From NCBI RefSeq assembly GCF_005405305.1, contig NZ_BJDU01000001.1, positions 122,791 to 186,790 on the forward strand: a stretch of 64,000 nucleotides of DNA, read 5' to 3'. The notes beneath the pieces are model-generated. The model was not told the origin of the DNA. It did no database searches and was given only the letters and a program-made list of their open reading frames with translations. The position numbers and the translations under genes are program-made. Positions 1 to 64,000 of the stretch are shown here, piece after piece. The stretch's first letter is position 1; every line of letters starts with the position of its first letter. This stretch comes from Companilactobacillus formosensis. Lineage in GTDB: Bacteria; Bacillota; Bacilli; Lactobacillales; Lactobacillaceae.

Positions 1-52
1 AATGTAGGAAGAAATATGATAATATATTTCATGTTGATTCAAGGGGGAAAAT

Positions 53-1072
53 ATGAAATCAAAGCGAGTTATATATATTGATGTTATTCGTGTTGTGGCT
101 ATGATTTTGGTTGTTTTGGCACATTCTTGTTCAGTCAGGATTGCTACGCCAGATCATTCTTTTTCATGGTCAGTGACAAATGTTTTAGTGGGGATTACTG
201 AAGTAGCTGTGCCAATGTTTTTCATGATAAGTGGGGCTACTATTCTAAATAGTAAAAAAACGACGAATGTAGGATATTTATTCAAGCATCGTCTAAAGAG
301 AGTTATCGTGCCATTCATCATTTGGTCGATCATTAGTGCTTATCCGGTAAGTAAGATTGATGGTATTTTTAATATTCACCAATTCTTAGTAACAGTTTCT
401 TTAATTTTTCACCAACCAGTTTTGATGGCTTATTGGTTTATTTATTCATTATTTGGATTGTATCTGATTTCGCCATTCATCAAGCTATTGGTTGACCATA
501 TGGATGAAAATTTATTACGTTATCTTTTGTGGTTATGGATGATTGTGGATATTACTTTACCAGCAATCGGTCAATTTACGCCACCAGCAATTGGTAACGT
601 GTTTAGCTTGTACAGTATGGCCAAAATTATCTTATCATCTTATTTAGGATATTTTGTTATGGGTTATTTATTGACCCACGACACTAAGTTGAAATTCAAT
701 TTGTTTAAATATGTAGGGATTATTGCTCTTTTATTCGTAATTAAAGTGGCAGTAAGATTTATTCCAGCACAAAGTCCATGGGCTTTCTTGAATATCGCCT
801 CTTCATTGAGTACGCCAGTGATTGCTGTCATGCTGTTCATGTGCTTCAAGTCATTTGAAGGCAAGTACTCAAGTTGGCTTACGAAGTCGGTGGAGTTCAT
901 TGCGCCATTAACTTATGGAATTTATTTATCACATGGATTGATTATTAATTTTATCGGTAAATTTATTAGTCCTAATAATTATCCAGTTGTCTTTGTGGCC
1001 ACATTAATTTTTTCAATAATTATGATTTACATTATTAAAAAGATTCCAGTAATTAAAAATCTTTTGGCATAA
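53..1072 (+). CDS. Membrane acyltransferase, acyltransferase-3 family
   Basis: 339-residue integral membrane protein with about ten hydrophobic segments. The N-terminus reads YIDVIRVVAMILVVLAHSC, which is the acyltransferase-3 signature (RxxA...H) in the first membrane helix. Family members such as OatA and WecH move acetyl or other acyl groups onto wall sugars or exopolysaccharide. There is no extracellular SGNH domain, so this is the single-domain form, and its acceptor cannot be read from sequence. The ATG has a good ribosome site (AAGGGGGAAA) just upstream, and a hairpin terminator follows at 1131, so it looks monocistronic. Family is confident; substrate is unknown. Confidence 0.85.
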   Translation: MKSKRVIYIDVIRVVAMILVVLAHSCSVRIATPDHSFSWSVTNVLVGITEVAVPMFFMISGATILNSKKTTNVGYLFKHRLKRVIVPFIIWSIISAYPVSKIDGIFNIHQFLVTVSLIFHQPVLMAYWFIYSLFGLYLISPFIKLLVDHMDENLLRYLLWLWMIVDITLPAIGQFTPPAIGNVFSLYSMAKIILSSYLGYFVMGYLLTHDTKLKFNLFKYVGIIALLFVIKVAVRFIPAQSPWAFLNIASSLSTPVIAVMLFMCFKSFEGKYSSWLTKSVEFIAPLTYGIYLSHGLIINFIGKFISPNNYPVVFVATLIFSIIMIYIIKKIPVIKNLLA

Positions 1073-1130
1073 TTATCCAAAATAATGTAATCGCTTTATA
1101 AATCTTATGAATTGTTTAAACTTTTTCAAG

Positions 1131-1160
1131 AAAAGAAGGTATTTTGTCCTTCTTTTTTTT
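1131..1160 (+). terminator. Rho-independent terminator of the acyltransferase gene
   Basis: Stem AGAAGG/CCTTCT with an eight-base loop, followed by a run of T. Confidence 0.75.
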
Positions 1161-1167
1161 GTATTTC

Positions 1168-1196
1168 TTGATATGATAAAGGTGTTTAGATATATA
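1168..1196 (+). promoter_or_regulatory. Candidate sigma-A promoter of the surface-protein gene
   Basis: TTGATA and TATATA separated by 17 bases, 27 bases before the ATG at 1223. Found by eye; AT-rich context weakens it. Confidence 0.45.
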
Positions 1197-1222
1197 TATA
1201 ATTTATCAGGGAGATATATGCT

Positions 1223-3373
1223 ATGAAAAAAATAAAAATGATAGCTTTGACTGGTATTTTGTTATCGAGCACTATTTTAGGGGCAAATACGACAGTTGCA
1301 CAAGCTAGTTCCAATAAAGCATTGAGCGTTGACAAAACTGAAATCGCTAACAACGTGATTCAAGTTATCAACGAGTTACTGAATTCAAGTTCTACTGCTA
1401 GCAACGTTAATTCCCAAACGAAGTTTACTGATCTAGAAGATGGTCAAACGATGAGTGTTGCGCCAATCTTTGGTCAAAAGACTGACACACAATTTGATAA
1501 AGTATTGCAAGGAGAACTAAACGTAGTCGACAATAACGAACAATTAGTTCCTATGACTACATCCAATAAGGATTCACATGGATTTCCTGAGACAGTTAAG
1601 TACACACTTGATAGTGTTACTAAGACTATTACAGTAAGTTACAATTATGCTAAACCAATTGTTTCATTCACTAATAATAGCCAAGTTATGAATTTCAAAG
1701 ATGGAGACACTGGTATCGAAGATACTGCTGAAAATTCTGATGTTAAGGCTATTAGTTCCAATGGTGCAGACGCTAATGATAAAGCAAATACTGCTACAGT
1801 ATCTGGAAAAATGTCTGATGATGGAAAATCGGTAAACTTCACATCTAAAGACAATTATGTTACTAGTGATATTACAGCCACAAGAACAGTTAATACTTAT
1901 AAAGAACCAGATTGGTCTAAATTAAATGATAGAACTATTACAAACTTTTCTGATATAAATAATCCTATCGTTATTAAAGATGCTAATGGTAATTCATATT
2001 TGGTTAAAGCCACTGGCTATACTGATTCTGATGAGACAAATACTTCAATAGAAGGTGTTACTTATGTTGCAACAGCTATTGATGGCGCAGGTAACACCGT
2101 TATTTCGGATGCAAGTGGTGACGAAATAACATTTACCGATCCAGATGTACAGAATGTTGCAATTGATGAAAATGCAGTTAATCCAATAATTACTTTTAAA
2201 GATAAGACAACTAAAAAAGTATTGGGAACTTATATGCCTGGCACAGGAACTGAAACGATTACTGCTGCTAATATTCAGGAAGCAATGCCTAAAAACAGTA
2301 CTGTAAGTGGTACAGTAGAGAACTTTACACCAACTACTTCCGATTATACTAAGACTTATTATGTAACTAGAAGTGCTAATACAAATATTAACTTTGTAAG
2401 TGTTGTGGGAGACAATCCTACTAATTCAACTACTACTTTAAATGGGAACGATGGCGATACGGTATTATTGACAGATATTCCTAAAGGATATGAGTTAGTA
2501 AATAAAGAGGATATGTTGCAAAAACTAAATGCATCTATTCCAACTAAGAACATTTATGTAACACCAAAAACAGATTCCAATTCCTTAAACTACACAGTAA
2601 CTTTCAGAGATAAGACAACTGGTAAAGTAGTTGGAACTGAGTCTAAAGGTACTGGTGATTTTGGTAGTTACGTTGGTGTTACGGCTCCTGATGGCTATGC
2701 TTTAGCATCTGTTATCGACCACGGCTTTATTCTATTAAAGAATGACCAAAAGGTAACGAAGTATGTTGTAGCCGCTGACACACCTTATAACATCTCTTAC
2801 GTTGATCAAGATACTGGCGAAGAAGTCGGTACACAATCAGGTAAAGGTGCTAACGAATCGAAGATTGTTTTGAAGGCTCCAACTGGCTATGCTTTCGTTA
2901 ATGCTGACGATATTAATTACACAATCGATAAGGACACACCAACTTCAACAGTTTATGTTCAAAAATCAGACCAAACAGTAGATAATATTGTTTCTGGTTA
3001 TCCACACAATGGTAATATCAAGATTTATGACGGTAACGGTAAATTAAATGATGATGTAGTTCTTTCTGAAGGTTCAAGTTGGATCATCGATAAGACTGTA
3101 ACTATCAATGGTGCTGAATACTATCGTGTAGCAACAAACGAATATGTCAAAGCTAGTGACGTTTACAAGTACACACCTCTACAAACGGTAGCGGTAACTA
3201 ATGGAACAAACGTCACACCAGTTTATAATTCCAAAGGACAATTGATTATCGATCGTGCCCTAGATGTTAATACGCCTTGGTATACTGACAGAAGTGCTAC
3301 GATCAGAGGTAAGAAAATGTATCGCGTTGCCACAGATGAATGGATCAAAGCAAGCGATTCAACATTAAAGTAA
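1223..3373 (+). CDS. Secreted S-layer-type surface protein with SLAP repeats
   Basis: 716 residues. A signal peptide (MKKIKMIALTGILLSS..., probable cut after AQA near residue 29) shows export. The body is Thr/Asn/Asp-rich. It carries MucBP-like or beta-grasp-like repeats around residues 320-390, 455-520 and 524-580, seen as variants of 'FxDKTTGKVVGT'. The C-terminus has two SLAP-type repeats, about 590-655 and 656-716, each with a 'YRVATxEWIKASD'-like end. SLAP domains bind the cell wall non-covalently; no LPXTG sorting motif is present. It probably acts as an S-layer-associated or adhesive wall protein. Ligand is unknown. Flanking terminators suggest it is transcribed alone. Confidence 0.85.
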   Translation: MKKIKMIALTGILLSSTILGANTTVAQASSNKALSVDKTEIANNVIQVINELLNSSSTASNVNSQTKFTDLEDGQTMSVAPIFGQKTDTQFDKVLQGELNVVDNNEQLVPMTTSNKDSHGFPETVKYTLDSVTKTITVSYNYAKPIVSFTNNSQVMNFKDGDTGIEDTAENSDVKAISSNGADANDKANTATVSGKMSDDGKSVNFTSKDNYVTSDITATRTVNTYKEPDWSKLNDRTITNFSDINNPIVIKDANGNSYLVKATGYTDSDETNTSIEGVTYVATAIDGAGNTVISDASGDEITFTDPDVQNVAIDENAVNPIITFKDKTTKKVLGTYMPGTGTETITAANIQEAMPKNSTVSGTVENFTPTTSDYTKTYYVTRSANTNINFVSVVGDNPTNSTTTLNGNDGDTVLLTDIPKGYELVNKEDMLQKLNASIPTKNIYVTPKTDSNSLNYTVTFRDKTTGKVVGTESKGTGDFGSYVGVTAPDGYALASVIDHGFILLKNDQKVTKYVVAADTPYNISYVDQDTGEEVGTQSGKGANESKIVLKAPTGYAFVNADDINYTIDKDTPTSTVYVQKSDQTVDNIVSGYPHNGNIKIYDGNGKLNDDVVLSEGSSWIIDKTVTINGAEYYRVATNEYVKASDVYKYTPLQTVAVTNGTNVTPVYNSKGQLIIDRALDVNTPWYTDRSATIRGKKMYRVATDEWIKASDSTLK

Positions 3374-3378
3374 ATTCT

Positions 3379-3413
3379 AAAATACACTGACTTTTGTTGG
3401 TGTATTTTTTTTG
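3379..3413 (+). terminator. Terminator of the surface-protein gene
   Basis: Stem AATACAC/GTGTATT with a 12-base loop, followed by eight T. Confidence 0.75.
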
Positions 3414-3466
3414 TTTTGTTCTCGCTTACATTCTGGGTTACACTATAACCAAAAGGAGGCAATAAA

Positions 3467-3619
3467 ATGCGTAGAATGATTAGAATGTTGCTGATAGTTA
3501 TGGTAGCGGCTTTAGTAGTCGGGATTGTTTCAACATTGAAATTAAACATGTTAATACAGAGTTTGATCTATGCCATAGTTATTGGTTTAGTCATTTATGC
3601 AATTGCCAAAAAAAGTTGA
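3467..3619 (+). CDS. Small hydrophobic membrane protein, 50 residues
   Basis: Starts MRRMIRMLLIVMV and ends YAIAKKS. A canonical AAGGAGG lies seven bases before the ATG, which is the main reason to call it. Two hydrophobic stretches (about residues 6-22 and 28-46) suggest a membrane hairpin with basic ends. It is followed 17 bases later by a second 50-residue membrane peptide of the same design. The two appear to form a small operon ending in the hairpin at 3815. No family recognised. Confidence 0.6.
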   Translation: MRRMIRMLLIVMVAALVVGIVSTLKLNMLIQSLIYAIVIGLVIYAIAKKS

Positions 3620-3636
3620 TAAATAGGGAGTAAATT

Positions 3637-3789
3637 ATGGATAGAAGTATGCAGGGCATGATCATGGGGTTCATCGCCTTCATTGTTGTTTTTGGATTAA
3701 GCATGTTGAAGGTCAGTCAAACAGTCATTGGAGCGGTATTGGTTGTAGCCATATTGTTGAGTGCAGTAATTATGCGAAGAATTAAATAG
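3637..3789 (+). CDS. Small hydrophobic membrane protein, 50 residues (second of pair)
   Basis: Starts MDRSMQGMIMGFIAFIV and ends AVIMRRIK. It has two hydrophobic stretches and a basic tail, and exactly the same length as its upstream neighbour. A TAGGGAG ribosome site precedes the ATG by seven bases. Sequence similarity to the neighbour is weak by eye, so this may be an old duplication or two partner subunits. Function unknown; it could be an envelope stress peptide, but nothing in the sequence proves this. Confidence 0.55.
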   Translation: MDRSMQGMIMGFIAFIVVFGLSMLKVSQTVIGAVLVVAILLSAVIMRRIK

Positions 3790-3814
3790 AAGATATTTAT
3801 TTATCTAGTGAATC

Positions 3815-3859
3815 AAAATGGCATCTATTCATCAAAAATCTGAATAGATGCCATTTTTT
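3815..3859. terminator. Hairpin terminator, member of a recurring hairpin family
   Basis: AATGGCATCTATTCA paired with TGAATAGATGCCATT and then T6; A-rich on the other side, so it can also serve the convergent P-type ATPase gene. The same GCATCTAYTCAGAT core recurs at 11362, 36411, 41982 and 51982. Confidence 0.8.
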
Positions 3860-3868
3860 GTATAAAAA

Positions 3869-3920
3869 TTACTGTCTAGTTCGGAATAGCAAAGAAAATT
3901 GGTTCAACGGAATATTACTA
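3869..3920 (-). repeat. Dispersed intergenic repeat, partial copy (tail part)
   Basis: Read on the minus strand it gives CAATTTTCTTTGCTATTCC then GAACTAGACAGTAA. The copy at 51921-51952 has CAATTTTCTTCGCTATTCC then GGACTAGATAGTGA. It sits next to the hairpin at 3815, the same arrangement as the copy at 51883. Confidence 0.6.
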
Positions 3921-3926
3921 CTATAA

Positions 3927-6260
3927 TTATTTCCAATTAATTTTTGAAAATACTCGCCGACCTAAAACTTCGCGCATGAACATGAATAAAGGCCAAGCAG
4001 TCAAGAAAATGGCAATGTACAAGTAAGTGTAGTGCCAATTTAAGATGCTTTGTAAACCAAAAGCTTTTTCACTGAAAATGAAAGTGATGATGAAAAGTGC
4101 AAAGGCAATACCAATCATAATTTGTTTTCGAACATACAGAGGATTGGCAATTGAAATCAAAGCGCAGAAACCAATTACACCAATTGTAAAGACAGATAAG
4201 GTTGAAGTGATTTCGTAAGAGAAGTTAAAGTGATTTCCCAAAATCGAAATTGCCACGATAAAGGCAATGTTGCAAATAGCCGCTGGTAAAGCAATCTCCA
4301 TTACGTTATGCATGAAACGACCAGCTGGTGGAGTATAGTTTGGTTCCAAGGCTAATAGGAAAGTTGGAATACCGACGGTCAATGCATTGATTGGTGTTAA
4401 TTGAGAAGGTTCAAATGGATAGCCAGTTCCCAAAATAATGAAGAGAATTGATAAAACTACCGAATAAATGGTTTTGATTAAGAATAATGAAGCAACACGT
4501 TCAACGTTATTGATTACTCGCCGACCTTCATTGAGCATGAAAATCATAGAATCAAAATTACGATTTAGTAAAACAAAATCTGCTGCTGCCTCGGCCGCAT
4601 CACTTTCACCGGCAATGGCAACACTACAATCAGACTGACGCATAGCCAAAACATCATTGACACCATCGCCAGTCATACCAACGGTTAACCCATTATCTTG
4701 CATGGCTTTGATCAATTCTGATTTTTGACTAGGACGAACCCGACCAAAGATCTTATAATATTTAACCAATTCATGATAATCTTTTGTTTCATCAACTTGG
4801 CTCATGTCGATGTAGTCATTTCCAGAAGCAATACCGGCTTGAGCAGCGACATTAGCAACAGTAACAGGATTATCACCAGAGATGATTTTGAGATTGATAC
4901 CTTGGTTATGCAAGTAATTGAAAGTATCAGGAGCTTGTTCTCTAACTTCATCAGAAATTAATAATAAGCCTAGAATCTCTTGTTGAGAGGTTTCTTTGAG
5001 TATCGCAATAACTCTGAATCCTTTTTGAGCAGCTTGTTGAATCGTATGGGTTATTTCTGAACTAGGATTTTTAATGATAAATTCTGGAGCACCCATGATG
5101 TAGCGTGTATCATCCTTAGCAACGAAGCCAGAATATTTAGTTTCTGATGAAAATGGAATTACTTCTTTCACATCACTTGCAAAGGCCGTTACTTTTAAAG
5201 CCTGAACAGCTAAAGCGGTTGCGTTTGATTCTTGAGTAACATCGACAATTTTTTGAGCGATTGCTTGTACATTTTGTTCGCTAGTGTGATAACTGATAGT
5301 TTTTTTGACAGTCAATTTGCCCGTTGTAATTGTGCCGGTTTTATCAAGACACAAGACGTCAACTCGAGCTAGAGTTTCAATAGCACTCAAAGAACGGACT
5401 AAAATACGTCGTTTAGATAAGTTGTAGGCACCAGTAGCCAAAGCCACGGATGTTAATAAGACTAGACCTTCAGGAATCATACCGATAACTGAAGCTGAAG
5501 TTCCCAGGATTGATTTGGCGACATTGTTGTTTTGAGAGTAAGTCCTGAAAAATAGTAATAAACCAATTGGGATGATAGTATATGTTAGAATTTTAATAAT
5601 ATTATTTATAATTTTCATCAAAACACTAACAGAGCGCTTTTCTTTTCCGACAGCTGAAGAAATTTTAGAAACAAAGCTTTCTTTACCAACTTGCGTCAAT
5701 TGTATTTGAGCTTGGCCGGCAACAACGAAGCTTCCTGAGAAAACCTCATCATTGGTCGTTTTACTGATAGTATCGGCTTCACCTGTAATACTTGACTCAT
5801 TAGTTTGCAAACCATTAGAAGAACGGATAATGCCATCAGCGGGGATAGTATCGCCACGCTTGACTGTTACGATATCGTCCTCAACTAAATCAGCAATATC
5901 GACTTTTTCTAATTGCGCATTTCTAGTAACATTAAAACTGGCTGAATTGACCAGACTGATTTTATCAACGGTAATTTTGGCACGGATTTCTTGATAACTT
6001 CCAATAATGATGTTGGCAATCACGGGACCTAGGAAAAAAAGATTTCGATAGGAACCAGTCCAAAAAATTAAAATAGCGATAACTAAATTTAAAAAATTGA
6101 ACAGAGTGAATAAGTTATCGGCCAAAATTTTAGGAATCGGACGCGATAATTTTTTGATTTGAACATTTGTCAGTCCCCGTTGTACTCGGGAGTCAACCTC
6201 TTGATTAGTTAATCCTTCGTCGAGACTGGTATATTTTTGAGGTTGTTTGATTTTTACCAT
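3927..6260 (-). CDS. Cation-transporting P-type ATPase (CtpE-like)
   Basis: 777 residues. Actuator-domain TGEA at about 159-162, membrane PEGL at 263-266, phosphorylation motif DKTGTIT with Asp306, a nucleotide domain, then GMTGDGVNDVLAM. About ten membrane helices in total. The PEGL motif in place of a PEGLP or CPC motif, and TGEA in place of TGES, match the CtpE-type group of P-type ATPases. CtpE has been linked to calcium uptake in mycobacteria. It is not a heavy-metal type: there is no CPx motif and no N-terminal metal-binding domain. The ion moved here is inferred, not shown. No partner genes adjoin it. Confidence 0.85.
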   Translation of the reverse strand: MVKIKQPQKYTSLDEGLTNQEVDSRVQRGLTNVQIKKLSRPIPKILADNLFTLFNFLNLVIAILIFWTGSYRNLFFLGPVIANIIIGSYQEIRAKITVDKISLVNSASFNVTRNAQLEKVDIADLVEDDIVTVKRGDTIPADGIIRSSNGLQTNESSITGEADTISKTTNDEVFSGSFVVAGQAQIQLTQVGKESFVSKISSAVGKEKRSVSVLMKIINNIIKILTYTIIPIGLLLFFRTYSQNNNVAKSILGTSASVIGMIPEGLVLLTSVALATGAYNLSKRRILVRSLSAIETLARVDVLCLDKTGTITTGKLTVKKTISYHTSEQNVQAIAQKIVDVTQESNATALAVQALKVTAFASDVKEVIPFSSETKYSGFVAKDDTRYIMGAPEFIIKNPSSEITHTIQQAAQKGFRVIAILKETSQQEILGLLLISDEVREQAPDTFNYLHNQGINLKIISGDNPVTVANVAAQAGIASGNDYIDMSQVDETKDYHELVKYYKIFGRVRPSQKSELIKAMQDNGLTVGMTGDGVNDVLAMRQSDCSVAIAGESDAAEAAADFVLLNRNFDSMIFMLNEGRRVINNVERVASLFLIKTIYSVVLSILFIILGTGYPFEPSQLTPINALTVGIPTFLLALEPNYTPPAGRFMHNVMEIALPAAICNIAFIVAISILGNHFNFSYEITSTLSVFTIGVIGFCALISIANPLYVRKQIMIGIAFALFIITFIFSEKAFGLQSILNWHYTYLYIAIFLTAWPLFMFMREVLGRRVFSKINWK

Positions 6261-6346
6261 ACTCTACCTACGACTGTTAGTTATTTTCTATTGAATGCTA
6301 TATACTCTTTACATAACTAAATTTAACATAAAAGGATGAAGTAAAT

Positions 6347-7009
6347 TTGAACAATTTGTTTTTTGATTTGGATGGAACGATAATTAATTCTGAAATTGGA
6401 ATTATGAAGAGCTTGAAGTATATGTATGAGCATACTTTAGGATACGTTCCACATGATGACGCTACGTTGCATACTTTCATCGGACCAACGATCGGTGCAT
6501 CTTTGCAAAAATACGACCATGTAGCGCCAGACGATCCATTTATTAACCAAAGTATAAATGCTTTCCGTGAATACTATCAAGAAGAAGGTTGGGAACAGTA
6601 TACTGTTTTCGACGGTATTTATGATATGATGGAGTCCTTGAAGAAAGCTGATAAAGAAATCTTCATTGCGACTTCTAAACCGGAAGTTTTTGCGAAAAAG
6701 ATTATTGATCAACTAGATATGAAACAATATATACGACATGTTTTCGGGGCAGCTGAAGATGAATCGATTCGTTCTTTAAAAGAGGATGTTATCTCTTATG
6801 GAATTGAGAAAACTTCAGTTGAGTTAGACACAAAAAATCTTGTTATGGTTGGGGATCGTAGCAGTGATATTGTGGGGGCACATAAAAATAATTTAAAAGC
6901 TATTGGGGTAACTTATGGCTTTGGGGATTATGCTGAATTGAAATCTGCCGATTCAGAATGGATCGTAAATAAACCACAAGAAATTGCTAAACTAGCTATG
7001 GAGAATTAA
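6347..7009 (+). CDS. HAD-superfamily hydrolase, phosphoglycolate-phosphatase-like
   Basis: 220 residues, TTG start with AAAGGATGAAG upstream. Motif I is DLDGT (Asp7, Asp9 nucleophile and acid/base). Motif II is IATSKP, a Lys lies in the middle region, and motif IV is GDRSSD. An alpha-helical cap lies between motifs I and II. Such enzymes remove phosphate from small metabolites such as phosphoglycolate or pyrophosphate; the exact substrate cannot be read. The next gene starts five bases later, so the two are probably co-transcribed. Confidence 0.85.
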   Translation: MNNLFFDLDGTIINSEIGIMKSLKYMYEHTLGYVPHDDATLHTFIGPTIGASLQKYDHVAPDDPFINQSINAFREYYQEEGWEQYTVFDGIYDMMESLKKADKEIFIATSKPEVFAKKIIDQLDMKQYIRHVFGAAEDESIRSLKEDVISYGIEKTSVELDTKNLVMVGDRSSDIVGAHKNNLKAIGVTYGFGDYAELKSADSEWIVNKPQEIAKLAMEN

Positions 7010-7014
7010 AAATT

Positions 7015-7830
7015 ATGAGCAAGTCATTGTCATATAACAGACACGGTTTTACTTTGATATTATTGTCAATTTGTTTAATGGTCATCGTTTTCTTAGGGAT
7101 AACTCTGTCCACAGTTTTAAACAGTAACTATGTCAAAAAAGTCGTTAGTAGTGATACTAATGTTACTTTGATCAGAAACTATACGAATCAACGTCTAGGT
7201 AGACTGGTCAATAGTTATTCTGTTTCAACTGATTTGTCAGCGGTGAATCTAACTAACAAAGATGTCAGAAGAATTATTAATGTTTCAGTAGACGAAGTGT
7301 ATGATGATGACTCACAATTAACTATCGGTAGTAATATTTTGTCTACCATTAGTACTAAATTAAAGGACCAAGCTAATAAATACGGTTTAAATATCGATAG
7401 TGAGATCGATACGGTTATTAAAAGTAACGAAGGTATAATGAATCAAATCGTCAATAATGATTTAGGACCGATTGAGACCGTTATTGAACGAGTCCAGACT
7501 ATTAAACGTTTGATCAAGATGATTATGGTAGTTGCGGCTATTTTATTCGTTATTTTAGCGTTACGTTTGCGCGCTAAAGTTGGATCTAGCAAATTGTTTT
7601 TCCATCATTTGGGAACAGTTGGAATATGTACATCGATTTTATTAGCGATGCTCCTAGGAGGTACTTATTTTCCATTACAGGATTACATCGTAAACAATAT
7701 AGATTACAATGTCAGAGATGTATTATACAATGTTCTAAACGGAATATTTATTAGTTATATTTCGATTATTTTTATGGTGTTTATCGTCAGTATTCTGGAT
7801 TGGGGCAGTACTGTTAAGTATAAATATTAA
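7015..7830 (+). CDS. Membrane protein of unknown function, four predicted helices
   Basis: 271 residues. One N-terminal hydrophobic helix (about 12-32) is followed by a polar stretch of some 125 residues that should face outside. Three more helices follow, at about 163-183, 194-214 and 240-262. It resembles an extracellular sensor or scaffold domain fixed by a membrane bundle, but I recognise no family. It is co-transcribed with the HAD hydrolase upstream and ended by the hairpin at 7845. Confidence 0.75.
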   Translation: MSKSLSYNRHGFTLILLSICLMVIVFLGITLSTVLNSNYVKKVVSSDTNVTLIRNYTNQRLGRLVNSYSVSTDLSAVNLTNKDVRRIINVSVDEVYDDDSQLTIGSNILSTISTKLKDQANKYGLNIDSEIDTVIKSNEGIMNQIVNNDLGPIETVIERVQTIKRLIKMIMVVAAILFVILALRLRAKVGSSKLFFHHLGTVGICTSILLAMLLGGTYFPLQDYIVNNIDYNVRDVLYNVLNGIFISYISIIFMVFIVSILDWGSTVKYKY

Positions 7831-7844
7831 AAAACAAAATTTGA

Positions 7845-7880
7845 GGGAACTTGAGGACTTAGTCTTCGAGTTCCTTTTTT
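7845..7880 (+). terminator. Terminator of the HAD/membrane-protein operon
   Basis: GGAACTTGAGGAC paired imperfectly with CTTCGAGTTCC, then T7. Confidence 0.75.
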
Positions 7881-7895
7881 TATTAGGTCATAATT

Positions 7896-9551
7896 ATGAA
7901 AAAAATACTCTTAAAATACAAAATTCCACTGACATTGGTTTTATTTTTAATAGTTAGTATTCTTTCAATTTATTTAACGGGACTGGATGGGCATATCTGG
8001 TCTTTTTTGGAAATGGGTAATGACGGTCGTTTCCATGTTATGAGAATGCAAGGTTTGTATGAAGCTATCAAACATGGCAATTTCTTTCCCATCGTTAATA
8101 TGTCATTTTTGGGTGGCTTTGGATATATCTCAAATATTTTTTACTCTAACTTATGGCTTTATCCAGTAGCCTTTTTACGACTATTAGGGATGACGACAGT
8201 TCAAGCGTTTATCAGTTTTTATGTTTTGCTAAATTTCGTAACATTTGTGATTTCGTTTGAATCTTATTATGTGGTTAGTCGAAGATTTGATAAAAGTCTA
8301 ATCTTTAGTTTTGTTTATACTTTATCTACCTATCGCATCTTTGATATGGTGCGTCGTTTCGATATCGGTGAAGTATTAACTTTGACGTTTTTACCAATCG
8401 TTATTTTAGGGGTCTATGAAATCTTTTATGCAGATAACAGTAAGTGGTGGTATCTGACGATTGGAATGACGGCGGTTATTTATTCGCATGCTTTGTCACC
8501 GATATTAATTGCCATCTTTATTTTGTTAGTCGTTATTTTTCGTATCAAAACTTTAATTAAAGAGCCGAAAAGAATTTTAACGTTGATTTATTCAGGATTA
8601 TCGTCGTTATTATTGAGTTTAGGTTATTTTTTGCCGATGTATGAACAATTGAAACATACTCAATTTAAATTAACGCATTCTCCATTGATTTACGTTTCCC
8701 AAGGTAGTATGCAAATTCCTAATTTAGTTAAATTGAGTTTGGAGAATGATCTTTTTAAACAAAATATTGGGATTTTGATGTTATTGATGGCGTTAATAAT
8801 TCCAGTAATAATTTGGAAAACGGTACCAGCGATTCGCGACTTTGCAATTATCGGTGAAATTTTGTTATTGATGACGACCGATATTTTTCCATGGAACTTA
8901 TTTATTCATACACCTTTGAATATAATTCAATTTCCATGGCGCTTTAATATGTTAGTGACAATTTTATTTGCGGTCGTTTTAGCCAGTGATCCTTGTAATT
9001 GGTTGAATCGTTTTTGGAAAAAGGGAGCACTTATTAGTGTAACGATCGCAATGATTTTCGTGGCTGAATTTAGTTTGGTTACTAACCATCCAACTCAAGA
9101 TGATAGCTATGCTGCCTTTAATAACCTAGATGTTTACAGTATTGGTGCAGGACAAGAGTATTTGCCTAAAAATGCTAATTTGGGGCAATTGCGTAGAACA
9201 AAACACGTACCCGAAGTTAAAAGTGGTTCGATAAAGATTAAAGATTTTCAACAAAAAGGTTCTTCACTAAAGTTAGATTTTAACGCTACTAAAAGTGGCA
9301 AAATCGATCTACCGATTATTGGATATTACGGATATACATCCAAATCGTCTACTGGAAATGTTTCGTCAGTGAAAATGGATCAAACTAACAATGGATTGGC
9401 TCAAGTGAAAGTCCGTGGTAGCGGGATTTTAAGAGTTAATTATCAAAAAACTCTTGTTCAAAAAATCAGTAAATTGATATCTTTAATCAGCTTTTTAATA
9501 ATGATTATTTATCTTTTTCGTCAAAATAGAGTTTCTTCAAAACTTGAATAG
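7896..9551 (+). CDS. GT-C-like polytopic membrane protein (PTPS_related type), first of a tandem pair
   Basis: 551 residues with about 11 hydrophobic helices and a C-terminal soluble beta-rich segment (about 410-515) before a last helix. The first long loop has GNDGRFHVMRMQGLYEA, an acidic motif of the type GT-C glycosyltransferases use near the active site. The layout fits the PTPS_related/YfhO-like membrane proteins. These are thought to transfer sugars from lipid carriers on the outer face of the membrane, so a role in decorating wall polymer or polysaccharide is inferred. The next gene is a clear paralogue. Confidence 0.65.
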   Translation: MKKILLKYKIPLTLVLFLIVSILSIYLTGLDGHIWSFLEMGNDGRFHVMRMQGLYEAIKHGNFFPIVNMSFLGGFGYISNIFYSNLWLYPVAFLRLLGMTTVQAFISFYVLLNFVTFVISFESYYVVSRRFDKSLIFSFVYTLSTYRIFDMVRRFDIGEVLTLTFLPIVILGVYEIFYADNSKWWYLTIGMTAVIYSHALSPILIAIFILLVVIFRIKTLIKEPKRILTLIYSGLSSLLLSLGYFLPMYEQLKHTQFKLTHSPLIYVSQGSMQIPNLVKLSLENDLFKQNIGILMLLMALIIPVIIWKTVPAIRDFAIIGEILLLMTTDIFPWNLFIHTPLNIIQFPWRFNMLVTILFAVVLASDPCNWLNRFWKKGALISVTIAMIFVAEFSLVTNHPTQDDSYAAFNNLDVYSIGAGQEYLPKNANLGQLRRTKHVPEVKSGSIKIKDFQQKGSSLKLDFNATKSGKIDLPIIGYYGYTSKSSTGNVSSVKMDQTNNGLAQVKVRGSGILRVNYQKTLVQKISKLISLISFLIMIIYLFRQNRVSSKLE

Positions 9552-9598
9552 TGAGTATAATATGTGATATTGCATGTACAAAGGAAGGCATTTATTTT

Positions 9599-11302
9599 AT
9601 GCAATTGAGTTTTTTGAAGAAAAAGTCTACTAAGAAAATCACAATAATTGTATTTACAATTTTACTTTTCTTATTGGTTAGTTTTTTAGCACTTTATCAA
9701 ACGCAGTTTTATCATGGAAAAATTTGGTCTTATTTAGGTACTAGTGATGATCGTTTTCACATGATGCGGATAGAGGGCTTGTATCATTCATTACAACGAC
9801 ATCAGTTCTTTCCATTTGTGAACATGTCATTCATGGATGGTTTTGGATATATTGTCAATATCTTTTACTCTGATTTCTTGTTGTATCCTGCTGCGTTTTT
9901 ACGCTTGATAGGATTTTCAAGTGCCCAAACTTTGATGGGATATTATTTGTTCGTCAATTTTTTGACCTTTGGAGTTTCCTTTTTGTGTTTTTACAAAGTC
10001 AGTCAAAAGTATCTCAATAGTTTAGTATTTAGTTTTGTCTATACTTTATCGACTTATCGTTTGCACAATTTATTGTTCCGTCATGACTTAGGTGAGGTCG
10101 GAGCTTTCATTTTCTTACCCATCGCGATGTTAGGTATTTACGAAATCTTTTATGGAAATCGTAAGAAATGGTGGTATTTGACTTTCGGAATGACAGCAAT
10201 CATATATTCGCATGCAATTTCGCCAATCCTTGTTGCTATTTTGATAGTTATCATTGGCTTATGTCAGTACAAAGAGATTCAAAAACATCCTAAACGTTTG
10301 TTGTCATTAGGTTGGGCAGCGTTGTGTTCTTTGTTACTATCAGCGGCGTATTTCTTACCCATGATTGAACAATTGCGACATACGAAATTTGTCTTAACGC
10401 AGTCGAATGGAATTTTACCAAAGGGTGCTACAAGTTTCTTTGATATGAGTAAATGGAGTTTGAATAACGGTCTAGGTGAACCTAATATTGGAATAGTCTT
10501 ATTCATTGCAGCCGTCGTAATAGTGTTGTCATTTACTAAAATCAAAAATAAAGCTGTCAAAGACTTTGCACTAATAGGTGTTATTTTATTGCTCTGCAGT
10601 ACTAAAGTATTTCCTTGGGTAATTTTAAATCATACGCCATTCAAAGTAATTCAATATCCTTGGCGTTTTGATATGTTGATTACTTTGTTATTAGCTATTG
10701 TGGTAGCGAGCGATCCACTAAAACTCTTTAATAGTAAATTGGCCAAAAGTGGTTTGATTTTCTTCACATTGTTGTTTGCTATTTCAGCTAGTTATCGTTT
10801 GGTACAAGGTTCGTCACTACAATTTGTTGATCAGAGTGAATATAATCAACTAGAACCCTTTAGTATTGGCGCAGGACAAGAATATTTACCTCAAGGTACA
10901 AGCTTAAGTGATTTACAAAGAATGCCTCATAAGCCGCAAATAACGGCAGGTAAGGCGAAGATTAGTCAGTTCAAGCAATACGGTACACGCTTGAGTTTTA
11001 ATTTTAGGAATGCTAAGAATGCTAAAGTAGATATTCCTATCATTGCTTATTATGGTTTTCAATCTACTCAATCGGAAGGTAAAGTATCTAGCTTGCAAGT
11101 AGATAAGACTAACAATAATTTGGCTCAAGTAACGGTCAACGGCAGTGGGAAAGTCGTCATTGACTATTTTGAAACGATGACTCAAAAGGTTGCACGTCGT
11201 ATTTCATTCTTATCGTTGCTAATCATGATAGCGATAATCTTTATTAATAAATTGAATCTAGTAGACTTTGGAAAAATCGAAGGTCTACGTTCTAAGGAAT
11301 AA
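9599..11302 (+). CDS. GT-C-like polytopic membrane protein, second of a tandem pair
   Basis: 567 residues from the ATG at 9599, chosen because AAGGAAGG lies ten bases before it; an in-frame GTG at 9551 has no such site. It shares the layout of its neighbour: the loop motif SDDRFHMMRIEGLYHS, a 'GFGYI.NIFYS' motif, 'FSFVYTLSTYR', and a C-terminal segment beginning SIGAGQEYLP, followed by a final helix. Clear gene duplication. Two similar transferases side by side may add sugar to the same polymer or act on different carriers; this is inference. Confidence 0.65.
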   Translation: MQLSFLKKKSTKKITIIVFTILLFLLVSFLALYQTQFYHGKIWSYLGTSDDRFHMMRIEGLYHSLQRHQFFPFVNMSFMDGFGYIVNIFYSDFLLYPAAFLRLIGFSSAQTLMGYYLFVNFLTFGVSFLCFYKVSQKYLNSLVFSFVYTLSTYRLHNLLFRHDLGEVGAFIFLPIAMLGIYEIFYGNRKKWWYLTFGMTAIIYSHAISPILVAILIVIIGLCQYKEIQKHPKRLLSLGWAALCSLLLSAAYFLPMIEQLRHTKFVLTQSNGILPKGATSFFDMSKWSLNNGLGEPNIGIVLFIAAVVIVLSFTKIKNKAVKDFALIGVILLLCSTKVFPWVILNHTPFKVIQYPWRFDMLITLLLAIVVASDPLKLFNSKLAKSGLIFFTLLFAISASYRLVQGSSLQFVDQSEYNQLEPFSIGAGQEYLPQGTSLSDLQRMPHKPQITAGKAKISQFKQYGTRLSFNFRNAKNAKVDIPIIAYYGFQSTQSEGKVSSLQVDKTNNNLAQVTVNGSGKVVIDYFETMTQKVARRISFLSLLIMIAIIFINKLNLVDFGKIEGLRSKE

Positions 11303-11361
11303 ACAAAACGGCTGATCCATCACAGGGCTTGTGCTATTTATTCAAATTGATACAAAATCAA

Positions 11362-11416
11362 AATAAGCATCTACTCAGATATAGTCGATTAACTATTATC
11401 TGAGTAGATGCTTATT
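11362..11416. terminator. Long bidirectional hairpin, recurring family
   Basis: AATAAGCATCTACTCAGATATAGT pairs with the mirror strand ending ATCTGAGTAGATGCTTATT; about 24 bp with one bulge and a CGATTA loop. It lies between two convergent genes. Confidence 0.75.
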
Positions 11417-11460
11417 TGCTTTGCCGTGGAGGACGGAATCCTAAACTAACCTAAGAATCC
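11417..11460 (-). repeat. Dispersed intergenic repeat, partial copy (head part)
   Basis: On the minus strand it reads TTAGGTTAGTTTAGGATTCC then GTCCTCCACGGCAAAGC. This matches the head of the copies at 18456 and 51883. It directly abuts the hairpin at 11362. Confidence 0.6.
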
Positions 11461-11485
11461 CATCGAATTCAGCTTTTTTATGTAT

Positions 11486-12877
11486 TTATTTATTCTTCAA
11501 ATCATCAACGTCAGTCAATGATGCTAAATTATCTTGTTTTGTAACGGCTTTTTTATCAACCGTAACTTTGAACCAGTTAACGAAACCGTGATCGAATTCC
11601 GCAACTTCAAAATGAAAGTTATCCATATCAAAGGTGGAACCTTTTTGTAAATTAGGGAATTTTTCAATTAGGTAACCACCAATGGTGATGATATCGGATT
11701 TTTGAAATTCGCTAACGTCAGTTTTGAAGTAACGTTCGAAATCATATAAGGTAGTTTTACCAGAAACATTGTATGAACCATCTTCATTTTTAACGATGTA
11801 TTCATCAGAAACATCATCAATTTCATCCTTAACTGTTCCGAATAATTCCTCGTAGATATCCTTATCAGTGACAATACCACTAGTACCACCATATTCATCA
11901 ACGACAATAACGATAGGTGTTTGTTTCTTGATCATTTTAGACAAGATATCTTGAATTGGCATAGTTTCAGGAACAGTATTAACAGAACGCAAGATACGAC
12001 TGATGCCAACGTCACCATCAACTTGATTTTGACGAACGATATCATAGGCGTAAACGTAACCTAAAACTTTATCTTTATCATTATCTGCCACAACAGGAAA
12101 TCTTGAGAAGCCTTGTTGTAAATAATCTTTGATAACATCTTTGACTTTGTCCGTTATATCGACAACATAAAGACTCGTCCGGTCGACCATAATATCTTTA
12201 GCAACTTTATCATTCAATTCGAAAGCACGTTGCATAAAGATAACGTCATCTGGTTCCATATCGCCGCCTTTGATTGAAGACTTAGATAATCTTAGGATCT
12301 CAGATTGTGAGAAGACTTCATTTTCGCTATCAGCTGGTTTCATACCCATTAATCTGACGATTCCAGATGCGGACACGTTGAGCAACCAAACGAACGGATA
12401 AACGGCAACATGGAAGAAACGTAATGGTGTAACGACTAACATTAACATTTTCATTGGCATATCGATTGAGATATTCTTTGGAACGATTTCTGTTAGAACC
12501 ACTTCCAAATAAGTTAGTAGTAAAACACCAACGATTGAGCTTATAGCATGTAAACCACTACTACCGCCAGCAGAGATATGAGCAACGCCTAGTACTTCTA
12601 TTAGTAAGTATTCGATGGTACTTTCACCGATCCAACCTAAGATAATACCAGCGATACTAGTACCAACTTGAGTAGTTGATAAGTATTCGTTTAGGTTATT
12701 GACCATCTTTAAAGCACGTTGTAATTTCTTTTTGTTTCCTTCACCCTTTTGAATAGCATCCTCTAGTTGACTGGATCTGGTTTGAACTAAGGCAAACTCA
12801 GCAGCCACGAAGAAGAAGGCAAAGATAAAGGTAACAAGTATGATAATAAAATTTGTTGTAATTGCAGAACTTGACAA
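11486..12877 (-). CDS. CNNM/CorC-type hemolysin-family membrane protein
   Basis: 463 residues from a TTG at 12877 preceded by AGAAGGGGA; a longer frame to 12946 lacks a ribosome site. The N-terminal DUF21/CNNM membrane domain (residues about 1-195) starts SSAITTNFIIILVTFIFAFFFVAAEFA. Two CBS domains follow (about 210-340, with SRFPVV and VDEYGGTSGIVT), and a C-terminal CorC_HlyC domain ends the protein. The family is tied to magnesium or cobalt efflux and to membrane stress. 'Hemolysin' is a historical name and no toxin role should be inferred. Confidence 0.85.
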   Translation of the reverse strand: MSSSAITTNFIIILVTFIFAFFFVAAEFALVQTRSSQLEDAIQKGEGNKKKLQRALKMVNNLNEYLSTTQVGTSIAGIILGWIGESTIEYLLIEVLGVAHISAGGSSGLHAISSIVGVLLLTYLEVVLTEIVPKNISIDMPMKMLMLVVTPLRFFHVAVYPFVWLLNVSASGIVRLMGMKPADSENEVFSQSEILRLSKSSIKGGDMEPDDVIFMQRAFELNDKVAKDIMVDRTSLYVVDITDKVKDVIKDYLQQGFSRFPVVADNDKDKVLGYVYAYDIVRQNQVDGDVGISRILRSVNTVPETMPIQDILSKMIKKQTPIVIVVDEYGGTSGIVTDKDIYEELFGTVKDEIDDVSDEYIVKNEDGSYNVSGKTTLYDFERYFKTDVSEFQKSDIITIGGYLIEKFPNLQKGSTFDMDNFHFEVAEFDHGFVNWFKVTVDKKAVTKQDNLASLTDVDDLKNK

Positions 12878-13044
12878 TATATTATTTCCCCTTCTATTTC
12901 CTGTAAAACGAATTATACACCAAAGAAAAACCGACAGTGTCGGCAAAGAGTAAATATTTTATCTTTTCATCTTTAGTATATCCAATTTAGTGGTTAAAAT
13001 ATAGCTAGGACAATTTTATTTTGAGTTCGTTATGAATTTTGTAG

Positions 13045-13073
13045 TTGAACTTAACAATCATTATTTTTATAAT
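13045..13073 (+). promoter_or_regulatory. Candidate promoter of the HTH/coiled-coil gene
   Basis: TTGAAC and TATAAT with a 17-base spacer, 33 bases before the TTG start at 13106. Confidence 0.6.
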
Positions 13074-13105
13074 GAAGAGAATGAAACAACCTTGGGGGAA
13101 TCCTT

Positions 13106-13666
13106 TTGAGTAAAGTAAAAACTAACAACCTATTAACTCCTGCACAAGCCGCAAAAGACTTAGGGATCAGCGTTGCAACGCTACGGAAATATTCTTTGAT
13201 AGTCGAAAAGACTACCGCCAATAGCAAATACTTTGAGCGTAATAGCCAAAATAATCGTCTCTACACTCAGAAAAATATTGAAGATTTTAAAGAAATGGTC
13301 AAGCTAAGTCATGGACCCAAAATGACTTTAGAAACTTCAGCTGCACAAATTTATCCTGCTGCTGATGCCAAAGAATCAACAGACACGAAACAAAATGATG
13401 AAATCGTGGAATTGCAAAAAACTGTTGCTAAATTAGAATCAGAAAATAAAAAGCGTGAATTAACTATTAAAGAATTACAACAAGAGTTAAATGATGCTCA
13501 AAAATCAAAAGAACAACTCCAAGTTGAGTTGGATACTTTGAAGCAACAAGCTAAAGAAAAAGTTGAAAATAATGACACGCAAAAAGATGAAAATATCAAA
13601 GAACGTGTAAATGAAAAGGTTAATGATGATAAGAAAGGCCATTGGTGGAACAAGTTCATGAGCTAA
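13106..13666 (+). CDS. MerR-like HTH protein with long coiled coil
   Basis: 186 residues, TTG start after TTGGGGGAAT. Residues about 10-70 (LTPAQAAKDLGISVATLRKYS...NNRLYTQKNIEDF) form a winged-helix domain of the MerR/RacA sort. Residues about 95-165 are a Glu/Lys/Gln heptad-like coiled coil, followed by a basic tail ending HWWNKFMS. There is no ligand-binding domain, so it resembles DNA-bridging proteins such as RacA more than a MerR switch. A role in chromosome organisation is inference. It is flanked by its own promoter and terminator. Confidence 0.7.
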   Translation: MSKVKTNNLLTPAQAAKDLGISVATLRKYSLIVEKTTANSKYFERNSQNNRLYTQKNIEDFKEMVKLSHGPKMTLETSAAQIYPAADAKESTDTKQNDEIVELQKTVAKLESENKKRELTIKELQQELNDAQKSKEQLQVELDTLKQQAKEKVENNDTQKDENIKERVNEKVNDDKKGHWWNKFMS

Positions 13667-13710
13667 TCAACCAATAAACCTTATGATATCAACCTCTTAA
13701 GCAATCGGGT

Positions 13711-13746
13711 CGTACCAAAATGTTGATTTTGGTGCGTCTTTTTTAT
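13711..13746 (+). terminator. Terminator of the HTH/coiled-coil gene
   Basis: ACCAAAAT/ATTTTGGT stem followed by CG and T6. Confidence 0.75.
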
Positions 13747-13787
13747 GTATAATTAGAACTTGTGATAACAACTTAGGAGGATTAATT

Positions 13788-14711
13788 TTGAAATTAGCAA
13801 TGATTGGACTCGGTAAGATGGGAATCAATTTAACCGAGAATTTGATTCGTAACGGTAATGAAGTAGTTGCTTTTGATTTAAATGACGGTGCTAGAAACGA
13901 TGCTTCAACTTTGGGTGCACGTGTTGAAAAAAGCCTTAAGGACGCAGTTTTGGCTTTGGACGCACCACGTATTGTTTGGGTAATGCTACCAGCGGGGAAC
14001 CCAACTAATACAACAATTGATACCTTGAGCGAAATTTTGGATGAAAACGACATCGTAATTGACGGTGGAAATTCATTTTACAAAGATTCATTGCGACACA
14101 ATAAAATCCTAACTGATAAAAACATTAAGTTCTTCGATGTTGGTACATCAGGCGGTATGAGCGGTGCAAACCGTGACGGTAATTTCATGATCGGTGGGGA
14201 TGATGAAAAAACTTTTGAATATATTGAACCTATTTTCAAAGGAATTGCACAAACTGATGGTTATTTATATACTGGAAAAGCCGGCAGTGGTCATTACTTA
14301 AAGATGGTTCATAACGGTATTGAATACGGTATGATGCAAGCTATCGCTGAAGGTTTCGATGTTTTGAAACACAGTGAATTTGATTATGATAATGAAGCGG
14401 TAGCTAATGTTTGGCAACACGGTTCAGTTGTTCGTGGTTGGTTGATGGAATTGACACAATCAGCTTTTTCAAAAGATCCTGACTTAGACGAAATCAAGGG
14501 TGTTATGCATTCTTCTGGTGAAGGTAAGTGGACGGTTGAAGAAGCATTGAGATTACAAGTTCCAACACCTGTAATTGGGGCTTCATTGATGATGCGTTAT
14601 CGTTCTTTAGAGGATGATACATTCACAGGTAAAGTCGTAGCGGCTTTGCGTAACGAATTTGGTGGACACGTGGTCGAAATAAACAACGAAGGTAATAAAG
14701 ATAAAAAATAA
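13788..14711 (+). CDS. gnd: 6-phosphogluconate dehydrogenase, short decarboxylating form
   Basis: 307 residues, TTG start with TAGGAGG upstream. The Rossmann motif GLGKMGINL opens the protein. GGNSFYKDS and DVGTSGGMSGA bind substrate, and GKAGSGHYLKMVHNGIEYGM carries the catalytic Lys and substrate-binding Asn. At about 300 residues it is the short YqeC/GntZ-like class, not the 470-residue dimeric enzyme. It oxidises and decarboxylates 6-phosphogluconate to ribulose 5-phosphate, feeding the pentose or phosphoketolase pathway. No sugar-acid genes adjoin it. Cofactor preference was not judged. Confidence 0.9.
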   Translation: MKLAMIGLGKMGINLTENLIRNGNEVVAFDLNDGARNDASTLGARVEKSLKDAVLALDAPRIVWVMLPAGNPTNTTIDTLSEILDENDIVIDGGNSFYKDSLRHNKILTDKNIKFFDVGTSGGMSGANRDGNFMIGGDDEKTFEYIEPIFKGIAQTDGYLYTGKAGSGHYLKMVHNGIEYGMMQAIAEGFDVLKHSEFDYDNEAVANVWQHGSVVRGWLMELTQSAFSKDPDLDEIKGVMHSSGEGKWTVEEALRLQVPTPVIGASLMMRYRSLEDDTFTGKVVAALRNEFGGHVVEINNEGNKDKK

Positions 14712-14717
14712 TTAATG

Positions 14718-14745
14718 AAAAACTTGTCATTGGCAAGTTTTTTCT
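14718..14745 (+). terminator. Terminator of gnd
   Basis: AAACTTG/CAAGTTT stem with T-rich tail. Confidence 0.7.
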
Positions 14746-14812
14746 TTTTATAAGGAACTTTTTGTTGAAAGAGTGCGAAAAAATATTTTTCTCTAATATT
14801 AGAAGCATTTAT

Positions 14813-14879
14813 AAAAATCGCTAATTGAGAAAACACGGTAATTTATTGCCGTGATGAATCAATGATTTATGCGATTTTA
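14813..14879. repeat. Nested inverted repeat upstream of the tnpB remnant
   Basis: Outer arms AAAAATCGC and GCGATTTT, second arms ATTGA and TCAAT, inner hairpin CACGGTAA/TTGCCGTG. It may be the left-end structure of the IS200/IS605-type element, or an unrelated hairpin element. It ends about 70 bases before the tnpB start. Confidence 0.4.
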
Positions 14880-14949
14880 GATGTTTTTACAAACATACGT
14901 TCCCCCTATGTGATATAATTACAATACAAAATCATGGGAAGGGGTTCAT

Positions 14950-15679
14950 ATGGTCTTAAAGGGTATTAAATTATGCATCTATCCCGATAGTTACCAGAAG
15001 GAACTGATTGAATATAACTTTGGCGCTAATCGTTTTGTTTGGAACAATATGTTAGACATGATGATCAAACGTCATGAAAATAATCCTGATTTGAAATCTT
15101 TGAAAGCATTTGATTTGAATTACATTTTAACAACTTTCTAAAAAGAAACATTATTGGGAGAAACGATTAGCTAGAAGACGTACGCAAGCTCTAAAGGATA
15201 TCCAGTATAAAAAGAAATTTGGATTGATTGATCCAAAACCTTTAGAACAATATTCGAACTATATGAAAGCTAAACTAATGGTAGCTAAGTATAGTGAGAA
15301 AATTGCTAATCAAAGAAAAGACTATCTCCATAAAATAACTCGTGAATTAGTTGAGAATAATGATTTGATTGTTATTGAAGATTTGAAAACCAAAAATCTT
15401 CTTGGTAACCATAAATTATCACGTGCTATCGCTAATCAATCAAGGAGAGCATTAAGATTAATGCTTGAATACAAATGTGAATGGTATGGTAAGAAATTTC
15501 TGGTTGTTAATCCATTCAAAACTAGTCAAATCTGTTCTAATTGTGGTTACGATGACGGTAAACACGAGTTAGATATTAGAGAATGGGATTGTCCTAGTTG
15601 TGGTATTCATCATGATCGTGACATTAATGCAAGTAAAAACATATTAAACAATGGCTTGGAACAAGCCTTAGTAAGATAG
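14950..15679 (+). pseudogene. tnpB: Decayed tnpB (IS200/IS605-type RNA-guided nuclease), internal deletion
   Basis: Two pieces. 14950-15141 gives the N-terminus (MVLKGIKLCIYPDSYQKELI...) and stops early. From about 15143 to 15679 the frame gives the C-terminal part: IVIEDLKTKNLL with the RuvC-II Glu, a zinc ribbon CSNCG...CPSCG, and HHDRDINASKN with the RuvC-III Asp. The stretch that should carry the RuvC-I Asp (GIDLG type) and most of the wedge domain is missing, so the nuclease should be dead. A full TnpB has about 370-400 residues; roughly 215 remain. No tnpA is present. Confidence 0.85.
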
Positions 15680-15775
15680 TTCTAGCCTCTACCGACTGGT
15701 TGAAATACTAGTTGGCAAGTATGGAATGTTCCTAGAAGCTCGGTACTTTAGTGCCGATGTAGTTCACTGGTAGTG
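15680..15775 (+). ncRNA. Right end of the tnpB element and probable omega-RNA scaffold
   Basis: After the tnpB stop the sequence keeps the shape of IS200/IS605 right ends. There is TTCTAGCCTCTACCGACTGG, then GGAATGTTCCTAGAAGC, then a CGGTACTTTAGTGCCG hairpin, then TGTAGTTCAC at the end. In active elements the transcript across the 3' end of tnpB and this region is the guide scaffold, with the guide coming from the flank just past TTCAC. The structure looks preserved although the protein is broken. Boundary is approximate. Confidence 0.5.
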
Positions 15776-15921
15776 ATTTGCGTTATTATTAAGTATCTCC
15801 ACTGCACAAATCCATAACGGTGCTTTATTATTATTAGGAGCTGTTTTTTGTGTAGTTTTGCTATGGAGAACAGAATACCAAGGTATAGAAACAACTGAAA
15901 CTCACGTATAGGAGATTTTTT

Positions 15922-16344
15922 ATGCAAATAAAAGAACCAATTTGGAATGAAAGCTTTCGACCAGGAATCATTTCTTCAACTAAATTATATTTTCAAGATC
16001 TCTTTGTTGGTGCTAAGAGAATGAGTCGCAAGGATTTCTGGTGGGGCTATTTAGGCTTTAGTATTGTAGCTTATGTCATTGTGGCATTATTAGCATTTAT
16101 TCTTACTAAAATGCCGGTGATGGATTATTATTGGAGTTCAATCGTTGGCGTAGCGCTGGCTATAACGATGGGCTACTATTGGATTGCTGTCTTTACCGCT
16201 ATTATCAGACGTTTACATGATCGAAAAATGCGCGGCTGGTGGGTGTTGTTAGGACTAGTTCCAGTCGTTGGAGCTGTTATTTTAATAGTATTATTGTGCT
16301 TACCACAACGGAATTTAGGCAATCGTTTCCCCAAATCAATCTAA
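15922..16344 (+). CDS. DUF805 family membrane protein
   Basis: 140 residues with three to four hydrophobic helices. The DUF805 marks are R-x-S-R-K-D-F-W-W-G near residue 35, AIIRRLHDRKMRGWW at about 93-107, and a final helix followed by CLPQRNLGNRFP. The family is widespread and of unknown function, usually small inner-membrane proteins near stress or uptake genes. Single-gene unit here: it lies after the tnpB remnant and ends at its own hairpin (16354). Strong AGGAG site before the ATG. Confidence 0.85.
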   Translation: MQIKEPIWNESFRPGIISSTKLYFQDLFVGAKRMSRKDFWWGYLGFSIVAYVIVALLAFILTKMPVMDYYWSSIVGVALAITMGYYWIAVFTAIIRRLHDRKMRGWWVLLGLVPVVGAVILIVLLCLPQRNLGNRFPKSI

Positions 16345-16353
16345 AATTTTGTT

Positions 16354-16383
16354 AAACTAGAGCAGAAATGTTCTAGTTTTTTG
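16354..16383 (+). terminator. Terminator of the DUF805 gene
   Basis: AAACTAGAGCA/TGTTCTAGTTT stem with a T-rich tail; it ends just before the next gene's ribosome site. Confidence 0.65.
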
Positions 16384-16396
16384 TTGGAGGAGAATT

Positions 16397-16963
16397 ATGT
16401 GTGGACGCTTTTTGTTTGAACCTGATCAAAATCCTGAAATAAAGCGAATCTATCAATTAGCAAAGAATGCTGGTTATAATCCTAAAACAGGTGAAGTTTT
16501 CCCGACTGATGAGACGGCTTTGATCATTGCTGGAAATCGTCAAGTTCAAGTTGTCGGCATGAAGTGGGGCTTTCCTGGTTTTAAGACTGGCCAATCACTG
16601 ATAAATGCTCGCAGTGAAACGGTACGACAAAAGCCGATGTTTGCAGATTCGTTTTTAAAACGGCGTTGTGTTTATCCAACAACGGGCTTTTTTGAATGGA
16701 ATAAAGCTAAACAAAAATATAAATTTAATTTCTCTAATGATCCTCAGACACTTTTTATCGCCGGTTGTTACAACTATTTTGACAATATAGCTCAGAGTAT
16801 CTTGTTTACAACGGCTCCCAATGAATCAATGATACACGTCCATGATCGAATGCCATTGATTCTACAAAAAAATCAAATCAATGCTTGGATTTATAACGAT
16901 GACTTTGCTAAAAACTTTTTGGATACAGCAATGCCACAATTGTACTCACAAGCAGAAAAATAG
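16397..16963 (+). CDS. SRAP-family abasic-site shield (YedK/HMCES-like)
   Basis: 188 residues starting MCGRF. After Met removal Cys2 becomes the N-terminal residue that forms a thiazolidine link to abasic sites in single-stranded DNA. The other conserved blocks are present: INARSET (about residue 73), TGFFEWN with the active Glu, and VHDRMPLIL with the active His. YedK in E. coli protects abasic sites at stalled forks. The length is slightly short of the usual 210-230 residues. The next gene starts nine bases downstream. Confidence 0.9.
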   Translation: MCGRFLFEPDQNPEIKRIYQLAKNAGYNPKTGEVFPTDETALIIAGNRQVQVVGMKWGFPGFKTGQSLINARSETVRQKPMFADSFLKRRCVYPTTGFFEWNKAKQKYKFNFSNDPQTLFIAGCYNYFDNIAQSILFTTAPNESMIHVHDRMPLILQKNQINAWIYNDDFAKNFLDTAMPQLYSQAEK

Positions 16964-16972
16964 GTATTTATA

Positions 16973-17812
16973 ATGAATGACAAGATTCAAAAATTTAACA
17001 ATAGTCAAAATTTCTTCCAATGTCCCATTTGTGGAGAAGAACTGAAATTAATTGGCAATAGTCTATTTTGTAGCAATGATCATTGTTTCGACATTTCTAA
17101 GAAGGGCTTTGTTGACTTTGTTTTAAATAATAAAGTATCTAAAAATTATGACCGTGATTCTTTTGAAAATCGTCATTTGATTTTAGAACATGGCATGTAT
17201 GATCATATTGCTAATAAATTAGTTGAATTGATTAAAAAATTACATTTAGAAAGCATTTTAGACGTTGGTTGTGGCGAAGGCTATTATGCTAAGAAAATCG
17301 CTCAAGCGGGAATTAAGGACGTTTTAGCCTTCGATATTTCTAAAGATTCGATTCAATTAGCAGCTAAGGGTGTTAATACGCCAGTAAAGTGGTTTGTTGG
17401 TGATTTGGCCCATTTACCAATTCAAAATAATACGATCAGGGGTATCATTGATGTTTTTTCACCAGCTAATTATGCAGAATTCAATCGCATACTAGATGAT
17501 GGTTATGTTTTAAAAGTTATCCCCAATCAATTTCACGTTCAAGAGCTACGACAAGTGGCCAAAGACCAATTGCAACAAGCAGAATATTCGAATAAAAAAG
17601 TTCTAGACTATTTTGAAGAACATTATGATTTGATTGACCAAATAGACGCTACTGAAACTTATTCAGTGACAGAAGAGGTTAGAACAGCCTTTATTAACAT
17701 GACGCCTCTGTTATTCAATGTCGATAAATCAAAAATCGATTGGTCGCAAGTTAAAAATATTACAGTTGGTTCAACTATTTTAGTCGGACAACAAAAAAAT
17801 CGTCGAAATTAG
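16973..17812 (+). CDS. rlmA: RlmA-type 23S rRNA guanine-N1 methyltransferase
   Basis: 279 residues. An N-terminal zinc finger (CPICGEEL...CSNDHCF, residues about 17-38) runs into KKGFVDFV. A class I SAM-binding domain follows with DVGCGEGYYAKK near residue 97. The finger plus Rossmann layout and the 'KKGFVDF' stretch are typical of RlmA, which methylates G745 (RlmA-I) or G748 (RlmA-II) of 23S rRNA. Gram-positive members are usually the RlmA-II form; TlrB of this group gives tylosin resistance in its producer. Position choice here is inferred. Confidence 0.8.
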   Translation: MNDKIQKFNNSQNFFQCPICGEELKLIGNSLFCSNDHCFDISKKGFVDFVLNNKVSKNYDRDSFENRHLILEHGMYDHIANKLVELIKKLHLESILDVGCGEGYYAKKIAQAGIKDVLAFDISKDSIQLAAKGVNTPVKWFVGDLAHLPIQNNTIRGIIDVFSPANYAEFNRILDDGYVLKVIPNQFHVQELRQVAKDQLQQAEYSNKKVLDYFEEHYDLIDQIDATETYSVTEEVRTAFINMTPLLFNVDKSKIDWSQVKNITVGSTILVGQQKNRRN

Positions 17813-17825
17813 TCGACGATTTTTT
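17793..17825. terminator. Bidirectional terminator between rlmA and a TetR gene
   Basis: AAAAAATCGTCG pairs with CGACGATTTTTT around an eight-base loop. It overlaps both stop-codon regions of the convergent genes. Confidence 0.85.
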
Positions 17826-18375
17826 ATTTAGCATATTTTTGCAAGTCGTTTTTGAAATCACCTTGAACCAATGTAGCAACTTGTTGAACAATTTTTTTAG
17901 GATCCTCTTTAAGGTCATTTTGAACCCATTCGTGAATTAAAGCTAATAAGGCTAATGTGTAAAAATGAGCGATGAAATCTTTATGCTTTTGTTCAACAAT
18001 CATATCCTCAGCCACTTTTTCGACGATATCAATCACGTAACTGTAAATAACTTTAAAGATATATTTTTCCATCAAGTCACGATAATTTGATTGATAGGCA
18101 TTTTTGACGATAGTTTTGTTGTTTTGCATTATCGTCATAACGGCATAAAAGCCACATTGCCATTTATCATAGCTGGCAGTTTTATCCAGAATTTTTCGAG
18201 CATTAGTACAAGCAGCATATTCCACTAGCTCGTAAATATCAGAAAAATGGTTATAAAAGGTTTGTCGAGTTAAGTTGCATTCAGTCACGATATCCTTAAC
18301 AGTAATTTTATCAACCGGTTTTCTTCTTAAGATATCACGTAATGACAAAGCTAGAGTTTCTTCAGTTGTAGGCAT
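17824..18375 (-). CDS. TetR/AcrR-family transcriptional regulator
   Basis: 183 residues from the ATG at 18375, which has GGGGGAT just before it; a TTG at 18387 is the alternative. The N-terminal HTH (LRDILRRKPVDKITVKDIVTECNLTRQTFYNHFSDIYEL) is classic TetR. The C-terminal domain matches the small Gram-positive TetR_C type. No efflux gene adjoins it on the same side; the upstream neighbour is the helicase operon, with a repeat element in between. Target unknown. Confidence 0.85.
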   Translation of the reverse strand: MPTTEETLALSLRDILRRKPVDKITVKDIVTECNLTRQTFYNHFSDIYELVEYAACTNARKILDKTASYDKWQCGFYAVMTIMQNNKTIVKNAYQSNYRDLMEKYIFKVIYSYVIDIVEKVAEDMIVEQKHKDFIAHFYTLALLALIHEWVQNDLKEDPKKIVQQVATLVQGDFKNDLQKYAK

Positions 18376-18455
18376 TGTATCCCCCAAATATTCTCAAGTG
18401 AATTCAATTATATAATTTTTTAAATAAAAGTACACAGAAAATTTGAGCCTTTTGT

Positions 18456-18552
18456 TTAGGTTAGTGTAGTATTCCGTCATCCATTCGGCTTTGTGGACAC
18501 TGGAACGTACTGGGAACAACTTTAAGCCAATTCCAGAACCGGGAACAGTCTT
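18456..18552 (+). repeat. Dispersed intergenic repeat, long copy
   Basis: Begins TTAGGTTAGTGTAGTATTCC then GTCATCCATTCGGCTTTGTG then GACACTGGAACGTACTGGGA. The element at 62117-62234 read on the minus strand has the same order: TAGGTTAATATCATATGCCG, then CGGCTTTGTGGATGCTGGAA, then CGTACTGAG. It lies in the 277-base gap upstream of the helicase operon. Right boundary is uncertain. Confidence 0.65.
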
Positions 18553-18652
18553 AAATCTAATCAAAATTTTATGAGTACTTAAATTAGGATAATAAAGACA
18601 AAACAGAACGTATGTTTTACAATGTTAGTTAACAATTACGAGGTGGAAAAGT

Positions 18653-21034
18653 ATGGCGACTAAAATTGGAATTCGACAATTAGTAGAATTCGTCTTGCGC
18701 AGTGGTGATTTAAATGAGACTAAAAATAGTCAAAATACAGCCCTGAATGGTGCACGAATTCATCGTCGTTTGCAAAAAAAACGTATCAAGGATCCAGATT
18801 ATCAAAGCGAAGTTTATTTAAAGACCGAAGTGACGATGAATGATAATGAATACTTGATATCAGGTCGTGCTGACGGTTTAAAAATAACTGATAAAAATGC
18901 GCTGATTGAGGAAATTAAAACTTCAGATCAACCGTTTGAAGAATTAAGCGATAATACCTTGGAATTGTATTGGGGACAGGTCAAAGTCTATGGTTACTTG
19001 ATTTTAAAGGACCATCCAGAATTTGATCATGTGACTTTAAGATTAACGTATTTTCAGGTTAGTACTGAGAAGATTACGACTGATGAGCAAGTTTATAGTC
19101 GTGATGATTTAAATAAATTTTTTGAAGATTTAATTGATGAATATGAATATTGGTTAGTGTTGCGTGCCAATTTACGAAAAGAACGCAATACTTCAATTAA
19201 AAAATTACAGTTTCCTTTTCCACAGTTTCGGACGGGTCAACATGAATTAGCGGCAGCAGTTTATAAGACAATTGTGTATGAGACAAGATTATTCGTTGAA
19301 GCACCGACGGGTACTGGAAAGACGATTTCAACATTATTTCCAGCTATTAAGGCGATGGGCGAGGAGAAAATTCAACGATTATTTTATTTAACGGCTAAAC
19401 AAAGTACTAGAAGAGTTGCTGAAGAGGCTATCGATTTGATGGCTAGTAAAGGCTTGAAACTAAAAAGTATTACGTTGACGGCAAAAGATAAGATTCGTTT
19501 TCCTGAACAAGATGTTCCACCAGAAAAAGATCCTTATATGATTGGCTACTATGACCGCTTAAAGCCTGCTTTGTCAGACTTGTTGACTAATGAAAACAGT
19601 ATTACTCGTGAAGTAATTGAAAAATATGCTAAGAAACATCAGGTCGATCCTTTTGAATTTTCACTGGATGCTTCCTTATTTTGTGATGTAATTATTTGTG
19701 ATTATAATTATTTATTCGATCCATTAGTTTATTTGCAACGTTTCTTTATTGAGAAGGATACTGATAATTTCTTCTTGATTGATGAAGCACATAACTTAGT
19801 CAGTCGTTCTCGGTCAATGTATTCAGCTCAAATCAGTGATCAAAAAATTACTGGTTTGCTAAAAGCGGCTAGAAAAATCAATACACAACCAAGTGCTGAT
19901 TTTCAAAAACAAATAAAAAAGGTTCGGCGAGTATTCAATCAAATGAAGAAGATTTTAAAAGACGATGATTTAACTGAAAAAATCACGTCTGATGTCCCTG
20001 ATAAACTGTTGAATACTTTGAGTAAATTTAATGACTTTATGACTGATTGGATGGCAGACCAACAACCGTCAGATTTTCTCGATAATGCCAAAGATTACTT
20101 TTTCGATAGTTTAACGTTTGTCAAAATTGGAGCGTTATATGACGATACTTACAAGACGAGAATTGTGATTGAAGATAAAAATTTGATTGTCAAACAATTG
20201 TGCCTTGACCCTAGTCACTTCTTAGATAAGTCTTTGGATTTAGGCTTAGGAGCGGTGTTTTTCTCAGCCACATTGTCACCAATGGATTATTATCAGAGTG
20301 TTTTAGGTGGCAAAGAAAATAGCTTGGCATATCAATTGCCGTCTCCGTTTCCTGCACAAAATCAAGCTATTATGGTCACACGTTATATCCAAACGACTTA
20401 TCGTCAACGTCCTTTTAGCCAAGATGATATTGTCGAAAGTTTGCATGCTTTGATTAGCGGTAAAAAAGGTAATTACTTATGCTTTTTTCCTTCGTATGGC
20501 TATTTAAAGCAGATTAAAGAGCTTTTTGAGGAAAAATACCCAGAGATTTTAACAGTTACGCAAACGAGTGCAATGAATAATCTGGCTCGTGATGAATTCT
20601 TGAATAAATTCCATGATAATCCTGATCATACTTTATTGGGATTTTGTGTTCTTGGAGGAATTTTTTCAGAAGGAATTGATTTACGAGGTAATAAATTAAT
20701 AGGCGTGGCTGTTGTCAGTGTTGGGTTACCTGGACTCAGTGCAGAGAATAACTTAATACGTGATTATTATGATCAAGAAAATGGACGTGGCTTTGAATAT
20801 GCCTATCAGATGCCAGGAATGAACAACGTCTTGCAAGCTGCAGGAAGATTAATTCGCAGTAGTCACGATAAGGGGATTATTTTGTTGTTGGATCAACGCT
20901 TTGCAAGTTTTCGTTATACACAGCTTTTTCCTAATCATTGGCAAAATCGACAAAATTTAAATTCACTAGAACAATTACGGCAAGCTGTGGATAAGTTTTG
21001 GAAGGGAGTTTCGAATGAAGACCAAGTTAACTAA
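18653..21034 (+). CDS. XPD/DinG-like helicase with N-terminal PD-(D/E)XK domain, iron-sulphur cysteines lost
   Basis: 793 residues. Residues 1-130 form a Cas4/RecB-like nuclease fold with Asp74 (SGRADG) and Glu87-x-Lys89 (EEIKTS). The superfamily-2 helicase follows: Walker A APTGTGKT at 217-224, DEAH at 377-380, and a C-terminal helicase domain with a GRLIRS arginine finger near residue 740. In relatives I remember, four Cys between motifs Ia and II hold a 4Fe-4S cluster. Here those places read KIRF (Arg282), VPPE (Pro289), DPYM (Asp293) and VDPFEF (Asp332). Expected role: 5'-3' DNA unwinding in repair. The next gene overlaps it by 20 bases. Confidence 0.85.
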   Translation: MATKIGIRQLVEFVLRSGDLNETKNSQNTALNGARIHRRLQKKRIKDPDYQSEVYLKTEVTMNDNEYLISGRADGLKITDKNALIEEIKTSDQPFEELSDNTLELYWGQVKVYGYLILKDHPEFDHVTLRLTYFQVSTEKITTDEQVYSRDDLNKFFEDLIDEYEYWLVLRANLRKERNTSIKKLQFPFPQFRTGQHELAAAVYKTIVYETRLFVEAPTGTGKTISTLFPAIKAMGEEKIQRLFYLTAKQSTRRVAEEAIDLMASKGLKLKSITLTAKDKIRFPEQDVPPEKDPYMIGYYDRLKPALSDLLTNENSITREVIEKYAKKHQVDPFEFSLDASLFCDVIICDYNYLFDPLVYLQRFFIEKDTDNFFLIDEAHNLVSRSRSMYSAQISDQKITGLLKAARKINTQPSADFQKQIKKVRRVFNQMKKILKDDDLTEKITSDVPDKLLNTLSKFNDFMTDWMADQQPSDFLDNAKDYFFDSLTFVKIGALYDDTYKTRIVIEDKNLIVKQLCLDPSHFLDKSLDLGLGAVFFSATLSPMDYYQSVLGGKENSLAYQLPSPFPAQNQAIMVTRYIQTTYRQRPFSQDDIVESLHALISGKKGNYLCFFPSYGYLKQIKELFEEKYPEILTVTQTSAMNNLARDEFLNKFHDNPDHTLLGFCVLGGIFSEGIDLRGNKLIGVAVVSVGLPGLSAENNLIRDYYDQENGRGFEYAYQMPGMNNVLQAAGRLIRSSHDKGIILLLDQRFASFRYTQLFPNHWQNRQNLNSLEQLRQAVDKFWKGVSNEDQVN

Positions 21035-21731
21035 GAATTTGGAAAGTACGTTATATCAATATTGCTTAGAACAAGGTTCTTACGTGGTTGAAGAAGTATC
21101 GATGCCAGACAAAAAAGGAATTGTCGATACTTTGAGTTATCAACAATTGACTGATGGCCAAATTGAATGGCGTTGTTATGAATTGAAAGTTACGAAAGCA
21201 GATTTTCATTCCAAGGCTAAATTGTCTTTTATCGGCAACTATAATTATTTTGTTCTTCCACAAAAATTATTTGAAGAAGTCCAAGATGAGATTCCAACGC
21301 ATATTGGTGTTTTGATTTATCGGGCTTTTGACAAGAAAGCGATTGAGAATTCACCACAAACTTTACGAGCACCAGGATTTTTAACGGTAGCTAAAAAGGC
21401 TCAATATCAAGATTTGCAAGTGGATGAGACTAAATTAACTGGTCACTTTGTTGCTTCTTTATTTAGAGAAGTGGATAAGGCAAAAAAAGTCGAAAAGGGT
21501 CTGCAATTGTATTCTGATGATAAATTATTCAAAGAATTAAAAAAACGTTCCAAAGCTGGTTATGATGTCTACACTCCAGATCACAACCTCTATGACCGTT
21601 TTGTTGATGATTTGAAAGATGAAGCCATTGATTCGCTTCAAGAGGAATTGGATGCCCGTAATGAGCAATACCAAGCCTTGAAATTGGAGTTACAACAATT
21701 GCATCAGCCAAATTTGGAGGATAAATTATGA
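21015..21731 (+). CDS. Candidate PD-(D/E)XK-type nuclease, helicase partner
   Basis: 238 residues. GIVDTLSY (Asp38) followed by CYELKVTKADF (Glu56-x-Lys58) gives the Asp...Glu-x-Lys spacing of PD-(D/E)XK nucleases in an alpha-beta N-terminal half, as in MmcB-like repair proteins. The C-terminal third (about 185-238) is a Glu/Gln/Leu coiled coil that could mediate partner binding. The ATG lies inside the helicase gene with GAAGGGAG before it. Translational coupling on both sides suggests a complex of helicase, this protein and the Sce7725 protein. Assignment rests on a short motif, so it is tentative. Confidence 0.55.
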   Translation: MKTKLTKNLESTLYQYCLEQGSYVVEEVSMPDKKGIVDTLSYQQLTDGQIEWRCYELKVTKADFHSKAKLSFIGNYNYFVLPQKLFEEVQDEIPTHIGVLIYRAFDKKAIENSPQTLRAPGFLTVAKKAQYQDLQVDETKLTGHFVASLFREVDKAKKVEKGLQLYSDDKLFKELKKRSKAGYDVYTPDHNLYDRFVDDLKDEAIDSLQEELDARNEQYQALKLELQQLHQPNLEDKL

Positions 21732-22648
21732 TTTATTATCCTTATTTACGAGGTAGAATGTACGATTTACTGGCATTGAAGGAATTAGTTGAGAAAAAAC
21801 TTTTGAGCAAAAATATCGTTCCAATAATCGAACCAGTTAGAGATTCCAAAGAGCTGCTGCGGACCGTTCAAACGCTGATAAAATTTCAACAGCCATTTAG
21901 CGTTATAGCGAATCCCCAAGTTAGTGTTTATGGCTTGAATGATACAAAATTATTTCCCTTACCAGATTTATCAAAGCTGGACTTCTTTTATCCAAGTGCC
22001 ATTTTAGCGGCTGACTTTAGTAGTGAATTTGTTCAGACTAAGGGCTCACAAAAGTCTCTGCTGATTGCTAAAGATTATGAATTATTAAAGGCTTATCAGA
22101 AGACACGTGTTTTACAAGCTGTGGATAAAGTTTTGATTCCTGATGTTGCTCGTATGCAACAACTCGTTTCTAATAAGTCAGTCAAACTGATCGATCCGTT
22201 AACTTTCGTTAAACATGTCGAAGATTATCAATTACTGGAAGATGAATTTTTTGAACCGGCAGATTGGTATTATCAAGTGGACGATTTTACGGGATTTGGC
22301 GACTATTCTATGGTTGGACACGTTTATTTTGATAAAGGAATGCCATCACGAGCAATTGCTTTACACGTAATCTATGTGACTAAGACAGGTGAACTGCGAA
22401 TTCACCATTTTGTCTCTGATAGTAATGAGAAAATGAGTGGTCAAAAAGAAAAATTTTTTGAAGCGTTGACCAAGATGATAGCTTGGTGTCAAAAGAATAT
22501 CTCAGGTCTAAATCAGACTCCAGCGTTGGAAGAGCTATTGAATTATGCACAGCAAGACAAGTTTCCTGGTTTAGGAGTAGTCAAAAAATTGTCGTTGATG
22601 CACCATTTTGAATTGATGAGTAGATTATTAGAATTGAAAAAAAAATAA
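21728..22648 (+). CDS. Sce7725 family protein
   Basis: 306 residues starting MIYYPYLRGRMYDLLALKEL, with VPIIEPVRDS soon after. These are the hallmarks of the Sce7725 family, found in scattered bacteria often beside a partner called Sce7726, a small nuclease-like protein. Molecular role is not known. The start overlaps the previous stop (ATGA), so the three genes form one translationally coupled operon. The upstream gene may play the Sce7726 part, but its sequence does not obviously match that family. Repair or defence use is inference. Confidence 0.7.
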   Translation: MIYYPYLRGRMYDLLALKELVEKKLLSKNIVPIIEPVRDSKELLRTVQTLIKFQQPFSVIANPQVSVYGLNDTKLFPLPDLSKLDFFYPSAILAADFSSEFVQTKGSQKSLLIAKDYELLKAYQKTRVLQAVDKVLIPDVARMQQLVSNKSVKLIDPLTFVKHVEDYQLLEDEFFEPADWYYQVDDFTGFGDYSMVGHVYFDKGMPSRAIALHVIYVTKTGELRIHHFVSDSNEKMSGQKEKFFEALTKMIAWCQKNISGLNQTPALEELLNYAQQDKFPGLGVVKKLSLMHHFELMSRLLELKKK

Positions 22649-22649
22649 A

Positions 22650-22703
22650 GGACATCATTAGAATCGCATGCAATGGCATGTATTCTGATGATGCCCTATT
22701 TTT
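22650..22703. terminator. Bidirectional terminator after the helicase operon
   Basis: Roughly 20-bp stem: CATCATTAGAAT with ATTCTGATGATG, inner GCATG/CATGC-type arms; shared with the convergent dehydrogenase gene. Confidence 0.8.
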
Positions 22704-23564
22704 CTACCACAATTTAATTAAAGCTTGTGTTCCATCATTACCGAGACCTTTTTCATCGACTAAGGTTTCGTAAAGTTTCTTGGCTTGTTTAGTAGCAGGC
22801 AAGTCCAAATTCATTTTTTCACTTTCATCAAGCGCAATCCGAAGATCTTTTAGGAAATGCTTAGAATAAAAGCCTGGTTTGAAATCTCCTTTGAGAATTC
22901 TAGGACCGTAATTTTCTAGACTCCAGTTGTCTCCGCCGCCACCTTCGACAGTTTCAAGAACTGCTTGTAGATCTAATCCGGCAGCCTTGGCGTAAACAAA
23001 CATTTCTGTTAAGCCAGTCATTGTTCCGGCAATCATGATTTGATTAGCCATCTTGGCGTGTTGACCAGCTCCGTATGAGCCGAAATAGTGGGAAGTTTTA
23101 CCGATGATCTCAAAAATTGGCTTGAGAGTTTCGAAAGCTTTTTTATTGCCACCGACCATGATAGTTAGTTTGCCATCACGAGCACCAACGTCACCACCTG
23201 AAACGGGGGCATCGATTGATTCAACACCGATTTCTTCAGCTTTTTGACCAATTTTTTTTGCTAAAGTAGGTGTACTAGTTGTCATATCAACAATAATCTT
23301 GCCAGCGCTTAATCCGGCAAAAATACCATTATCTTTAAAATAAACATCTTCAACATCTTGTGGGAAACCGACCATAGTAAAAATAATGTCGGCATTTTGT
23401 GCAACGGTCTTAGGGTCAGAGAACCATTTAGCACCTTCATTAATCAGAGGTTCAGCCTTTGATTTTGTTCTAGTATAAATATCGACATCATAGTTAGCTT
23501 TCAAGAGATTATTGATAATGCCACTACCCATAACGCCAGTACCAATGAAACCAATTTTTTGCAT
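22704..23564 (-). CDS. Beta-hydroxyacid dehydrogenase (GarR/HIBADH family)
   Basis: 286 residues from the ATG at 23564, which follows GGAGGAAATAAT. GFIGTGVMGSGI is the dinucleotide-binding loop, DAPVSGGDVGARDGKLTIMVGG is the substrate block, and GAGQHAKMANQ holds the catalytic Lys. The family reduces or oxidises short beta-hydroxyacids such as tartronate semialdehyde, 3-hydroxyisobutyrate or succinic semialdehyde. The acid used cannot be told from sequence, and no matching pathway genes adjoin it. Confidence 0.85.
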   Translation of the reverse strand: MQKIGFIGTGVMGSGIINNLLKANYDVDIYTRTKSKAEPLINEGAKWFSDPKTVAQNADIIFTMVGFPQDVEDVYFKDNGIFAGLSAGKIIVDMTTSTPTLAKKIGQKAEEIGVESIDAPVSGGDVGARDGKLTIMVGGNKKAFETLKPIFEIIGKTSHYFGSYGAGQHAKMANQIMIAGTMTGLTEMFVYAKAAGLDLQAVLETVEGGGGDNWSLENYGPRILKGDFKPGFYSKHFLKDLRIALDESEKMNLDLPATKQAKKLYETLVDEKGLGNDGTQALIKLW

Positions 23565-23701
23565 ATTATTTCCTCCAATCATCAAGTTAATTATATTATA
23601 CGAAAAATCTTCTAGTTAATGATATGATTGCCCTATTTATTAACCATGTTTGTTTGCTATAATTCAGTTGATATCTCATCAAAAAGTGTTTTTTTCGTTA
23701 A

Positions 23702-23745
23702 TTAGGTTAGTGTTAAATTATCGTTACTCCTGACTAGATAACGTC
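23702..23745 (+). repeat. Dispersed intergenic repeat, internally deleted copy
   Basis: TTAGGTTAGTGTTAAATT at one side and CTGACTAGATAACGTC at the other: the head and tail motifs of the family with the central palindrome missing. Confidence 0.5.
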
Positions 23746-23788
23746 TTCTATTATTTATTCCAAATAATTAATAAATTAAAAAATAAAA

Positions 23789-23845
23789 TCGCTATGGAGG
23801 ACGGCATGCTACACTGACTGAATTTTAGAACTAACTAAAGAATAG
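23789..23845 (-). repeat. Dispersed intergenic repeat, head part
   Basis: On the minus strand: CAGTCAGTGTAGCATGCCGT then CCTCCATAGC, matching the copy at 51883 (GCCGTCCTCCATAGCG). It lies 16 bases before the yitT-type gene, so it may form part of that gene's leader. Confidence 0.6.
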
Positions 23846-23861
23846 ATAGGAGGGGTATTTC

Positions 23862-24713
23862 GTGAAATTTATTAAGGACTACTATAAAAGTATTTTGGCA
23901 GCTTTGTTTTATGGAATAACCTCGGCTCTGGGTATTCAATTACTCTTGCAGCCGGCAAAGCTTTATACCAGTGGTGTTACTGGTGCATCACAGTTAATTG
24001 TGAACTTGTTGAATGAGTTTGCACATATGAGTACGCCCGTTTATCTATGGTATGTCTTGTTGAACTTACCATTGATTGTTTTGGCTTGGTTGAAGTTAGG
24101 AAAGAAATTTACGATACTTTCGATTATTTCAGTTGCTTCAGCTTCGATATTTATTTTATTCATACCGTTATACCCAATTACTAAAGATCCGCTACTTTCA
24201 GCCGTCTTTGGGGGAATCCTATCAGGAGCCGGAATTGGTCTCTGTTTCCGTTATGGCTTTTCAACTGGTGGTACAGATATCATCGCTTTGATTGTGCAGA
24301 GAAGTACCGGAAGTTCAGTTGGTCAGGTCAGCTTTGCCATTAATGCTGTTATTATAACGATTGCAGGCTTTGCTTTCGGTTGGGAACTAGCTTTGTATAC
24401 GATTATTTCTATCTACATTACTAATATGGTGATAGATAAAATGTATATTCAACAACAGAAAATTACTGTTACAGTGTATAGCCATCGAGTTGATGATATC
24501 TCAAAAGAATTACTCAAATCGCTTAATCGTGGTTTAACACTTGATTACCATTTGCGTGGTGCATATTCTGGTGAAGAAATTGGTTCAATTACGATGGTTT
24601 TGACTAAGTACCAATTGTTCTTTGCTAAAAAAATCATTTTAAAGGAAGATCCACAAGCATTTATCAATATCCAACCAACAATGTCCATTGCGGGTAAATT
24701 TAACGATAATTAA
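23862..24713 (+). CDS. YitT family membrane protein (DUF161 plus DUF2179)
   Basis: 283 residues, GTG start behind AGGAGGGG. Five to six membrane helices form the YitT domain, with the typical block GFSTGGTDIIALIVQR at about 144-160. A cytoplasmic DUF2179 domain of about 80 residues (from ITVTVYSHRVDDISKELL) ends the protein. Function of the family is not settled; some members are linked to transport or to stress. No operon partner is evident, as the next gene starts about 90 bases on. Confidence 0.85.
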   Translation: MKFIKDYYKSILAALFYGITSALGIQLLLQPAKLYTSGVTGASQLIVNLLNEFAHMSTPVYLWYVLLNLPLIVLAWLKLGKKFTILSIISVASASIFILFIPLYPITKDPLLSAVFGGILSGAGIGLCFRYGFSTGGTDIIALIVQRSTGSSVGQVSFAINAVIITIAGFAFGWELALYTIISIYITNMVIDKMYIQQQKITVTVYSHRVDDISKELLKSLNRGLTLDYHLRGAYSGEEIGSITMVLTKYQLFFAKKIILKEDPQAFINIQPTMSIAGKFNDN

Positions 24714-24800
24714 TTAAAAAACTCTATAAAAATATTTATTAATTGGGTCTGGAAATCGTTTACAATATAGATTAGTGTGAAGTATGAAGGAGATTTTAAT

Positions 24801-25382
24801 ATGAAAACTGTTATTTATACTCATCCATACGCAGGGAGTTTTAATCATGAAATCTTGAATCGATTGACTAATTCATTTTCAAAAAATGATGAAGAATTTG
24901 AAATAATTGATCCTTACGGTGATCATTTTGATCCAGTACTCTCGGAAGAAGATTTAAAGGTTTATAGCCAAGGTAAGACTAGTGATGAATTAGTCAAAAG
25001 ATACCAGCGCAAAATAGCGGCGTCGGATGAATTAGTATTTATCTTTCCAATCTGGTGGCATAACTTACCAGCCATGTTAAAGGGCTTTTTAGATAAGACA
25101 ATGTTGAATGGCTTTGCATATAACGAAGACAACGGCTGGAAAGGCTTGTTGACTAATATTAAAAAAACTACCGTTATAACGACGTCAACGGTAACTAAAG
25201 AGTACTTAGAAAATAATTGTGGCAATCCAATTCAAGATGTTTTTATTGCACGAACATTGAATGATTTAGGAATTGATCCAAAAACTGTCAATTGGATTCA
25301 CTTTGGTCAAGTTAATACCACTACTGATCAAAATCGGGAAAAATTCTTAGATGATTTGCCTGATTTATATGCTAATAAGTAA
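24801..25382 (+). CDS. NAD(P)H-dependent oxidoreductase, flavodoxin-like fold
   Basis: 193 residues from the ATG at 24801, chosen for the GAAGGAG nine bases upstream; an earlier in-frame ATG at 24777 lacks one. YTHPYAGSFNHEILNRL is the phosphate-binding segment, FPIWWHNLPAMLKGFLDKTM is the typical NQO/MdaB flavin loop, and a quinone-reductase-like core follows. Such FMN or FAD enzymes make two-electron reductions of quinones or similar compounds. Substrate unknown. It is ended by a perfect 12-bp hairpin. Confidence 0.85.
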   Translation: MKTVIYTHPYAGSFNHEILNRLTNSFSKNDEEFEIIDPYGDHFDPVLSEEDLKVYSQGKTSDELVKRYQRKIAASDELVFIFPIWWHNLPAMLKGFLDKTMLNGFAYNEDNGWKGLLTNIKKTTVITTSTVTKEYLENNCGNPIQDVFIARTLNDLGIDPKTVNWIHFGQVNTTTDQNREKFLDDLPDLYANK

Positions 25383-25385
25383 AAA

Positions 25386-25422
25386 TAACGCCGATTAGAC
25401 TTTTTTAGTTTAATCGGCGTTA
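25386..25422. terminator. Hairpin after the oxidoreductase gene
   Basis: TAACGCCGATTA/TAATCGGCGTTA perfect 12-bp stem, 13-base loop. It has no T tract, so termination strength is uncertain. Confidence 0.55.
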
Positions 25423-25462
25423 TAATATCTTTTAATAATATTGTAATTATGAGGGCGTTTTA

Positions 25463-27349
25463 ATGCATAGAAAGAGAAGGAATAATTTAGGCTGGCTACA
25501 GTTAGTTTTCATGATATTAGCAGCCTTTGTGATTGGTTTTTGCTTAAATTGGGCACAAACCGGCGATTTGATTTTTACTAAACAAATAGTTTTTGGCACA
25601 AATTGGAATACTTATTTGCTTACCACAGCAATAATTTTCATTATTTATTTAGGTTTATACGGTTTATTTAATCGTTTCTTTTATTCTTCTGCGGTATTTT
25701 TTGTTTTCTTTTTAATTTATGCGGTTGCTGACAGGATGAAAGTAATTTACCGTTCTGAGCCAATTTTACCGAGTGATTTGTTGTTGTTAAAGAATACAAA
25801 GTCATTATTATCAATGCTAACTCCTAAGCTTATTGGAGTCGTAGTAGTGGCATTGATTATCGTTATAACGGTCTTTGTTTTCCTAGAATTGCGTGTCGGT
25901 AAAAAAATGTTACGTTTCAGACCAATTACAAGATTGATTTTTGTTGGATTAGCAGTCTTTAGTATCGGTATTTTTTATACTGCCAATGACAATAGTTCAT
26001 TAACGTATCGTTTGCTAGCAGCCTCTGGATATACTAATTTGGATTCTAATATTAATAAATCGGCCAATACTAACGGTCCCATGCTGACATTTCTTGGTAA
26101 TATGTACGTCAATATCATGGAAAAACCACAAGACTACAGTCAGCAGACAATGGCAAAAATAGTTAAGAAGTATCAAAAACAGGCCGATGAAATAAATAAA
26201 AATCGTGATAATGATGATCTTTCTGATCAAACCTTAATTTTTGTTCTTAGTGAGAGTTTTTCAGATCCAACTAGGGTCCCTAATCTCAAAATGAACCAAG
26301 ATCCAATGCCTAATATACGTAATATCGAAAATTCAACGACTTCAGGATTGATGATGAGTTCTGGCTATGGTGGGGGAACTGCCAATATGGAGTACATGAC
26401 TTTAACTGGGTTAGCTTTGAATCAATTCTCTAATTCATTGCAATCTCCATATACGCAAGTAGTTAATAAACAAGAAAATCCTATCAATATCGCCAACAGT
26501 TTTGAAACTGCCAGTGCTATTCATCCTTATCACGGTAATTTTTATAATCGTAATACTGTGTATAAGAGTTTTGGTTTCCAAAGTTTCCGTAATATTGATA
26601 CAACAGGTGATTCAGCCTTGAAATATACGACAACTTTACCAGGAATGGAATATATCAGTGATGAGTCTGCTTATGATAATGCTCTATGGCAAGTCAATCA
26701 TATTAATGGTGGCCAGTTTATTAACTTAGTAACGATGCAAAATCACATGCCTTATACGAATAATTATACTGACAATCAATTTACTAATACGGGGTCGGCC
26801 ATTTCTGATAAAAATCGTGATCAGGTAAATAATTATGCTAAAGGGTTGAGCTACACAGACAGCGCTACGAAAGAATTCTTGGATAGAATAGATAAAATTG
26901 ATAAACCAATCACAATCGTATGGTATGGCGATCATTTACCAGGAATTTACGATGGGAACGATATGTACAAAAATAATGTGGCTCAACATCAAACAGATTA
27001 CTTTATCTACAGTAATAAATATGCTCGTGATCACAATCAAGGCACGACCAAAATAGATAATGCTACTAAAGTTACGGATCCCAATGGTTTTATTCCTTTA
27101 GCCTTGGAACAAATGAATCAAAAAGTAACGCCTTACTATGCTCTATTAACTGAAGTGCAAAAGAAGTTGCCTGCAATGGCCAGAAATATTGATGAATCTA
27201 GTAGCAATTTATACGTTAATGAAGACAGTAAACAAGTGAAGGAATCGGATTTAACGCATGAACAAAAAGAATTACTTCAAGATTATCGTTTAGTTCAGTA
27301 TGATCTCACTGCTGGTAAAGGTTATACGCAAAAAACTATCAATAAATAG
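25463..27349 (+). CDS. LtaS-family polyglycerolphosphate-type transferase, first of a tandem pair
   Basis: 628 residues. Five N-terminal membrane helices (to about residue 175) are followed by an extracellular sulfatase-fold domain. The LtaS catalytic set is present: Glu264 (LSESFSDP), nucleophile Thr306 (GGGTANMEYM), and Asp490-His491 (WYGDHLPG). LtaS enzymes take glycerol phosphate from phosphatidylglycerol to build lipoteichoic acid, and the reaction needs manganese. Paralogues may instead prime the chain or modify other glycans. A near twin follows immediately. No dlt or ltaA-type gene is in the window. Confidence 0.85.
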   Translation: MHRKRRNNLGWLQLVFMILAAFVIGFCLNWAQTGDLIFTKQIVFGTNWNTYLLTTAIIFIIYLGLYGLFNRFFYSSAVFFVFFLIYAVADRMKVIYRSEPILPSDLLLLKNTKSLLSMLTPKLIGVVVVALIIVITVFVFLELRVGKKMLRFRPITRLIFVGLAVFSIGIFYTANDNSSLTYRLLAASGYTNLDSNINKSANTNGPMLTFLGNMYVNIMEKPQDYSQQTMAKIVKKYQKQADEINKNRDNDDLSDQTLIFVLSESFSDPTRVPNLKMNQDPMPNIRNIENSTTSGLMMSSGYGGGTANMEYMTLTGLALNQFSNSLQSPYTQVVNKQENPINIANSFETASAIHPYHGNFYNRNTVYKSFGFQSFRNIDTTGDSALKYTTTLPGMEYISDESAYDNALWQVNHINGGQFINLVTMQNHMPYTNNYTDNQFTNTGSAISDKNRDQVNNYAKGLSYTDSATKEFLDRIDKIDKPITIVWYGDHLPGIYDGNDMYKNNVAQHQTDYFIYSNKYARDHNQGTTKIDNATKVTDPNGFIPLALEQMNQKVTPYYALLTEVQKKLPAMARNIDESSSNLYVNEDSKQVKESDLTHEQKELLQDYRLVQYDLTAGKGYTQKTINK

Positions 27350-27381
27350 GGACGAATTGAGAAATCGATTCGTTTTTTTTG
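27350..27381 (+). terminator. Terminator between the two LtaS-family genes
   Basis: ACGAAT/ATTCGT stem with T8. It suggests the twins have separate transcripts or read-through. Confidence 0.7.
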
Positions 27382-27430
27382 TTGATTTAAATTAATATAT
27401 TCATATACATCAAATAGAGGGTATGGGGAT

Positions 27431-29311
27431 ATGCATATTAAAAAATCTGTTTTTATTTACTTCTTACAATTTTTGTTTATGTTATTTTCCGTTGCATTAG
27501 TCGGTTATTTGCTTCACCTTTCGCAAACAGTTGATTTTAAAACTACTAACCAAGCTGTTTTTCATACTAATGTAGCGGCTTATTTGTTAACAATAACTAT
27601 TTTGTTCTTATTATATTTGGCAATTTATGGTTTAATAAATCACTTTTTCTATGCAACGGCCATTTATTATATTTTCTTCGGTATTTACATTGTGGCCAAT
27701 CGCTTAAAAGTAGCTTATCGAAATGAACCAATTATGCCGAGTGATTTAGCACTTTTAAGAAGTTGGAAACAGCTATTTTCGATGATCAGTTGGAAAATAG
27801 TTATTTTGGCCATCTTAAGTTTTGTAATTGTGATAGGATTTTGTATCTTTTTGGGAAAACATTTCTCAAAGTGTACTTTACATTTTAATTTAATTACGAG
27901 AATTATTTTGGTTGTCTTAGGAGTTGCCACTATCGGGTCGTTTTATAACGTTGATAAAGAAGGCTCTTTTATGAATAAAGTCACTGCTAAGGCCGGTTAT
28001 ATCAACTTTGCACCCAATATTAGCTTAATAGCCAACACTACAGGGCCATTGTTGCCATTTTTGGGTAATATTCATACTGACATTATGGATAAACCACAAG
28101 ATTACAACAAAGAAACGATGCAAAATATCTTGCATAAGTATCAAAAAAAGGCTCAACAAATCAACCAAAATCGTCCTAATCAAAATTTAAATAAGCAAAC
28201 GCTGATTTTTGTTTTGAGTGAAAGCTTTGCTGATCCAGTACGAGTTCCCAATGTTACGATCAATCAAGATCCAATTCCTAATATCAATCAAATAAAACAA
28301 GCAAATACTTCGGGCTTAATGTTAAGTTCTGGCTATGGTGGAGGAACGGCCAATATGGAGTATATGGCTTTTACCGGCCTAGCTTACAATCAATTTGCCA
28401 AATCGTTGCAGTCGCCATACACACAATTGGTAGTTAATCAAAATCATCCTATCAATATTATTAATAGTTTTGATTATGCGGCAGCTATTCATCCATATTA
28501 TGGTAATTTTTATGATCGTGATATTGTCTATCCAAAACTAGGCTTTAATAAGTTCAAGAATTTTCAAACTAAAGGGAAGAACGCACTAGAATACAAATCT
28601 AAACTCAGCTATAGCACTTTTGTTGATGATAAGTCTTCCTATAAAGAAACCTTGAAACAAGTTAATGCTAGAAAAAAGGGGCAGTTCATCAGTTTAGTGA
28701 CGATGCAAAATCATATGCCATTCAATGTAACGTATGATAATAATCAATTCACTTATAATGGCTCTGCAGCGGGGATTCCACAGCAAGTTGCCAATTATGC
28801 TAAAGGAATCAATTATACTGATAATTCGACTAAGGAATTTCTAGAAAAATTGGATGCTATTCAAAAACCAATCACGGTTGTTTGGTATGGTGACCACTTA
28901 CCCGGATTGTATGATAAAAATTCTATGGAAAAATACAATGTTGTTCAACATGAAACAGATTATTTCATCTATAGTAATAAATATGCTTTGGATCATAATT
29001 ATGGAACTAAAAAAATTAAACAAAATACAGCTATAACCGATCCAAACAGTTTTATTCCCATAGCTTTGAAACAAATGAAACAAAAAGTTACACCTTACTA
29101 TGCATTGTTAACCAAAGTTCAAGAACAATTGCCAGCCACAGCCAAAAATAGTGTTGGTAAAAGCGAAGATTTGATGGTTGATCAAAACGGTAAACAGATC
29201 TCATCCAACCAATTGACTAAGTCTCAACGCAAAATTCAAAAAGATTACCGCTTAGTTCAGTACGATTTAACTGCAGGTAAGGGTTATATTAAGTCCAAAA
29301 TTAATAAATAA
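27431..29311 (+). CDS. LtaS-family transferase, second of a tandem pair
   Basis: 626 residues with the same plan as the gene before it and extensive identity in the extracellular domain (e.g. SSGYGGGTANMEYM, SLVTMQNHMPF, VQYDLTAGKGY at the end). Catalytic residues are kept: Glu264, Thr306 and Asp488-His489. It is a clear tandem duplication, more diverged in the membrane half. Both being catalytically complete suggests divided labour rather than one dead copy. The exact polymer is inferred to be lipoteichoic-acid-like. Confidence 0.85.
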   Translation: MHIKKSVFIYFLQFLFMLFSVALVGYLLHLSQTVDFKTTNQAVFHTNVAAYLLTITILFLLYLAIYGLINHFFYATAIYYIFFGIYIVANRLKVAYRNEPIMPSDLALLRSWKQLFSMISWKIVILAILSFVIVIGFCIFLGKHFSKCTLHFNLITRIILVVLGVATIGSFYNVDKEGSFMNKVTAKAGYINFAPNISLIANTTGPLLPFLGNIHTDIMDKPQDYNKETMQNILHKYQKKAQQINQNRPNQNLNKQTLIFVLSESFADPVRVPNVTINQDPIPNINQIKQANTSGLMLSSGYGGGTANMEYMAFTGLAYNQFAKSLQSPYTQLVVNQNHPINIINSFDYAAAIHPYYGNFYDRDIVYPKLGFNKFKNFQTKGKNALEYKSKLSYSTFVDDKSSYKETLKQVNARKKGQFISLVTMQNHMPFNVTYDNNQFTYNGSAAGIPQQVANYAKGINYTDNSTKEFLEKLDAIQKPITVVWYGDHLPGLYDKNSMEKYNVVQHETDYFIYSNKYALDHNYGTKKIKQNTAITDPNSFIPIALKQMKQKVTPYYALLTKVQEQLPATAKNSVGKSEDLMVDQNGKQISSNQLTKSQRKIQKDYRLVQYDLTAGKGYIKSKINK

Positions 29312-29410
29312 TATCTTTTTCAGAGTTGAAAACACTTTCATTTTTTGGAACCCTTTTCCTAGGAGTACACTTAACATATTCACTAACAAAAATGGGGATG
29401 AAATTAAGTT

Positions 29411-30520
29411 TTGAATTTAAAGGGTTTTCTATACATATTGATACCAACATTTCTTTTCAGTTCAATGGAAATTGCATTAAAGATTGCTGGTGGACAGTTC
29501 AATCCAATCGAATTGAATTTTATTAGATTCTTGATTGGTGGGCTAGCCCTCTTACCATTTACTATTCTTTACCTTAAGAAGAACAATGTAAAAATTTCTA
29601 AATCTGGCTGGGGTCGTATTGCTTTGACAGGATTTGTCATTGTTGTAGTAAGTATGACCTTGTATCAAATCTCAATTGGAATGGCTAAAGCTTCGGTTAT
29701 TGCTATCATGTTGAGTGCTAATCCAATTTTTGGTTTGATCATCGGATTTGTGTTCCTCAGAGAAAAATTATCGAGAACTAATGTTTTAGCATTGATTCTT
29801 ACCTTAGTCGGTTTATTGATTATTATTAATCCATTTCACTTATCAGGTGCAATGGGAATCATGTTAGGTTTATTATCGTCAATTATTTTCGGTGTTTATG
29901 GTGTTATGTCACGTGTTTACGGTGGAAAGATCGGTTTGAATGGTCTTTCAATGACTTGTTTAGCTTTTCTATTCGGTTCAGCTGAATTGGGTATTTTGAT
30001 GGCAATCAGTCACATTCCGGCCGTTGCCAACGCTATTCCTAGTAACTTTTCACAATTCAGTAATATTCCATACTTCCAAGGTATCTCCTTACAAACCTTG
30101 CCATTGATTTTGTACATTTCAATCTTAGTCACAGGTGTGGCTTTTGGATTGTACTTCCTATCAATGGAAAAAGTTGGAATCTTGCAGGCCTCATTGATTT
30201 TTCTAGTTAAGCCTGCATTAGCACCAGTTCTATCACTTCTAATCTTAGGCGAAGCAATGACAGCTAATACGATTTTTGGTATCGTAGTTATCTTGCTTGG
30301 TTCATTAGTTACACTTATGGGAGAAAAAATTGCTTACCGTGTTATGGCAATCTTCAGACGTAACAACCCTGAAGCTCACCAAGAAGTGGACGAATTGGAA
30401 GTTGTTAAAGATAAGATTGAAAACAGTGAGCTTGCTAAACGTCGTAAAGCCACTGAAGAAGCTGTTCGTGGTACTCTTGAAGCTAAAAAAGAAAGTCAAG
30501 AATTACCTTCTGAAGACTAA
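29411..30520 (+). CDS. EamA/DMT-family transporter with charged C-terminal tail
   Basis: 369 residues, TTG start after GGGGATGAAATTAAG. Ten membrane helices in two EamA repeats (about 1-140 and 155-300) mark a drug/metabolite transporter. Unusually, the last 60 or so residues (after FRRNNPEAHQEVDEL) are a highly charged Glu/Lys helix, not part of the usual fold; it may be a cytoplasmic regulatory or coiled segment. Substrate unknown. It is closed by a strong hairpin at 30531. Confidence 0.8.
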   Translation: MNLKGFLYILIPTFLFSSMEIALKIAGGQFNPIELNFIRFLIGGLALLPFTILYLKKNNVKISKSGWGRIALTGFVIVVVSMTLYQISIGMAKASVIAIMLSANPIFGLIIGFVFLREKLSRTNVLALILTLVGLLIIINPFHLSGAMGIMLGLLSSIIFGVYGVMSRVYGGKIGLNGLSMTCLAFLFGSAELGILMAISHIPAVANAIPSNFSQFSNIPYFQGISLQTLPLILYISILVTGVAFGLYFLSMEKVGILQASLIFLVKPALAPVLSLLILGEAMTANTIFGIVVILLGSLVTLMGEKIAYRVMAIFRRNNPEAHQEVDELEVVKDKIENSELAKRRKATEEAVRGTLEAKKESQELPSED

Positions 30521-30530
30521 AATATTAATT

Positions 30531-30568
30531 AATAAGATTATGCAAATTATGCATAATCTTATTTTTTT
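30531..30568 (+). terminator. Terminator of the EamA gene
   Basis: AATAAGATTATGCA paired with TGCATAATCTTATT, then T7. Confidence 0.8.
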
Positions 30569-30633
30569 GGAAAAAATTGAGCTATTATGAAGGTAGCGGT
30601 TTCAAAAAGCCCAATATTAAGGAGATTTTGCGA

Positions 30634-31545
30634 ATGGATAACTTAATTAAAATTGGTAATACGAATGTAACTAGCAAAAAAATTGGTCTTGGGACTAACA
30701 AAGTTGGTGGCCACAATTTATTTGATAATTTAAAAGATGAAGATGGCTATGCAGTAGTTAAGGAAGCCATCGACAGTGGCATCACAACTTTGGATACAGC
30801 CTTCATGTATGGACTAGGTCGTTCAGAAGAAATTATCGGCGATGTAATTCAAAACTATGATCGTAGTAAATTAGTCATCGCCACTAAGGCTGCTCAAGAT
30901 CCTGATAATGACTTGAAATATAATAATAGTCCTGAATTTTTGAAGAAGTCGGTTGATTTAGCGTTGAAACGTTTGAAGACTGACTATATTGATATTTTCT
31001 ATATTCATTTTCCAGATGAAAAGACGCCTAAAAATGAAGCGGTAGCAGCTTTAAATGAACTCAAGCAAGCCGGAAAGATTAGAGCGATTGGAGTTTCTAA
31101 CTTTTCACTAGATCAAATCAAAGAAGCTAATAAAGATGGTTTAGTTGATATTGTGGAAGATAACTACAGTTTGGTACATCGGGATGCCGAACAAAGTTTG
31201 TTCCCATATTTGAGAAAGAACAATATCTCATTTGTACCATATTTTCCATTGGCTTCAGGTTTGTTGACAGGTAAATACAATGCTTCTGATTATAAGAAAT
31301 TTAAACAATTTACTAAAGATGAGTTCGATAATATTTTGAAGTCAATCGGTGTTGTTCAAAAAATCGCTGATAAATATGATGCGACCGTTGCTCAAGTGGT
31401 TTTGGCATGGTATATGAAAAATTCAGATATTTCTATCGTAATACCTGGAGCAAGAAAACCAGCCCAAGTAGATCAAAATGTGAAATCTTTGAGCGTTGAG
31501 TTAGGTAATTCTGATTACCATGTGATTGATGAAGCATTTGAATAA
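30634..31545 (+). CDS. Aldo/keto reductase
   Basis: 303 residues from the ATG at 30634, chosen for the AAGGAG site nine bases before it. The TIM-barrel marks are LDTAFMYGLGRSEE with catalytic Asp and Tyr, ATKAAQ with the Lys, and a His in YIHFPDEKTP. IVIPGARKPAQVDQN is the NADPH-binding end. It reduces aldehydes or ketones with NADPH; the substrate cannot be read. The next gene, a short SDR-type protein, starts 25 bases later, so the two are probably co-transcribed redox genes. Confidence 0.9.
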   Translation: MDNLIKIGNTNVTSKKIGLGTNKVGGHNLFDNLKDEDGYAVVKEAIDSGITTLDTAFMYGLGRSEEIIGDVIQNYDRSKLVIATKAAQDPDNDLKYNNSPEFLKKSVDLALKRLKTDYIDIFYIHFPDEKTPKNEAVAALNELKQAGKIRAIGVSNFSLDQIKEANKDGLVDIVEDNYSLVHRDAEQSLFPYLRKNNISFVPYFPLASGLLTGKYNASDYKKFKQFTKDEFDNILKSIGVVQKIADKYDATVAQVVLAWYMKNSDISIVIPGARKPAQVDQNVKSLSVELGNSDYHVIDEAFE

Positions 31546-31570
31546 GTTTTAAATTGAAAGGATTTTAATT

Positions 31571-32167
31571 ATGGCAAGAAAAGTAGTAATTTTTGGTGCA
31601 AATGGATTCGTAGGTGGCGAATTCGCTAAACAATTTATTGAAAATGGAGACTCAGTTACAAGTGTATCCAGAACCGGTGAACCTTTAGGCAATGAATCTT
31701 GGTATAGCAAAGTAGACTGGAAGATTGGTAATGCCTTGGGTACTGGCTTTTGGGAAAATTATTTGAAAGACGCTGACGTAGTTGTCGATACAATCGGTGA
31801 ATATCAAGAAAATCAAAATGAGAATTTAACTTTTGAGAAGGTCAATTATCAAAGTGCTTTAAATATTGCCGATGCAGCTGAAAAGAATAAAGTACCAGTC
31901 TTCGTTTATATTTCTGCTGACGATATTCCTGGTGCTAATAAGCGTTATATCAGTACTAAACGTGATGCTGAAAATAATTTGAATAAGCGTAGTTTTAGAA
32001 CAGTTATCATGAGACCATCTACAATGGTGACTGACGATGATAAAGTTGATTCTGATTCTAAATATCGTAGTTTACCTGTCAGTATGGTTGCCTTAGCAGC
32101 CTTAGATGCTGTAGACAATGATAAGGAAAACGTTACTTTGAACGTTGACGATATTGATAAATTGTAA
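31571..32167 (+). CDS. NAD(P)-binding protein, atypical SDR/NmrA-like
   Basis: 198 residues. VVIFGANGFVGGEFAKQF is the Rossmann glycine motif, and VNYQSALNIADAAEKNKVPVFVYISADDIPGANKRYISTKRDAE keeps the strand with Ser and a Y-x3-K-like end. At about 200 residues it is a short member, as in the NDUFA9 or NmrA-type groups that bind NAD(P) for sensing or simple reductions. Co-transcribed with the aldo/keto reductase; function otherwise unknown. Confidence 0.75.
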   Translation: MARKVVIFGANGFVGGEFAKQFIENGDSVTSVSRTGEPLGNESWYSKVDWKIGNALGTGFWENYLKDADVVVDTIGEYQENQNENLTFEKVNYQSALNIADAAEKNKVPVFVYISADDIPGANKRYISTKRDAENNLNKRSFRTVIMRPSTMVTDDDKVDSDSKYRSLPVSMVALAALDAVDNDKENVTLNVDDIDKL

Positions 32168-32190
32168 TTATTCGTCATTGATAGAAATGT

Positions 32191-32235
32191 AAAAGACACC
32201 ATAATACTCTCAAATGAGTTGTTATGGTGTCTTTT
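32191..32235. terminator. Bidirectional terminator
   Basis: AAAAGACACCATAA paired with TTATGGTGTCTTTT. It separates the SDR gene from the convergent ABC operon. Confidence 0.85.
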
Positions 32236-32246
32236 ATTAGTAATTA

Positions 32247-32912
32247 TTATTGAACTTTTTTCAACTTACCGTCTTCAATTTCCCAAATTGTATCGACCAA
32301 ATCAAGTACTCGCTCATCGTGAGTTACCATGACGGCAGCTTTGTTTTCTTGGTGAACGGTTTGTTGAATGATAGAAACGACTTCGTGACCTCTTTTGGAG
32401 TCAAGGCTGGCAGTTGGTTCGTCGGCTAAAATCAAGTCAGGTTGATTGATGAATGCTCTAGCGATTGCGACTCTTTGTTTTTCACCACCAGACAAAACAT
32501 TTGGATAGCTATTGAGACGTGACTTTAGGCCTAACTTATCAAGAATTTCTATGGCATTGACTGGTGTCTTAGAAGAAATTTTTTGAATGAATTGTAATTG
32601 GTCTTTGATTTTTAAGTAAGGAATCAGATCAGAATTTTGGAAAATAAAACCAATTTGATTGAGACGAATTTCAGTTTGCTTTTTCTTAGATAATTGACTG
32701 ATATCCTGACCATTTAAGAGGATTTGTCCAGAAGTTGGCGTCAATAGAGCCCCCATGATTGTTAGTAAGGTACTTTTACCGGCACCACTAGGACCAACGA
32801 TAGCCGCAAATTCCCCTTGGTTGACTTGAAAGGAGACGTCTTTTAAAACTTCATTGATACTTTGTCCATCAGGATAGTTTTTGATGATATCTTTTAATTC
32901 TAAAACTGGCAT
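32247..32912 (-). CDS. ABC transporter ATP-binding subunit (LolD/MacB type)
   Basis: 221 residues. Walker A GPSGAGKST (about 40), signature LSGGEKQRVAIARA (about 142), Walker B LILADEPTASLD, and H-loop VTHDE. The membrane partner just upstream overlaps it by one base, so they work as one transporter. The pair resembles FtsX-type exporters such as HrtAB, which remove haem, but nothing here proves a haem substrate. Confidence 0.9.
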   Translation of the reverse strand: MPVLELKDIIKNYPDGQSINEVLKDVSFQVNQGEFAAIVGPSGAGKSTLLTIMGALLTPTSGQILLNGQDISQLSKKKQTEIRLNQIGFIFQNSDLIPYLKIKDQLQFIQKISSKTPVNAIEILDKLGLKSRLNSYPNVLSGGEKQRVAIARAFINQPDLILADEPTASLDSKRGHEVVSIIQQTVHQENKAAVMVTHDERVLDLVDTIWEIEDGKLKKVQ

Positions 32913-33976
32913 TAGTTATTACCTCCGATTGCAGAAATTGGGTCGACTTTGACAACTTTGATTAATGATAGTAGAGCACTGACCAAAGTGATGGCTAAAA
33001 AGAGTATTCCGGTACCAATTAATGTCGTTGAACTCAGGCTAAATGGCATTGATGCGGGCATATAAAGCGAAATGCCATAAGTAACTCCTGAAGCAATTAC
33101 TATAGAGACGAGAGAAAGAATTCCCATTTCTGATAGGACGTGCTTAACTAAATATGAAGTTTTGGTTCCAAGAGCCTTTAGAGTCCCGAAGTCGCTTAAT
33201 TTTTGTAAATTGATAATATAGAAGAAAACAGCTAGTACGAATAAGGAAATGATATAAAGAAAGCCAATCATTAAGTAGAGTGAACCTTGTTCAGCTGAAT
33301 ATCCGGGGATAGCATCGATTAAGGCTTGTTGACTGATAACTTGATAGCCGGATTTTTTAGAAACTTTACTCTTTAAAGCAACCGTATTGAAATTAATATT
33401 TGGTGAAAGCTTTTGAGCTTGCTTTTGATTGAGATAAATTACTGGTGTATGTGAATAAGCTTTGTTGTCGGTAAAACCAGCAATTTCAAAAGTTGTTTTG
33501 GTAGCAGGATCTTTGAATTTGTCACCAAGTTTGTAGCCGGAAGACTTTAATTTATCGCTGACTACGACTTGGTTATTATCAGTGTTTTTTAATTTCTGAC
33601 CAGAGATAGTCGTGGGGTTCAAAAAGCTGTTAGCGTCAATTATGAAATAGGCGATGTCGGTTTTTTTGCTGGCATTGTTAGCTTGTTGAATCGACATTTG
33701 CGAAATGCTTAATTTGGCAGCCTTATCGTGATATTTATCTTGGAATTTTTGCCAATCTTGTTCGGTTAGTTCAGAGCGGTTCAATCTAGATTCAGAACCT
33801 TTTTGCAGAACGAAAGTTTGAGCATCGGTTTCTTTGATAGCTGAACCAGAGTCATTTGCAAGACCACTAGCTAGACCAGTAATGAACAAAACTAAGAAAA
33901 CAATTAGAAAAATAATGAGTCCTAAAGCTGAAAATTTTAATTTATCGTGTAATAATTCTTTTAATGTGAGAAACAT
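32912..33976 (-). CDS. ABC transporter permease, FtsX/MacB type (HrtB-like)
   Basis: 354 residues. One N-terminal helix (about 16-38), a periplasm-like extracellular domain of about 190 residues, then three helices with the FtsX block FGTLKALGTKTSYLVKHVL and a last PISAIGG end. Length and layout match HrtB-type exporters. The divergent TetR gene at 34094 is the obvious regulator. Substrate is inferred only by class: amphipathic molecules drawn from the membrane. Confidence 0.85.
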   Translation of the reverse strand: MFLTLKELLHDKLKFSALGLIIFLIVFLVLFITGLASGLANDSGSAIKETDAQTFVLQKGSESRLNRSELTEQDWQKFQDKYHDKAAKLSISQMSIQQANNASKKTDIAYFIIDANSFLNPTTISGQKLKNTDNNQVVVSDKLKSSGYKLGDKFKDPATKTTFEIAGFTDNKAYSHTPVIYLNQKQAQKLSPNINFNTVALKSKVSKKSGYQVISQQALIDAIPGYSAEQGSLYLMIGFLYIISLFVLAVFFYIINLQKLSDFGTLKALGTKTSYLVKHVLSEMGILSLVSIVIASGVTYGISLYMPASMPFSLSSTTLIGTGILFLAITLVSALLSLIKVVKVDPISAIGGNN

Positions 33977-34093
33977 ATTGTTTACCTCCTGAGTAACTCT
34001 ATCTTATGGAGGAATTGCTTTAGGAACAATAAACAATGTCAGTACTTATGTGTTTTAATGCACAGAAATCATGGTTTTGTGAAGGAGATTTGT

Positions 34094-34654
34094 ATGAATG
34101 AAAATGATCGTCGAACTAGGCGAACTCAAAAATTAATTCGAGATAACTTTATCGATTTGATGGAACAAAAGCCAATCAATGAAATTACGATTCAAGAAAT
34201 TACTGACAGGGCGGACATAAATCGGCGGACTTTTTATCTACATTTCACAGATATTTATGATTTATTGAGTAAAACTGAAGACTACGTCATGAACCACTTT
34301 GCCCAAATGTTGATAGACTTTGAAGCACCGACGAATAATGAAGTTATTGGTCCAGAATTTTTCCGAACGGTTATGGCTTATATTGGTGAAAATCAACGAA
34401 TGATCGGTGTTTTGTGTCAAAATCCTGATTCAAAATTAATGCAAAAATTGATTGAGTTGACGATTACTAATGGAAAGAAAGTTATTCCGTTCGCCCATCC
34501 GGAAAATAGTGATTATATTCTTAATTACTGCTGTTGGGGAATGGTCGGCGTTTTGCATACGGCTTTGCATCAAGGAAAGTTCGATACTGCAAAATTATCT
34601 GATTTAGCAGATAATTTATTGACTAGTACCTTAAAAGTTGATGGAATTGCATAA
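34094..34654 (+). CDS. TetR-family regulator of the adjacent ABC exporter
   Basis: 186 residues from the ATG at 34094 preceded by GAAGGAG. HTH: RDNFIDLMEQKPINEITIQEITDRADINRRTFYLHFTDIYDLL. The C-terminal half is the small TetR_C type of low-GC Gram-positives. It is divergent from the HrtAB-like genes across about 117 bases, a standard local-repressor layout. A weak dyad, TGTGTTTTAATGCACA (34048-34063), lies in the gap and could be the operator. The known haem operator of Lactococcus HrtR (ATGACACAGTGTCAT) is not present. Confidence 0.85.
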   Translation: MNENDRRTRRTQKLIRDNFIDLMEQKPINEITIQEITDRADINRRTFYLHFTDIYDLLSKTEDYVMNHFAQMLIDFEAPTNNEVIGPEFFRTVMAYIGENQRMIGVLCQNPDSKLMQKLIELTITNGKKVIPFAHPENSDYILNYCCWGMVGVLHTALHQGKFDTAKLSDLADNLLTSTLKVDGIA

Positions 34655-34678
34655 AATTAATTAGGAAAACGCTTTTGT

Positions 34679-34743
34679 CTATGTATGTAAACTAATAAGT
34701 TGTAAAATTAAAACTTGTTTTCAGGACAAATTTACATACATAG
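34679..34743 (+). promoter_or_regulatory. Structured leader or paired operator before the first APC permease
   Basis: Perfect 13-bp inverted repeat CTATGTATGTAAA (34679-34691) and TTTACATACATAG (34731-34743), 39 bases apart, ending ten bases before the start codon. Inside lie two smaller hairpins (AAGTT/AACTT and TTGT/ACAA). It could be an mRNA structure holding the ribosome site or two operator half-sites. It matches no riboswitch class I know. Confidence 0.5.
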
Positions 34744-34752
34744 GGGTTTATT

Positions 34753-36375
34753 ATGGAAGAACTAGAACCAAATAAGAAGTACATCTCCTGGCCAGTTTTG
34801 GCTTTGATGGACTTCGTTACTGTAATTGGTTTTGATGATTTAGCGTACAATTTTCAAAGCCAAGGGATGGGAGTTATTACTTCCTGGGTTATTATGCTAT
34901 TCTTGTACGTCATTCCTTATTCATTGATGGTGGGACAGTTGGGGTCTACCTTCAATAAGGAAGGTGGCGGTTTGACTTCTTGGATTAGAGGTACAAATGG
35001 TGAATTTTTGGGATATTTCACCGCTTGGACTTATTGGGCAGCCTCGATTCCATACGTTGTCGATACTGCTAATTCATTAGTCGTTGGTTTAGGTTGGACT
35101 TTCAATGGGAATGCTAGTCTACAAAACCACATGTCTAATGGCTGGTTCGCTTTTTGGACTTTAGTTATATTTGTAGTTTTTATTTTCACGCAATCACGTT
35201 TTAAACACTCGTTGGAAGTTTTGAGTACGATTGGTGGAGTGGCCATTTTTGGCTTGACAGTTTTGTTCGTCTTTATGACTTTTGCTGGATTGGCTATGGG
35301 TGGTCATATCGCTACCCAACCATTCACAATTCATACAATTATTCCTAAGTTTAACTTACATTATTTGACGACTTTGGGACTTTTGATCTATGCAATGAAC
35401 GGAGCCGAATTGATTGCACCATTCGTTACTAAGATGCGTCATCCAAATAAAGAATTTCCTAAAGCAATGATCATGTTGGCTGCAATGACAGCTTTCTTGA
35501 CCATTTTTGGATCATTCTCATTGGGTGTTTTCTTCAATGCCTATCATTTACCAAAGGATTTGAAGATGAATGGTGCCTATTATGCTTTCCAAGCTTTGGG
35601 TAACCAATATCATCTAGGTAATACTCTGTTGTACATTTACGCTCTGGCAGAAGTATTTTATTTGGCGGCTTTATTAGCTGTCTTGTTGGACGCAATGACA
35701 AGAATGTTGATTTCTGACACTGGTAATCGTTACATGCCACAAGTTTTGAAGAAAACTAATTCAGCTGGTTTGCCAGTTAACGGATATTTGCTTACTTGTG
35801 GTTTGAGTGCCTTCATTATGTCACTAGGTATTTTCTTACCAAGTATGAACGATATTTTCAATTGGCTTTTGAACTTGAATGGAATCATTTCTCCAGGTGT
35901 AACTTGTTGGGTATTCTTTGCCTTTATTAAGATTCGTCAAAATAGTGAAAAGTATCCATCAGATTACGTCTTCATCAAGAATGACAAAACTGCTTTGACA
36001 GTTGGTTGGTGGTGCTTGATAGTTACTGCTGTTGCGACAATTTTCGGTATCGGACCTCAAGATGTTGTCTTCGCCTCATCAACATGGTGGTATGAATTGA
36101 TTATTAACTTCGTTTCAATTATTGTCTTGATTGGACTAGGTTTGATCTTGCCATATGTAACTCGCCGTGAAGAACGCAGTACCAATGGTTCAGCTTTTAC
36201 TCGTTTGCAATGGACTGGAATTCTGGCAGTTATTTTCTTGACGATTGTCGGTGACTTGTATCTAGGTGGTTCAAATCACGCGTACAATATTCACGGAATC
36301 GTCGCACTTAGTGTTGTGGGAATTTTGTTAGTCATCTTATTTGGTTGGAAAGAACATAATTTGAAAGTTGACTAG
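34753..36375 (+). CDS. APC-superfamily amino-acid permease, first of a duplicated pair
   Basis: 540 residues, about 12-14 membrane helices. The start KKYISWPVLALMDFVTVIGF and the GxxxGGLTSWIRG segment in helix 3 are APC features, most like the amino acid or GABA/glutamate-antiporter group found in lactobacilli. No acid-resistance decarboxylase lies nearby, so the substrate is open. A second permease with high identity follows after a 431-base gap. The inverted repeat at 34679 probably controls it. Confidence 0.85.
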   Translation: MEELEPNKKYISWPVLALMDFVTVIGFDDLAYNFQSQGMGVITSWVIMLFLYVIPYSLMVGQLGSTFNKEGGGLTSWIRGTNGEFLGYFTAWTYWAASIPYVVDTANSLVVGLGWTFNGNASLQNHMSNGWFAFWTLVIFVVFIFTQSRFKHSLEVLSTIGGVAIFGLTVLFVFMTFAGLAMGGHIATQPFTIHTIIPKFNLHYLTTLGLLIYAMNGAELIAPFVTKMRHPNKEFPKAMIMLAAMTAFLTIFGSFSLGVFFNAYHLPKDLKMNGAYYAFQALGNQYHLGNTLLYIYALAEVFYLAALLAVLLDAMTRMLISDTGNRYMPQVLKKTNSAGLPVNGYLLTCGLSAFIMSLGIFLPSMNDIFNWLLNLNGIISPGVTCWVFFAFIKIRQNSEKYPSDYVFIKNDKTALTVGWWCLIVTAVATIFGIGPQDVVFASSTWWYELIINFVSIIVLIGLGLILPYVTRREERSTNGSAFTRLQWTGILAVIFLTIVGDLYLGGSNHAYNIHGIVALSVVGILLVILFGWKEHNLKVD

Positions 36376-36410
36376 TCTTCGTCGCTAGCCATTATTTATT
36401 TCGGCAGATG

Positions 36411-36464
36411 AAAAAACGTATTTATTCAGATTCTTTGAGACAGATCTGAGTAGATGCGTTTTTT
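36411..36464. terminator. Hairpin terminator, recurring family
   Basis: AAAAAACGTATTTATTCAGAT with ATCTGAGTAGATGCGTTTTTT. The arms are imperfect but share the GATGC/ATTCAGAT core with the hairpins at 3815 and 11362. Confidence 0.75.
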
Positions 36465-36483
36465 AGTATTATTAAAAAGTAAA

Positions 36484-36520
36484 GCTACTATCTAGTCTGG
36501 AATATTACCACCAACTAAAC
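36484..36520 (-). repeat. Dispersed intergenic repeat, tail fragment
   Basis: Minus strand reads GTAATATTCCAGACTAGATA then GTAGC. It matches the tail TATTCCGGACTAGATAGTGA of the copy at 51883 and again sits beside a GATGC hairpin. Confidence 0.5.
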
Positions 36521-36675
36521 TTTTAATGCTATTTTTTGAATAAGTGTAGGCAAATCAAGAGAGAAAATATTTATATATCACTCCCATATCTTTTATGGTA
36601 AAATATTTCGAGTTGCTTATTTTCCATAATGTACACCAAAAGGTCAATCTTTTTAGATTGCGGTCATGTCGGGTA

Positions 36676-36689
36676 AGTAAGCGCTTAAA
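36676..36689. promoter_or_regulatory. Possible CcpA (cre) site
   Basis: AGTAAGCGCTTAAA differs from the cre-like palindrome TGTAAGCGCTTACA at two places. It lies about 120 bases before the second permease, so carbon control of that gene is possible. Confidence 0.3.
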
Positions 36690-36806
36690 ATTATTTGATA
36701 TTTTTAGATCATTTTCCTACTATTCAACCGAAAGTATTGTATATTTTAATTAACCGTTAGGTGAGTAAATTAGAAAGATGATTTATTTTCACTTGAGGAA
36801 AACGCC

Positions 36807-38435
36807 ATGACAGAATTAGATACAAAGAAGAGATACATCAGTTGGCCAGTGTTGGCCCTTATGGATTTTGTAACCGTAGTTGGATTCGACGACCTGACTT
36901 ACAATTTCCAGAATCAAGGGATGGGCGTTATTACGTCTTGGATCATTATGATTCTCATGTATGTTATTCCGTATTCGTTGATGGTTGGACAATTAGGGTC
37001 CACCTTTGATGATGACGGTGGAGGATTAACTTCATGGGTAAGAGAAACTAGTGGGGAGTTTTTGGGATATTTTGCCGCCTGGACTTATTGGGCTGCATCA
37101 ATTCCATATGTTGTCGATACCGCTAATACGATTGCTGTCGCGTTAGGTTGGGTCGTCAATGGAAATGCCAAATTGCAGACGCAAATGTCTAATAGCAGTT
37201 TTGCCTTGTTCACTTTGTTGATCTTTGTATTCTTTATAATCATTCAATCCCGTTTTGAACATTCGTTGGAAGTACTGAGTACGATTGGTGGAATTGCCAT
37301 GTTCGGGATGACAGTTCTATTCGTAGTAATGACCGTCACTGCTTTGGGTATGGGTGGTCATATTGCGACTAAACCTTTAACCGTTCATACGATCGTACCG
37401 ACTTTTAACTTACATTATTTGACGACTCTAGGATTCTTGATCTTTGCTATCAATGGGGCAGAAAGAATTGCACCATTCGTTACGAAGATGCGTAATCCTA
37501 ATCGTGATTTTCCTAAAGCGATGATTATGTTGTCAATTATGACCGGATTTTTAACTATCTTTGGCTCATTTTCATTGGGAGTATTTTTCAATGCTTATCA
37601 TTTGCCAGACGATTTGAAAATCAACGGATCATATTATGCTTTCCAAGCCTTAGGTCAAAGATTCCACATGGGAAATACTTTGATGTACGTGTTTGCTTTT
37701 ACTGAAATTTTCTATTTGGCTGCTTTGTTGGCCGTCTTGTTGAATGCAATGACGAGAATGTTGATTTCTGATACGGGTAATCGCTACATGCCTAAATTCT
37801 TGCGAAAGACTAATTCTGCAGGATTGCCAATTAATGGCTATATTTTAACAGTTGGTTTGAGTGCCTTTATTATGTTCTTAGGTATTTTGTTGCCTAACAT
37901 GAAAGACATCTTTAATTGGTTATTGAATCTAAACGGAATTATTTCACCGGGCGTAACTTGTTGGATTTTCTGGTCTTTCATTAAGATTAGAATGAATGAC
38001 GATAAGTATAAGTCGGGATATGTTTACATTAAAAATAAAAAGCTTTCGCTAGCTGTTGGTTGGTGGTGTCTGATTTTGACCGGAATAGCAACTATCGCTG
38101 CTGTCGGTCCACAAGACGTGCCATTTGGATCAACAATGTGGTGGTATGAGTTAGTTATCAATTTCGTAGCCATTATTGTTTTAATTGGTCTCGGTTTTGT
38201 ACTACCATACATTACGAAGAGAGAAAGGCGCAGTCAGACTGGAACTGCCTTTACAAGAATTCAACGTATCGGTATCTGGATAGCCGTTCTAGGTACTTTG
38301 GTAGGCGACTTGTATTTGGGGGATGTTAATTTCAGTCGTAATATTGGTTATATCATTTTACTAACCGCTGCCGGGTTAACTCTAATAGTTGCCATGGGTT
38401 GGCGTGAGCATGATTTGAAGGAAAGTCTTGAATAG
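36807..38435 (+). CDS. APC-superfamily amino-acid permease, second of a duplicated pair
   Basis: 542 residues, co-linear with the permease at 34753 from start to end (KRYISWPVLALMDFVTVVGF, QGMGVITSW, LSTIGG, MLISDTGNRYMP). Differences cluster in loops and the C-terminus. The upstream region is quite unlike that of the first copy, which suggests different control of two similar carriers. ATG with TTGAGGAAAA upstream; terminator at 38422. Confidence 0.85.
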   Translation: MTELDTKKRYISWPVLALMDFVTVVGFDDLTYNFQNQGMGVITSWIIMILMYVIPYSLMVGQLGSTFDDDGGGLTSWVRETSGEFLGYFAAWTYWAASIPYVVDTANTIAVALGWVVNGNAKLQTQMSNSSFALFTLLIFVFFIIIQSRFEHSLEVLSTIGGIAMFGMTVLFVVMTVTALGMGGHIATKPLTVHTIVPTFNLHYLTTLGFLIFAINGAERIAPFVTKMRNPNRDFPKAMIMLSIMTGFLTIFGSFSLGVFFNAYHLPDDLKINGSYYAFQALGQRFHMGNTLMYVFAFTEIFYLAALLAVLLNAMTRMLISDTGNRYMPKFLRKTNSAGLPINGYILTVGLSAFIMFLGILLPNMKDIFNWLLNLNGIISPGVTCWIFWSFIKIRMNDDKYKSGYVYIKNKKLSLAVGWWCLILTGIATIAAVGPQDVPFGSTMWWYELVINFVAIIVLIGLGFVLPYITKRERRSQTGTAFTRIQRIGIWIAVLGTLVGDLYLGDVNFSRNIGYIILLTAAGLTLIVAMGWREHDLKESLE

Positions 38436-38452
38436 TATTCAAGGCTTTTTTT
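38422..38452 (+). terminator. Terminator of the second permease
   Basis: AAGTCTTGAATA/TATTCAAGGCTT stem overlapping the stop codon, then T7. Confidence 0.7.
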
Positions 38453-38485
38453 GATACAATTAGATAAGAATTGGAATAAAATCAT

Positions 38486-38506
38486 ATCTAGTTTTTAAAA
38501 CTAGAT
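38486..38506. promoter_or_regulatory. Perfect palindrome before the DUF1836-DegV operon
   Basis: ATCTAGTTTT, T, AAAACTAGAT: 10-bp arms around one base, overlapping a possible -35 (TTGAAT at 38506). Operator or terminator-like hairpin; the bound factor is unknown. DUF1836 proteins look like HTH regulators, so self-control is conceivable. Confidence 0.4.
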
Positions 38507-38565
38507 TGAATAGTTAACAAAACTATGATAAATTATAAAAGTAATTACAAAAGGAGCGCTTTCTT

Positions 38566-39096
38566 ATGGATGAATTACAAGACTGGTTAGACAAGGTAGA
38601 GGCCTATCACATGCCAAGGTTTGAGGACTTACCTGAATTGGATCTGTATCGTGATCAATTACTGACACTAGTTGATAAATATATTGGACCCGTTTGGTTG
38701 GAGGATGGCCCCGTTGTCACCACATCAATGGTCAATAATTACGTGAAGAACGGTTTATTGCCTCATCCAGAAAAGAAACGATATACTCGTGAACATTTAG
38801 CATATTTGATTGCCATAACTTTTTTGAAACAAGTAGTTTCAATCAACGACATTGAAGAAGGCTTAAAGGTAATGACACGTTTAAACGGTGGTATTGCCCA
38901 AGCATATAATTTCTTTTGTGAAAAACAAGAAATAGCTTTACGAATGTTGAATCATCGTGAAGAAAAGCAAGCTTTATCTGAAAAGGATCAATCTTCAGCT
39001 TATTTGATGGTCGAGATGGTGACAATGGCTTTTGCCACGAAACTAATTACGAAGAAAATATTAATGATTGAAAACAATTCAGATGAAAAGAGTTAA
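38566..39096 (+). CDS. DUF1836 (HTH-like) protein
   Basis: 176 residues. The DUF1836 core is VVTTSMVNNYVKNGLLPHPEKKRYTREHLAYLIAITFLKQVVSINDI (about 46-95), which reads like a MerR-type winged helix without an effector domain. Family role is unproven; a regulator of the following degV gene is a fair guess. The DegV gene starts five bases after its stop, and AAAGGAGCG precedes its ATG. Confidence 0.8.
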   Translation: MDELQDWLDKVEAYHMPRFEDLPELDLYRDQLLTLVDKYIGPVWLEDGPVVTTSMVNNYVKNGLLPHPEKKRYTREHLAYLIAITFLKQVVSINDIEEGLKVMTRLNGGIAQAYNFFCEKQEIALRMLNHREEKQALSEKDQSSAYLMVEMVTMAFATKLITKKILMIENNSDEKS

Positions 39097-39101
39097 TTAG
39101 A

Positions 39102-39950
39102 ATGGAAAAGATTGCTGTATTGGTAGATTCTTGTTGTGATTTGCCTAAAGAATATCTCAAAAAGGCTGGTATCTATGAGTTACCAATGCAAATTGCTTAC
39201 CATGACAAAACTTACTTGGACCGAGTTGATATTTCGGCTGAAGAAGTTTATAAAAATTTGCCCGTTGAAATTCCTAAGACTTCATTGCCATCAGGTGAAT
39301 CAATTCAAAAGACTTTGAATCAAATCGCTGCAGATGGATATACTCAAATATTGTCAATTTCTGTTTCATCAGGTTTGAGTGGTACTTTTAATTTCTTAAA
39401 AGTCTTCTTGGATGATGATGATCGCTTTGTTTCGAAGTATTTTGATACAAAGCAAGTTGCGATTGCTTCAGGTTTGATTGCTATTCAAGCTAAAAACTTA
39501 ATCGATGAAGGTAAAACTTTAAACGAAGCTGCAACAGCAGTTGAAAAAATGTGTCAAAATGCTATGGTTTACTTCTGTATTCCAACTTTGACTTATTTAC
39601 GTGCTGGTGGTCGAATCAGTGCCGTCGCTTCTGCCGTTGGTGGAATGTTGAAATTAGCACCGATCGTTACTTGTACACCCGAAGGTACTTATACGATTGC
39701 TGCCAAAGCTCGTGGTATGAAAAAAGGTCAAAAGATGATGTTGGGTTATGCTCAAGATTTCATCAATGATGGCGATAAGTATTTAATCGGAATTGGTCAT
39801 GGAGCTGATGAAGCTGGTGGTCAACACATGTTGGATATTTTGCATGACAATGGAATTCAAGGTCAACAAGAATTTACTGAACAAGTTGGACCCGCATTAG
39901 GAGTTCATACTGGACCTGGTTTGATTGGGGTCGCAGTAGTTAAAATATAA
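39102..39950 (+). CDS. DegV-family fatty-acid-binding protein
   Basis: 282 residues. DSCCDLPKEYLKKAGI is the start of the fold, KTSLPSGESIQKTL is the lipid-binding Thr/Ser loop, and SISVSSGLSGTF and FCIPTLTYLRAGGRI complete the signature. DegV/FakB proteins bind a fatty acid and present it to the kinase FakA for use in phospholipid synthesis. FakA is not in this window. Co-transcribed with DUF1836 and ended by an AT-rich hairpin. Confidence 0.9.
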   Translation: MEKIAVLVDSCCDLPKEYLKKAGIYELPMQIAYHDKTYLDRVDISAEEVYKNLPVEIPKTSLPSGESIQKTLNQIAADGYTQILSISVSSGLSGTFNFLKVFLDDDDRFVSKYFDTKQVAIASGLIAIQAKNLIDEGKTLNEAATAVEKMCQNAMVYFCIPTLTYLRAGGRISAVASAVGGMLKLAPIVTCTPEGTYTIAAKARGMKKGQKMMLGYAQDFINDGDKYLIGIGHGADEAGGQHMLDILHDNGIQGQQEFTEQVGPALGVHTGPGLIGVAVVKI

Positions 39951-39953
39951 GAA

Positions 39954-40012
39954 AAAGTAGTTATTCATTCCGCGTAATTTTACCGGTTTGAATAGCTATT
40001 TTTTATTTTTAA
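39954..40012 (+). terminator. Terminator of degV
   Basis: AGTAGTTATTCA and TGAATAGCTATT arms with T6; loop of about 26 bases. Confidence 0.6.
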
Positions 40013-40017
40013 TGAAT

Positions 40018-40066
40018 AAACAGTATATAACACTTGGCAACTGTTAGTAACTGTTATATACTGTTT
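40018..40066. promoter_or_regulatory. Promoter of the ytrA-like operon inside a perfect 15-bp inverted repeat
   Basis: AAACAGTATATAACA (40018-40032) and TGTTATATACTGTTT (40052-40066) are perfect inverted arms 19 bases apart. Between and within them lies TTGGCA (40034-40039), 17 bases, TATACT (40057-40062). The right arm covers the -10, so a repressor bound there would block transcription. The GntR encoded by the first gene is the obvious binder. Confidence 0.75.
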
Positions 40067-40086
40067 GTACGCAAAGGAGAAAATGA

Positions 40087-40458
40087 ATGAAAATTATTAT
40101 TAATCACTCATCTATGATTCCAATCTATGAACAAATAATTGAACAAATCAAGACTTTAATTCGAAAAGGTGAGTTAAAGGAAAATGATAATCTTCCTTCG
40201 GTTCGGTCTTTAGCGAGAGAATCTAAGATTAGCGCTTTAACTGTCAAAAAGGCATACGATCAATTAGATGAATTAGGATTTACTATTACAATTCATGGTA
40301 AGGGAACGTATGTTACGGCAACTAACACTGATTTGTTATTTGAAGATCAAAAAAAAGAATTGGAAATGGATTTTGAAAAGGCCATTCAAAAAGGTAGAAG
40401 TTTTGGAATTAGTGATAATGATTTAAAAAAGATGTTTGAATTAATTTTGGAGGATTAA
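40087..40458 (+). CDS. GntR-family regulator, YtrA subfamily
   Basis: 123 residues. The winged-helix domain IPIYEQIIEQIKTLIRKGELKENDNLPSVRSLA...VKKAYDQLDELGF fills the first 75 residues, with a short helical tail for dimer formation and no ligand domain. This is the YtrA type, whose genes sit in front of ABC transporters and repress their own operon until cell-wall stress. Here an ATPase and a permease follow with gaps of two bases and an overlap of one. The perfect inverted repeat at 40018 is its likely operator. Confidence 0.9.
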   Translation: MKIIINHSSMIPIYEQIIEQIKTLIRKGELKENDNLPSVRSLARESKISALTVKKAYDQLDELGFTITIHGKGTYVTATNTDLLFEDQKKELEMDFEKAIQKGRSFGISDNDLKKMFELILED

Positions 40459-40460
40459 TC

Positions 40461-41309
40461 ATGTTAGAAGTAAATAATATTAAAAAAGAATATCCCAAAT
40501 TTTCACTTGATTGTTCTTTAAAAGTAAAAGAGGGACAGGTTACCGGTTTGATTGGTCAGAATGGTTCTGGTAAAAGTACAACTTTTAAAGCAATTTTGGG
40601 ATTAATTAAGATTGATAGTGGTTCAATTTCATTGTTTGATAAGCCAATCTCAAAAATTGGCGTTGCAGATAAGGAAGATATTGGCGTAGTTTTAGCTGAT
40701 TCTGGTTTCAGTGGATATTTAACTCTCAAAGATATCATGCCAATTTTAAGTAATTTGTATAAAAAATTTGATAGAGATTTTTTTATTAAACAGGTCGATA
40801 ATTTTGGGTTACCTTGGAATAAGAAAATTAAAGAATTATCGACGGGGATGAAAGTAAAAATCAAGATTCTCGTTGCAATGTCCCATAAGGCAAAATTATT
40901 GATTCTAGATGAACCAACAGCTGGGTTAGACGTGGTTGCTAGAGATGAATTGCTAGATATTTTGAGAATGTTTTTAGAGAATGATGAGAATAATTCCATT
41001 TTAATCAGTTCGCATATTTCTAGCGATTTGGAATCGTTGTGTGATGATTTATATATGATTGATCAAGGGAAAATCATTTTACATGAAGACACAGATGTTT
41101 TGTTGAGTGATTACGGAATGTTAAAAGTAAATGAAGAGCAATTTGTTGAATTAGATAAAGATTATTTGCTTAAGATAAAAAAGGAAAATTTTGGTTATAG
41201 CTGTTTGACCAACCAAAAGCAATTTTATTTAGAGAATTTTCCTAACTTAATAGTAGAAAATGGTAGTATCGATGAAGTAATTACAATGATGAGTCGAGGT
41301 GACAAGTAG
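40461..41309 (+). CDS. ABC transporter ATP-binding subunit
   Basis: 282 residues. Walker A GQNGSGKST (about 34), signature LSTGMKVKIKILVAMS in a relaxed form, Walker B LLILDEPTAGLD, and a switch region SSHISSDLES. It belongs to the ABC-2/YtrB-like group. It is the middle gene of the GntR operon; the next gene, its permease, starts on its last base. Role inferred: export or lipid II-related stress relief, as in ytr operons. Confidence 0.88.
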   Translation: MLEVNNIKKEYPKFSLDCSLKVKEGQVTGLIGQNGSGKSTTFKAILGLIKIDSGSISLFDKPISKIGVADKEDIGVVLADSGFSGYLTLKDIMPILSNLYKKFDRDFFIKQVDNFGLPWNKKIKELSTGMKVKIKILVAMSHKAKLLILDEPTAGLDVVARDELLDILRMFLENDENNSILISSHISSDLESLCDDLYMIDQGKIILHEDTDVLLSDYGMLKVNEEQFVELDKDYLLKIKKENFGYSCLTNQKQFYLENFPNLIVENGSIDEVITMMSRGDK

Positions 41310-41953
41310 TGAAGGGACTTTTTGTTAAGGATTTTGAGCTGATGAAGGAACAAAAAAACATTTATTTATTGATAATCGCAATAGCCTTAGTTATGACAAT
41401 CATGTCAAAAGAAAACTATTTTGCCATTGGATTTCTGGGTATGATTGGCTCGCTATTTACGTTGAGTTCGATCAGTTATGACGAATTTGATAATGGTAGT
41501 GCATTTTTATTTACGCTACCGATTACTAGGAAAGGCTATGTTTATGAAAAGTATTTGTTTGGTTTAACGATTGGAATTTGTTTCTTAGTTTTGGGAACAG
41601 CAATTAGTTTACTGGCCTCAGTAATCAATAATACTGAAGTGACTGAAATTTTTAGACAAGCCTTGCCACTATTGTCAATGATAATTATTGCTTTAGCTTT
41701 AATGTTGCCAGCTCAATTAAAATTCGGTGGTGAAAAAGGAAGAATCATACTTATTAGTATAATTGGAGTTGTATTTTTATTAGGAAAATTGATTAAAGAT
41801 AATCTCCAAGCATTAAATTTAACTGGAATTTTACAGAAATTGTCAGAGATGAATGATGTAACCTTGTTTTGGTTCTTTTTATTGATATCATTAGTTGCCT
41901 TGATAATTTCAATGTTTGGCAGCATCTTAATTATGCAAAAAAAGGAATTCTAA
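41309..41953 (+). CDS. ABC-2-type permease
   Basis: 214 residues with six hydrophobic helices, GTG start overlapping the ATPase stop. The segment SYDEFDNGSAFLFTLPITRKGYVYEKY (about 50-77) is the conserved ABC-2 loop that faces the ATPase. Last gene of the operon; the GATGC hairpin at 41982 follows it. Confidence 0.85.
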   Translation: MKGLFVKDFELMKEQKNIYLLIIAIALVMTIMSKENYFAIGFLGMIGSLFTLSSISYDEFDNGSAFLFTLPITRKGYVYEKYLFGLTIGICFLVLGTAISLLASVINNTEVTEIFRQALPLLSMIIIALALMLPAQLKFGGEKGRIILISIIGVVFLLGKLIKDNLQALNLTGILQKLSEMNDVTLFWFFLLISLVALIISMFGSILIMQKKEF

Positions 41954-41981
41954 ATTACTTTAATATTAATATTTTAAAATC

Positions 41982-42040
41982 AAAAAAGGCATCTCTTAGA
42001 TATAGTGTGCGATAACTATTATCTAAGTGGACGCCTTTTT
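41982..42040. terminator. Hairpin terminator, recurring family
   Basis: AAAAGGCATCTCTTAGATATAGT paired with ACTATTATCTAAGTGGACGCC then T5. It serves both the ABC operon and the convergent TetR gene. Confidence 0.8.
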
Positions 42041-42638
42041 AGTTGGAATTATTTTGTTTGATAGCTTCATAACCGGCGCTGGTAAATTGATTGAGTAATT
42101 GTAATTCACGATACCAAGCGTCGTCTTTAACGAAATGATGACGTTTGTTGATAGCAAAGGATCCGTGAATTGAGTAATTAAAAAGCAATTCGGATTCTGA
42201 TTCACTAAGTCCAGTTCGCTTTTGAATGGCAGGGACGAGCTTATCTTTTTCATGATTGGCAATTCGACCAATAATGTAGTCATTTAAACTGGGGTCCATC
42301 AATAATTTGCGATATTTTGATGAATCGGCAATTCGTTGGCAGGCCGGTAAAAGTGATTCGTTTTCCTTTAATAAATCTAAACTAGCGGTTGGATCGATAG
42401 TCGTGTTGGCTTGATTATTGTCAGTGAATAGCAATGCATCATCTAAAACAGCATTCAAAACAGCTGTTAAATTGTCAAAATGTGAATAAAAGGTTGAACG
42501 AGTCATGTCAGCGTGGCGGCACAATTTAGCAACGTTGATTTGTGAATAGGGTTCTTGATTGATCAATTCTAAAAAAGAATCCTTGATGGTATTGATTGTA
42601 TAAATTGTTCGTCGGTCTAATTTATTCTTCTTAGTCAT
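42039..42638 (-). CDS. TetR-family regulator divergent from the sirtuin pair
   Basis: 199 residues from the ATG at 42638 behind AAAGGAG. HTH: IKDSFLELINQEPYSQINVAKLCRHADMTRSTFYSHFDNL. The C-terminal half is a small TetR-type dimer and ligand domain. The divergent start of the sirtuin genes lies 132 bases away with a GTACACTGTGTAC palindrome in the gap, so it most likely represses those genes and perhaps itself. Confidence 0.85.
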   Translation of the reverse strand: MTKKNKLDRRTIYTINTIKDSFLELINQEPYSQINVAKLCRHADMTRSTFYSHFDNLTAVLNAVLDDALLFTDNNQANTTIDPTASLDLLKENESLLPACQRIADSSKYRKLLMDPSLNDYIIGRIANHEKDKLVPAIQKRTGLSESESELLFNYSIHGSFAINKRHHFVKDDAWYRELQLLNQFTSAGYEAIKQNNSN

Positions 42639-42721
42639 ATAAACTCCTTTACACTTTTTGAAATCTGTTTTGAAACTAAGCAAATATTCAAAAGTGTTCT
42701 TAATTTCAAAAAAAGTATTTC

Positions 42722-42734
42722 GTACACTGTGTAC
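42722..42734. promoter_or_regulatory. Probable TetR operator
   Basis: GTACAC, T, GTGTAC: perfect 6-bp arms around one base, 37 bases before the first sirtuin ATG. Too short to be certain. Confidence 0.45.
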
Positions 42735-42770
42735 ATAATTGTACTACATGAAGGATATAAAGGAGAATAA

Positions 42771-43454
42771 ATGAACACACAAATAAGTGAAGCTAAGAAG
42801 TTAATTGACCAAAGCGATGCGCTTCTAATTAGTGCTAGTAACGGCCTGTCAATTGCTGAAGGATATAACATTTTTGCTGATGATGATAATTTCGAAAAAT
42901 ATTTTGGTCATTTCAACATTCTTTATGGAATTAACAGTTTGATTCAAGGTGTCTTTGCACAAATTCCCACACCGGACCATCAAGAATTCATGCGTAAAGT
43001 GCATCAGTATTTAATTGATGATTATCAAAAGACTGAAATTTTTGCAATGTTGAAAGAAATTATTAACAAAAAAGATTATTTTGTCGTCACTTCTAACGCT
43101 GATACGCATTTTCAATTGAATGGATTTGACCCCGAAAAAATCTTTGAAATAGAAGGAAACTTTGACCAATTAGAAATGCAATCACCGCAGTGGCAAAAAC
43201 AAAAACAACGTTTTGACCAATTTATTAACGAATACGCAGACAAAAAAGTCGTTCAACTTGAGTTAGGAATTGGCTCGCAAAATAAATTGATTAAGCAACC
43301 TTTGATGAAGGCTGTTAGTCAACTACCTTCGTGGAATTTTGTGACGCTCAATATGGAAAACGAGATCATGATCGCACCAGAAATAAAATCAAGATCTATC
43401 GCTTTACCAGGAAATATCAAAACTACTTTTAAGGATTTATTGAAGGAGAATTAA
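42771..43454 (+). CDS. Sirtuin-like protein, degenerate, without zinc cysteines
   Basis: 227 residues. SDALLISASNGLSIAEG is the NAD-binding loop of sirtuins and SNADTH (Asn109, Asp111) the second NAD block. The usual catalytic His is replaced by Glu128 (FEIEGNFD). All four zinc-binding Cys are absent and the small zinc domain is missing, which accounts for the short length. It is clearly homologous to the next gene, two bases downstream. It may be a non-enzymatic partner or an altered enzyme. TetR-controlled by position. Confidence 0.7.
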   Translation: MNTQISEAKKLIDQSDALLISASNGLSIAEGYNIFADDDNFEKYFGHFNILYGINSLIQGVFAQIPTPDHQEFMRKVHQYLIDDYQKTEIFAMLKEIINKKDYFVVTSNADTHFQLNGFDPEKIFEIEGNFDQLEMQSPQWQKQKQRFDQFINEYADKKVVQLELGIGSQNKLIKQPLMKAVSQLPSWNFVTLNMENEIMIAPEIKSRSIALPGNIKTTFKDLLKEN

Positions 43455-43456
43455 TA

Positions 43457-44425
43457 ATGGCTCAATCATTTTATGAACAACTAGTAATGAAGACACAGAT
43501 GAATTATCAACAATTTTTTAACGTTTACGCTAGTGGCAAAACACCAGTTAAATTGACTGAAAAGCCAATGTTGCCATATGAAGATCAAGTACAGATCCTA
43601 GCGGATAAAATCAAAGAGGCTGACCACATTATCGTCGGCGGAGCTTCAGGTCTGTCAGCTGCTGGTGGTGGTGACTTTTACTACGAAGACAATGCTTCAT
43701 TTAGAAAATATTTTGGTAAATTTGCTGAGAAATACGGTATCAAAGGAGCTTTTTCAGGAATGCAATATCCTTGGCCTAGTCGTGAAGAATATTGGGGCTA
43801 TTTAGCTACATTTTTGCACACAACTCAACATGCTGAAGTTAGAAAGCCATTTCGTGATCTTCAAGAAATTTTGAAGGGGAAAGATTACTTCATTTTAACT
43901 ACTAACCAAGATACTCAAGCTATCAAAGCCTTTCCTGAAGAAAAAGTTGCCCAAATTCAAGGAGACCACCGTTATTTCCAATGTTCACAACAATGTAGTG
44001 ATGAAGTTTGGGATGCAGTCAAGCCGGTTGAAGAAATGATTCAAGCCATGGGAGATGACACTAAAGTTCCAACTGAATTGATTCCTCGTTGTCCAAATTG
44101 TGGCGCTGAAGCCTTCCCTTGGGTACGTGGTTACGGTAATTTCCTTGAGGGAACTAGATATCACCAAGAATACCAAAAGATATCTGATGATGTTTTGAAT
44201 CATTTGCATGACGACCATCTTTTGTTTATTGAATTAGGTGTAGGTCGCATGACACCAATGTTTATTCAAGAACCATTTTGGGGATTAACTGGAAGTCTCG
44301 ATGGTGCCTACGACGTTATGATCAATCGTGATTATCAATTTTTACCTGAAGAAATTGAGGATAAAGCTCAAGCTATCAAGGGTGATATTTCTCAAGTATT
44401 GGATGATGTCAAAGCTGCAATGTGA
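43457..44425 (+). CDS. Class-M-like sirtuin (SirTM-type), probable ADP-ribosyltransferase
   Basis: 322 residues. GGASGLSAAGGGDFYY is the NAD-binding loop and TTNQDTQ (Asn150, Asp152) the ribose site. Gln168 (QIQGDHRYFQC) stands where deacetylase sirtuins have His. Zinc ligands Cys176, Cys180, Cys212 and Cys215 are kept. The non-His active site recalls class M sirtuins, which ADP-ribosylate lipoylated GcvH-like proteins in staphylococci and streptococci. Those sit with macrodomain and GcvH-L genes; none is here, so the target is open. The assignment rests on recalled family features. Confidence 0.65.
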   Translation: MAQSFYEQLVMKTQMNYQQFFNVYASGKTPVKLTEKPMLPYEDQVQILADKIKEADHIIVGGASGLSAAGGGDFYYEDNASFRKYFGKFAEKYGIKGAFSGMQYPWPSREEYWGYLATFLHTTQHAEVRKPFRDLQEILKGKDYFILTTNQDTQAIKAFPEEKVAQIQGDHRYFQCSQQCSDEVWDAVKPVEEMIQAMGDDTKVPTELIPRCPNCGAEAFPWVRGYGNFLEGTRYHQEYQKISDDVLNHLHDDHLLFIELGVGRMTPMFIQEPFWGLTGSLDGAYDVMINRDYQFLPEEIEDKAQAIKGDISQVLDDVKAAM

Positions 44426-44486
44426 TTTTGGAACGCTAAAACTTTTTTGATATGATTAAAGCAAATTAGTTTTAGGGGGAGTAACA

Positions 44487-44972
44487 ATGAAAAGAGTGGA
44501 GAAACTACCGTCGTCGATTAAAACGATTTGGAGGATTAAGGCTTTAATAACTCTGGGGATTTGGCTAATAATTGCCGTGGTACTATTTGTAGGAAATAAT
44601 TGGGCCAGCGGATTTTTTGAACAATTTCTGTTTTGGGTTAGTTTGGCAGCGTTGGTCATAGGTGTAGTGAACTTTGCTTTTGATATGGGCTTAGTTAATT
44701 ACCATTGGAATTATTGGACTTATTTTATCGATGGACGACAAGTTGAGTTGCATCACGGTTTCTTCTTTCGCAAACAAATTGTTATTCCAATTGCTCGGGT
44801 GCAAAATGTTACCTTGAAGCAGGGACCAATTTTACGTCTCAAAAAATTACAAAAAGTTGTCGTTGAAACAGCGGCTGGAGCGGAGGAAATCGCTGGATTA
44901 GATGATAAGACAGCTGATGAGCTAAAAGAATTGATCATGAAATTAGCGCAGGAGGCCAGAAATGACATCTAA
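44487..44972 (+). CDS. Bacterial PH-domain membrane protein (YdbS-like)
   Basis: 161 residues: two N-terminal helices (about 23-43 and 52-74), then a bPH2 domain with YFIDGRQVELHHGFFFRKQIVIPIARVQNV. It overlaps the next gene by 11 bases; together they match the YdbS/YdbT pair of Bacillus, whose members are linked to protection from bacteriocin-like peptides. Function in lactobacilli is not established. Confidence 0.8.
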   Translation: MKRVEKLPSSIKTIWRIKALITLGIWLIIAVVLFVGNNWASGFFEQFLFWVSLAALVIGVVNFAFDMGLVNYHWNYWTYFIDGRQVELHHGFFFRKQIVIPIARVQNVTLKQGPILRLKKLQKVVVETAAGAEEIAGLDDKTADELKELIMKLAQEARNDI

Positions 44973-46389
44973 ACCGAGACGGATGCATCCCGCAGCAATA
45001 ATTTTTTTGATGTACACTTCAATTCGGAGCGTGATTGTTCCGTTAATAATTTTGGCAATTGGGATAAATAATAGTAATGCTCAACTTCAAAAAATCGTTA
45101 TCGCAATCGTGGCTGTACTTATTATCTGGGCTATCGCTGACATTTTTGTCGATTATTTTATGTACACTTATCAATTGCTTGAGAGTGAAATCATTATTAG
45201 AAGTGGTTTATTTGTCAAAAAGGTTAATCACGTGCCTTATAAGAGAATTCAAAATATCACAACTAATCAGTGGTTCTTTTTAAAACCGTTCAAATTAGTA
45301 GAGTTAGAGATTGAAACAGCTGGTCATTCAGAGACTTCAGAAGTGTCTTTAAAGGCTGTACCTAGTAGCCTCAAAGACGAAATCAATCAGCTGAGAAATG
45401 GTGTCCAAGTTGTTGAAGATGTTAAACCAGTCGCTCAAAATACTTATCAAATTTCTTGGTCCGACTTATTGTCATTTTCTTTAACATCACCAGCTTTTCT
45501 TAGCGGATTGTTAGTTGCTTTGGCTGCGTATGGTAAAATTTCCGATTTGATCGGTGATCAATTTTATGCAGATATGGTAACTAAAACAGCCGGTTTAGGT
45601 TTTCCAGTAGTAGTCTTTTTAGCTGTTTTAGTATTAGTGATTTTTTATATTGGTTCAGCGTTAATTTTGATTGCTAAATATTTTCACTTTCAACTAACGG
45701 AGAATAAGGGACAATTCATCATCGAGAGAGGCTTGTTCCAAACTAAGAAGACGACGATTGCAACTGAGCGGATTCAAGCTATTGTTATTAAGCAACCGTT
45801 AATGCGAAGTTTTTTTAAAATTGCGACGATTCAATTAGTGATAGTGTCAAATTCTAATCAAGGCGATACGGAAAAAGATATCATCGTAATGCCAGTAATT
45901 AAGACAGATAAAATACCGCAATTTATGGCGCAATTTTTTAAAAACGTTCCGTTCTCTATTCCAGAAGTTCAATCACAAAGGTTTACGTATTTTTACAATT
46001 TTAGAAATTACAGTTTGTGGTCTTTGCCAATATTGGCTATTTTGATTGCGATATTGCACAACCACATTTTAATTGGAGCAATTTTAACTGCGGTGATTTT
46101 GATCCTGTGGAATATTCCAGCTTATCTTGAGTCCAAACGCTCTAAAGTAACAGTTTTAAATCGAGATTATATTTTCTTGCAGAATAGCTCTTTATTGACT
46201 AGACAAACGATGTTCATTCCTAAAATGACGATTCAATTTTTAAAGAGACGTAATAGTTTATGGCTAGAGAAAAAGCAAATTGCTGGTTTAACGGTCAATG
46301 TACGCTCGGGAATTACCAAACGTAGTTTTAATATAGATTATCAAAAACAAGCCGATATTGATTCTGTTATGAAATGGTATAAAGAATAA
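44962..46389 (+). CDS. Bacterial PH-domain membrane protein (YdbT-like)
   Basis: 475 residues with three bPH2 repeats (about 65-145, 255-330 and 405-470) between paired membrane helices. Repeats carry the 'IIxSGLFxKKxxxxPYxRIQNI' pattern, seen as ESEIIIRSGLF...VPYKRIQNI and IERGLFQTKKTTIATERIQAI. Typical length for YdbT is about 490 residues. Acts with the preceding gene; the likely site is the membrane. Confidence 0.8.
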   Translation: MTSKPRRMHPAAIIFLMYTSIRSVIVPLIILAIGINNSNAQLQKIVIAIVAVLIIWAIADIFVDYFMYTYQLLESEIIIRSGLFVKKVNHVPYKRIQNITTNQWFFLKPFKLVELEIETAGHSETSEVSLKAVPSSLKDEINQLRNGVQVVEDVKPVAQNTYQISWSDLLSFSLTSPAFLSGLLVALAAYGKISDLIGDQFYADMVTKTAGLGFPVVVFLAVLVLVIFYIGSALILIAKYFHFQLTENKGQFIIERGLFQTKKTTIATERIQAIVIKQPLMRSFFKIATIQLVIVSNSNQGDTEKDIIVMPVIKTDKIPQFMAQFFKNVPFSIPEVQSQRFTYFYNFRNYSLWSLPILAILIAILHNHILIGAILTAVILILWNIPAYLESKRSKVTVLNRDYIFLQNSSLLTRQTMFIPKMTIQFLKRRNSLWLEKKQIAGLTVNVRSGITKRSFNIDYQKQADIDSVMKWYKE

Positions 46390-46408
46390 TTGTAATTAAT
46401 TTAGATGA

Positions 46409-46437
46409 TTGCTAAAAATTAAAACAGCAGTTATAAT
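46409..46437 (+). promoter_or_regulatory. Promoter of the small antitoxin RNA
   Basis: TTGCTA, 17 bases, TATAAT: a near-consensus promoter with no protein gene behind it on this strand. Confidence 0.65.
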
Positions 46438-46443
46438 ATCTTT

Positions 46444-46543
46444 GTAATTGAAAAGAGACCAAGAGGATGTACCCCTCTTAGTCTCAATCATGAGTCTGAA
46501 TAGATTTGTTGGTGAGCTAACCTTTACGGTTAGCTTTTTTGAT
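46444..46543 (+). ncRNA. Probable type I antitoxin RNA, about 100 bases
   Basis: Begins about seven bases after the TATAAT, forms a 5' hairpin (GAGACCAAGAGG / CCTCTTAGTCTC) and ends in a strong terminator, GAGCTAACC TTTAC GGTTAGCTTTTTT. The whole RNA is antisense to the 3' part of the toxin transcript on the minus strand. Part of it (GATGTACCCC near 46467) also partly matches the toxin's ribosome-site region read on the plus strand (ATGCACCTCC), which would allow pairing there. Start and end are inferred from the promoter and hairpin. Confidence 0.55.
46449..46484 (-). terminator. Terminator of the toxin transcript
   Basis: Read on the minus strand: GAGACTAAGAGG, loop, CCTCTTGGTCTC, TTTT. 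It gives a toxin mRNA of about 300 bases. Confidence 0.65.
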
Positions 46544-46646
46544 TATCGCATATGCAATGGCGAAGTTAATACTTGCCATCGATATGGTCAAAATGAAAAA
46601 AGCGACCATAATGCTCAATCCAACTCCTACTATTCGATTTCTTCAT
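46517..46646 (-). pseudogene. Type I toxin-like membrane peptide, broken by a one-base insertion
   Basis: A ribosome site GGAGG (46656-46660) stands nine bases before an ATG at 46646, but that frame gives a non-hydrophobic 26-residue peptide. If one A is removed from the AAA at 46638-46640, the frame becomes 42 residues: MKNRIVGVGLSIMVAFFIL, a continuing hydrophobic helix, then IIKKANRKG. This is the plan of type I toxins: one membrane helix with a basic tail. The stop lies just inside the antitoxin terminator. Either the toxin is dead or the base is a sequencing error. Confidence 0.5.
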
Positions 46647-46754
46647 AGTCATGCACCTCCACTTGTAAAAGTAATTGAGGGGTGCTGCACCATTCAGCTT
46701 TTACGCTCACTAGGCCAAAATGGGAGCGACCCATTAGAGCTTGACCATGACTTA

Positions 46755-46783
46755 AGAATAGAGATAAATTAAATTTCTAGCAA
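46755..46783 (-). promoter_or_regulatory. Promoter of the toxin transcript
   Basis: On the minus strand: TTGCTA, 17 bases, TATTCT. It leads to a leader of about 100 bases with stem-forming arms before the GGAGG site. Confidence 0.55.
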
Positions 46784-46794
46784 CAAAATAATGC

Positions 46795-46836
46795 AAAAAA
46801 ACTCCTCAAAATTAATTGAAATTTTGAGGAGTTTTT
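46795..46836. terminator. Terminator after the MacB-like ABC gene
   Basis: AAAAACTCCTCAAAAT paired with ATTTTGAGGAGTTTTT; a long perfect stem for the minus-strand gene. Confidence 0.8.
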
Positions 46837-46844
46837 ATTATGCG

Positions 46845-49160
46845 TTATTCAGATCTAAGTGCTGTAGCAGCATCTTTCTTAGCTGCCATCTTAGCAGGGA
46901 TGTGACCACCTAAAACAGTTAGAATCGTACTGATAATAACTAAGACGATTGCGTGAACTGGATTTAGTTGTGAGACATTCTTCAGATCAGTCATGTTTTG
47001 CAAGATGATATTGATTGGGAAAGTTGCCAACCAAGCGATGATAACACCGAGTAATCCGGAGGAAACACCTAGAATAGTCGTTTCAGCATCGAATACACGG
47101 GTGATATCTTTCTTTCTAGCACCCAAAGCTTTTAGAATACCGATTTCTTTAGTTCTTTCAAGTACAGATGTGTAAGTGATGATAGCAATCATAATCATAC
47201 TTGTTACTAGAGAAATTCCAGCGAAGGCTACTAATACATATGTAATAGCATCCATCAAACCACCAGTTAAGTTAGAAACTTGACCAGCTAAATCAGTATA
47301 GATAACTTTATTTGATTCCTTCTTGCCCTTATTGTATTTATCCAAATAACTGAGGACCTTATCTTTATCCTTGAAAGTATTAGGGTAAATTAGGATACTT
47401 GCAGGAGTTGTGGAACCACCTAGATAACTAACTAAGGAAGTCTTAGTTGTATCGTCAACGTTACTACCAGTTAGGACGTTGCTGTCACTAGCCTTTTGAG
47501 CTTTGACGATGTCAGAATTCTTGTTAGTTTGGATGATATCTTGAGTTAACTTGTCACTGTATGCAATTCCTGATGAAAGAATGTTTTCAGATGATTTTGA
47601 TTTAACTTTCAAGATACCAGCAATTTTAATAGTTTTGTTGTTAGCGTTGTTGTAAACGTCGTTTAGATTAGAGTTTGGAGTATAGAGATTGTCGCTAATT
47701 TTGTTGTAGTAGTCGTTATTAGCAACTACTTTGAATTCTTTACCGACTAATTGATTGAAGTTTAATTTTTGATTATTCTTAACATTCATGCCCAAATTTT
47801 TTAAAGCATTAATATTTGTAGAATTATCACGGTCAACTAACAAAATAACTTCGTTTTCATTCTTTGGAAGTGATCCAGCGATAACTTTGTAGTGTTTCTT
47901 TAAGAAATTATTGCCGTTAGAAGATGGGTAAACGGAAGTTCCGATACCAGTCGATGAAGCCATAGCAGCAGACATTCCACTCAATGAGTTAGAACTGCTT
48001 GTATTAGAGAATTGAGCTGTTTTGACCTTGCCATCATTCTTAGTTAAAAGATTCATACCGGTTGAATAAGTGTAAGTAACGTCCTTACTCAATTCTGGGT
48101 CTAAGTTCTTAATATAATTTAGGTAGTTTTTGTTTAATTTATTAGTGTGAGTAGATTTCTCTTGTTGACTCAATTTAGCAGTAACTTTTTTAGAATTGGA
48201 GTTTTTGACCTTATCTACAGAAGCTGTCTGTTTAGAAGCAGTTTGTGAAATAGTAACTGGGAATTGAGCTAAAGTATTGCCTTGGGTTTTGTCGATTTGT
48301 TTTTGGAAACCAGATGACAAAGCCAAGACGATAGCAATACTGATGATACCAATACTTGAAGCAAAAGCAGTCAGAGCAGTTCTGGCTTTTTTAGTTTTCA
48401 AGTTGGTGAATGATAATTTCAAAGCAGTCCAGAAAGTCATCTTAGTCTTCTTGAGCTCAAAATTATCTTTAGAAGTATCTTCAACGAAAGGATTAGAATC
48501 ATCAAGAATTTTACCATCAGCAAAGTTGATAATACGATCAGCATATTCTTTAGCCAAAGTAGGGTTGTGAGTAACCATGATAACTAGTCGTTCAGCTGAT
48601 AATTCCTTGATCAACTGCATGATCTCTTCACTAGTCTCAGTATCCAAAGCACCAGTAGGCTCATCACAAAGTAAAATCTCTGGATCATTAGCAATCGCAC
48701 GAGCAATCGCAACACGTTGTAATTGACCACCAGATAGTTGGTTAGGCTTCTTATTGATATGTGGTCCTAAGCCAACTCGTTCCAAAGCTTCGCGAGCTTT
48801 TTTCTTTTTTTCCTCATTGGGGACACCACTAAGCGTCATTCCCATTTCTACGTTATCAAGGATGCTCAAATGTCCGATGATATTGTAGCTTTGGAAAATA
48901 AACCCAACGGAATTGTTACGATAAGCATCCCAGTCAGCTTCGGTGAAATCTTTAGTTGATTTACCGTTGATAACTAGATCCCCTGAATCATAGATATCCA
49001 AGCCACCGATACCGTTAAGCATGGTAGTTTTACCTGAGCCACTAGGTCCTAAGATTGCTACGAATTCTTGCTTACGAAAGGCAACAGAAACGTCATCTAA
49101 GGCTTTTGTGACGGAATCACCAACATGGTAATACTTTTTAATATGTTTTAATTCCAGCAT
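46845..49160 (-). CDS. ABC transporter, fused ATPase and FtsX-type permease (MacB-like)
   Basis: 771 residues. N-terminal ATPase: Walker A GPSGSGKTT (about 38), signature LSGGQLQRVAIARA, Walker B LLCDEPTGALDTET, H-loop VTHNP. A first helix near residue 265 opens a large extracellular domain (about 285-640, rich in Ser/Asn/Lys). Three helices follow with KEIGILKALGARKKDI. This is the one-chain MacB or YtrF-like exporter form of Gram-positives, often tied to antimicrobial-peptide export or resistance. The divergent TetR gene at 49317 probably controls it. Substrate unknown. Confidence 0.88.
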   Translation of the reverse strand: MLELKHIKKYYHVGDSVTKALDDVSVAFRKQEFVAILGPSGSGKTTMLNGIGGLDIYDSGDLVINGKSTKDFTEADWDAYRNNSVGFIFQSYNIIGHLSILDNVEMGMTLSGVPNEEKKKKAREALERVGLGPHINKKPNQLSGGQLQRVAIARAIANDPEILLCDEPTGALDTETSEEIMQLIKELSAERLVIMVTHNPTLAKEYADRIINFADGKILDDSNPFVEDTSKDNFELKKTKMTFWTALKLSFTNLKTKKARTALTAFASSIGIISIAIVLALSSGFQKQIDKTQGNTLAQFPVTISQTASKQTASVDKVKNSNSKKVTAKLSQQEKSTHTNKLNKNYLNYIKNLDPELSKDVTYTYSTGMNLLTKNDGKVKTAQFSNTSSSNSLSGMSAAMASSTGIGTSVYPSSNGNNFLKKHYKVIAGSLPKNENEVILLVDRDNSTNINALKNLGMNVKNNQKLNFNQLVGKEFKVVANNDYYNKISDNLYTPNSNLNDVYNNANNKTIKIAGILKVKSKSSENILSSGIAYSDKLTQDIIQTNKNSDIVKAQKASDSNVLTGSNVDDTTKTSLVSYLGGSTTPASILIYPNTFKDKDKVLSYLDKYNKGKKESNKVIYTDLAGQVSNLTGGLMDAITYVLVAFAGISLVTSMIMIAIITYTSVLERTKEIGILKALGARKKDITRVFDAETTILGVSSGLLGVIIAWLATFPINIILQNMTDLKNVSQLNPVHAIVLVIISTILTVLGGHIPAKMAAKKDAATALRSE

Positions 49161-49226
49161 TAATTATTCTCTCTAACTTTAAGATTTTAATGTATTATAA
49201 CAATTAATTTGGTAATATGTCATTAT

Positions 49227-49236
49227 TGTTGCAACA
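49227..49236. promoter_or_regulatory. Candidate operator between the ABC and TetR genes
   Basis: TGTTGCAACA, a perfect 10-base palindrome in the 156-base divergent gap. Short, so chance is possible. Confidence 0.3.
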
Positions 49237-49316
49237 CCATGTTTCATATAATAGAAAATATATTTAATAAATTCAATCATCAATCTGAGACAAACTGTTG
49301 TACAAATGGAGGAACC

Positions 49317-49859
49317 ATGGTCGGAATCAAAAATAATAAGCAAGCACAACATACGAAAAAAGTTTTACAAGAGAATGTATTACAGTTACTACAGAAAAAA
49401 AGCCTTAGTTCCATTACGGTCACTGAGGTTTGTCAAAAGGCTCACGTCAATCGAACAACCTTTTATCGTTATTTTGATGATATTTATATGTGTATCGATA
49501 AAATTGAAAGTGAATTTTTAGATGGTTTAAATATACCTAAGGAACTTTCACCAGCTAAAGCCTTACAAAAATTACTTGAAGGTTTTTACGAACATCCCCA
49601 AATTAGTAATCTGGTGTTTATTGAAGGTAAGACGAAATTACTCGATAAGATGCATCGTGCCATGGATCAAGATGGTAAACATGACAGTCCAGCAGTGGAA
49701 AATTATCAAGAGACTTACATTATGTTAGGGATGCAAGGGATTATGAAGCGTTGGGTCAAAAATGGAATGCCAGAAACACCTGAAGAGTTAACTAAGATTA
49801 TTATTCGAGTGGTTTTTGCGGATGATCTTCAGGATTGGCGTTTGAAATTTCTGGGATAG
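49317..49859 (+). CDS. TetR-family regulator
   Basis: 180 residues from the ATG at 49317, chosen because GGAGGAACC precedes it; the frame is open back to 49209 but without a ribosome site. HTH: LQENVLQLLQKKSLSSITVTEVCQKAHVNRTTFYRYFDDIYM. C-terminal half of the small Gram-positive TetR_C kind. It is divergent from the MacB-like gene, its likely target. Its last 59 bases overlap the 3' end of the convergent padR gene. Confidence 0.85.
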   Translation: MVGIKNNKQAQHTKKVLQENVLQLLQKKSLSSITVTEVCQKAHVNRTTFYRYFDDIYMCIDKIESEFLDGLNIPKELSPAKALQKLLEGFYEHPQISNLVFIEGKTKLLDKMHRAMDQDGKHDSPAVENYQETYIMLGMQGIMKRWVKNGMPETPEELTKIIIRVVFADDLQDWRLKFLG

Positions 49860-50373
49860 CAGATTTCAAAAGTTTAAGGTCAGCTTTTTTATTAGCAAGT
49901 TCTTTTTTGATGATCAGTTCACGTCCGTATTGTTCTGGATGTTGTACTACTTCAACTAATTCCAATTCTAATTGAGCTAATTCAACTTTGATAGTTTGCT
50001 TACGTAAAGTCATCAGAGGTTTTAAAATATTTTGATGCTCTTTGCCCAAAAAGTGTAGTCTTAAAACGAAATCATCATTATTCAGTTTGGTAACTTCCGG
50101 TGCTAATGGTAATTGCAGCCAGTTGCGGAATACTTTTAAACCTTGAGAAGAAATTCGATAGGTTTTTTTTCTGGAATTTTCAGCTTTATTAGGAACTAAT
50201 TCAATCAATTCTTTTTTTAATAGTCGACTCAATTCTGGATAAATTTGACTAAAGGGGGCACTCCAGAACTCAGCTTTTTCTTTATCAAAAGTTTGTTTGA
50301 TATCGTAACCAGTCATTTTTTTGCGAGTTAGTAATCCTAAAATCATATATTGTAAAGTGTTTGTGCGAGCCAT
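49801..50373 (-). CDS. PadR-family regulator
   Basis: 190 residues. The PadR winged helix (LQYMILGLLTRKKMTGYDIKQTFDKEKAEFWSAPFSQIYPELSRLLKKELIELV, residues 6-60) is followed by a C-terminal coiled dimer domain. It is divergent from an MFS drug exporter, and an imperfect palindrome covers that exporter's start region (50395-50432). PadR repressors of this layout (LmrR, PadR) respond to drugs or phenolic acids. The 59-base tail overlap with the TetR gene is unusual and may link the two transcripts. Confidence 0.85.
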   Translation of the reverse strand: MARTNTLQYMILGLLTRKKMTGYDIKQTFDKEKAEFWSAPFSQIYPELSRLLKKELIELVPNKAENSRKKTYRISSQGLKVFRNWLQLPLAPEVTKLNNDDFVLRLHFLGKEHQNILKPLMTLRKQTIKVELAQLELELVEVVQHPEQYGRELIIKKELANKKADLKLLKSAIPEISNANPEDHPQKPLE

Positions 50374-50394
50374 ATTGTTGTCCTTTACTTTTTT

Positions 50395-50432
50395 ATACTA
50401 TGTATTAAACTATATATATTAATATATAGTAT
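50395..50432. promoter_or_regulatory. Probable PadR operator of the MFS exporter
   Basis: ATACTATGTATTAA and TTAATATATAGTAT: 14-bp arms with one mismatch and a 10-base spacer, ending 11 bases before the exporter ATG. Confidence 0.6.
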
Positions 50433-50443
50433 TGAGGGTAATT

Positions 50444-51859
50444 ATGGAACAAATTAAGAATAAAAACTTAACGATGATCCTAATAGGAATTGGGATCGTT
50501 ATTTTTATGTCTACCTTAGATAGTAGCATCGTTACCGTGGCGCTACCAGTGTTGAGCAAAGCTTTAAGTACTAACATGAGTCTGATCAATTGGGTCGTGA
50601 CGATGTATCTGATCGTAATGAGTAGTACTTTAATGATCTTTGGAAAACTTGGTGATAAGTATGGCAAAATCAAATTTTTCAAATGGGGAACTTTATTATT
50701 TGTCGTCAGTTCAGCATTATGTGCTCTATCAGTCAGTTGGTTAACTTTGATAATTTCAAGAAGTTTACAAGCTATCGGTGCAGCAATGACAATGGCTACC
50801 TCAAACGGAATTATTGTCGAAGTCTTTCCAGATAGCCGTCGTGGACAAGCCTTAGGTTGGATGGGGTCATTCGTTTCTTTAGGTGGAATCATCGGACCTA
50901 GTATCGGAGGAATTTTATTGAATTTCTTCCCTTGGCACATTATCTTTTGGTTAAACGTACCAATCGGTATTATTGCAATAATTCTATTATTTAAGTATTT
51001 ACCTAGTAATTTGGATCAAAAATATACTAGTCAAGGTTTTGATTTAACCGGCTCAGTTTTATTGGTAGTTGGTTTTACTAGTATGTTTGTTGGAATTTTA
51101 TTGAGCCAACAATTAGGGTGGGCTGACTGGCGCATTCTGACTATGACGATTGTTGGATTGATTTTGTTAATTATTCTCTATCGTTATGAAACTAAGCAAA
51201 ATGAACCAATTTTACCAGTCAACTTGTTCAAAAATAAGTGGTTTACGATGCAGTTATTAGCTTGTTTTATGGTCTTTATTATCGACTTCTTTTTCGATGT
51301 GATTGCACCATTTTACTTGCAAAACGCTCGTGATTTCAGTCCGTTGTTTAGTGGTTTCTTCTTGCTGATTTTCCCAGTTGTACAATTATTCGTAGCACCA
51401 ATTTCGGGAAATTTGGCCGATAAACACGATCCCTTCAAGATTACTTTGATTGGTTTAGCAATCATTAGTTTTGGTCAAATCTTCTATGTTATTAGTGGAC
51501 TAAATAATACAGTGTTAATTTTTGCTGTCGGAGCTGCTTTAGCTGGATTGGGTAATGGTTTGTTCCATTCACCTAACAATGTGTTGGTTATGAGTAACGT
51601 TTCGCAAAAAGACTATGGTTCTGCTGGTAGTGTTTATAGTTTGGCAAGAACAGTCGGAATGGTAGTTGGATCAGCTATGTCAACGACGTTATTATTCGGT
51701 TCAATGTCGATTTTAGATGGCAGTCGAGTTAAGTCATACATACCAAGTAAGCCACAATTATTTATCGATGGGATGCATATTACTTTTGGTTTGTCTTGTG
51801 CAATCAGTGTTATTTTGTTGATAGGAATTTTTGCTTGGCATCGCCGTAGTAGTAAATAA
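50444..51859 (+). CDS. MFS multidrug exporter, DHA2/EmrB type (14 helices)
   Basis: 471 residues from the ATG at 50444 behind GAGGGT. STLDSSIVTVALPVLSKAL is helix 1 with the D1 motif, GKLGDKYGKIKFF is motif A, and GWMGSFVSLGGIIGPSIGGIL is motif C of drug antiporters. It expels drugs with protons. Drug range unknown. Controlled, by position and palindrome, by the divergent PadR. Confidence 0.9.
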   Translation: MEQIKNKNLTMILIGIGIVIFMSTLDSSIVTVALPVLSKALSTNMSLINWVVTMYLIVMSSTLMIFGKLGDKYGKIKFFKWGTLLFVVSSALCALSVSWLTLIISRSLQAIGAAMTMATSNGIIVEVFPDSRRGQALGWMGSFVSLGGIIGPSIGGILLNFFPWHIIFWLNVPIGIIAIILLFKYLPSNLDQKYTSQGFDLTGSVLLVVGFTSMFVGILLSQQLGWADWRILTMTIVGLILLIILYRYETKQNEPILPVNLFKNKWFTMQLLACFMVFIIDFFFDVIAPFYLQNARDFSPLFSGFFLLIFPVVQLFVAPISGNLADKHDPFKITLIGLAIISFGQIFYVISGLNNTVLIFAVGAALAGLGNGLFHSPNNVLVMSNVSQKDYGSAGSVYSLARTVGMVVGSAMSTTLLFGSMSILDGSRVKSYIPSKPQLFIDGMHITFGLSCAISVILLIGIFAWHRRSSK

Positions 51860-51882
51860 TTTTTTGATTTTTGCATAAATAA

Positions 51883-51955
51883 TGCCGTCCTCCATAGCGA
51901 AGAAAATTTCACATCTGAGCCAATTTTCTTCGCTATTCCGGACTAGATAGTGATT
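51883..51955 (+). repeat. Dispersed intergenic repeat, best-preserved central palindrome
   Basis: GCCGTCCTCCA, then TAGCGAAGAAAATT (51895-51908), a 13-base loop, the exact mirror AATTTTCTTCGCTA (51922-51935), then TTCCGGACTAGATAGTGA. The perfect 14-bp arms would fold as a hairpin. The GATGC terminator at 51982 follows. Confidence 0.7.
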
Positions 51956-51981
51956 CTATTTTTATTTAATATCAACAAATC

Positions 51982-52034
51982 AAAAGCATCTATTCGGAGT
52001 TGTGTGCGCACACTTTCCAAATGGATGCTTTTTT
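51982..52034. terminator. Hairpin terminator, recurring family
   Basis: AAAAGCATCTATTCGGAGT with arms GTGTG/CACAC and ending CAAATGGATGCTTTTTT. It serves the MFS gene and codB, which converge here. Confidence 0.75.
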
Positions 52035-52041
52035 ACGTAAT

Positions 52042-53394
52042 TTAAATTGTATTAATTTTTTTAGTTCTAGCACTAACTAAGTAATAAAGAATAGCGGTGA
52101 TAATCATAGCGGGGAAGGTGGCACCGACTGTTTGAACGATGAAGTCTAATTTATTCAATCCTAGATAACTCAAGACTCCAATTGCCCAAGTGGTGATTGC
52201 CATTAAGTTGACGCCTTTTGTATACCAATATTTACCTTGAGGTCTGGAAAGTTCTTTGACTTGATAGTCTTTTTTCTTAATGAAGAAGAAGTCAACCAAG
52301 AAGATAGCAATTTCTGGTCCTAGAAACATTCCAATGCCGTCTAGAAAAGTTTCAAAGGTAGTTAAGAAACTGGCCACATAAACGGGAATAAAGGTCATGA
52401 CAGTGGCGACTAGGGTAACGATCCATAAAGCTGGTGTTAATTTGAGCTTGTGGAAAATATTAGTCATCGCTGAACCGGCTGCCATTAAATTAACCGCATT
52501 GGCAGTGGTACTGGTGATAACAATGACTAACATGGCTAAGATTCCTAGGCCTAATTTGGCAGCAATTGTACTTGGATCAGCGTTGTTGGGGTCGAATTTG
52601 TTGATAGTGATAGCTGTAGCGATAGTAGCAATCAAACCGATAAAGGCAAACCAGAACAAACCAATATTGGCGCCGAAGAAGGAAACGGTTGTAGCGGCGT
52701 GTTTGTCTTTGGTAAAACGGCTGAAATCGGCGGCAGCTGTGACCCAAGCTAAGTTGAAAGCTGCCAAGATATCGACGATTTTTCCGCTGGGTAGTTGGAA
52801 TTTAGCAGCTGGTTGCCATTTGACGATTTCGTGGAAAGGAACGGTTTTTAGAACAACGATGGATTCCCAAGTTACTAAGATAATTACTAAAATAATTCCG
52901 AAACGTTCAATCCATTTTACTGATTTTTCCCCGACTGAAATACTGATTAGATGTAGAATGGACATAACGACAATTCCAATGATAATGCTGAATTGATTGT
53001 GGAAAGCTGAATTGTTCCAGCCTAAGATGTCTTTCAAGATAAAACTAATCGAAGTAGCGGCAATAAAAGTATTGATGGCTGCCCATCCGATAAATTGAAT
53101 GACATTGACTAAAGATGGCAAGATTGAGCCTTTGACGCCAAATGATGGTCTAGTCAAAGTCATAGCTGGTAATCCGGTTTTGTATCCCATATAAGAAGCT
53201 AAAGCTAATAAAATATAGGATAAAGAACCGACGATTACTAATAAAGTTGATGCTTTGATGAGTCCAACAGCTGCGATAACGCCACCGATATACCAAGTTC
53301 CATTGTTGGCGTTAGCTCCGATCCAAGTGGCAAAAAGATCCCATTTGGACATAGCTCGTTGATCTGGTGTTGTTGCTTGAATATGTTCTTTCAT
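52042..53394 (-). CDS. codB: Cytosine permease
   Basis: 450 residues from the ATG at 53394 (GGGGGTAAC upstream; an earlier ATG at 53409 has none). About 12 helices of the NCS1 family. Marks are MSKWDLFATWIGANANNGTW at the start, TGLPAMTLTRPSFGVKGS and GWAAINTFIAA. It brings cytosine into the cell with protons or sodium. codA lies divergently next door, so together they salvage cytosine as uracil. A PyrR-type attenuator stands in its leader. Confidence 0.9.
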   Translation of the reverse strand: MKEHIQATTPDQRAMSKWDLFATWIGANANNGTWYIGGVIAAVGLIKASTLLVIVGSLSYILLALASYMGYKTGLPAMTLTRPSFGVKGSILPSLVNVIQFIGWAAINTFIAATSISFILKDILGWNNSAFHNQFSIIIGIVVMSILHLISISVGEKSVKWIERFGIILVIILVTWESIVVLKTVPFHEIVKWQPAAKFQLPSGKIVDILAAFNLAWVTAAADFSRFTKDKHAATTVSFFGANIGLFWFAFIGLIATIATAITINKFDPNNADPSTIAAKLGLGILAMLVIVITSTTANAVNLMAAGSAMTNIFHKLKLTPALWIVTLVATVMTFIPVYVASFLTTFETFLDGIGMFLGPEIAIFLVDFFFIKKKDYQVKELSRPQGKYWYTKGVNLMAITTWAIGVLSYLGLNKLDFIVQTVGATFPAMIITAILYYLVSARTKKINTI

Positions 53395-53421
53395 ATTAGT
53401 TACCCCCATAATCAGAGCAGT

Positions 53422-53497
53422 AAAAAAGGGGACTGCACCCGAGCAGTTCCCTCAATAATTAACTATTTACCGCTCCCTTATCAGCCTCACTGGACTG
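53422..53497 (-). promoter_or_regulatory. PyrR-dependent attenuator in the codB leader
   Basis: On the minus strand, in order: PyrR-binding motif CAGTCCAGTGAGGCTGA (53497-53481), which fits the AGUCC-n-GnGAGGCU anti-antiterminator consensus; arm GAGCGGT (53475-53469), which can pair with AACTGCTC (53448-53441) as antiterminator; and the terminator GGGAACTGC/GCAGTCCCC followed by T6 (53451-53422). The two pairings exclude each other. With UMP, PyrR should favour termination and shut off codB. Confidence 0.8.
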
Positions 53498-53524
53498 TTT
53501 TAAAAAGATTTTTATATTGTTGTC

Positions 53525-53553
53525 AGTTTAGTTTATGAACTTGGCAATGTCAA
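53525..53553 (-). promoter_or_regulatory. codB promoter
   Basis: Minus strand TTGACA, 17 bases, TAAACT, just upstream of the attenuator. It overlaps the codA promoter on the other strand. Confidence 0.6.
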
Positions 53554-53570
53554 CTAATAAATTGTATACT
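53541..53570 (+). promoter_or_regulatory. codA promoter
   Basis: TTGGCA, 18 bases, TATACT; the short leader holds no attenuator. Confidence 0.55.
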
Positions 53571-53599
53571 ATATCAAAAATTCAAAGGAGTGTATCTCG

Positions 53600-54832
53600 A
53601 TGTTATTACAACAAGTCAGAATCCAAAATCAATCCGCTCAAGATATTAGAATTGAAGATGGTAAGTTTACTGAGATTGCCGACCACTTGACGCCAAAAGA
53701 TGGTGAAGAAGTAATCGTTGGTCACGAAAAATTAGTTTTACCTCCATTTATTGATCCCCATGTTCACCTTGATTCAACACTGACAGCCGGTCAACCAGAA
53801 TGGAATGAAAATGGAACTTTATTTGATGGAATTCGTATTTGGACTGAACGTAAGAAATCATTAACTTATCAAGATGTTAAAAAACGTGCCATTTTAGCTT
53901 TGAAGATGCAAGCTAGTCACGGAATCCAGTTTGTTCGTTCTCACGTTGATGTAACTGATCCTAGTCTAAAAGCTCTTAAGGCTTTGATTGATGTGCGTGA
54001 AAGTGTTAAAGACTGGATGACTTTGCAATTAGTTGCTTTTCCACAAGAAGGAATTCTTTCTTATCCAAATGGTAAGGAATTAATGCAAAAAGCAGTTGAT
54101 TTGGGTGTTGATGTAGTCGGAGCTATTCCACATTATGAGTTTAATCGTGAATATTCAGTTGAATCGTTACGTTTTGCCTTTGATTTGGCACAAAAAAATG
54201 ACTTGTTGTTCGATGCACATACTGATGAAATTGATGATCCTAGTTCTAGAAGTCTAGAGACTCTAGCAACTTTAGCGTATGAAAGTGGTATGGGTCAACG
54301 TGTAACAGCTTCACATACGACCGCTATGGGTTCATATAATGATGCTTACATGTACAAATTGATGCGCTTGTTGAAGATGTCAAACATGAACTTTATCTCT
54401 AATCCTTTGGTAAACATGTACTTAGGTGGACGTTTCGATACTTATCCTAAGCGCCGTGGTTTGACTCGTGTAAAAGAATTAACTGAAGAAGGCATCAATG
54501 TTGCTTTTGGTGAAGACGACATCAAGGATCCTTGGTATCCAATGGGTAACGGCAATATGTTTGATGTTTTAGCTGAAGGATTGCACGCTACGCAAATGAT
54601 GGGACATCAACAAATTATGGACTCATATAAGTTTATTACTTTAAACAGTGCTCGGGCTTTACAAGTTGAGGATCAATACGGAATTGAAGTTGGCAAACCA
54701 GCTAACTTTGTCTTATTGGATGCTCACAACTTCTATGATGCTATCAATAAACGAGCTGCAGTCTTATTGTCGGTTCACAATGGAAAAGTTATCGGTAAAA
54801 CGAAGCCTGCTGAAACAGAATTATATATTTAA
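53600..54832 (+). CDS. codA: Cytosine deaminase (amidohydrolase)
   Basis: 410 residues. Metal ligands and core motifs are DPHVHLDST near residue 53, PHYEFNRE, DAHTDEIDDPSSRSLE, TASHTTAMGSY and FGEDDIKDPWYP. All match CodA, which removes ammonia from cytosine to give uracil using an iron or other divalent metal. AAAGGAG lies before the ATG. Divergent from codB. The uracil formed feeds UMP synthesis, which in turn signals through PyrR. Confidence 0.92.
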   Translation: MLLQQVRIQNQSAQDIRIEDGKFTEIADHLTPKDGEEVIVGHEKLVLPPFIDPHVHLDSTLTAGQPEWNENGTLFDGIRIWTERKKSLTYQDVKKRAILALKMQASHGIQFVRSHVDVTDPSLKALKALIDVRESVKDWMTLQLVAFPQEGILSYPNGKELMQKAVDLGVDVVGAIPHYEFNREYSVESLRFAFDLAQKNDLLFDAHTDEIDDPSSRSLETLATLAYESGMGQRVTASHTTAMGSYNDAYMYKLMRLLKMSNMNFISNPLVNMYLGGRFDTYPKRRGLTRVKELTEEGINVAFGEDDIKDPWYPMGNGNMFDVLAEGLHATQMMGHQQIMDSYKFITLNSARALQVEDQYGIEVGKPANFVLLDAHNFYDAINKRAAVLLSVHNGKVIGKTKPAETELYI

Positions 54833-54840
54833 CAATTATA

Positions 54841-54868
54841 GGGGCAGCCAGTGAGCTGTCTTTTTTTG
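54841..54868 (+). terminator. Terminator of codA
   Basis: GGCAGC/GCTGTC-type stem followed by T7. Confidence 0.65.
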
Positions 54869-54881
54869 TAAGGATGGAATT

Positions 54882-55565
54882 ATGATATTAGAAAGACCAA
54901 ATGTTATTAATCTACGTAAGTTACAATCACAATTGGGTGGTTTAAAAAATCGTCCTGATATTGATGAATTATCAAAGATGATTAAAATGTTTCAACTTTA
55001 TCAAGCCGGCCAAAAAGAAATCAGTACCAAATTAGAAAATCTTGATTCAGAATTTCAAGTAAATTACGATTACAATCCAATTCACCACATGGAATCTAGG
55101 ATGAAAGATATGCAAAGTCTTTTACAAAAAGCTGAGCGTAAGGGTTATGAATTAACAGTTGGGAGTATTGAGAAAAATATTTTTGATATTGCCGGTATCC
55201 GGGTGATTACAAATTATGTCGATGATATTTACAAAATTGAAAAAATGTTAACGAAACAGTCGGATGTGACTTTATTACGCCGAAAAGATTATGTTAAGCA
55301 TCCGAAAGCTAGTGGTTATCGTAGTTTGCACATTGTTGTTAAAGTACCAGTTTTCCAAGCCGAAGGACCAATTGATGTTCCGGTCGAGATTCAAATTAGA
55401 ACCGTTGGCATGGACATGTGGGCTAGTTTGGAACATAAGTTGCGCTATAAGACCAATGTCGATAAAAAATTAGTTGATCAATACGGTGACCGATTACAAG
55501 GATATGCGGATGAATTAGAAAAAATTGAGCGTGGTATGCAAGATATACATCAGAATTTAATCTAA
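54882..55565 (+). CDS. relP: Small alarmone synthetase, RelP/YwaC type
   Basis: 227 residues. The RelA/SpoT synthetase domain has YNPIHHMESRMKDM, DIAGIRVITNYVDDIY, GYRSLHIVVKVPV and VEIQIRTVGMDMWASLEHK (about 162-180). There is no HD hydrolase, TGS or ACT domain, so it only makes (p)ppGpp. The NPI(E/H)H-x-K/ESR start and the order of motifs are closer to RelP than to RelQ in my reading. Such enzymes respond mainly by transcription, often to wall stress. It follows the codA terminator and has its own hairpin. Confidence 0.85.
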   Translation: MILERPNVINLRKLQSQLGGLKNRPDIDELSKMIKMFQLYQAGQKEISTKLENLDSEFQVNYDYNPIHHMESRMKDMQSLLQKAERKGYELTVGSIEKNIFDIAGIRVITNYVDDIYKIEKMLTKQSDVTLLRRKDYVKHPKASGYRSLHIVVKVPVFQAEGPIDVPVEIQIRTVGMDMWASLEHKLRYKTNVDKKLVDQYGDRLQGYADELEKIERGMQDIHQNLI

Positions 55566-55614
55566 AAAAAAAGGGCCTTAGTTCACTGATAGTAGCGAAT
55601 TAAGGTCCTTTTTA
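55566..55614. terminator. Bidirectional terminator after relP
   Basis: AAGGGCCTTAGTTC/GAATTAAGGTCCTT stem with A and T tracts on either side; shared with the convergent GNAT gene. Confidence 0.8.
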
Positions 55615-56154
55615 CACAGCCTGCTCGGGTGCATTATTTAGTAGCCAATTTTCTTTGGTCAGTTCGTAAGCCATGACAGTTCTGACTTCTCCAGTGTGCG
55701 GTGAAGGGGAGGTGCCAATGGAACCTAAATCAGTCATGCCCATTTTTTCCATTACTCGGCCAGATCTTGGATTGAGACTGGCATAGTGAGCTTCAATTCG
55801 TTCGAAGTTTAAATCTTCGAATCCATAAGCCATCATAATTTTGCCAACTTCCGCAACGAATCCTTTGCCCCAAGCACTTTGAGCTAGAGCATAAGTTAGT
55901 AAGGCACTGTAGCCTTCGGGATGGAATTCGTAAAAGCCAATTAGTTGGTGGGTATCTTTAGTTTCGATACCAAAAGAATAGATTGATCCTAGAAAATGAG
56001 AGTTAAAAAGTTCAGCAAAATTATTCTCGGCTTGAACATTGCGATACCTAGTGTATCTAACTACCAAAGGATCGTACAAGATAGCTTGTAAGTCGTTAAA
56101 GTCCTCAATTTGAAACGGACGAATAAGTAATCTCTCTGTTGTAATTTGACGCAT
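55612..56154 (-). CDS. GNAT-family N-acetyltransferase (RimJ/RimL-like)
   Basis: 180 residues. MRQITTERLLIRPFQIEDF is the standard start of the Acetyltransf_3 group. AQSAWGKGFVAEVGKIMMAYGF is the acetyl-CoA-binding motif A, and FERIEAHYASLNPRSGRVMEKMGM is motif B. It acetylates an N-terminal or side-chain amine; the acceptor is unknown. Divergent from the MarR gene. Confidence 0.88.
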   Translation of the reverse strand: MRQITTERLLIRPFQIEDFNDLQAILYDPLVVRYTRYRNVQAENNFAELFNSHFLGSIYSFGIETKDTHQLIGFYEFHPEGYSALLTYALAQSAWGKGFVAEVGKIMMAYGFEDLNFERIEAHYASLNPRSGRVMEKMGMTDLGSIGTSPSPHTGEVRTVMAYELTKENWLLNNAPEQAV

Positions 56155-56268
56155 CTTTTTTTCTCCAAATCCTCAATTAGAATTAGAATAATAAACTATT
56201 ATTTAGCGTCTGTAAACTATTTTATTTCGAAAAAATTGTTGACTTTATAAAAATAAAATATTATTATA

Positions 56269-56282
56269 GTTCGCATACGAAC
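56269..56282. promoter_or_regulatory. MarR operator, copy 1
   Basis: GTTCGCATACGAAC, a 14-bp palindrome with arms GTTCG/CGAAC, at the promoter of the marR gene (TTGACT at 56239 upstream). The same palindrome with swapped central bases recurs at 56785. Confidence 0.75.
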
Positions 56283-56297
56283 AAACGGAGGATGATT

Positions 56298-56765
56298 ATG
56301 ATGCTTGATCCAAAAACAATGATTGTTTTTAATGTTAGAGATTTATCATTACATATTTCTCGATATATTCAGTCTGATCAACAGAGACGTGGTGGCAGAC
56401 CGTTTGAAGATAAAGATGCCACCGATCGGGTATCCCGTTTGCAAGGAATGGCAGTTGGTTTTTTGTACAAAAATAAAGACCAACAAGTTATCCAAAAGGA
56501 TATTGAAAAGGGCATGTTTATTAGTAGGTCAACGGCTAGTGGCTTAGTTAAACGAATGGTGAAGAATGGACTGATTTATTCGACTCCATCAGCAAATGAT
56601 GCACGGGTCAAGTGTTTACATCTAACAAGTCATGCTTTGGATATTATGTACGAAATTGACAAAAATGCTGCACGAACAGAAAAAAAATTACGACAAGGAA
56701 TCGATGAAAAAGATTTAGATGTTTTCTTTAAAGTGTTGAAACAAATTAAAGAGAATACTAAATAG
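56298..56765 (+). CDS. MarR-family regulator of the ABC exporter
   Basis: 155 residues from the ATG at 56298; the ATG at 56292 is too close to GGAGG to be used, and 56301 is also possible. The winged helix reads QKDIEKGMFISRSTASGLVKRMVKNGLIYSTPSANDARVKCLHLT, with the DxR wing. It heads an operon-like run with two ABC half-transporters and has a matching palindrome before itself and before them. So it likely represses both and releases them when a drug binds. Confidence 0.9.
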   Translation: MMLDPKTMIVFNVRDLSLHISRYIQSDQQRRGGRPFEDKDATDRVSRLQGMAVGFLYKNKDQQVIQKDIEKGMFISRSTASGLVKRMVKNGLIYSTPSANDARVKCLHLTSHALDIMYEIDKNAARTEKKLRQGIDEKDLDVFFKVLKQIKENTK

Positions 56766-56784
56766 CTTTTTTTTGAGATAATAG

Positions 56785-56798
56785 TTCGTATGCGAACT
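56785..56798. promoter_or_regulatory. MarR operator, copy 2
   Basis: GTTCGTATGCGAAC between the marR gene and the first ABC gene, 13 bases before the latter's ATG. Confidence 0.75.
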
Positions 56799-56811
56799 AG
56801 AGGAGGACTAA

Positions 56812-58578
56812 ATGCTTAAATTATTTAAAAAATTGAATAAAAAAGAATATAGCATGATTGGCATTAGCTTAATCTTTATTATTTTACAAGTATGGTTGGA
56901 ATTGGAAATACCAAGTTATATGTCAACGATTACACAACGATTGGAACAACGAGGAACAACCGTTAATCAAATTTTACAGCCGGGTATGATGATGATTTTA
57001 TTATCAGTCCTAAGTGTAATTGCCTCAATTATTGTTGGGTATTTTGCTGCACATGTAGCAGCAGGATTTACAGCACGACTACGGAAAAATATTTTTGATC
57101 AAGTTATGGATTATTCAACTCATGACATTAAGAAATTTTCTGTTTCAAGTTTACTAACGCGCTCAACAAACGATTTAACGCAATTACAACAGTTTATTGC
57201 AATGGGTCTGCAAGTCATTATCAAGGCCCCAATTACTGCTATTTGGGCAATTACCAAGATTGCAAACAAAGGTTGGCAGTGGACTAGTGCTACAGCAATC
57301 GCCGTGGTTGTTTTGATTGCAATGTTGACCTTTATTCTCTTAATGGTACAGCCAAGATTTAAAAAGATTCAAAGTTTAACTGATCGATTAAATTTAGTTA
57401 CTCGTGAAAATCTTTCAGGAATTAGAGTTGTTCATGCTTACAATGCCGAAGACTATCAAAATCAAAAATTTAACAAGGCAAATAAGGATTTAACTGATAC
57501 AAATTTATTTGCTAATCGCGTTTTAGCGTTAATGAATCCTGGAATGAGTTTTATTTCTAGCACCTTGACTTTGGCGGTTTATGCTATTGGAGCAATTATC
57601 ATTAATCAAGCTACGGTTGGAAGTACTCGATTGACACTATTTAGTAATATGATTGTTTTCTCATCGTATGCTATGCAAGTGATTTTAGGATTTTTATTGT
57701 TGTCGATTATTTTTATTTTATTACCTCGTGTAACTGTATCCGTAGGAAGAATCAATGAAGTTTTAGACGTTGAACCATCAATTAAACATCAAGAAACTAC
57801 TACAAAATCTACTACTGGTAAAGGAATTCTAGAATTTAATAACGTTAGTTTCCGCTATCCAGGAGCTGAAGTGGATGCGATTCACGATTTGAGTTTTAAA
57901 GCTAAGACTGGTCAGACGGTTGCTTTTATCGGTTCAACAGGTAGTGGTAAATCTACAGCTATGAATTTAATTCCCAGATTGTATGATACGACAGAAGGCT
58001 CGGTTGCAATCGATGGAGTTGATGTTAAAGACTATTCTGAAAAAGATCTGAACAATAAAGTTGGATATATTCCACAAAAAGCAGTTCTGTTTAGTGGTAC
58101 GATTCGTTCTAATCTTGCCTTTGGTTCAACGGATAATACTAATGAAAAATCCGATAGTGATCTTTTTGATGCCTTAGATATTGCTCAATCAAAAGATTTT
58201 GTTGAACAAAAAGAAGGTCAATTGGATGCTAAAGTGGCTCAACATGGGGATAATTTCTCTGGTGGTCAAAAACAACGTTTGGCGATTGCAAGAGCTATAG
58301 CTAGAAAACCAGAAATTTTGTTATTCGATGATTCCTTTTCCGCTCTGGATTATGAAACTGACAAAAAATTACGTAATCAATTAAAAGAAAACGCCGCTCA
58401 AACGACCAAAATCATTGTTGCACAACGAATTAGTACCATTATGGATGCTGATTTAATAATTGTTCTTGATAATGGACGAGTTGCTGGTCAAGGAACGCAT
58501 AAAGAATTATTGAAGGATAACAAGGTATATCAAGAGATTGCCTATTCACAATTATCAAAGGAGGAGCTTGCTGAATGA
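56812..58578 (+). CDS. Heterodimeric ABC exporter, half 1 (degenerate Walker B)
   Basis: 588 residues: six helices (about 1-320) then an ATPase with Walker A GSTGSGKST, signature FSGGQKQRLAIARA and Walker B ILLFDDSFSALD. The catalytic Glu is replaced by Asp, which marks the subunit with the non-catalytic site in pairs such as TM287/288 or BmrCD. Overlaps the next gene by four bases (ATGA). Exports drugs or lipids; substrate is unknown. Confidence 0.9.
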   Translation: MLKLFKKLNKKEYSMIGISLIFIILQVWLELEIPSYMSTITQRLEQRGTTVNQILQPGMMMILLSVLSVIASIIVGYFAAHVAAGFTARLRKNIFDQVMDYSTHDIKKFSVSSLLTRSTNDLTQLQQFIAMGLQVIIKAPITAIWAITKIANKGWQWTSATAIAVVVLIAMLTFILLMVQPRFKKIQSLTDRLNLVTRENLSGIRVVHAYNAEDYQNQKFNKANKDLTDTNLFANRVLALMNPGMSFISSTLTLAVYAIGAIIINQATVGSTRLTLFSNMIVFSSYAMQVILGFLLLSIIFILLPRVTVSVGRINEVLDVEPSIKHQETTTKSTTGKGILEFNNVSFRYPGAEVDAIHDLSFKAKTGQTVAFIGSTGSGKSTAMNLIPRLYDTTEGSVAIDGVDVKDYSEKDLNNKVGYIPQKAVLFSGTIRSNLAFGSTDNTNEKSDSDLFDALDIAQSKDFVEQKEGQLDAKVAQHGDNFSGGQKQRLAIARAIARKPEILLFDDSFSALDYETDKKLRNQLKENAAQTTKIIVAQRISTIMDADLIIVLDNGRVAGQGTHKELLKDNKVYQEIAYSQLSKEELAE

Positions 58579-60305
58579 AAATAGTTAATGGTATCAAAAA
58601 ATATGGATCAGAATATTTAGTTCCATTAATAATAGCTTTTGTTTTTGCGATGGCTGGAAGTATCTTCACCATCATCGGGCCAAGCAAACTAAGTAGTATT
58701 ACCGATTTAATCAGTAAGGGGTTATTTGGCAAAATTGATTTGACTCAAGTAATGCATATTGTAGTGATTTTAGGCGTGATTTATGTTGTTGCAGCAATTT
58801 TGTCTTATGGTCAAGGCTTCATTATGGCAACAATCACCCAAAAATTTACCCAAAAATTACGTTCTAAAATCACAGAAAAAATTAATAAATTGCCGTTGCA
58901 ATACTTTGATACACACAATGAAGGTGATACTTTAAGTCGAGTTACTAACGATTTGGATACTGTAGGACAGTCGCTTAATCAAAGTTTGGGTATTTTAGTT
59001 TCGGCCGTTACTTTGTTGATTGGTAGTATCGTTATGATGTTCGCCACAAATGTTACTTTGGGCTTTACAGCTGTTTTATCAGTATTAATTGGTTTTATTT
59101 TAACGATTATTTTGATATCTAAATCACAAAAATACTTTTATAATCAACAAAATAAATTAGCTGATGTTTCTGGTTATATCGAAGAAATCTATAGTGGTCA
59201 TGATGTTGTAAATACATATAACTACACGGATGAAGCCAAATATAATTTCGATCAGATGAACAATGAATTACAAGATAACGTTTGGAAATCTCAATTCTTA
59301 TCCGGAATTATGCAACCTTTGATGAATTTCATTGGTAATTTTGGATATGTCATGGTCAGTGTCGTTGGTGCTATTTTGGTTTTAAATGGACATACTACTA
59401 TTGGTGTAATCGTAGCTTTTATGATTTATGTACGTTTGTTTACACAACCACTATCCCAAATTACGCAAGCATTCTCTAGTTTGCAGTTAGCTCAAGCCGC
59501 AATGAAACGAGTTTTTGACTTTTTATCAGAAGATGAAGTTGTTGAAGATAGAAGGAATTATCAAACTATTTCCGGAACCAAAGGCAACGTTGAATTCGAT
59601 GATGTTGAATTTGGATATTTACCTGGACAAAAGATTTTAAAGAATTTCTCGTTAAAAGCTCAGGCTGGTCAAAAGGTTGCAATCGTTGGTCCCACAGGAT
59701 CAGGGAAAACAACAACGGTCAATTTATTAATGCGTTTTTATGATATGAATCAGGGTAAAATAAAAATTGATGGTATTGATATAACCGACATGAAGCGTTC
59801 GGAAGTTCGTAATCAATTTGATATGGTTTTACAAGAAGCTTGGTTATTCGATGATACGGTCAAAAATAATTTGATTTACAATCAAAAGAATGTGACGGAC
59901 GAGCAAATAAAAGCTGCAACTAAAGCTGTAGGATTGGATCATTTTATCGAAACTTTGCCAAATGGCTATGATACAGTTTTGGATGATTCAGTTAGTTTAT
60001 CAGTAGGACAAAAGCAGCTCTTAACTATTGCACGTGCTTTAATTAGAGACGCACCAATGTTAATTTTAGATGAGGCAACAAGTTCAGTTGATACTAGAAC
60101 CGAAGAGCAAATTCAAAAAGCTATGGATCTATTGATGAAGGGACGTACATCGTTCGTTATTGCTCATCGGCTTTCTACAATCAAAAACTCCGACTTAATT
60201 TTGGTAGTTAAAAACGGAGAAATAATTGAACGTGGAACACATGATGAATTGATGGCTAAAAATGGTTTTTATAACAATATGTATAATAGTCAATTCACAA
60301 AATAA
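58575..60305 (+). CDS. Heterodimeric ABC exporter, half 2 (canonical Walker B)
   Basis: 576 residues: six helices then ATPase with Walker A GPTGSGKTT, Walker B MLILDEATSSVD with the catalytic Glu, and signature LSVGQ in place of LSGGQ. The altered signature pairs with the degenerate Walker B of half 1, so one of the two ATP sites is weak. This is the usual design of LmrCD/BmrCD-type multidrug exporters. Ended by a perfect 16-bp hairpin. Confidence 0.9.
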   Translation: MKIVNGIKKYGSEYLVPLIIAFVFAMAGSIFTIIGPSKLSSITDLISKGLFGKIDLTQVMHIVVILGVIYVVAAILSYGQGFIMATITQKFTQKLRSKITEKINKLPLQYFDTHNEGDTLSRVTNDLDTVGQSLNQSLGILVSAVTLLIGSIVMMFATNVTLGFTAVLSVLIGFILTIILISKSQKYFYNQQNKLADVSGYIEEIYSGHDVVNTYNYTDEAKYNFDQMNNELQDNVWKSQFLSGIMQPLMNFIGNFGYVMVSVVGAILVLNGHTTIGVIVAFMIYVRLFTQPLSQITQAFSSLQLAQAAMKRVFDFLSEDEVVEDRRNYQTISGTKGNVEFDDVEFGYLPGQKILKNFSLKAQAGQKVAIVGPTGSGKTTTVNLLMRFYDMNQGKIKIDGIDITDMKRSEVRNQFDMVLQEAWLFDDTVKNNLIYNQKNVTDEQIKAATKAVGLDHFIETLPNGYDTVLDDSVSLSVGQKQLLTIARALIRDAPMLILDEATSSVDTRTEEQIQKAMDLLMKGRTSFVIAHRLSTIKNSDLILVVKNGEIIERGTHDELMAKNGFYNNMYNSQFTK

Positions 60306-60312
60306 GAAAAAG

Positions 60313-60357
60313 ATGCTAAAAAGGAGGCCATCAAAATTTGAGCCTCCTTTTTAGCAT
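60313..60357 (+). terminator. Terminator of the ABC exporter operon
   Basis: ATGCTAAAAAGGAGGC paired perfectly with GCCTCCTTTTTAGCAT, 13-base loop. Confidence 0.8.
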
Positions 60358-60386
60358 GTAAAAATGTTTGAAAATAATTTAAATCA

Positions 60387-60415
60387 TTGACAGGTGTATA
60401 AACATATTATAAAAT
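60387..60415 (+). promoter_or_regulatory. Candidate treA promoter
   Basis: TTGACA, 17 bases, TAAAAT, 54 bases before the ATG at 60470. Confidence 0.6.
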
Positions 60416-60469
60416 TACGGCGTTAAGTAGGTGCATTTTTAAATTTCAAATACTGAGGAGTTTTAATTA

Positions 60470-62116
60470 ATGAGGGAATGGCAAAAAGAAACTGTGTATC
60501 AGATTTATCCACGCAGTTTTCAAGATTCTAATGGGGATGGTATCGGTGATATCAACGGTATTATTTCTCGATTAGATTATTTACAAAAGCTTGGAATCGG
60601 TTTGATTTGGCTAACTCCAATGTATCGTTCACCAGGTAACGATAATGGCTACGATATTGCAGATTACTATCAAATTGATCCAGTTTTTGGAACAATGGAA
60701 GATTTTGAGAATTTATTGAATGAAGCTCATAAGCGTAATATCAAAATTATTATGGATATGGTCTTGAATCACACTTCAAATGAAAATCATTGGTTCCAGG
60801 AAGCTTTGAAATCAAAAGATAATCCATATCATGATTTTTATATTTGGAAAGATCCAGTCGACGGACATGAACCTAATAACTGGGTTTCCAAATTTAGTGG
60901 TAGTGCATGGAAGTATGTGCCAGAGTTAGACCAATATTATTTACACTTGTATGACGTGACGATGCCTGATTTAAATTGGCGTAATGAAAAATTGCGTAAT
61001 AAGATTTTTAAAATGTTGAAATACTGGGCTGCCAAAGGAATCGATGGTTTCCGTCTGGATGTTATCAACAATATTTCTAAAGATAAAGAGATGCCTAATG
61101 ACACTTTTGCTACACCTCTAGACGACGGACGTAACTTCTATACCAATGGTCCACATGTGCACGAATACATCCACGAAATGTATGAAAAGGTCTTTGGACC
61201 TAATAATTTTGTGACGGTTGGAGAATTGTCTTCAACGCCTATTTCTGAGGCAATCAAGTACACTAATCCAGATCGTCAAGAACTCTCAATGGCCTTTACT
61301 TTCCATCATGTCAAAGTCGATTATACTAATGGGAATAAATGGACACTTGGGCAATACAAATTGTCTGATTTAACGAGGATCTTGAGTGACTGGCAAGTGA
61401 AAATGAGTGCTCATGGTGGTTGGAATGCATTGTTCTGGAATAACCATGATCAACCACGTGCTATTTCAAGATTTACCAATGATACAAAATATCGTGATCA
61501 ATCGGCCAAATTGTTAGCAATGGTTGAATTTGGGTTGCAAGGAACGCCTTATATTTATCAAGGTGACGAAATTGCGATGAAGAATGCTTATTTCACTGAC
61601 ATTAAACAATATAATGATCATGAATCAATCAATGCTTACAATGAATTGATAAAAAATGGTGTTGCTAAGGAAAAAGCCATTAAAATCTTGCAACAAAAAT
61701 CACGTGAAAATGCGCGTTTGCCAATGCAATGGAATTCTAAATTAAATTATGGGTTTACAACTGGCCAACCGTGGTTAAAACCACTACACCAAGATGACTA
61801 TTCAGTCGAAAAAGTCTTAAAAATGAAAAATAACGTTTTTGATTTTTATCGTGCATTGATTTTCCTACGTAAACACAAACAGATTCTCATAAATGGACAA
61901 TATAAATTATTAAATTCGCAAGATAATAGTGTTTATAGCTATGAAAGAATTAATAATAAGGGTAAAATTTTAGTAATGGCTAATTTCACTGATCAAATGC
62001 AAGAAAGAAAAATTGCGAATGGTTTTGATTTGTTGCTTGGTAATTATGAGGGAATCAAGTTAAACAAAGGAACAGTAACTTTACGACCATATGAATCAGT
62101 CATGTTGGAAAAATAA
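60470..62116 (+). CDS. treA: Trehalose-6-phosphate hydrolase (GH13)
   Basis: 548 residues, GH13 barrel. Regions in order: MDMVLNHTS, GIDGFRLDVIN with the nucleophile Asp, VGELSS with the acid Glu, and FWNNHDQPR with the third Asp. QIYPRSFQDSNGDGIGDINGI is the start. The blocks 'DGRNFYTNGPHVHEYIHEM' and 'FTFHHVKVDY' match TreA/TreC more than oligo-1,6-glucosidase. It splits trehalose 6-phosphate to glucose and glucose 6-phosphate. A PTS trehalose carrier is expected but is not in the window. Confidence 0.85.
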   Translation: MREWQKETVYQIYPRSFQDSNGDGIGDINGIISRLDYLQKLGIGLIWLTPMYRSPGNDNGYDIADYYQIDPVFGTMEDFENLLNEAHKRNIKIIMDMVLNHTSNENHWFQEALKSKDNPYHDFYIWKDPVDGHEPNNWVSKFSGSAWKYVPELDQYYLHLYDVTMPDLNWRNEKLRNKIFKMLKYWAAKGIDGFRLDVINNISKDKEMPNDTFATPLDDGRNFYTNGPHVHEYIHEMYEKVFGPNNFVTVGELSSTPISEAIKYTNPDRQELSMAFTFHHVKVDYTNGNKWTLGQYKLSDLTRILSDWQVKMSAHGGWNALFWNNHDQPRAISRFTNDTKYRDQSAKLLAMVEFGLQGTPYIYQGDEIAMKNAYFTDIKQYNDHESINAYNELIKNGVAKEKAIKILQQKSRENARLPMQWNSKLNYGFTTGQPWLKPLHQDDYSVEKVLKMKNNVFDFYRALIFLRKHKQILINGQYKLLNSQDNSVYSYERINNKGKILVMANFTDQMQERKIANGFDLLLGNYEGIKLNKGTVTLRPYESVMLEK

Positions 62117-62234
62117 TTAATTAGGATTCTTTTTAAACCTTATCTAGTCAGTAGTGACAGCTTTGTGGATGCTCAGTACGTTCCAGCATCCACAAAGCCG
62201 AACGAACGACGGCATATGATATTAACCTAATTAA
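62117..62234 (-). repeat. Dispersed intergenic repeat, full-length copy with outer inverted ends
   Basis: Outer ends TTAATTAGGA (62117) and AACCTAATTAA (62224-62234) are inverted. Inside is a perfect 14-bp hairpin GCTTTGTGGATGCT/AGCATCCACAAAGC (62160-62173 and 62185-62198) and the CTATCTAGTC-like tail (TTATCTAGTCAGTAG). On the minus strand the order equals the copy at 18456. It sits between treA and the GntR gene. Confidence 0.65.
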
Positions 62235-62294
62235 AAAAAGCTCGATTAGAGAGGGTATTTCAAATTTTGCACTACCGAAATTGAGGAGAAAAAA

Positions 62295-63026
62295 ATGCCA
62301 AAGAACTTATATTCAGATATTTATCATATATTAAAAGGCGAAATTGATAGTAATGTTTATCCACCTAAGACAATTTTGCCAGGTGAAGAAGATTTATCAC
62401 AACGTTTTAGCGTAACTAGAAATACAATTAGAAGAGCACTGAAAAAGCTTCAATCTGATGGTCTAGTTTATACAGTAAAAGGTCGCGGAGTAGTTGTTTT
62501 GGAACCGATTGTGGATAACCGAGTGATTTTCTCAGCAGCTAACCACTATGGATTCCAAGATTTGATGAGTTTTCCTCAGAATAAGTTCATTAAAAAATTG
62601 AGTACCAAGGTTTTGAAATTTGAAGAAGTTGAAATCGATGATGAATTGTCAAAGCATACTTCTTTTACAATTGGAGATATGGCTTACTATGTTGAACGTT
62701 TACGTTTAGTTAATGGTAAAGCTATGGCTATGGATACAAGTTATTTCAGACAAGAAAACATGCCTAATTTAACGATTGAGAATGCTCAAAATTCGATTTA
62801 TCAATATATTCGTGATGAAAAATTATTTAAAATTGCGGCAGCACGTTCAGTCGCTACAGTTGAAACAGTAACTCAAAAAGAAGCTGACGTTTTAAATCTT
62901 AAAAAAGCCAACTGCGTAGGTGCTTTAAAGAAATATGTTTACACCGATTTGGGTAATTTATTCGAATGTACTGAAACTAAATACGTGCCAGATCATTTCT
63001 CATTAGTGGGATTTGAATCATATTAA
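62295..63026 (+). CDS. treR: GntR/UTRA regulator, probable TreR
   Basis: 243 residues. Winged helix LYSDIYHILKGEIDSNVYPPKTILPGEEDLSQRFSVTRNTIRRALKKLQSDGL (about 4-56), then a UTRA sugar-phosphate-sensing domain (about 90-240). Its place right after the trehalose-6-phosphate hydrolase gene suggests that it is TreR, a repressor that lets go on binding trehalose 6-phosphate. A paralogue lies convergently beyond it, so either may be the real TreR. Ribosome site GAGGAG. Confidence 0.7.
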   Translation: MPKNLYSDIYHILKGEIDSNVYPPKTILPGEEDLSQRFSVTRNTIRRALKKLQSDGLVYTVKGRGVVVLEPIVDNRVIFSAANHYGFQDLMSFPQNKFIKKLSTKVLKFEEVEIDDELSKHTSFTIGDMAYYVERLRLVNGKAMAMDTSYFRQENMPNLTIENAQNSIYQYIRDEKLFKIAAARSVATVETVTQKEADVLNLKKANCVGALKKYVYTDLGNLFECTETKYVPDHFSLVGFESY

Positions 63027-63060
63027 AAAAAGTCGACCAAAAATGGTCGGCTTTTTTTTT
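63024..63060. terminator. Bidirectional terminator between two GntR genes
   Basis: AAAAAAAGTCGACC/GGTCGGCTTTTTTT stem with a six-base loop and T9. Confidence 0.85.
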
Positions 63061-63781
63061 AGAATTTAATGATTTGATTAAAAATAAAGTTGTCAGGAAT
63101 AAAATGTGATTCTGTATATTCGAATTGCTTACCATCGTCATTAAAAGCAAAACTAACCATGTTACCGACACAATTGTTGATACCAAGGTTCAAATTCTCA
63201 TAATCGACTTGTTCAGCATGTTCGATTCTTAATTGACGTTTGACGACAGCAATTTTCATCTTCATATCATCTTTAATATAAGAATAAATGGAATCTTTAG
63301 CAATTTCTGCAGTGATGCCAGGAACGATTTGCGCATTGAAATAGTTCAAATCCAAAACAGCATTTTTATTGTTGATTCGACGTACACGTTTGATTGCATA
63401 CACCGGAATACCTACGGCAAAAGAAGTTTTATGACTGAGTTTTTCATCCACGATTATTTGTTGAAAATCGGCGATGATCGTTGCTCGTTTAATATCTTCT
63501 GCTTTGTTCAAGTTTTGTAAACTATTAATATCACGAAGGCTCAAGTTGATTTCTTGAGTTTTGGGTGTTTGCTCCAGGACAACAACACCCTTTCCCTTGA
63601 CGCTGTATACTAGTCCTTCATCAGAAAGTTGTTTGATTGCCTTGCGGATAGCATAACGACTAGCATTAAATTCCGCAATTAATGATTCCTCAGTGGGTAA
63701 ACGCATTTTTATATTATATTTTCCATTGATTACACGTTGTTTAAGTTCTTGGTAAATATCTTTGTTAGTAGTCTCAGCCAT
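63059..63781 (-). CDS. GntR/UTRA regulator, paralogue
   Basis: 240 residues. Winged helix DIYQELKQRVINGKYNIKMRLPTEESLIAEFNASRYAIRKAIKQLSDEGLVYSVKGKGVVVLE, then UTRA domain. Shared blocks with the neighbour (KGxGVVVLE, SIYxYIxDE) show a common origin. The ATG lies next to an AT-rich region of about 150 bases and then the end of another minus-strand gene at 63929. It may regulate that unit, perhaps another sugar system. Confidence 0.82.
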   Translation of the reverse strand: MAETTNKDIYQELKQRVINGKYNIKMRLPTEESLIAEFNASRYAIRKAIKQLSDEGLVYSVKGKGVVVLEQTPKTQEINLSLRDINSLQNLNKAEDIKRATIIADFQQIIVDEKLSHKTSFAVGIPVYAIKRVRRINNKNAVLDLNYFNAQIVPGITAEIAKDSIYSYIKDDMKMKIAVVKRQLRIEHAEQVDYENLNLGINNCVGNMVSFAFNDDGKQFEYTESHFIPDNFIFNQIIKF

Positions 63782-63928
63782 TTATAACGCTCCAATACAA
63801 TTGATCAATATATACTATTAATAATATATTATATTGAAAATGATTTAAATACGATATTGCAAGAAATAGTACATTTATGTATATTGCTATATTCCAAAAT
63901 TTAATATTAATAGAAATTTCGGGAATAA

Positions 63929-64000
63929 TTAAATCATTTTTTTTCTAATCAGCTGTTCTTTAATATAGTTGGCAACGATTTTGCCACCATCGCTAGAAAA
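63929..64000 (-). CDS. C-terminal end of an unidentified gene, cut by the window edge
   Basis: The last 23 codons read FSSDGGKIVANYIKEQLIRK then KMI and stop at 63929. The stretch has good codon use and a basic end. Too short to assign; a sugar-metabolism gene controlled by the adjacent GntR is a guess. Confidence 0.5.
   Translation of the reverse strand, partial: FSSDGGKIVANYIKEQLIRKKMI

Follow-up and report, generated by a model that had tools for sequence, protein, structure and literature searches.

Decayed copies of a branched, covarying repeat module in Companilactobacillus formosensis, read as a family of non-autonomous mobile elements

The repeats scattered through the window, the whole 64,000-nucleotide stretch of Companilactobacillus formosensis DNA analysed here, are probably decayed copies of small non-autonomous mobile DNA elements, the fold of which would be read as DNA by an enzyme supplied in trans; we put the probability of this reading at about 60%. 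A sequence-only reading of the window had proposed that they form a scattered MITE-like family, composite and palindromic, with selection acting on structure, and both the matches and the covariation described below support that proposal. Two points go beyond it. The copies in the window have decayed from a fuller unit, a 172-bp branched module that often occurs in inverted pairs, and the base pairing of the module points to a DNA-like rather than an RNA-like fold. The repeats form a family, their stems covary, and the same sites are filled in some genomes and empty in others. Our reading is that these modules define a new non-autonomous mobile element family, and we infer that the Watson-Crick fold is kept because the mobilising enzyme, acting in trans, reads folded DNA.

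What an intact copy looks like is seen at other places in the genome, where the sequence around the head motif (28 exact loci inspected) reveals a 172-bp module that consists of CCGTCCTCCA, a long stem, a branched core, a closing stem and TTCCGGACTAG. Its predicted fold begins with a short basal helix, a TCC/TCC internal loop, a variable stem and a GGAAC/TG internal loop, both loops being conserved, and leads into a three-way junction from which two arms extend. In Companilactobacillus, two inverted modules can enclose a bidirectional terminator, in a composite of ~510 bp with GGTTCTTTC ends. A complete composite of 513 bp (C7:32819-33331) runs from GGTTCTTTCTTAA through the left module, the terminator hairpin and the inverted right module to TTGAGAAAGAACC, its two ends being terminal inverted repeats as in a MITE; folded as DNA, it has a z of -13.4 (100 shuffles). 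Convergent module pairs are common and form inverted doublets of palindromic units, as in REPINs of the REP-RAYT system. At one place in the same genome (L058/L059, G000 C6:105015-105244) the module of one subtype is nested, by eye, in the outer stem of another, as if composites inserted into one another.

All the repeat segments listed in the sequence-only reading are present in the window at the positions claimed for them. None contains an intact module according to the covariance model, whose sole match in the window, at 18497-18584, is weak (13.7 bits, E 0.057). On the plus strand, 51883-51955 consists of a head, an outer stem from which the core is deleted (remnant TCACATCTGAGCC) and the tail GGACTAGATAG, and 18456-18584 of a head and a truncated right-type module. 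On the minus strand, 3869-3920 is a composite remnant that has lost its core and retains the tail CTAGTTCGG and the start of the outer stem, AATAGCAAAGAAAATT; 11417-11460 is a head remnant (GGAGGACGG..CTAACCTAAG); 36484-36520 is a module-less scar (CTACTATCTAGTCTGGAATATTACC); and 62117-62234 is a composite remnant with a right-type stem, a deleted core (remnant CAGTACGTTCCAG) and the inverted outer ends that had suggested a MITE. A scrap at 11310-11333 (plus strand, GGCTGATCCATCACAGGGCTTGTG) represents, by eye against L059, the 3' part of a second module at the opposite composite end. The segments 23702-23745 and 23789-23845, earlier counted as separate copies, are genuine, but they belong together as halves of a single short composite (23702-23845, no strand assigned), which has both outer ends and no module core.

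Terminator hairpins of composite centres, likewise without assigned strand, occupy 3815-3856 (GCATCTATTC../..GAATAGATGC), 11362-11415, 36411-36460 and 51982-52032. Copies do lie beside them, as had been noticed, with hairpins of the GCATCTA type at 3821, 11367 and 51986 and a 3' arm at 36448; the order of copy and terminator, described as constant, is so only once orientation is allowed for. The hairpin arms at 51895/51922 and 62160/62185 were confirmed, as was the observation that they differ in sequence and still pair, the arms of the 51883 and 62117 copies being the outer stems of two subtypes of the larger module, whose core, by eye, is deleted in both. Two of the three motifs said to be shared among the copies are enriched across the genome over reversed-pattern controls: GGACTAGATAG has 14 exact copies against 1, and CCGTCCTCCAT has 46 against 8 with at most one mismatch. 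The third, TTAGGTTAGTG, is not enriched genome-wide at the same tolerance (31 against 113).

The module is found far outside the window. A covariance-model search of the genome and of its relatives, as had been recommended, yielded 47 matches at E<=0.01 in the C. formosensis genome, where 150 of 804 candidates were scored, and detected the module at E<=0.001 in 115 of the 397 Lactobacillaceae genomes searched, representing 15 of 40 genera, with no more than eight candidates scored per genome. In an order-wide sample 26 of 395 genomes match, 25 of them within Lactobacillaceae; the one match outside is weak (E 9.4e-4) and belongs to another family. With the 172-mer as a blastn query, 21 of 60 genomes are hit, namely the genome itself and 20 of the 35 of its genus. 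Among named genomes, the core pattern recovers 60 stretches, two from Pediococcus damnosus and 58 from Companilactobacillus (suantsaicola, kimchii, paralimentarius, futsaii, halodurans, crustorum, kimchiensis, zhongbaensis and pullicola). In each genome of these lactobacilli, dozens of repeated intergenic stretches belong to the family. No description of it was met in literature titles and the openings of abstracts, a scope that leaves aside bioRxiv and most subscription journals.

The element takes other forms in other genera. In the genus Pediococcus (L228) it has different ends (CTAAAGGTTGAAA..) with flanks ATTTTTAA and ATTCTTAA, by eye; in G105, three loci carry single-module elements of ~250 bp with ends GTAAGTGTCAACTTTTTCTCG and CGAACAAGGTGACTCAT; in G135 (L287, L288) modules stand in tandem direct arrays with a spacing of ~168-181 bp, unlike the inverted pairs of Companilactobacillus; and one G100 module (L303) caps a terminator stem. 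These variants indicate that the fold is conserved across genera and that the ends are not. An origin from phages or plasmids was rejected: neither the Companilactobacillus module nor one other subtype had a blastn match among such sequences, a third query matched only pieces of 44-47 nt on five plasmids (upstream of an ABC-transporter operon in the three inspected), and one exact pattern had 0 matches in viral contigs.

The stems change in a compensated manner. RNAalifold, applied to 28 hand-chosen modules (6 from the C. formosensis genome and 22 from relatives), predicts 44 pairs, 32 of which have changed on both sides. The core model R1 matches 165 places in 89 loci, which had been fetched for carrying the core pattern or matching the model, and the statistics were computed on the best 150 of these 165 places, 134 of them distinct. 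Because the model shaped the alignment, whose sequences are also related to one another, the values that follow are biased towards the model. In the 134 sequences 95.2% of the cells pair, against 74.0% after shuffling and 34-50% after sliding; double changes occur in 32 of 36 pairs (24.3 in shuffles) and in 984 cells (282 in shuffles), and the covariation score reaches 0.542, compared with 0.155. The number of additional pair types shows no excess over the shuffles (83 against 85.8). Few matches and uncompensated stems, the outcome set against the family beforehand, are therefore not what is seen. The unpaired loop bases are also conserved, in a strand-specific manner, and the TCC/TCC loop at the stem base recurs, by eye, in other genera (L214, L223, L232).

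Comparison with related genomes indicates that the elements have moved. All seven window gaps have a model match in the syntenic stretches of the sibling genomes G022 and/or G031, places being assigned by coordinates. G031 has modules at 3869, 11417, 18456, 23702, 51883 and 62117, full ones at the first three and at 51883 and a shortened one at 62117; G022 has them at 18456 (full), 23702, 36484 and 62117, the last as a two-module composite. No element is present at 11417 in G022 and G003, at 23702 in G003 and G021, or at 62117 in G003; the syntenic stretch of G003 (72 kb) has no model match at all, and that of G021 (44 kb) has eight. Beyond the window, the C. formosensis genome lacks the element at two sites, C1:37490 and C1:87701, that are filled in both siblings. 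At 51883, G022 lacks the module precisely between TATTCCG repeats; such a repeat borders the module (by eye) and can explain the precise module-less states.

The target-site duplications that had been suggested as a check take the form of flanking repeats of ~7 bp. At seven hand-picked sites, with some boundaries set by eye, the flanking 7-mers agree at 7, 7, 6, 6, 6, 2 and 1 of 7 positions, the site scoring 2 having an eroded right end; five of the seven thus reach 6 or 7, two of them on T-runs, and some duplications are of low complexity (TTTTTTA, ATTTTTT). In four complete composites found by script the length 7 stands out, with three of four at 6 of 7, compared with 8% of 12 cross-comparisons in the control. 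Together, the empty sites and the 7-bp flanking duplications show that the elements were mobile in the past. Several insertions lie in or beside terminator-like hairpins, as judged by eye and by folding: those at C7, C8:69201 and C5:196k within hairpin loops, that at C4:179389 in a hairpin, and that at C1:37490 in the T-run after a terminator hairpin. A preference for hairpin loops, striking by eye, is modest and suggestive under a matched control, in which a lenient criterion is satisfied by 6 of 7 sites and by 34% of 3000 random intergenic positions (p 0.0075). Insertion of the core alone into pre-existing hairpins was considered and dropped for Companilactobacillus, where the stem-only copies of the window keep core remnants; it may hold for G100, where one module caps a terminator stem.

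It is possible to outline how such an element might work. The module, as a single strand or as a cruciform, would fold into a stem and a three-way junction with two arms. The complete Companilactobacillus unit would comprise two inward-pointing modules bounded by inverted ends (GGTTCTTTCTTAA), in many cases with a bidirectional terminator at the centre, and would insert by a staggered cut that duplicates ~7 bp, several times in or beside a terminator hairpin. An enzyme supplied in trans would recognise the folded DNA, and this recognition would maintain the Watson-Crick pairing. The copies would afterwards lose their module cores by deletion, leaving stubs such as those in the window. The differences between the ends of different genera count against this explanation, as they make it uncertain that one enzyme serves all. 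More tentatively, the family may be a selfish one that spreads by means of its large branched DNA fold, read by a recombination enzyme that is not of the Y1 type and favours hairpin loops.

RAYT/IS200 enzymes were rejected as the driver. A Y1_Tnp match is associated with the presence of modules (it occurs in 59 of the 115 genomes with modules and in 80 of the remaining 282; odds ratio 2.7, p 2.6e-5, on the assumption that the same 397 genomes entered both searches), which favours them, but it is absent from 56 of the 115 module genomes, and the Y1 transposase domain (PF01797) has no match in the C. formosensis genome (G000) or in the module-rich G022, G031, G003, G026, G014 and G007. ISL3 transposases, present in 11 of 13 genomes checked, were rejected also, as at none of 30 loci do their ends match on both sides.

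These results bear on the possibility that the composite is a conventional MITE belonging to an already known IS family, of which ISL3 is a candidate, and in which the module is passive cargo and its pairing results from template-switch correction of palindromes. The inverted ends and the flanking duplications would fit such an element, and so would the GGTTCTTTC ends, which we take to resemble those of ISL3-type elements; the finding of GGTTCTTTATCAA on one side of two of 30 ISL3 loci, both from Pediococcus genomes, raises the odds slightly. We nevertheless consider it unlikely. Composite-like ends on both sides were found at 0 of the 30 ISL3 loci, and an inverted-repeat search of 17 ISL3 loci gave nothing similar, a weak test in that five of them yielded no repeat at all. 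Among the end-pattern hits examined and the 30 ISL3 loci, which cover few IS types, there is no autonomous IS that shares both ends, and no transposase gene was recognised in three module pairs with long centres (ORFs judged by eye). Furthermore, mismatches persist in the internal loops, which are conserved from genus to genus, while the ends change.

The kind of base pairs that the stems tolerate bears on whether DNA or RNA is folded. In a fold maintained as RNA, G·U should be commoner than A·C. The counts leave aside one nearly invariant G..T column pair, because it is part of the conserved GGAAC/TG loop and varies very little. The 134 modules then have 1.33% G·U and 2.46% A·C, 23 sequences from other genera have 0.62% and 1.25%, and the 28 hand-chosen modules have 2.09% and 1.75%. 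When the invariant column is counted as a pair, G·U rises to 4.0-4.3%, above A·C (4.0% against 2.4% in the 134 modules, 4.24% against 1.71% in the 28). RNase P RNA, a single-copy molecule that served as the sole cross-genus RNA control (61 of 61 genomes matched; 28 of 30 fetched loci aligned), has 14.1% G·U and 0.54% A·C of cells. With the invariant pair set aside, the modules do not tolerate G·U over A·C in the manner of a structured RNA, and because G·U is rare the fold seems to be maintained as DNA. Low G·U could have other sources, such as a need for the transcripts of both strands to fold or template-switch correction of palindromes; selection on a DNA fold is preferred over both because the unpaired loop bases are conserved and strand-specific. 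Compensatory evolution is usually taken as proof of a functional RNA, and massive covariation without a wobble preference suggests a test in which counts of G·U and A·C discriminate DNA folds from RNA folds. The hairpins of the composite centres behave as RNA only after orienting them by the stronger T-run. In the 28 distinct GCATCTA-type hairpins of the fetched DNA, which may not all lie in a composite, G·U and A·C amount to 3.1% and 4.6% when unoriented and to 5.6% and 2.0% when so oriented.

It is accordingly improbable that the module is a structured RNA (riboswitch-like, a processing site or an sRNA) that spread as a repeat and whose transcript is under selection. The strong covariation, the conserved unpaired bases and an RNA folding z of -6.5 would all agree with it, but the pair counts differ from those of RNase P RNA of the same family in both G·U and A·C, and a read-through transcript of an inverted pair would contain one sense and one antisense module. 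A known RNA family was rejected, as nothing credible was found: Rfam has no match above the gathering score in the window, none of any family in 120 kb of the C. formosensis genome, and, in eight module loci at E<=1, nothing except one snoRNA model with E 0.77.

In relation to genes, 56 module hits, hand-picked from 165, fall into 14 convergent and 29 tandem gaps, three divergent gaps and ten locus edges, and 0 of the 56 lie inside ORFs of at least 110 aa. Background gaps number 30 convergent, 78 tandem and 31 divergent, so that modules occupy divergent gaps less often than the background would predict (3 of 46 against 31 of 139, p 0.016). Although this placement, the A-runs before and T-runs after all 28 distinct GCATCTA-type hairpins and the terminator stem capped by L303 would suit a bidirectional insulator or terminator useful to the host, in which hairpins would stop transcription in either direction, so that each strand's transcript has to fold and neither strand admits wobble pairs, this is unlikely, since modules occur also in two divergent window gaps and in composites without a terminator centre, a three-way junction is unnecessary for termination, and orthologous positions are often empty.

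The mobile DNA element thus preferred resembles several known systems. Prokaryotic MITEs (PMC10969869) are small, non-coding, intergenic and highly folded, with inverted ends, direct repeats at the insertion and many truncated copies; the module elements share all of these features. They differ in that no parent IS was found among the few IS types examined, and in that the conserved part is an internal branched module with compensatory changes across genera, the ends not being conserved. REPINs are described in PMC3116915 as inverted pairs of palindromic units, extragenic and predicted to fold in single-stranded DNA, all of which applies to the modules. The CGTC motif that borders Companilactobacillus modules recalls the GTAG/CGTC-tagged REPs (PMC3733652); by eye it is present at one end of the Companilactobacillus and Pediococcus copies and absent from L214, L223 and L232. 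In contrast to REPINs, which are built of hairpins of 20-40 bp, the units are branched and ~170 nt long and have flanking duplications of ~7 bp, and, unlike REP/RAYT, the C. formosensis genome has no Y1 transposase match. As the unit size and the transposase both differ, the family was not filed under REPINs.

The BOX, RUP and SPRITE repeats of Streptococcus pneumoniae, as described in PMC3049150, are modular and folded, with inverted ends in BOX and RUP and terminator-like parts in SPRITE; they insert into one another, and are common in S. pneumoniae, less so in S. mitis and very rare in the remaining streptococci. Compared by description, the module elements are likewise modular and folded, with inverted ends and terminator parts, but the module spans 15 genera of one family. 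The module element works like a MITE or a REPIN; as a MITE, it is one whose parent IS was not found among the IS types examined.

The attC sites of integrons are variable in sequence and conserved in structure, with folded single-strand DNA and conserved unpaired bases. The module likewise varies in sequence and keeps its fold and unpaired bases; unlike attC sites, the elements are dispersed and have flanking duplications. The family points to an enzyme that reads DNA folds. If this is true, the family would be a folded-DNA counterpart of the structured RNAs of retroelements, evolving by Watson-Crick covariation.

Some minor observations concern the gaps compared above. In the gap 18387-18653 the AGCAAAG/AACAAAG-type modules are oppositely oriented in G031 and G022, which suggests independent insertions or an inversion. 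The G022 module syntenic to 36484 (L238) is interrupted near the end of its fold by an insertion of ~1.7 kb, which by eye looks like an IS3-type element. In G021, the gap syntenic to 11302-11486 is occupied by other long palindromic repeats (GAGTTGCTC.. and GCCAGACTCAG..). Finally, a 378-bp intergenic stretch of the window around ..GAGGATGTACCCCTCTTAGTCT.. (~46418-46797) is missing in G022 and present in G031.
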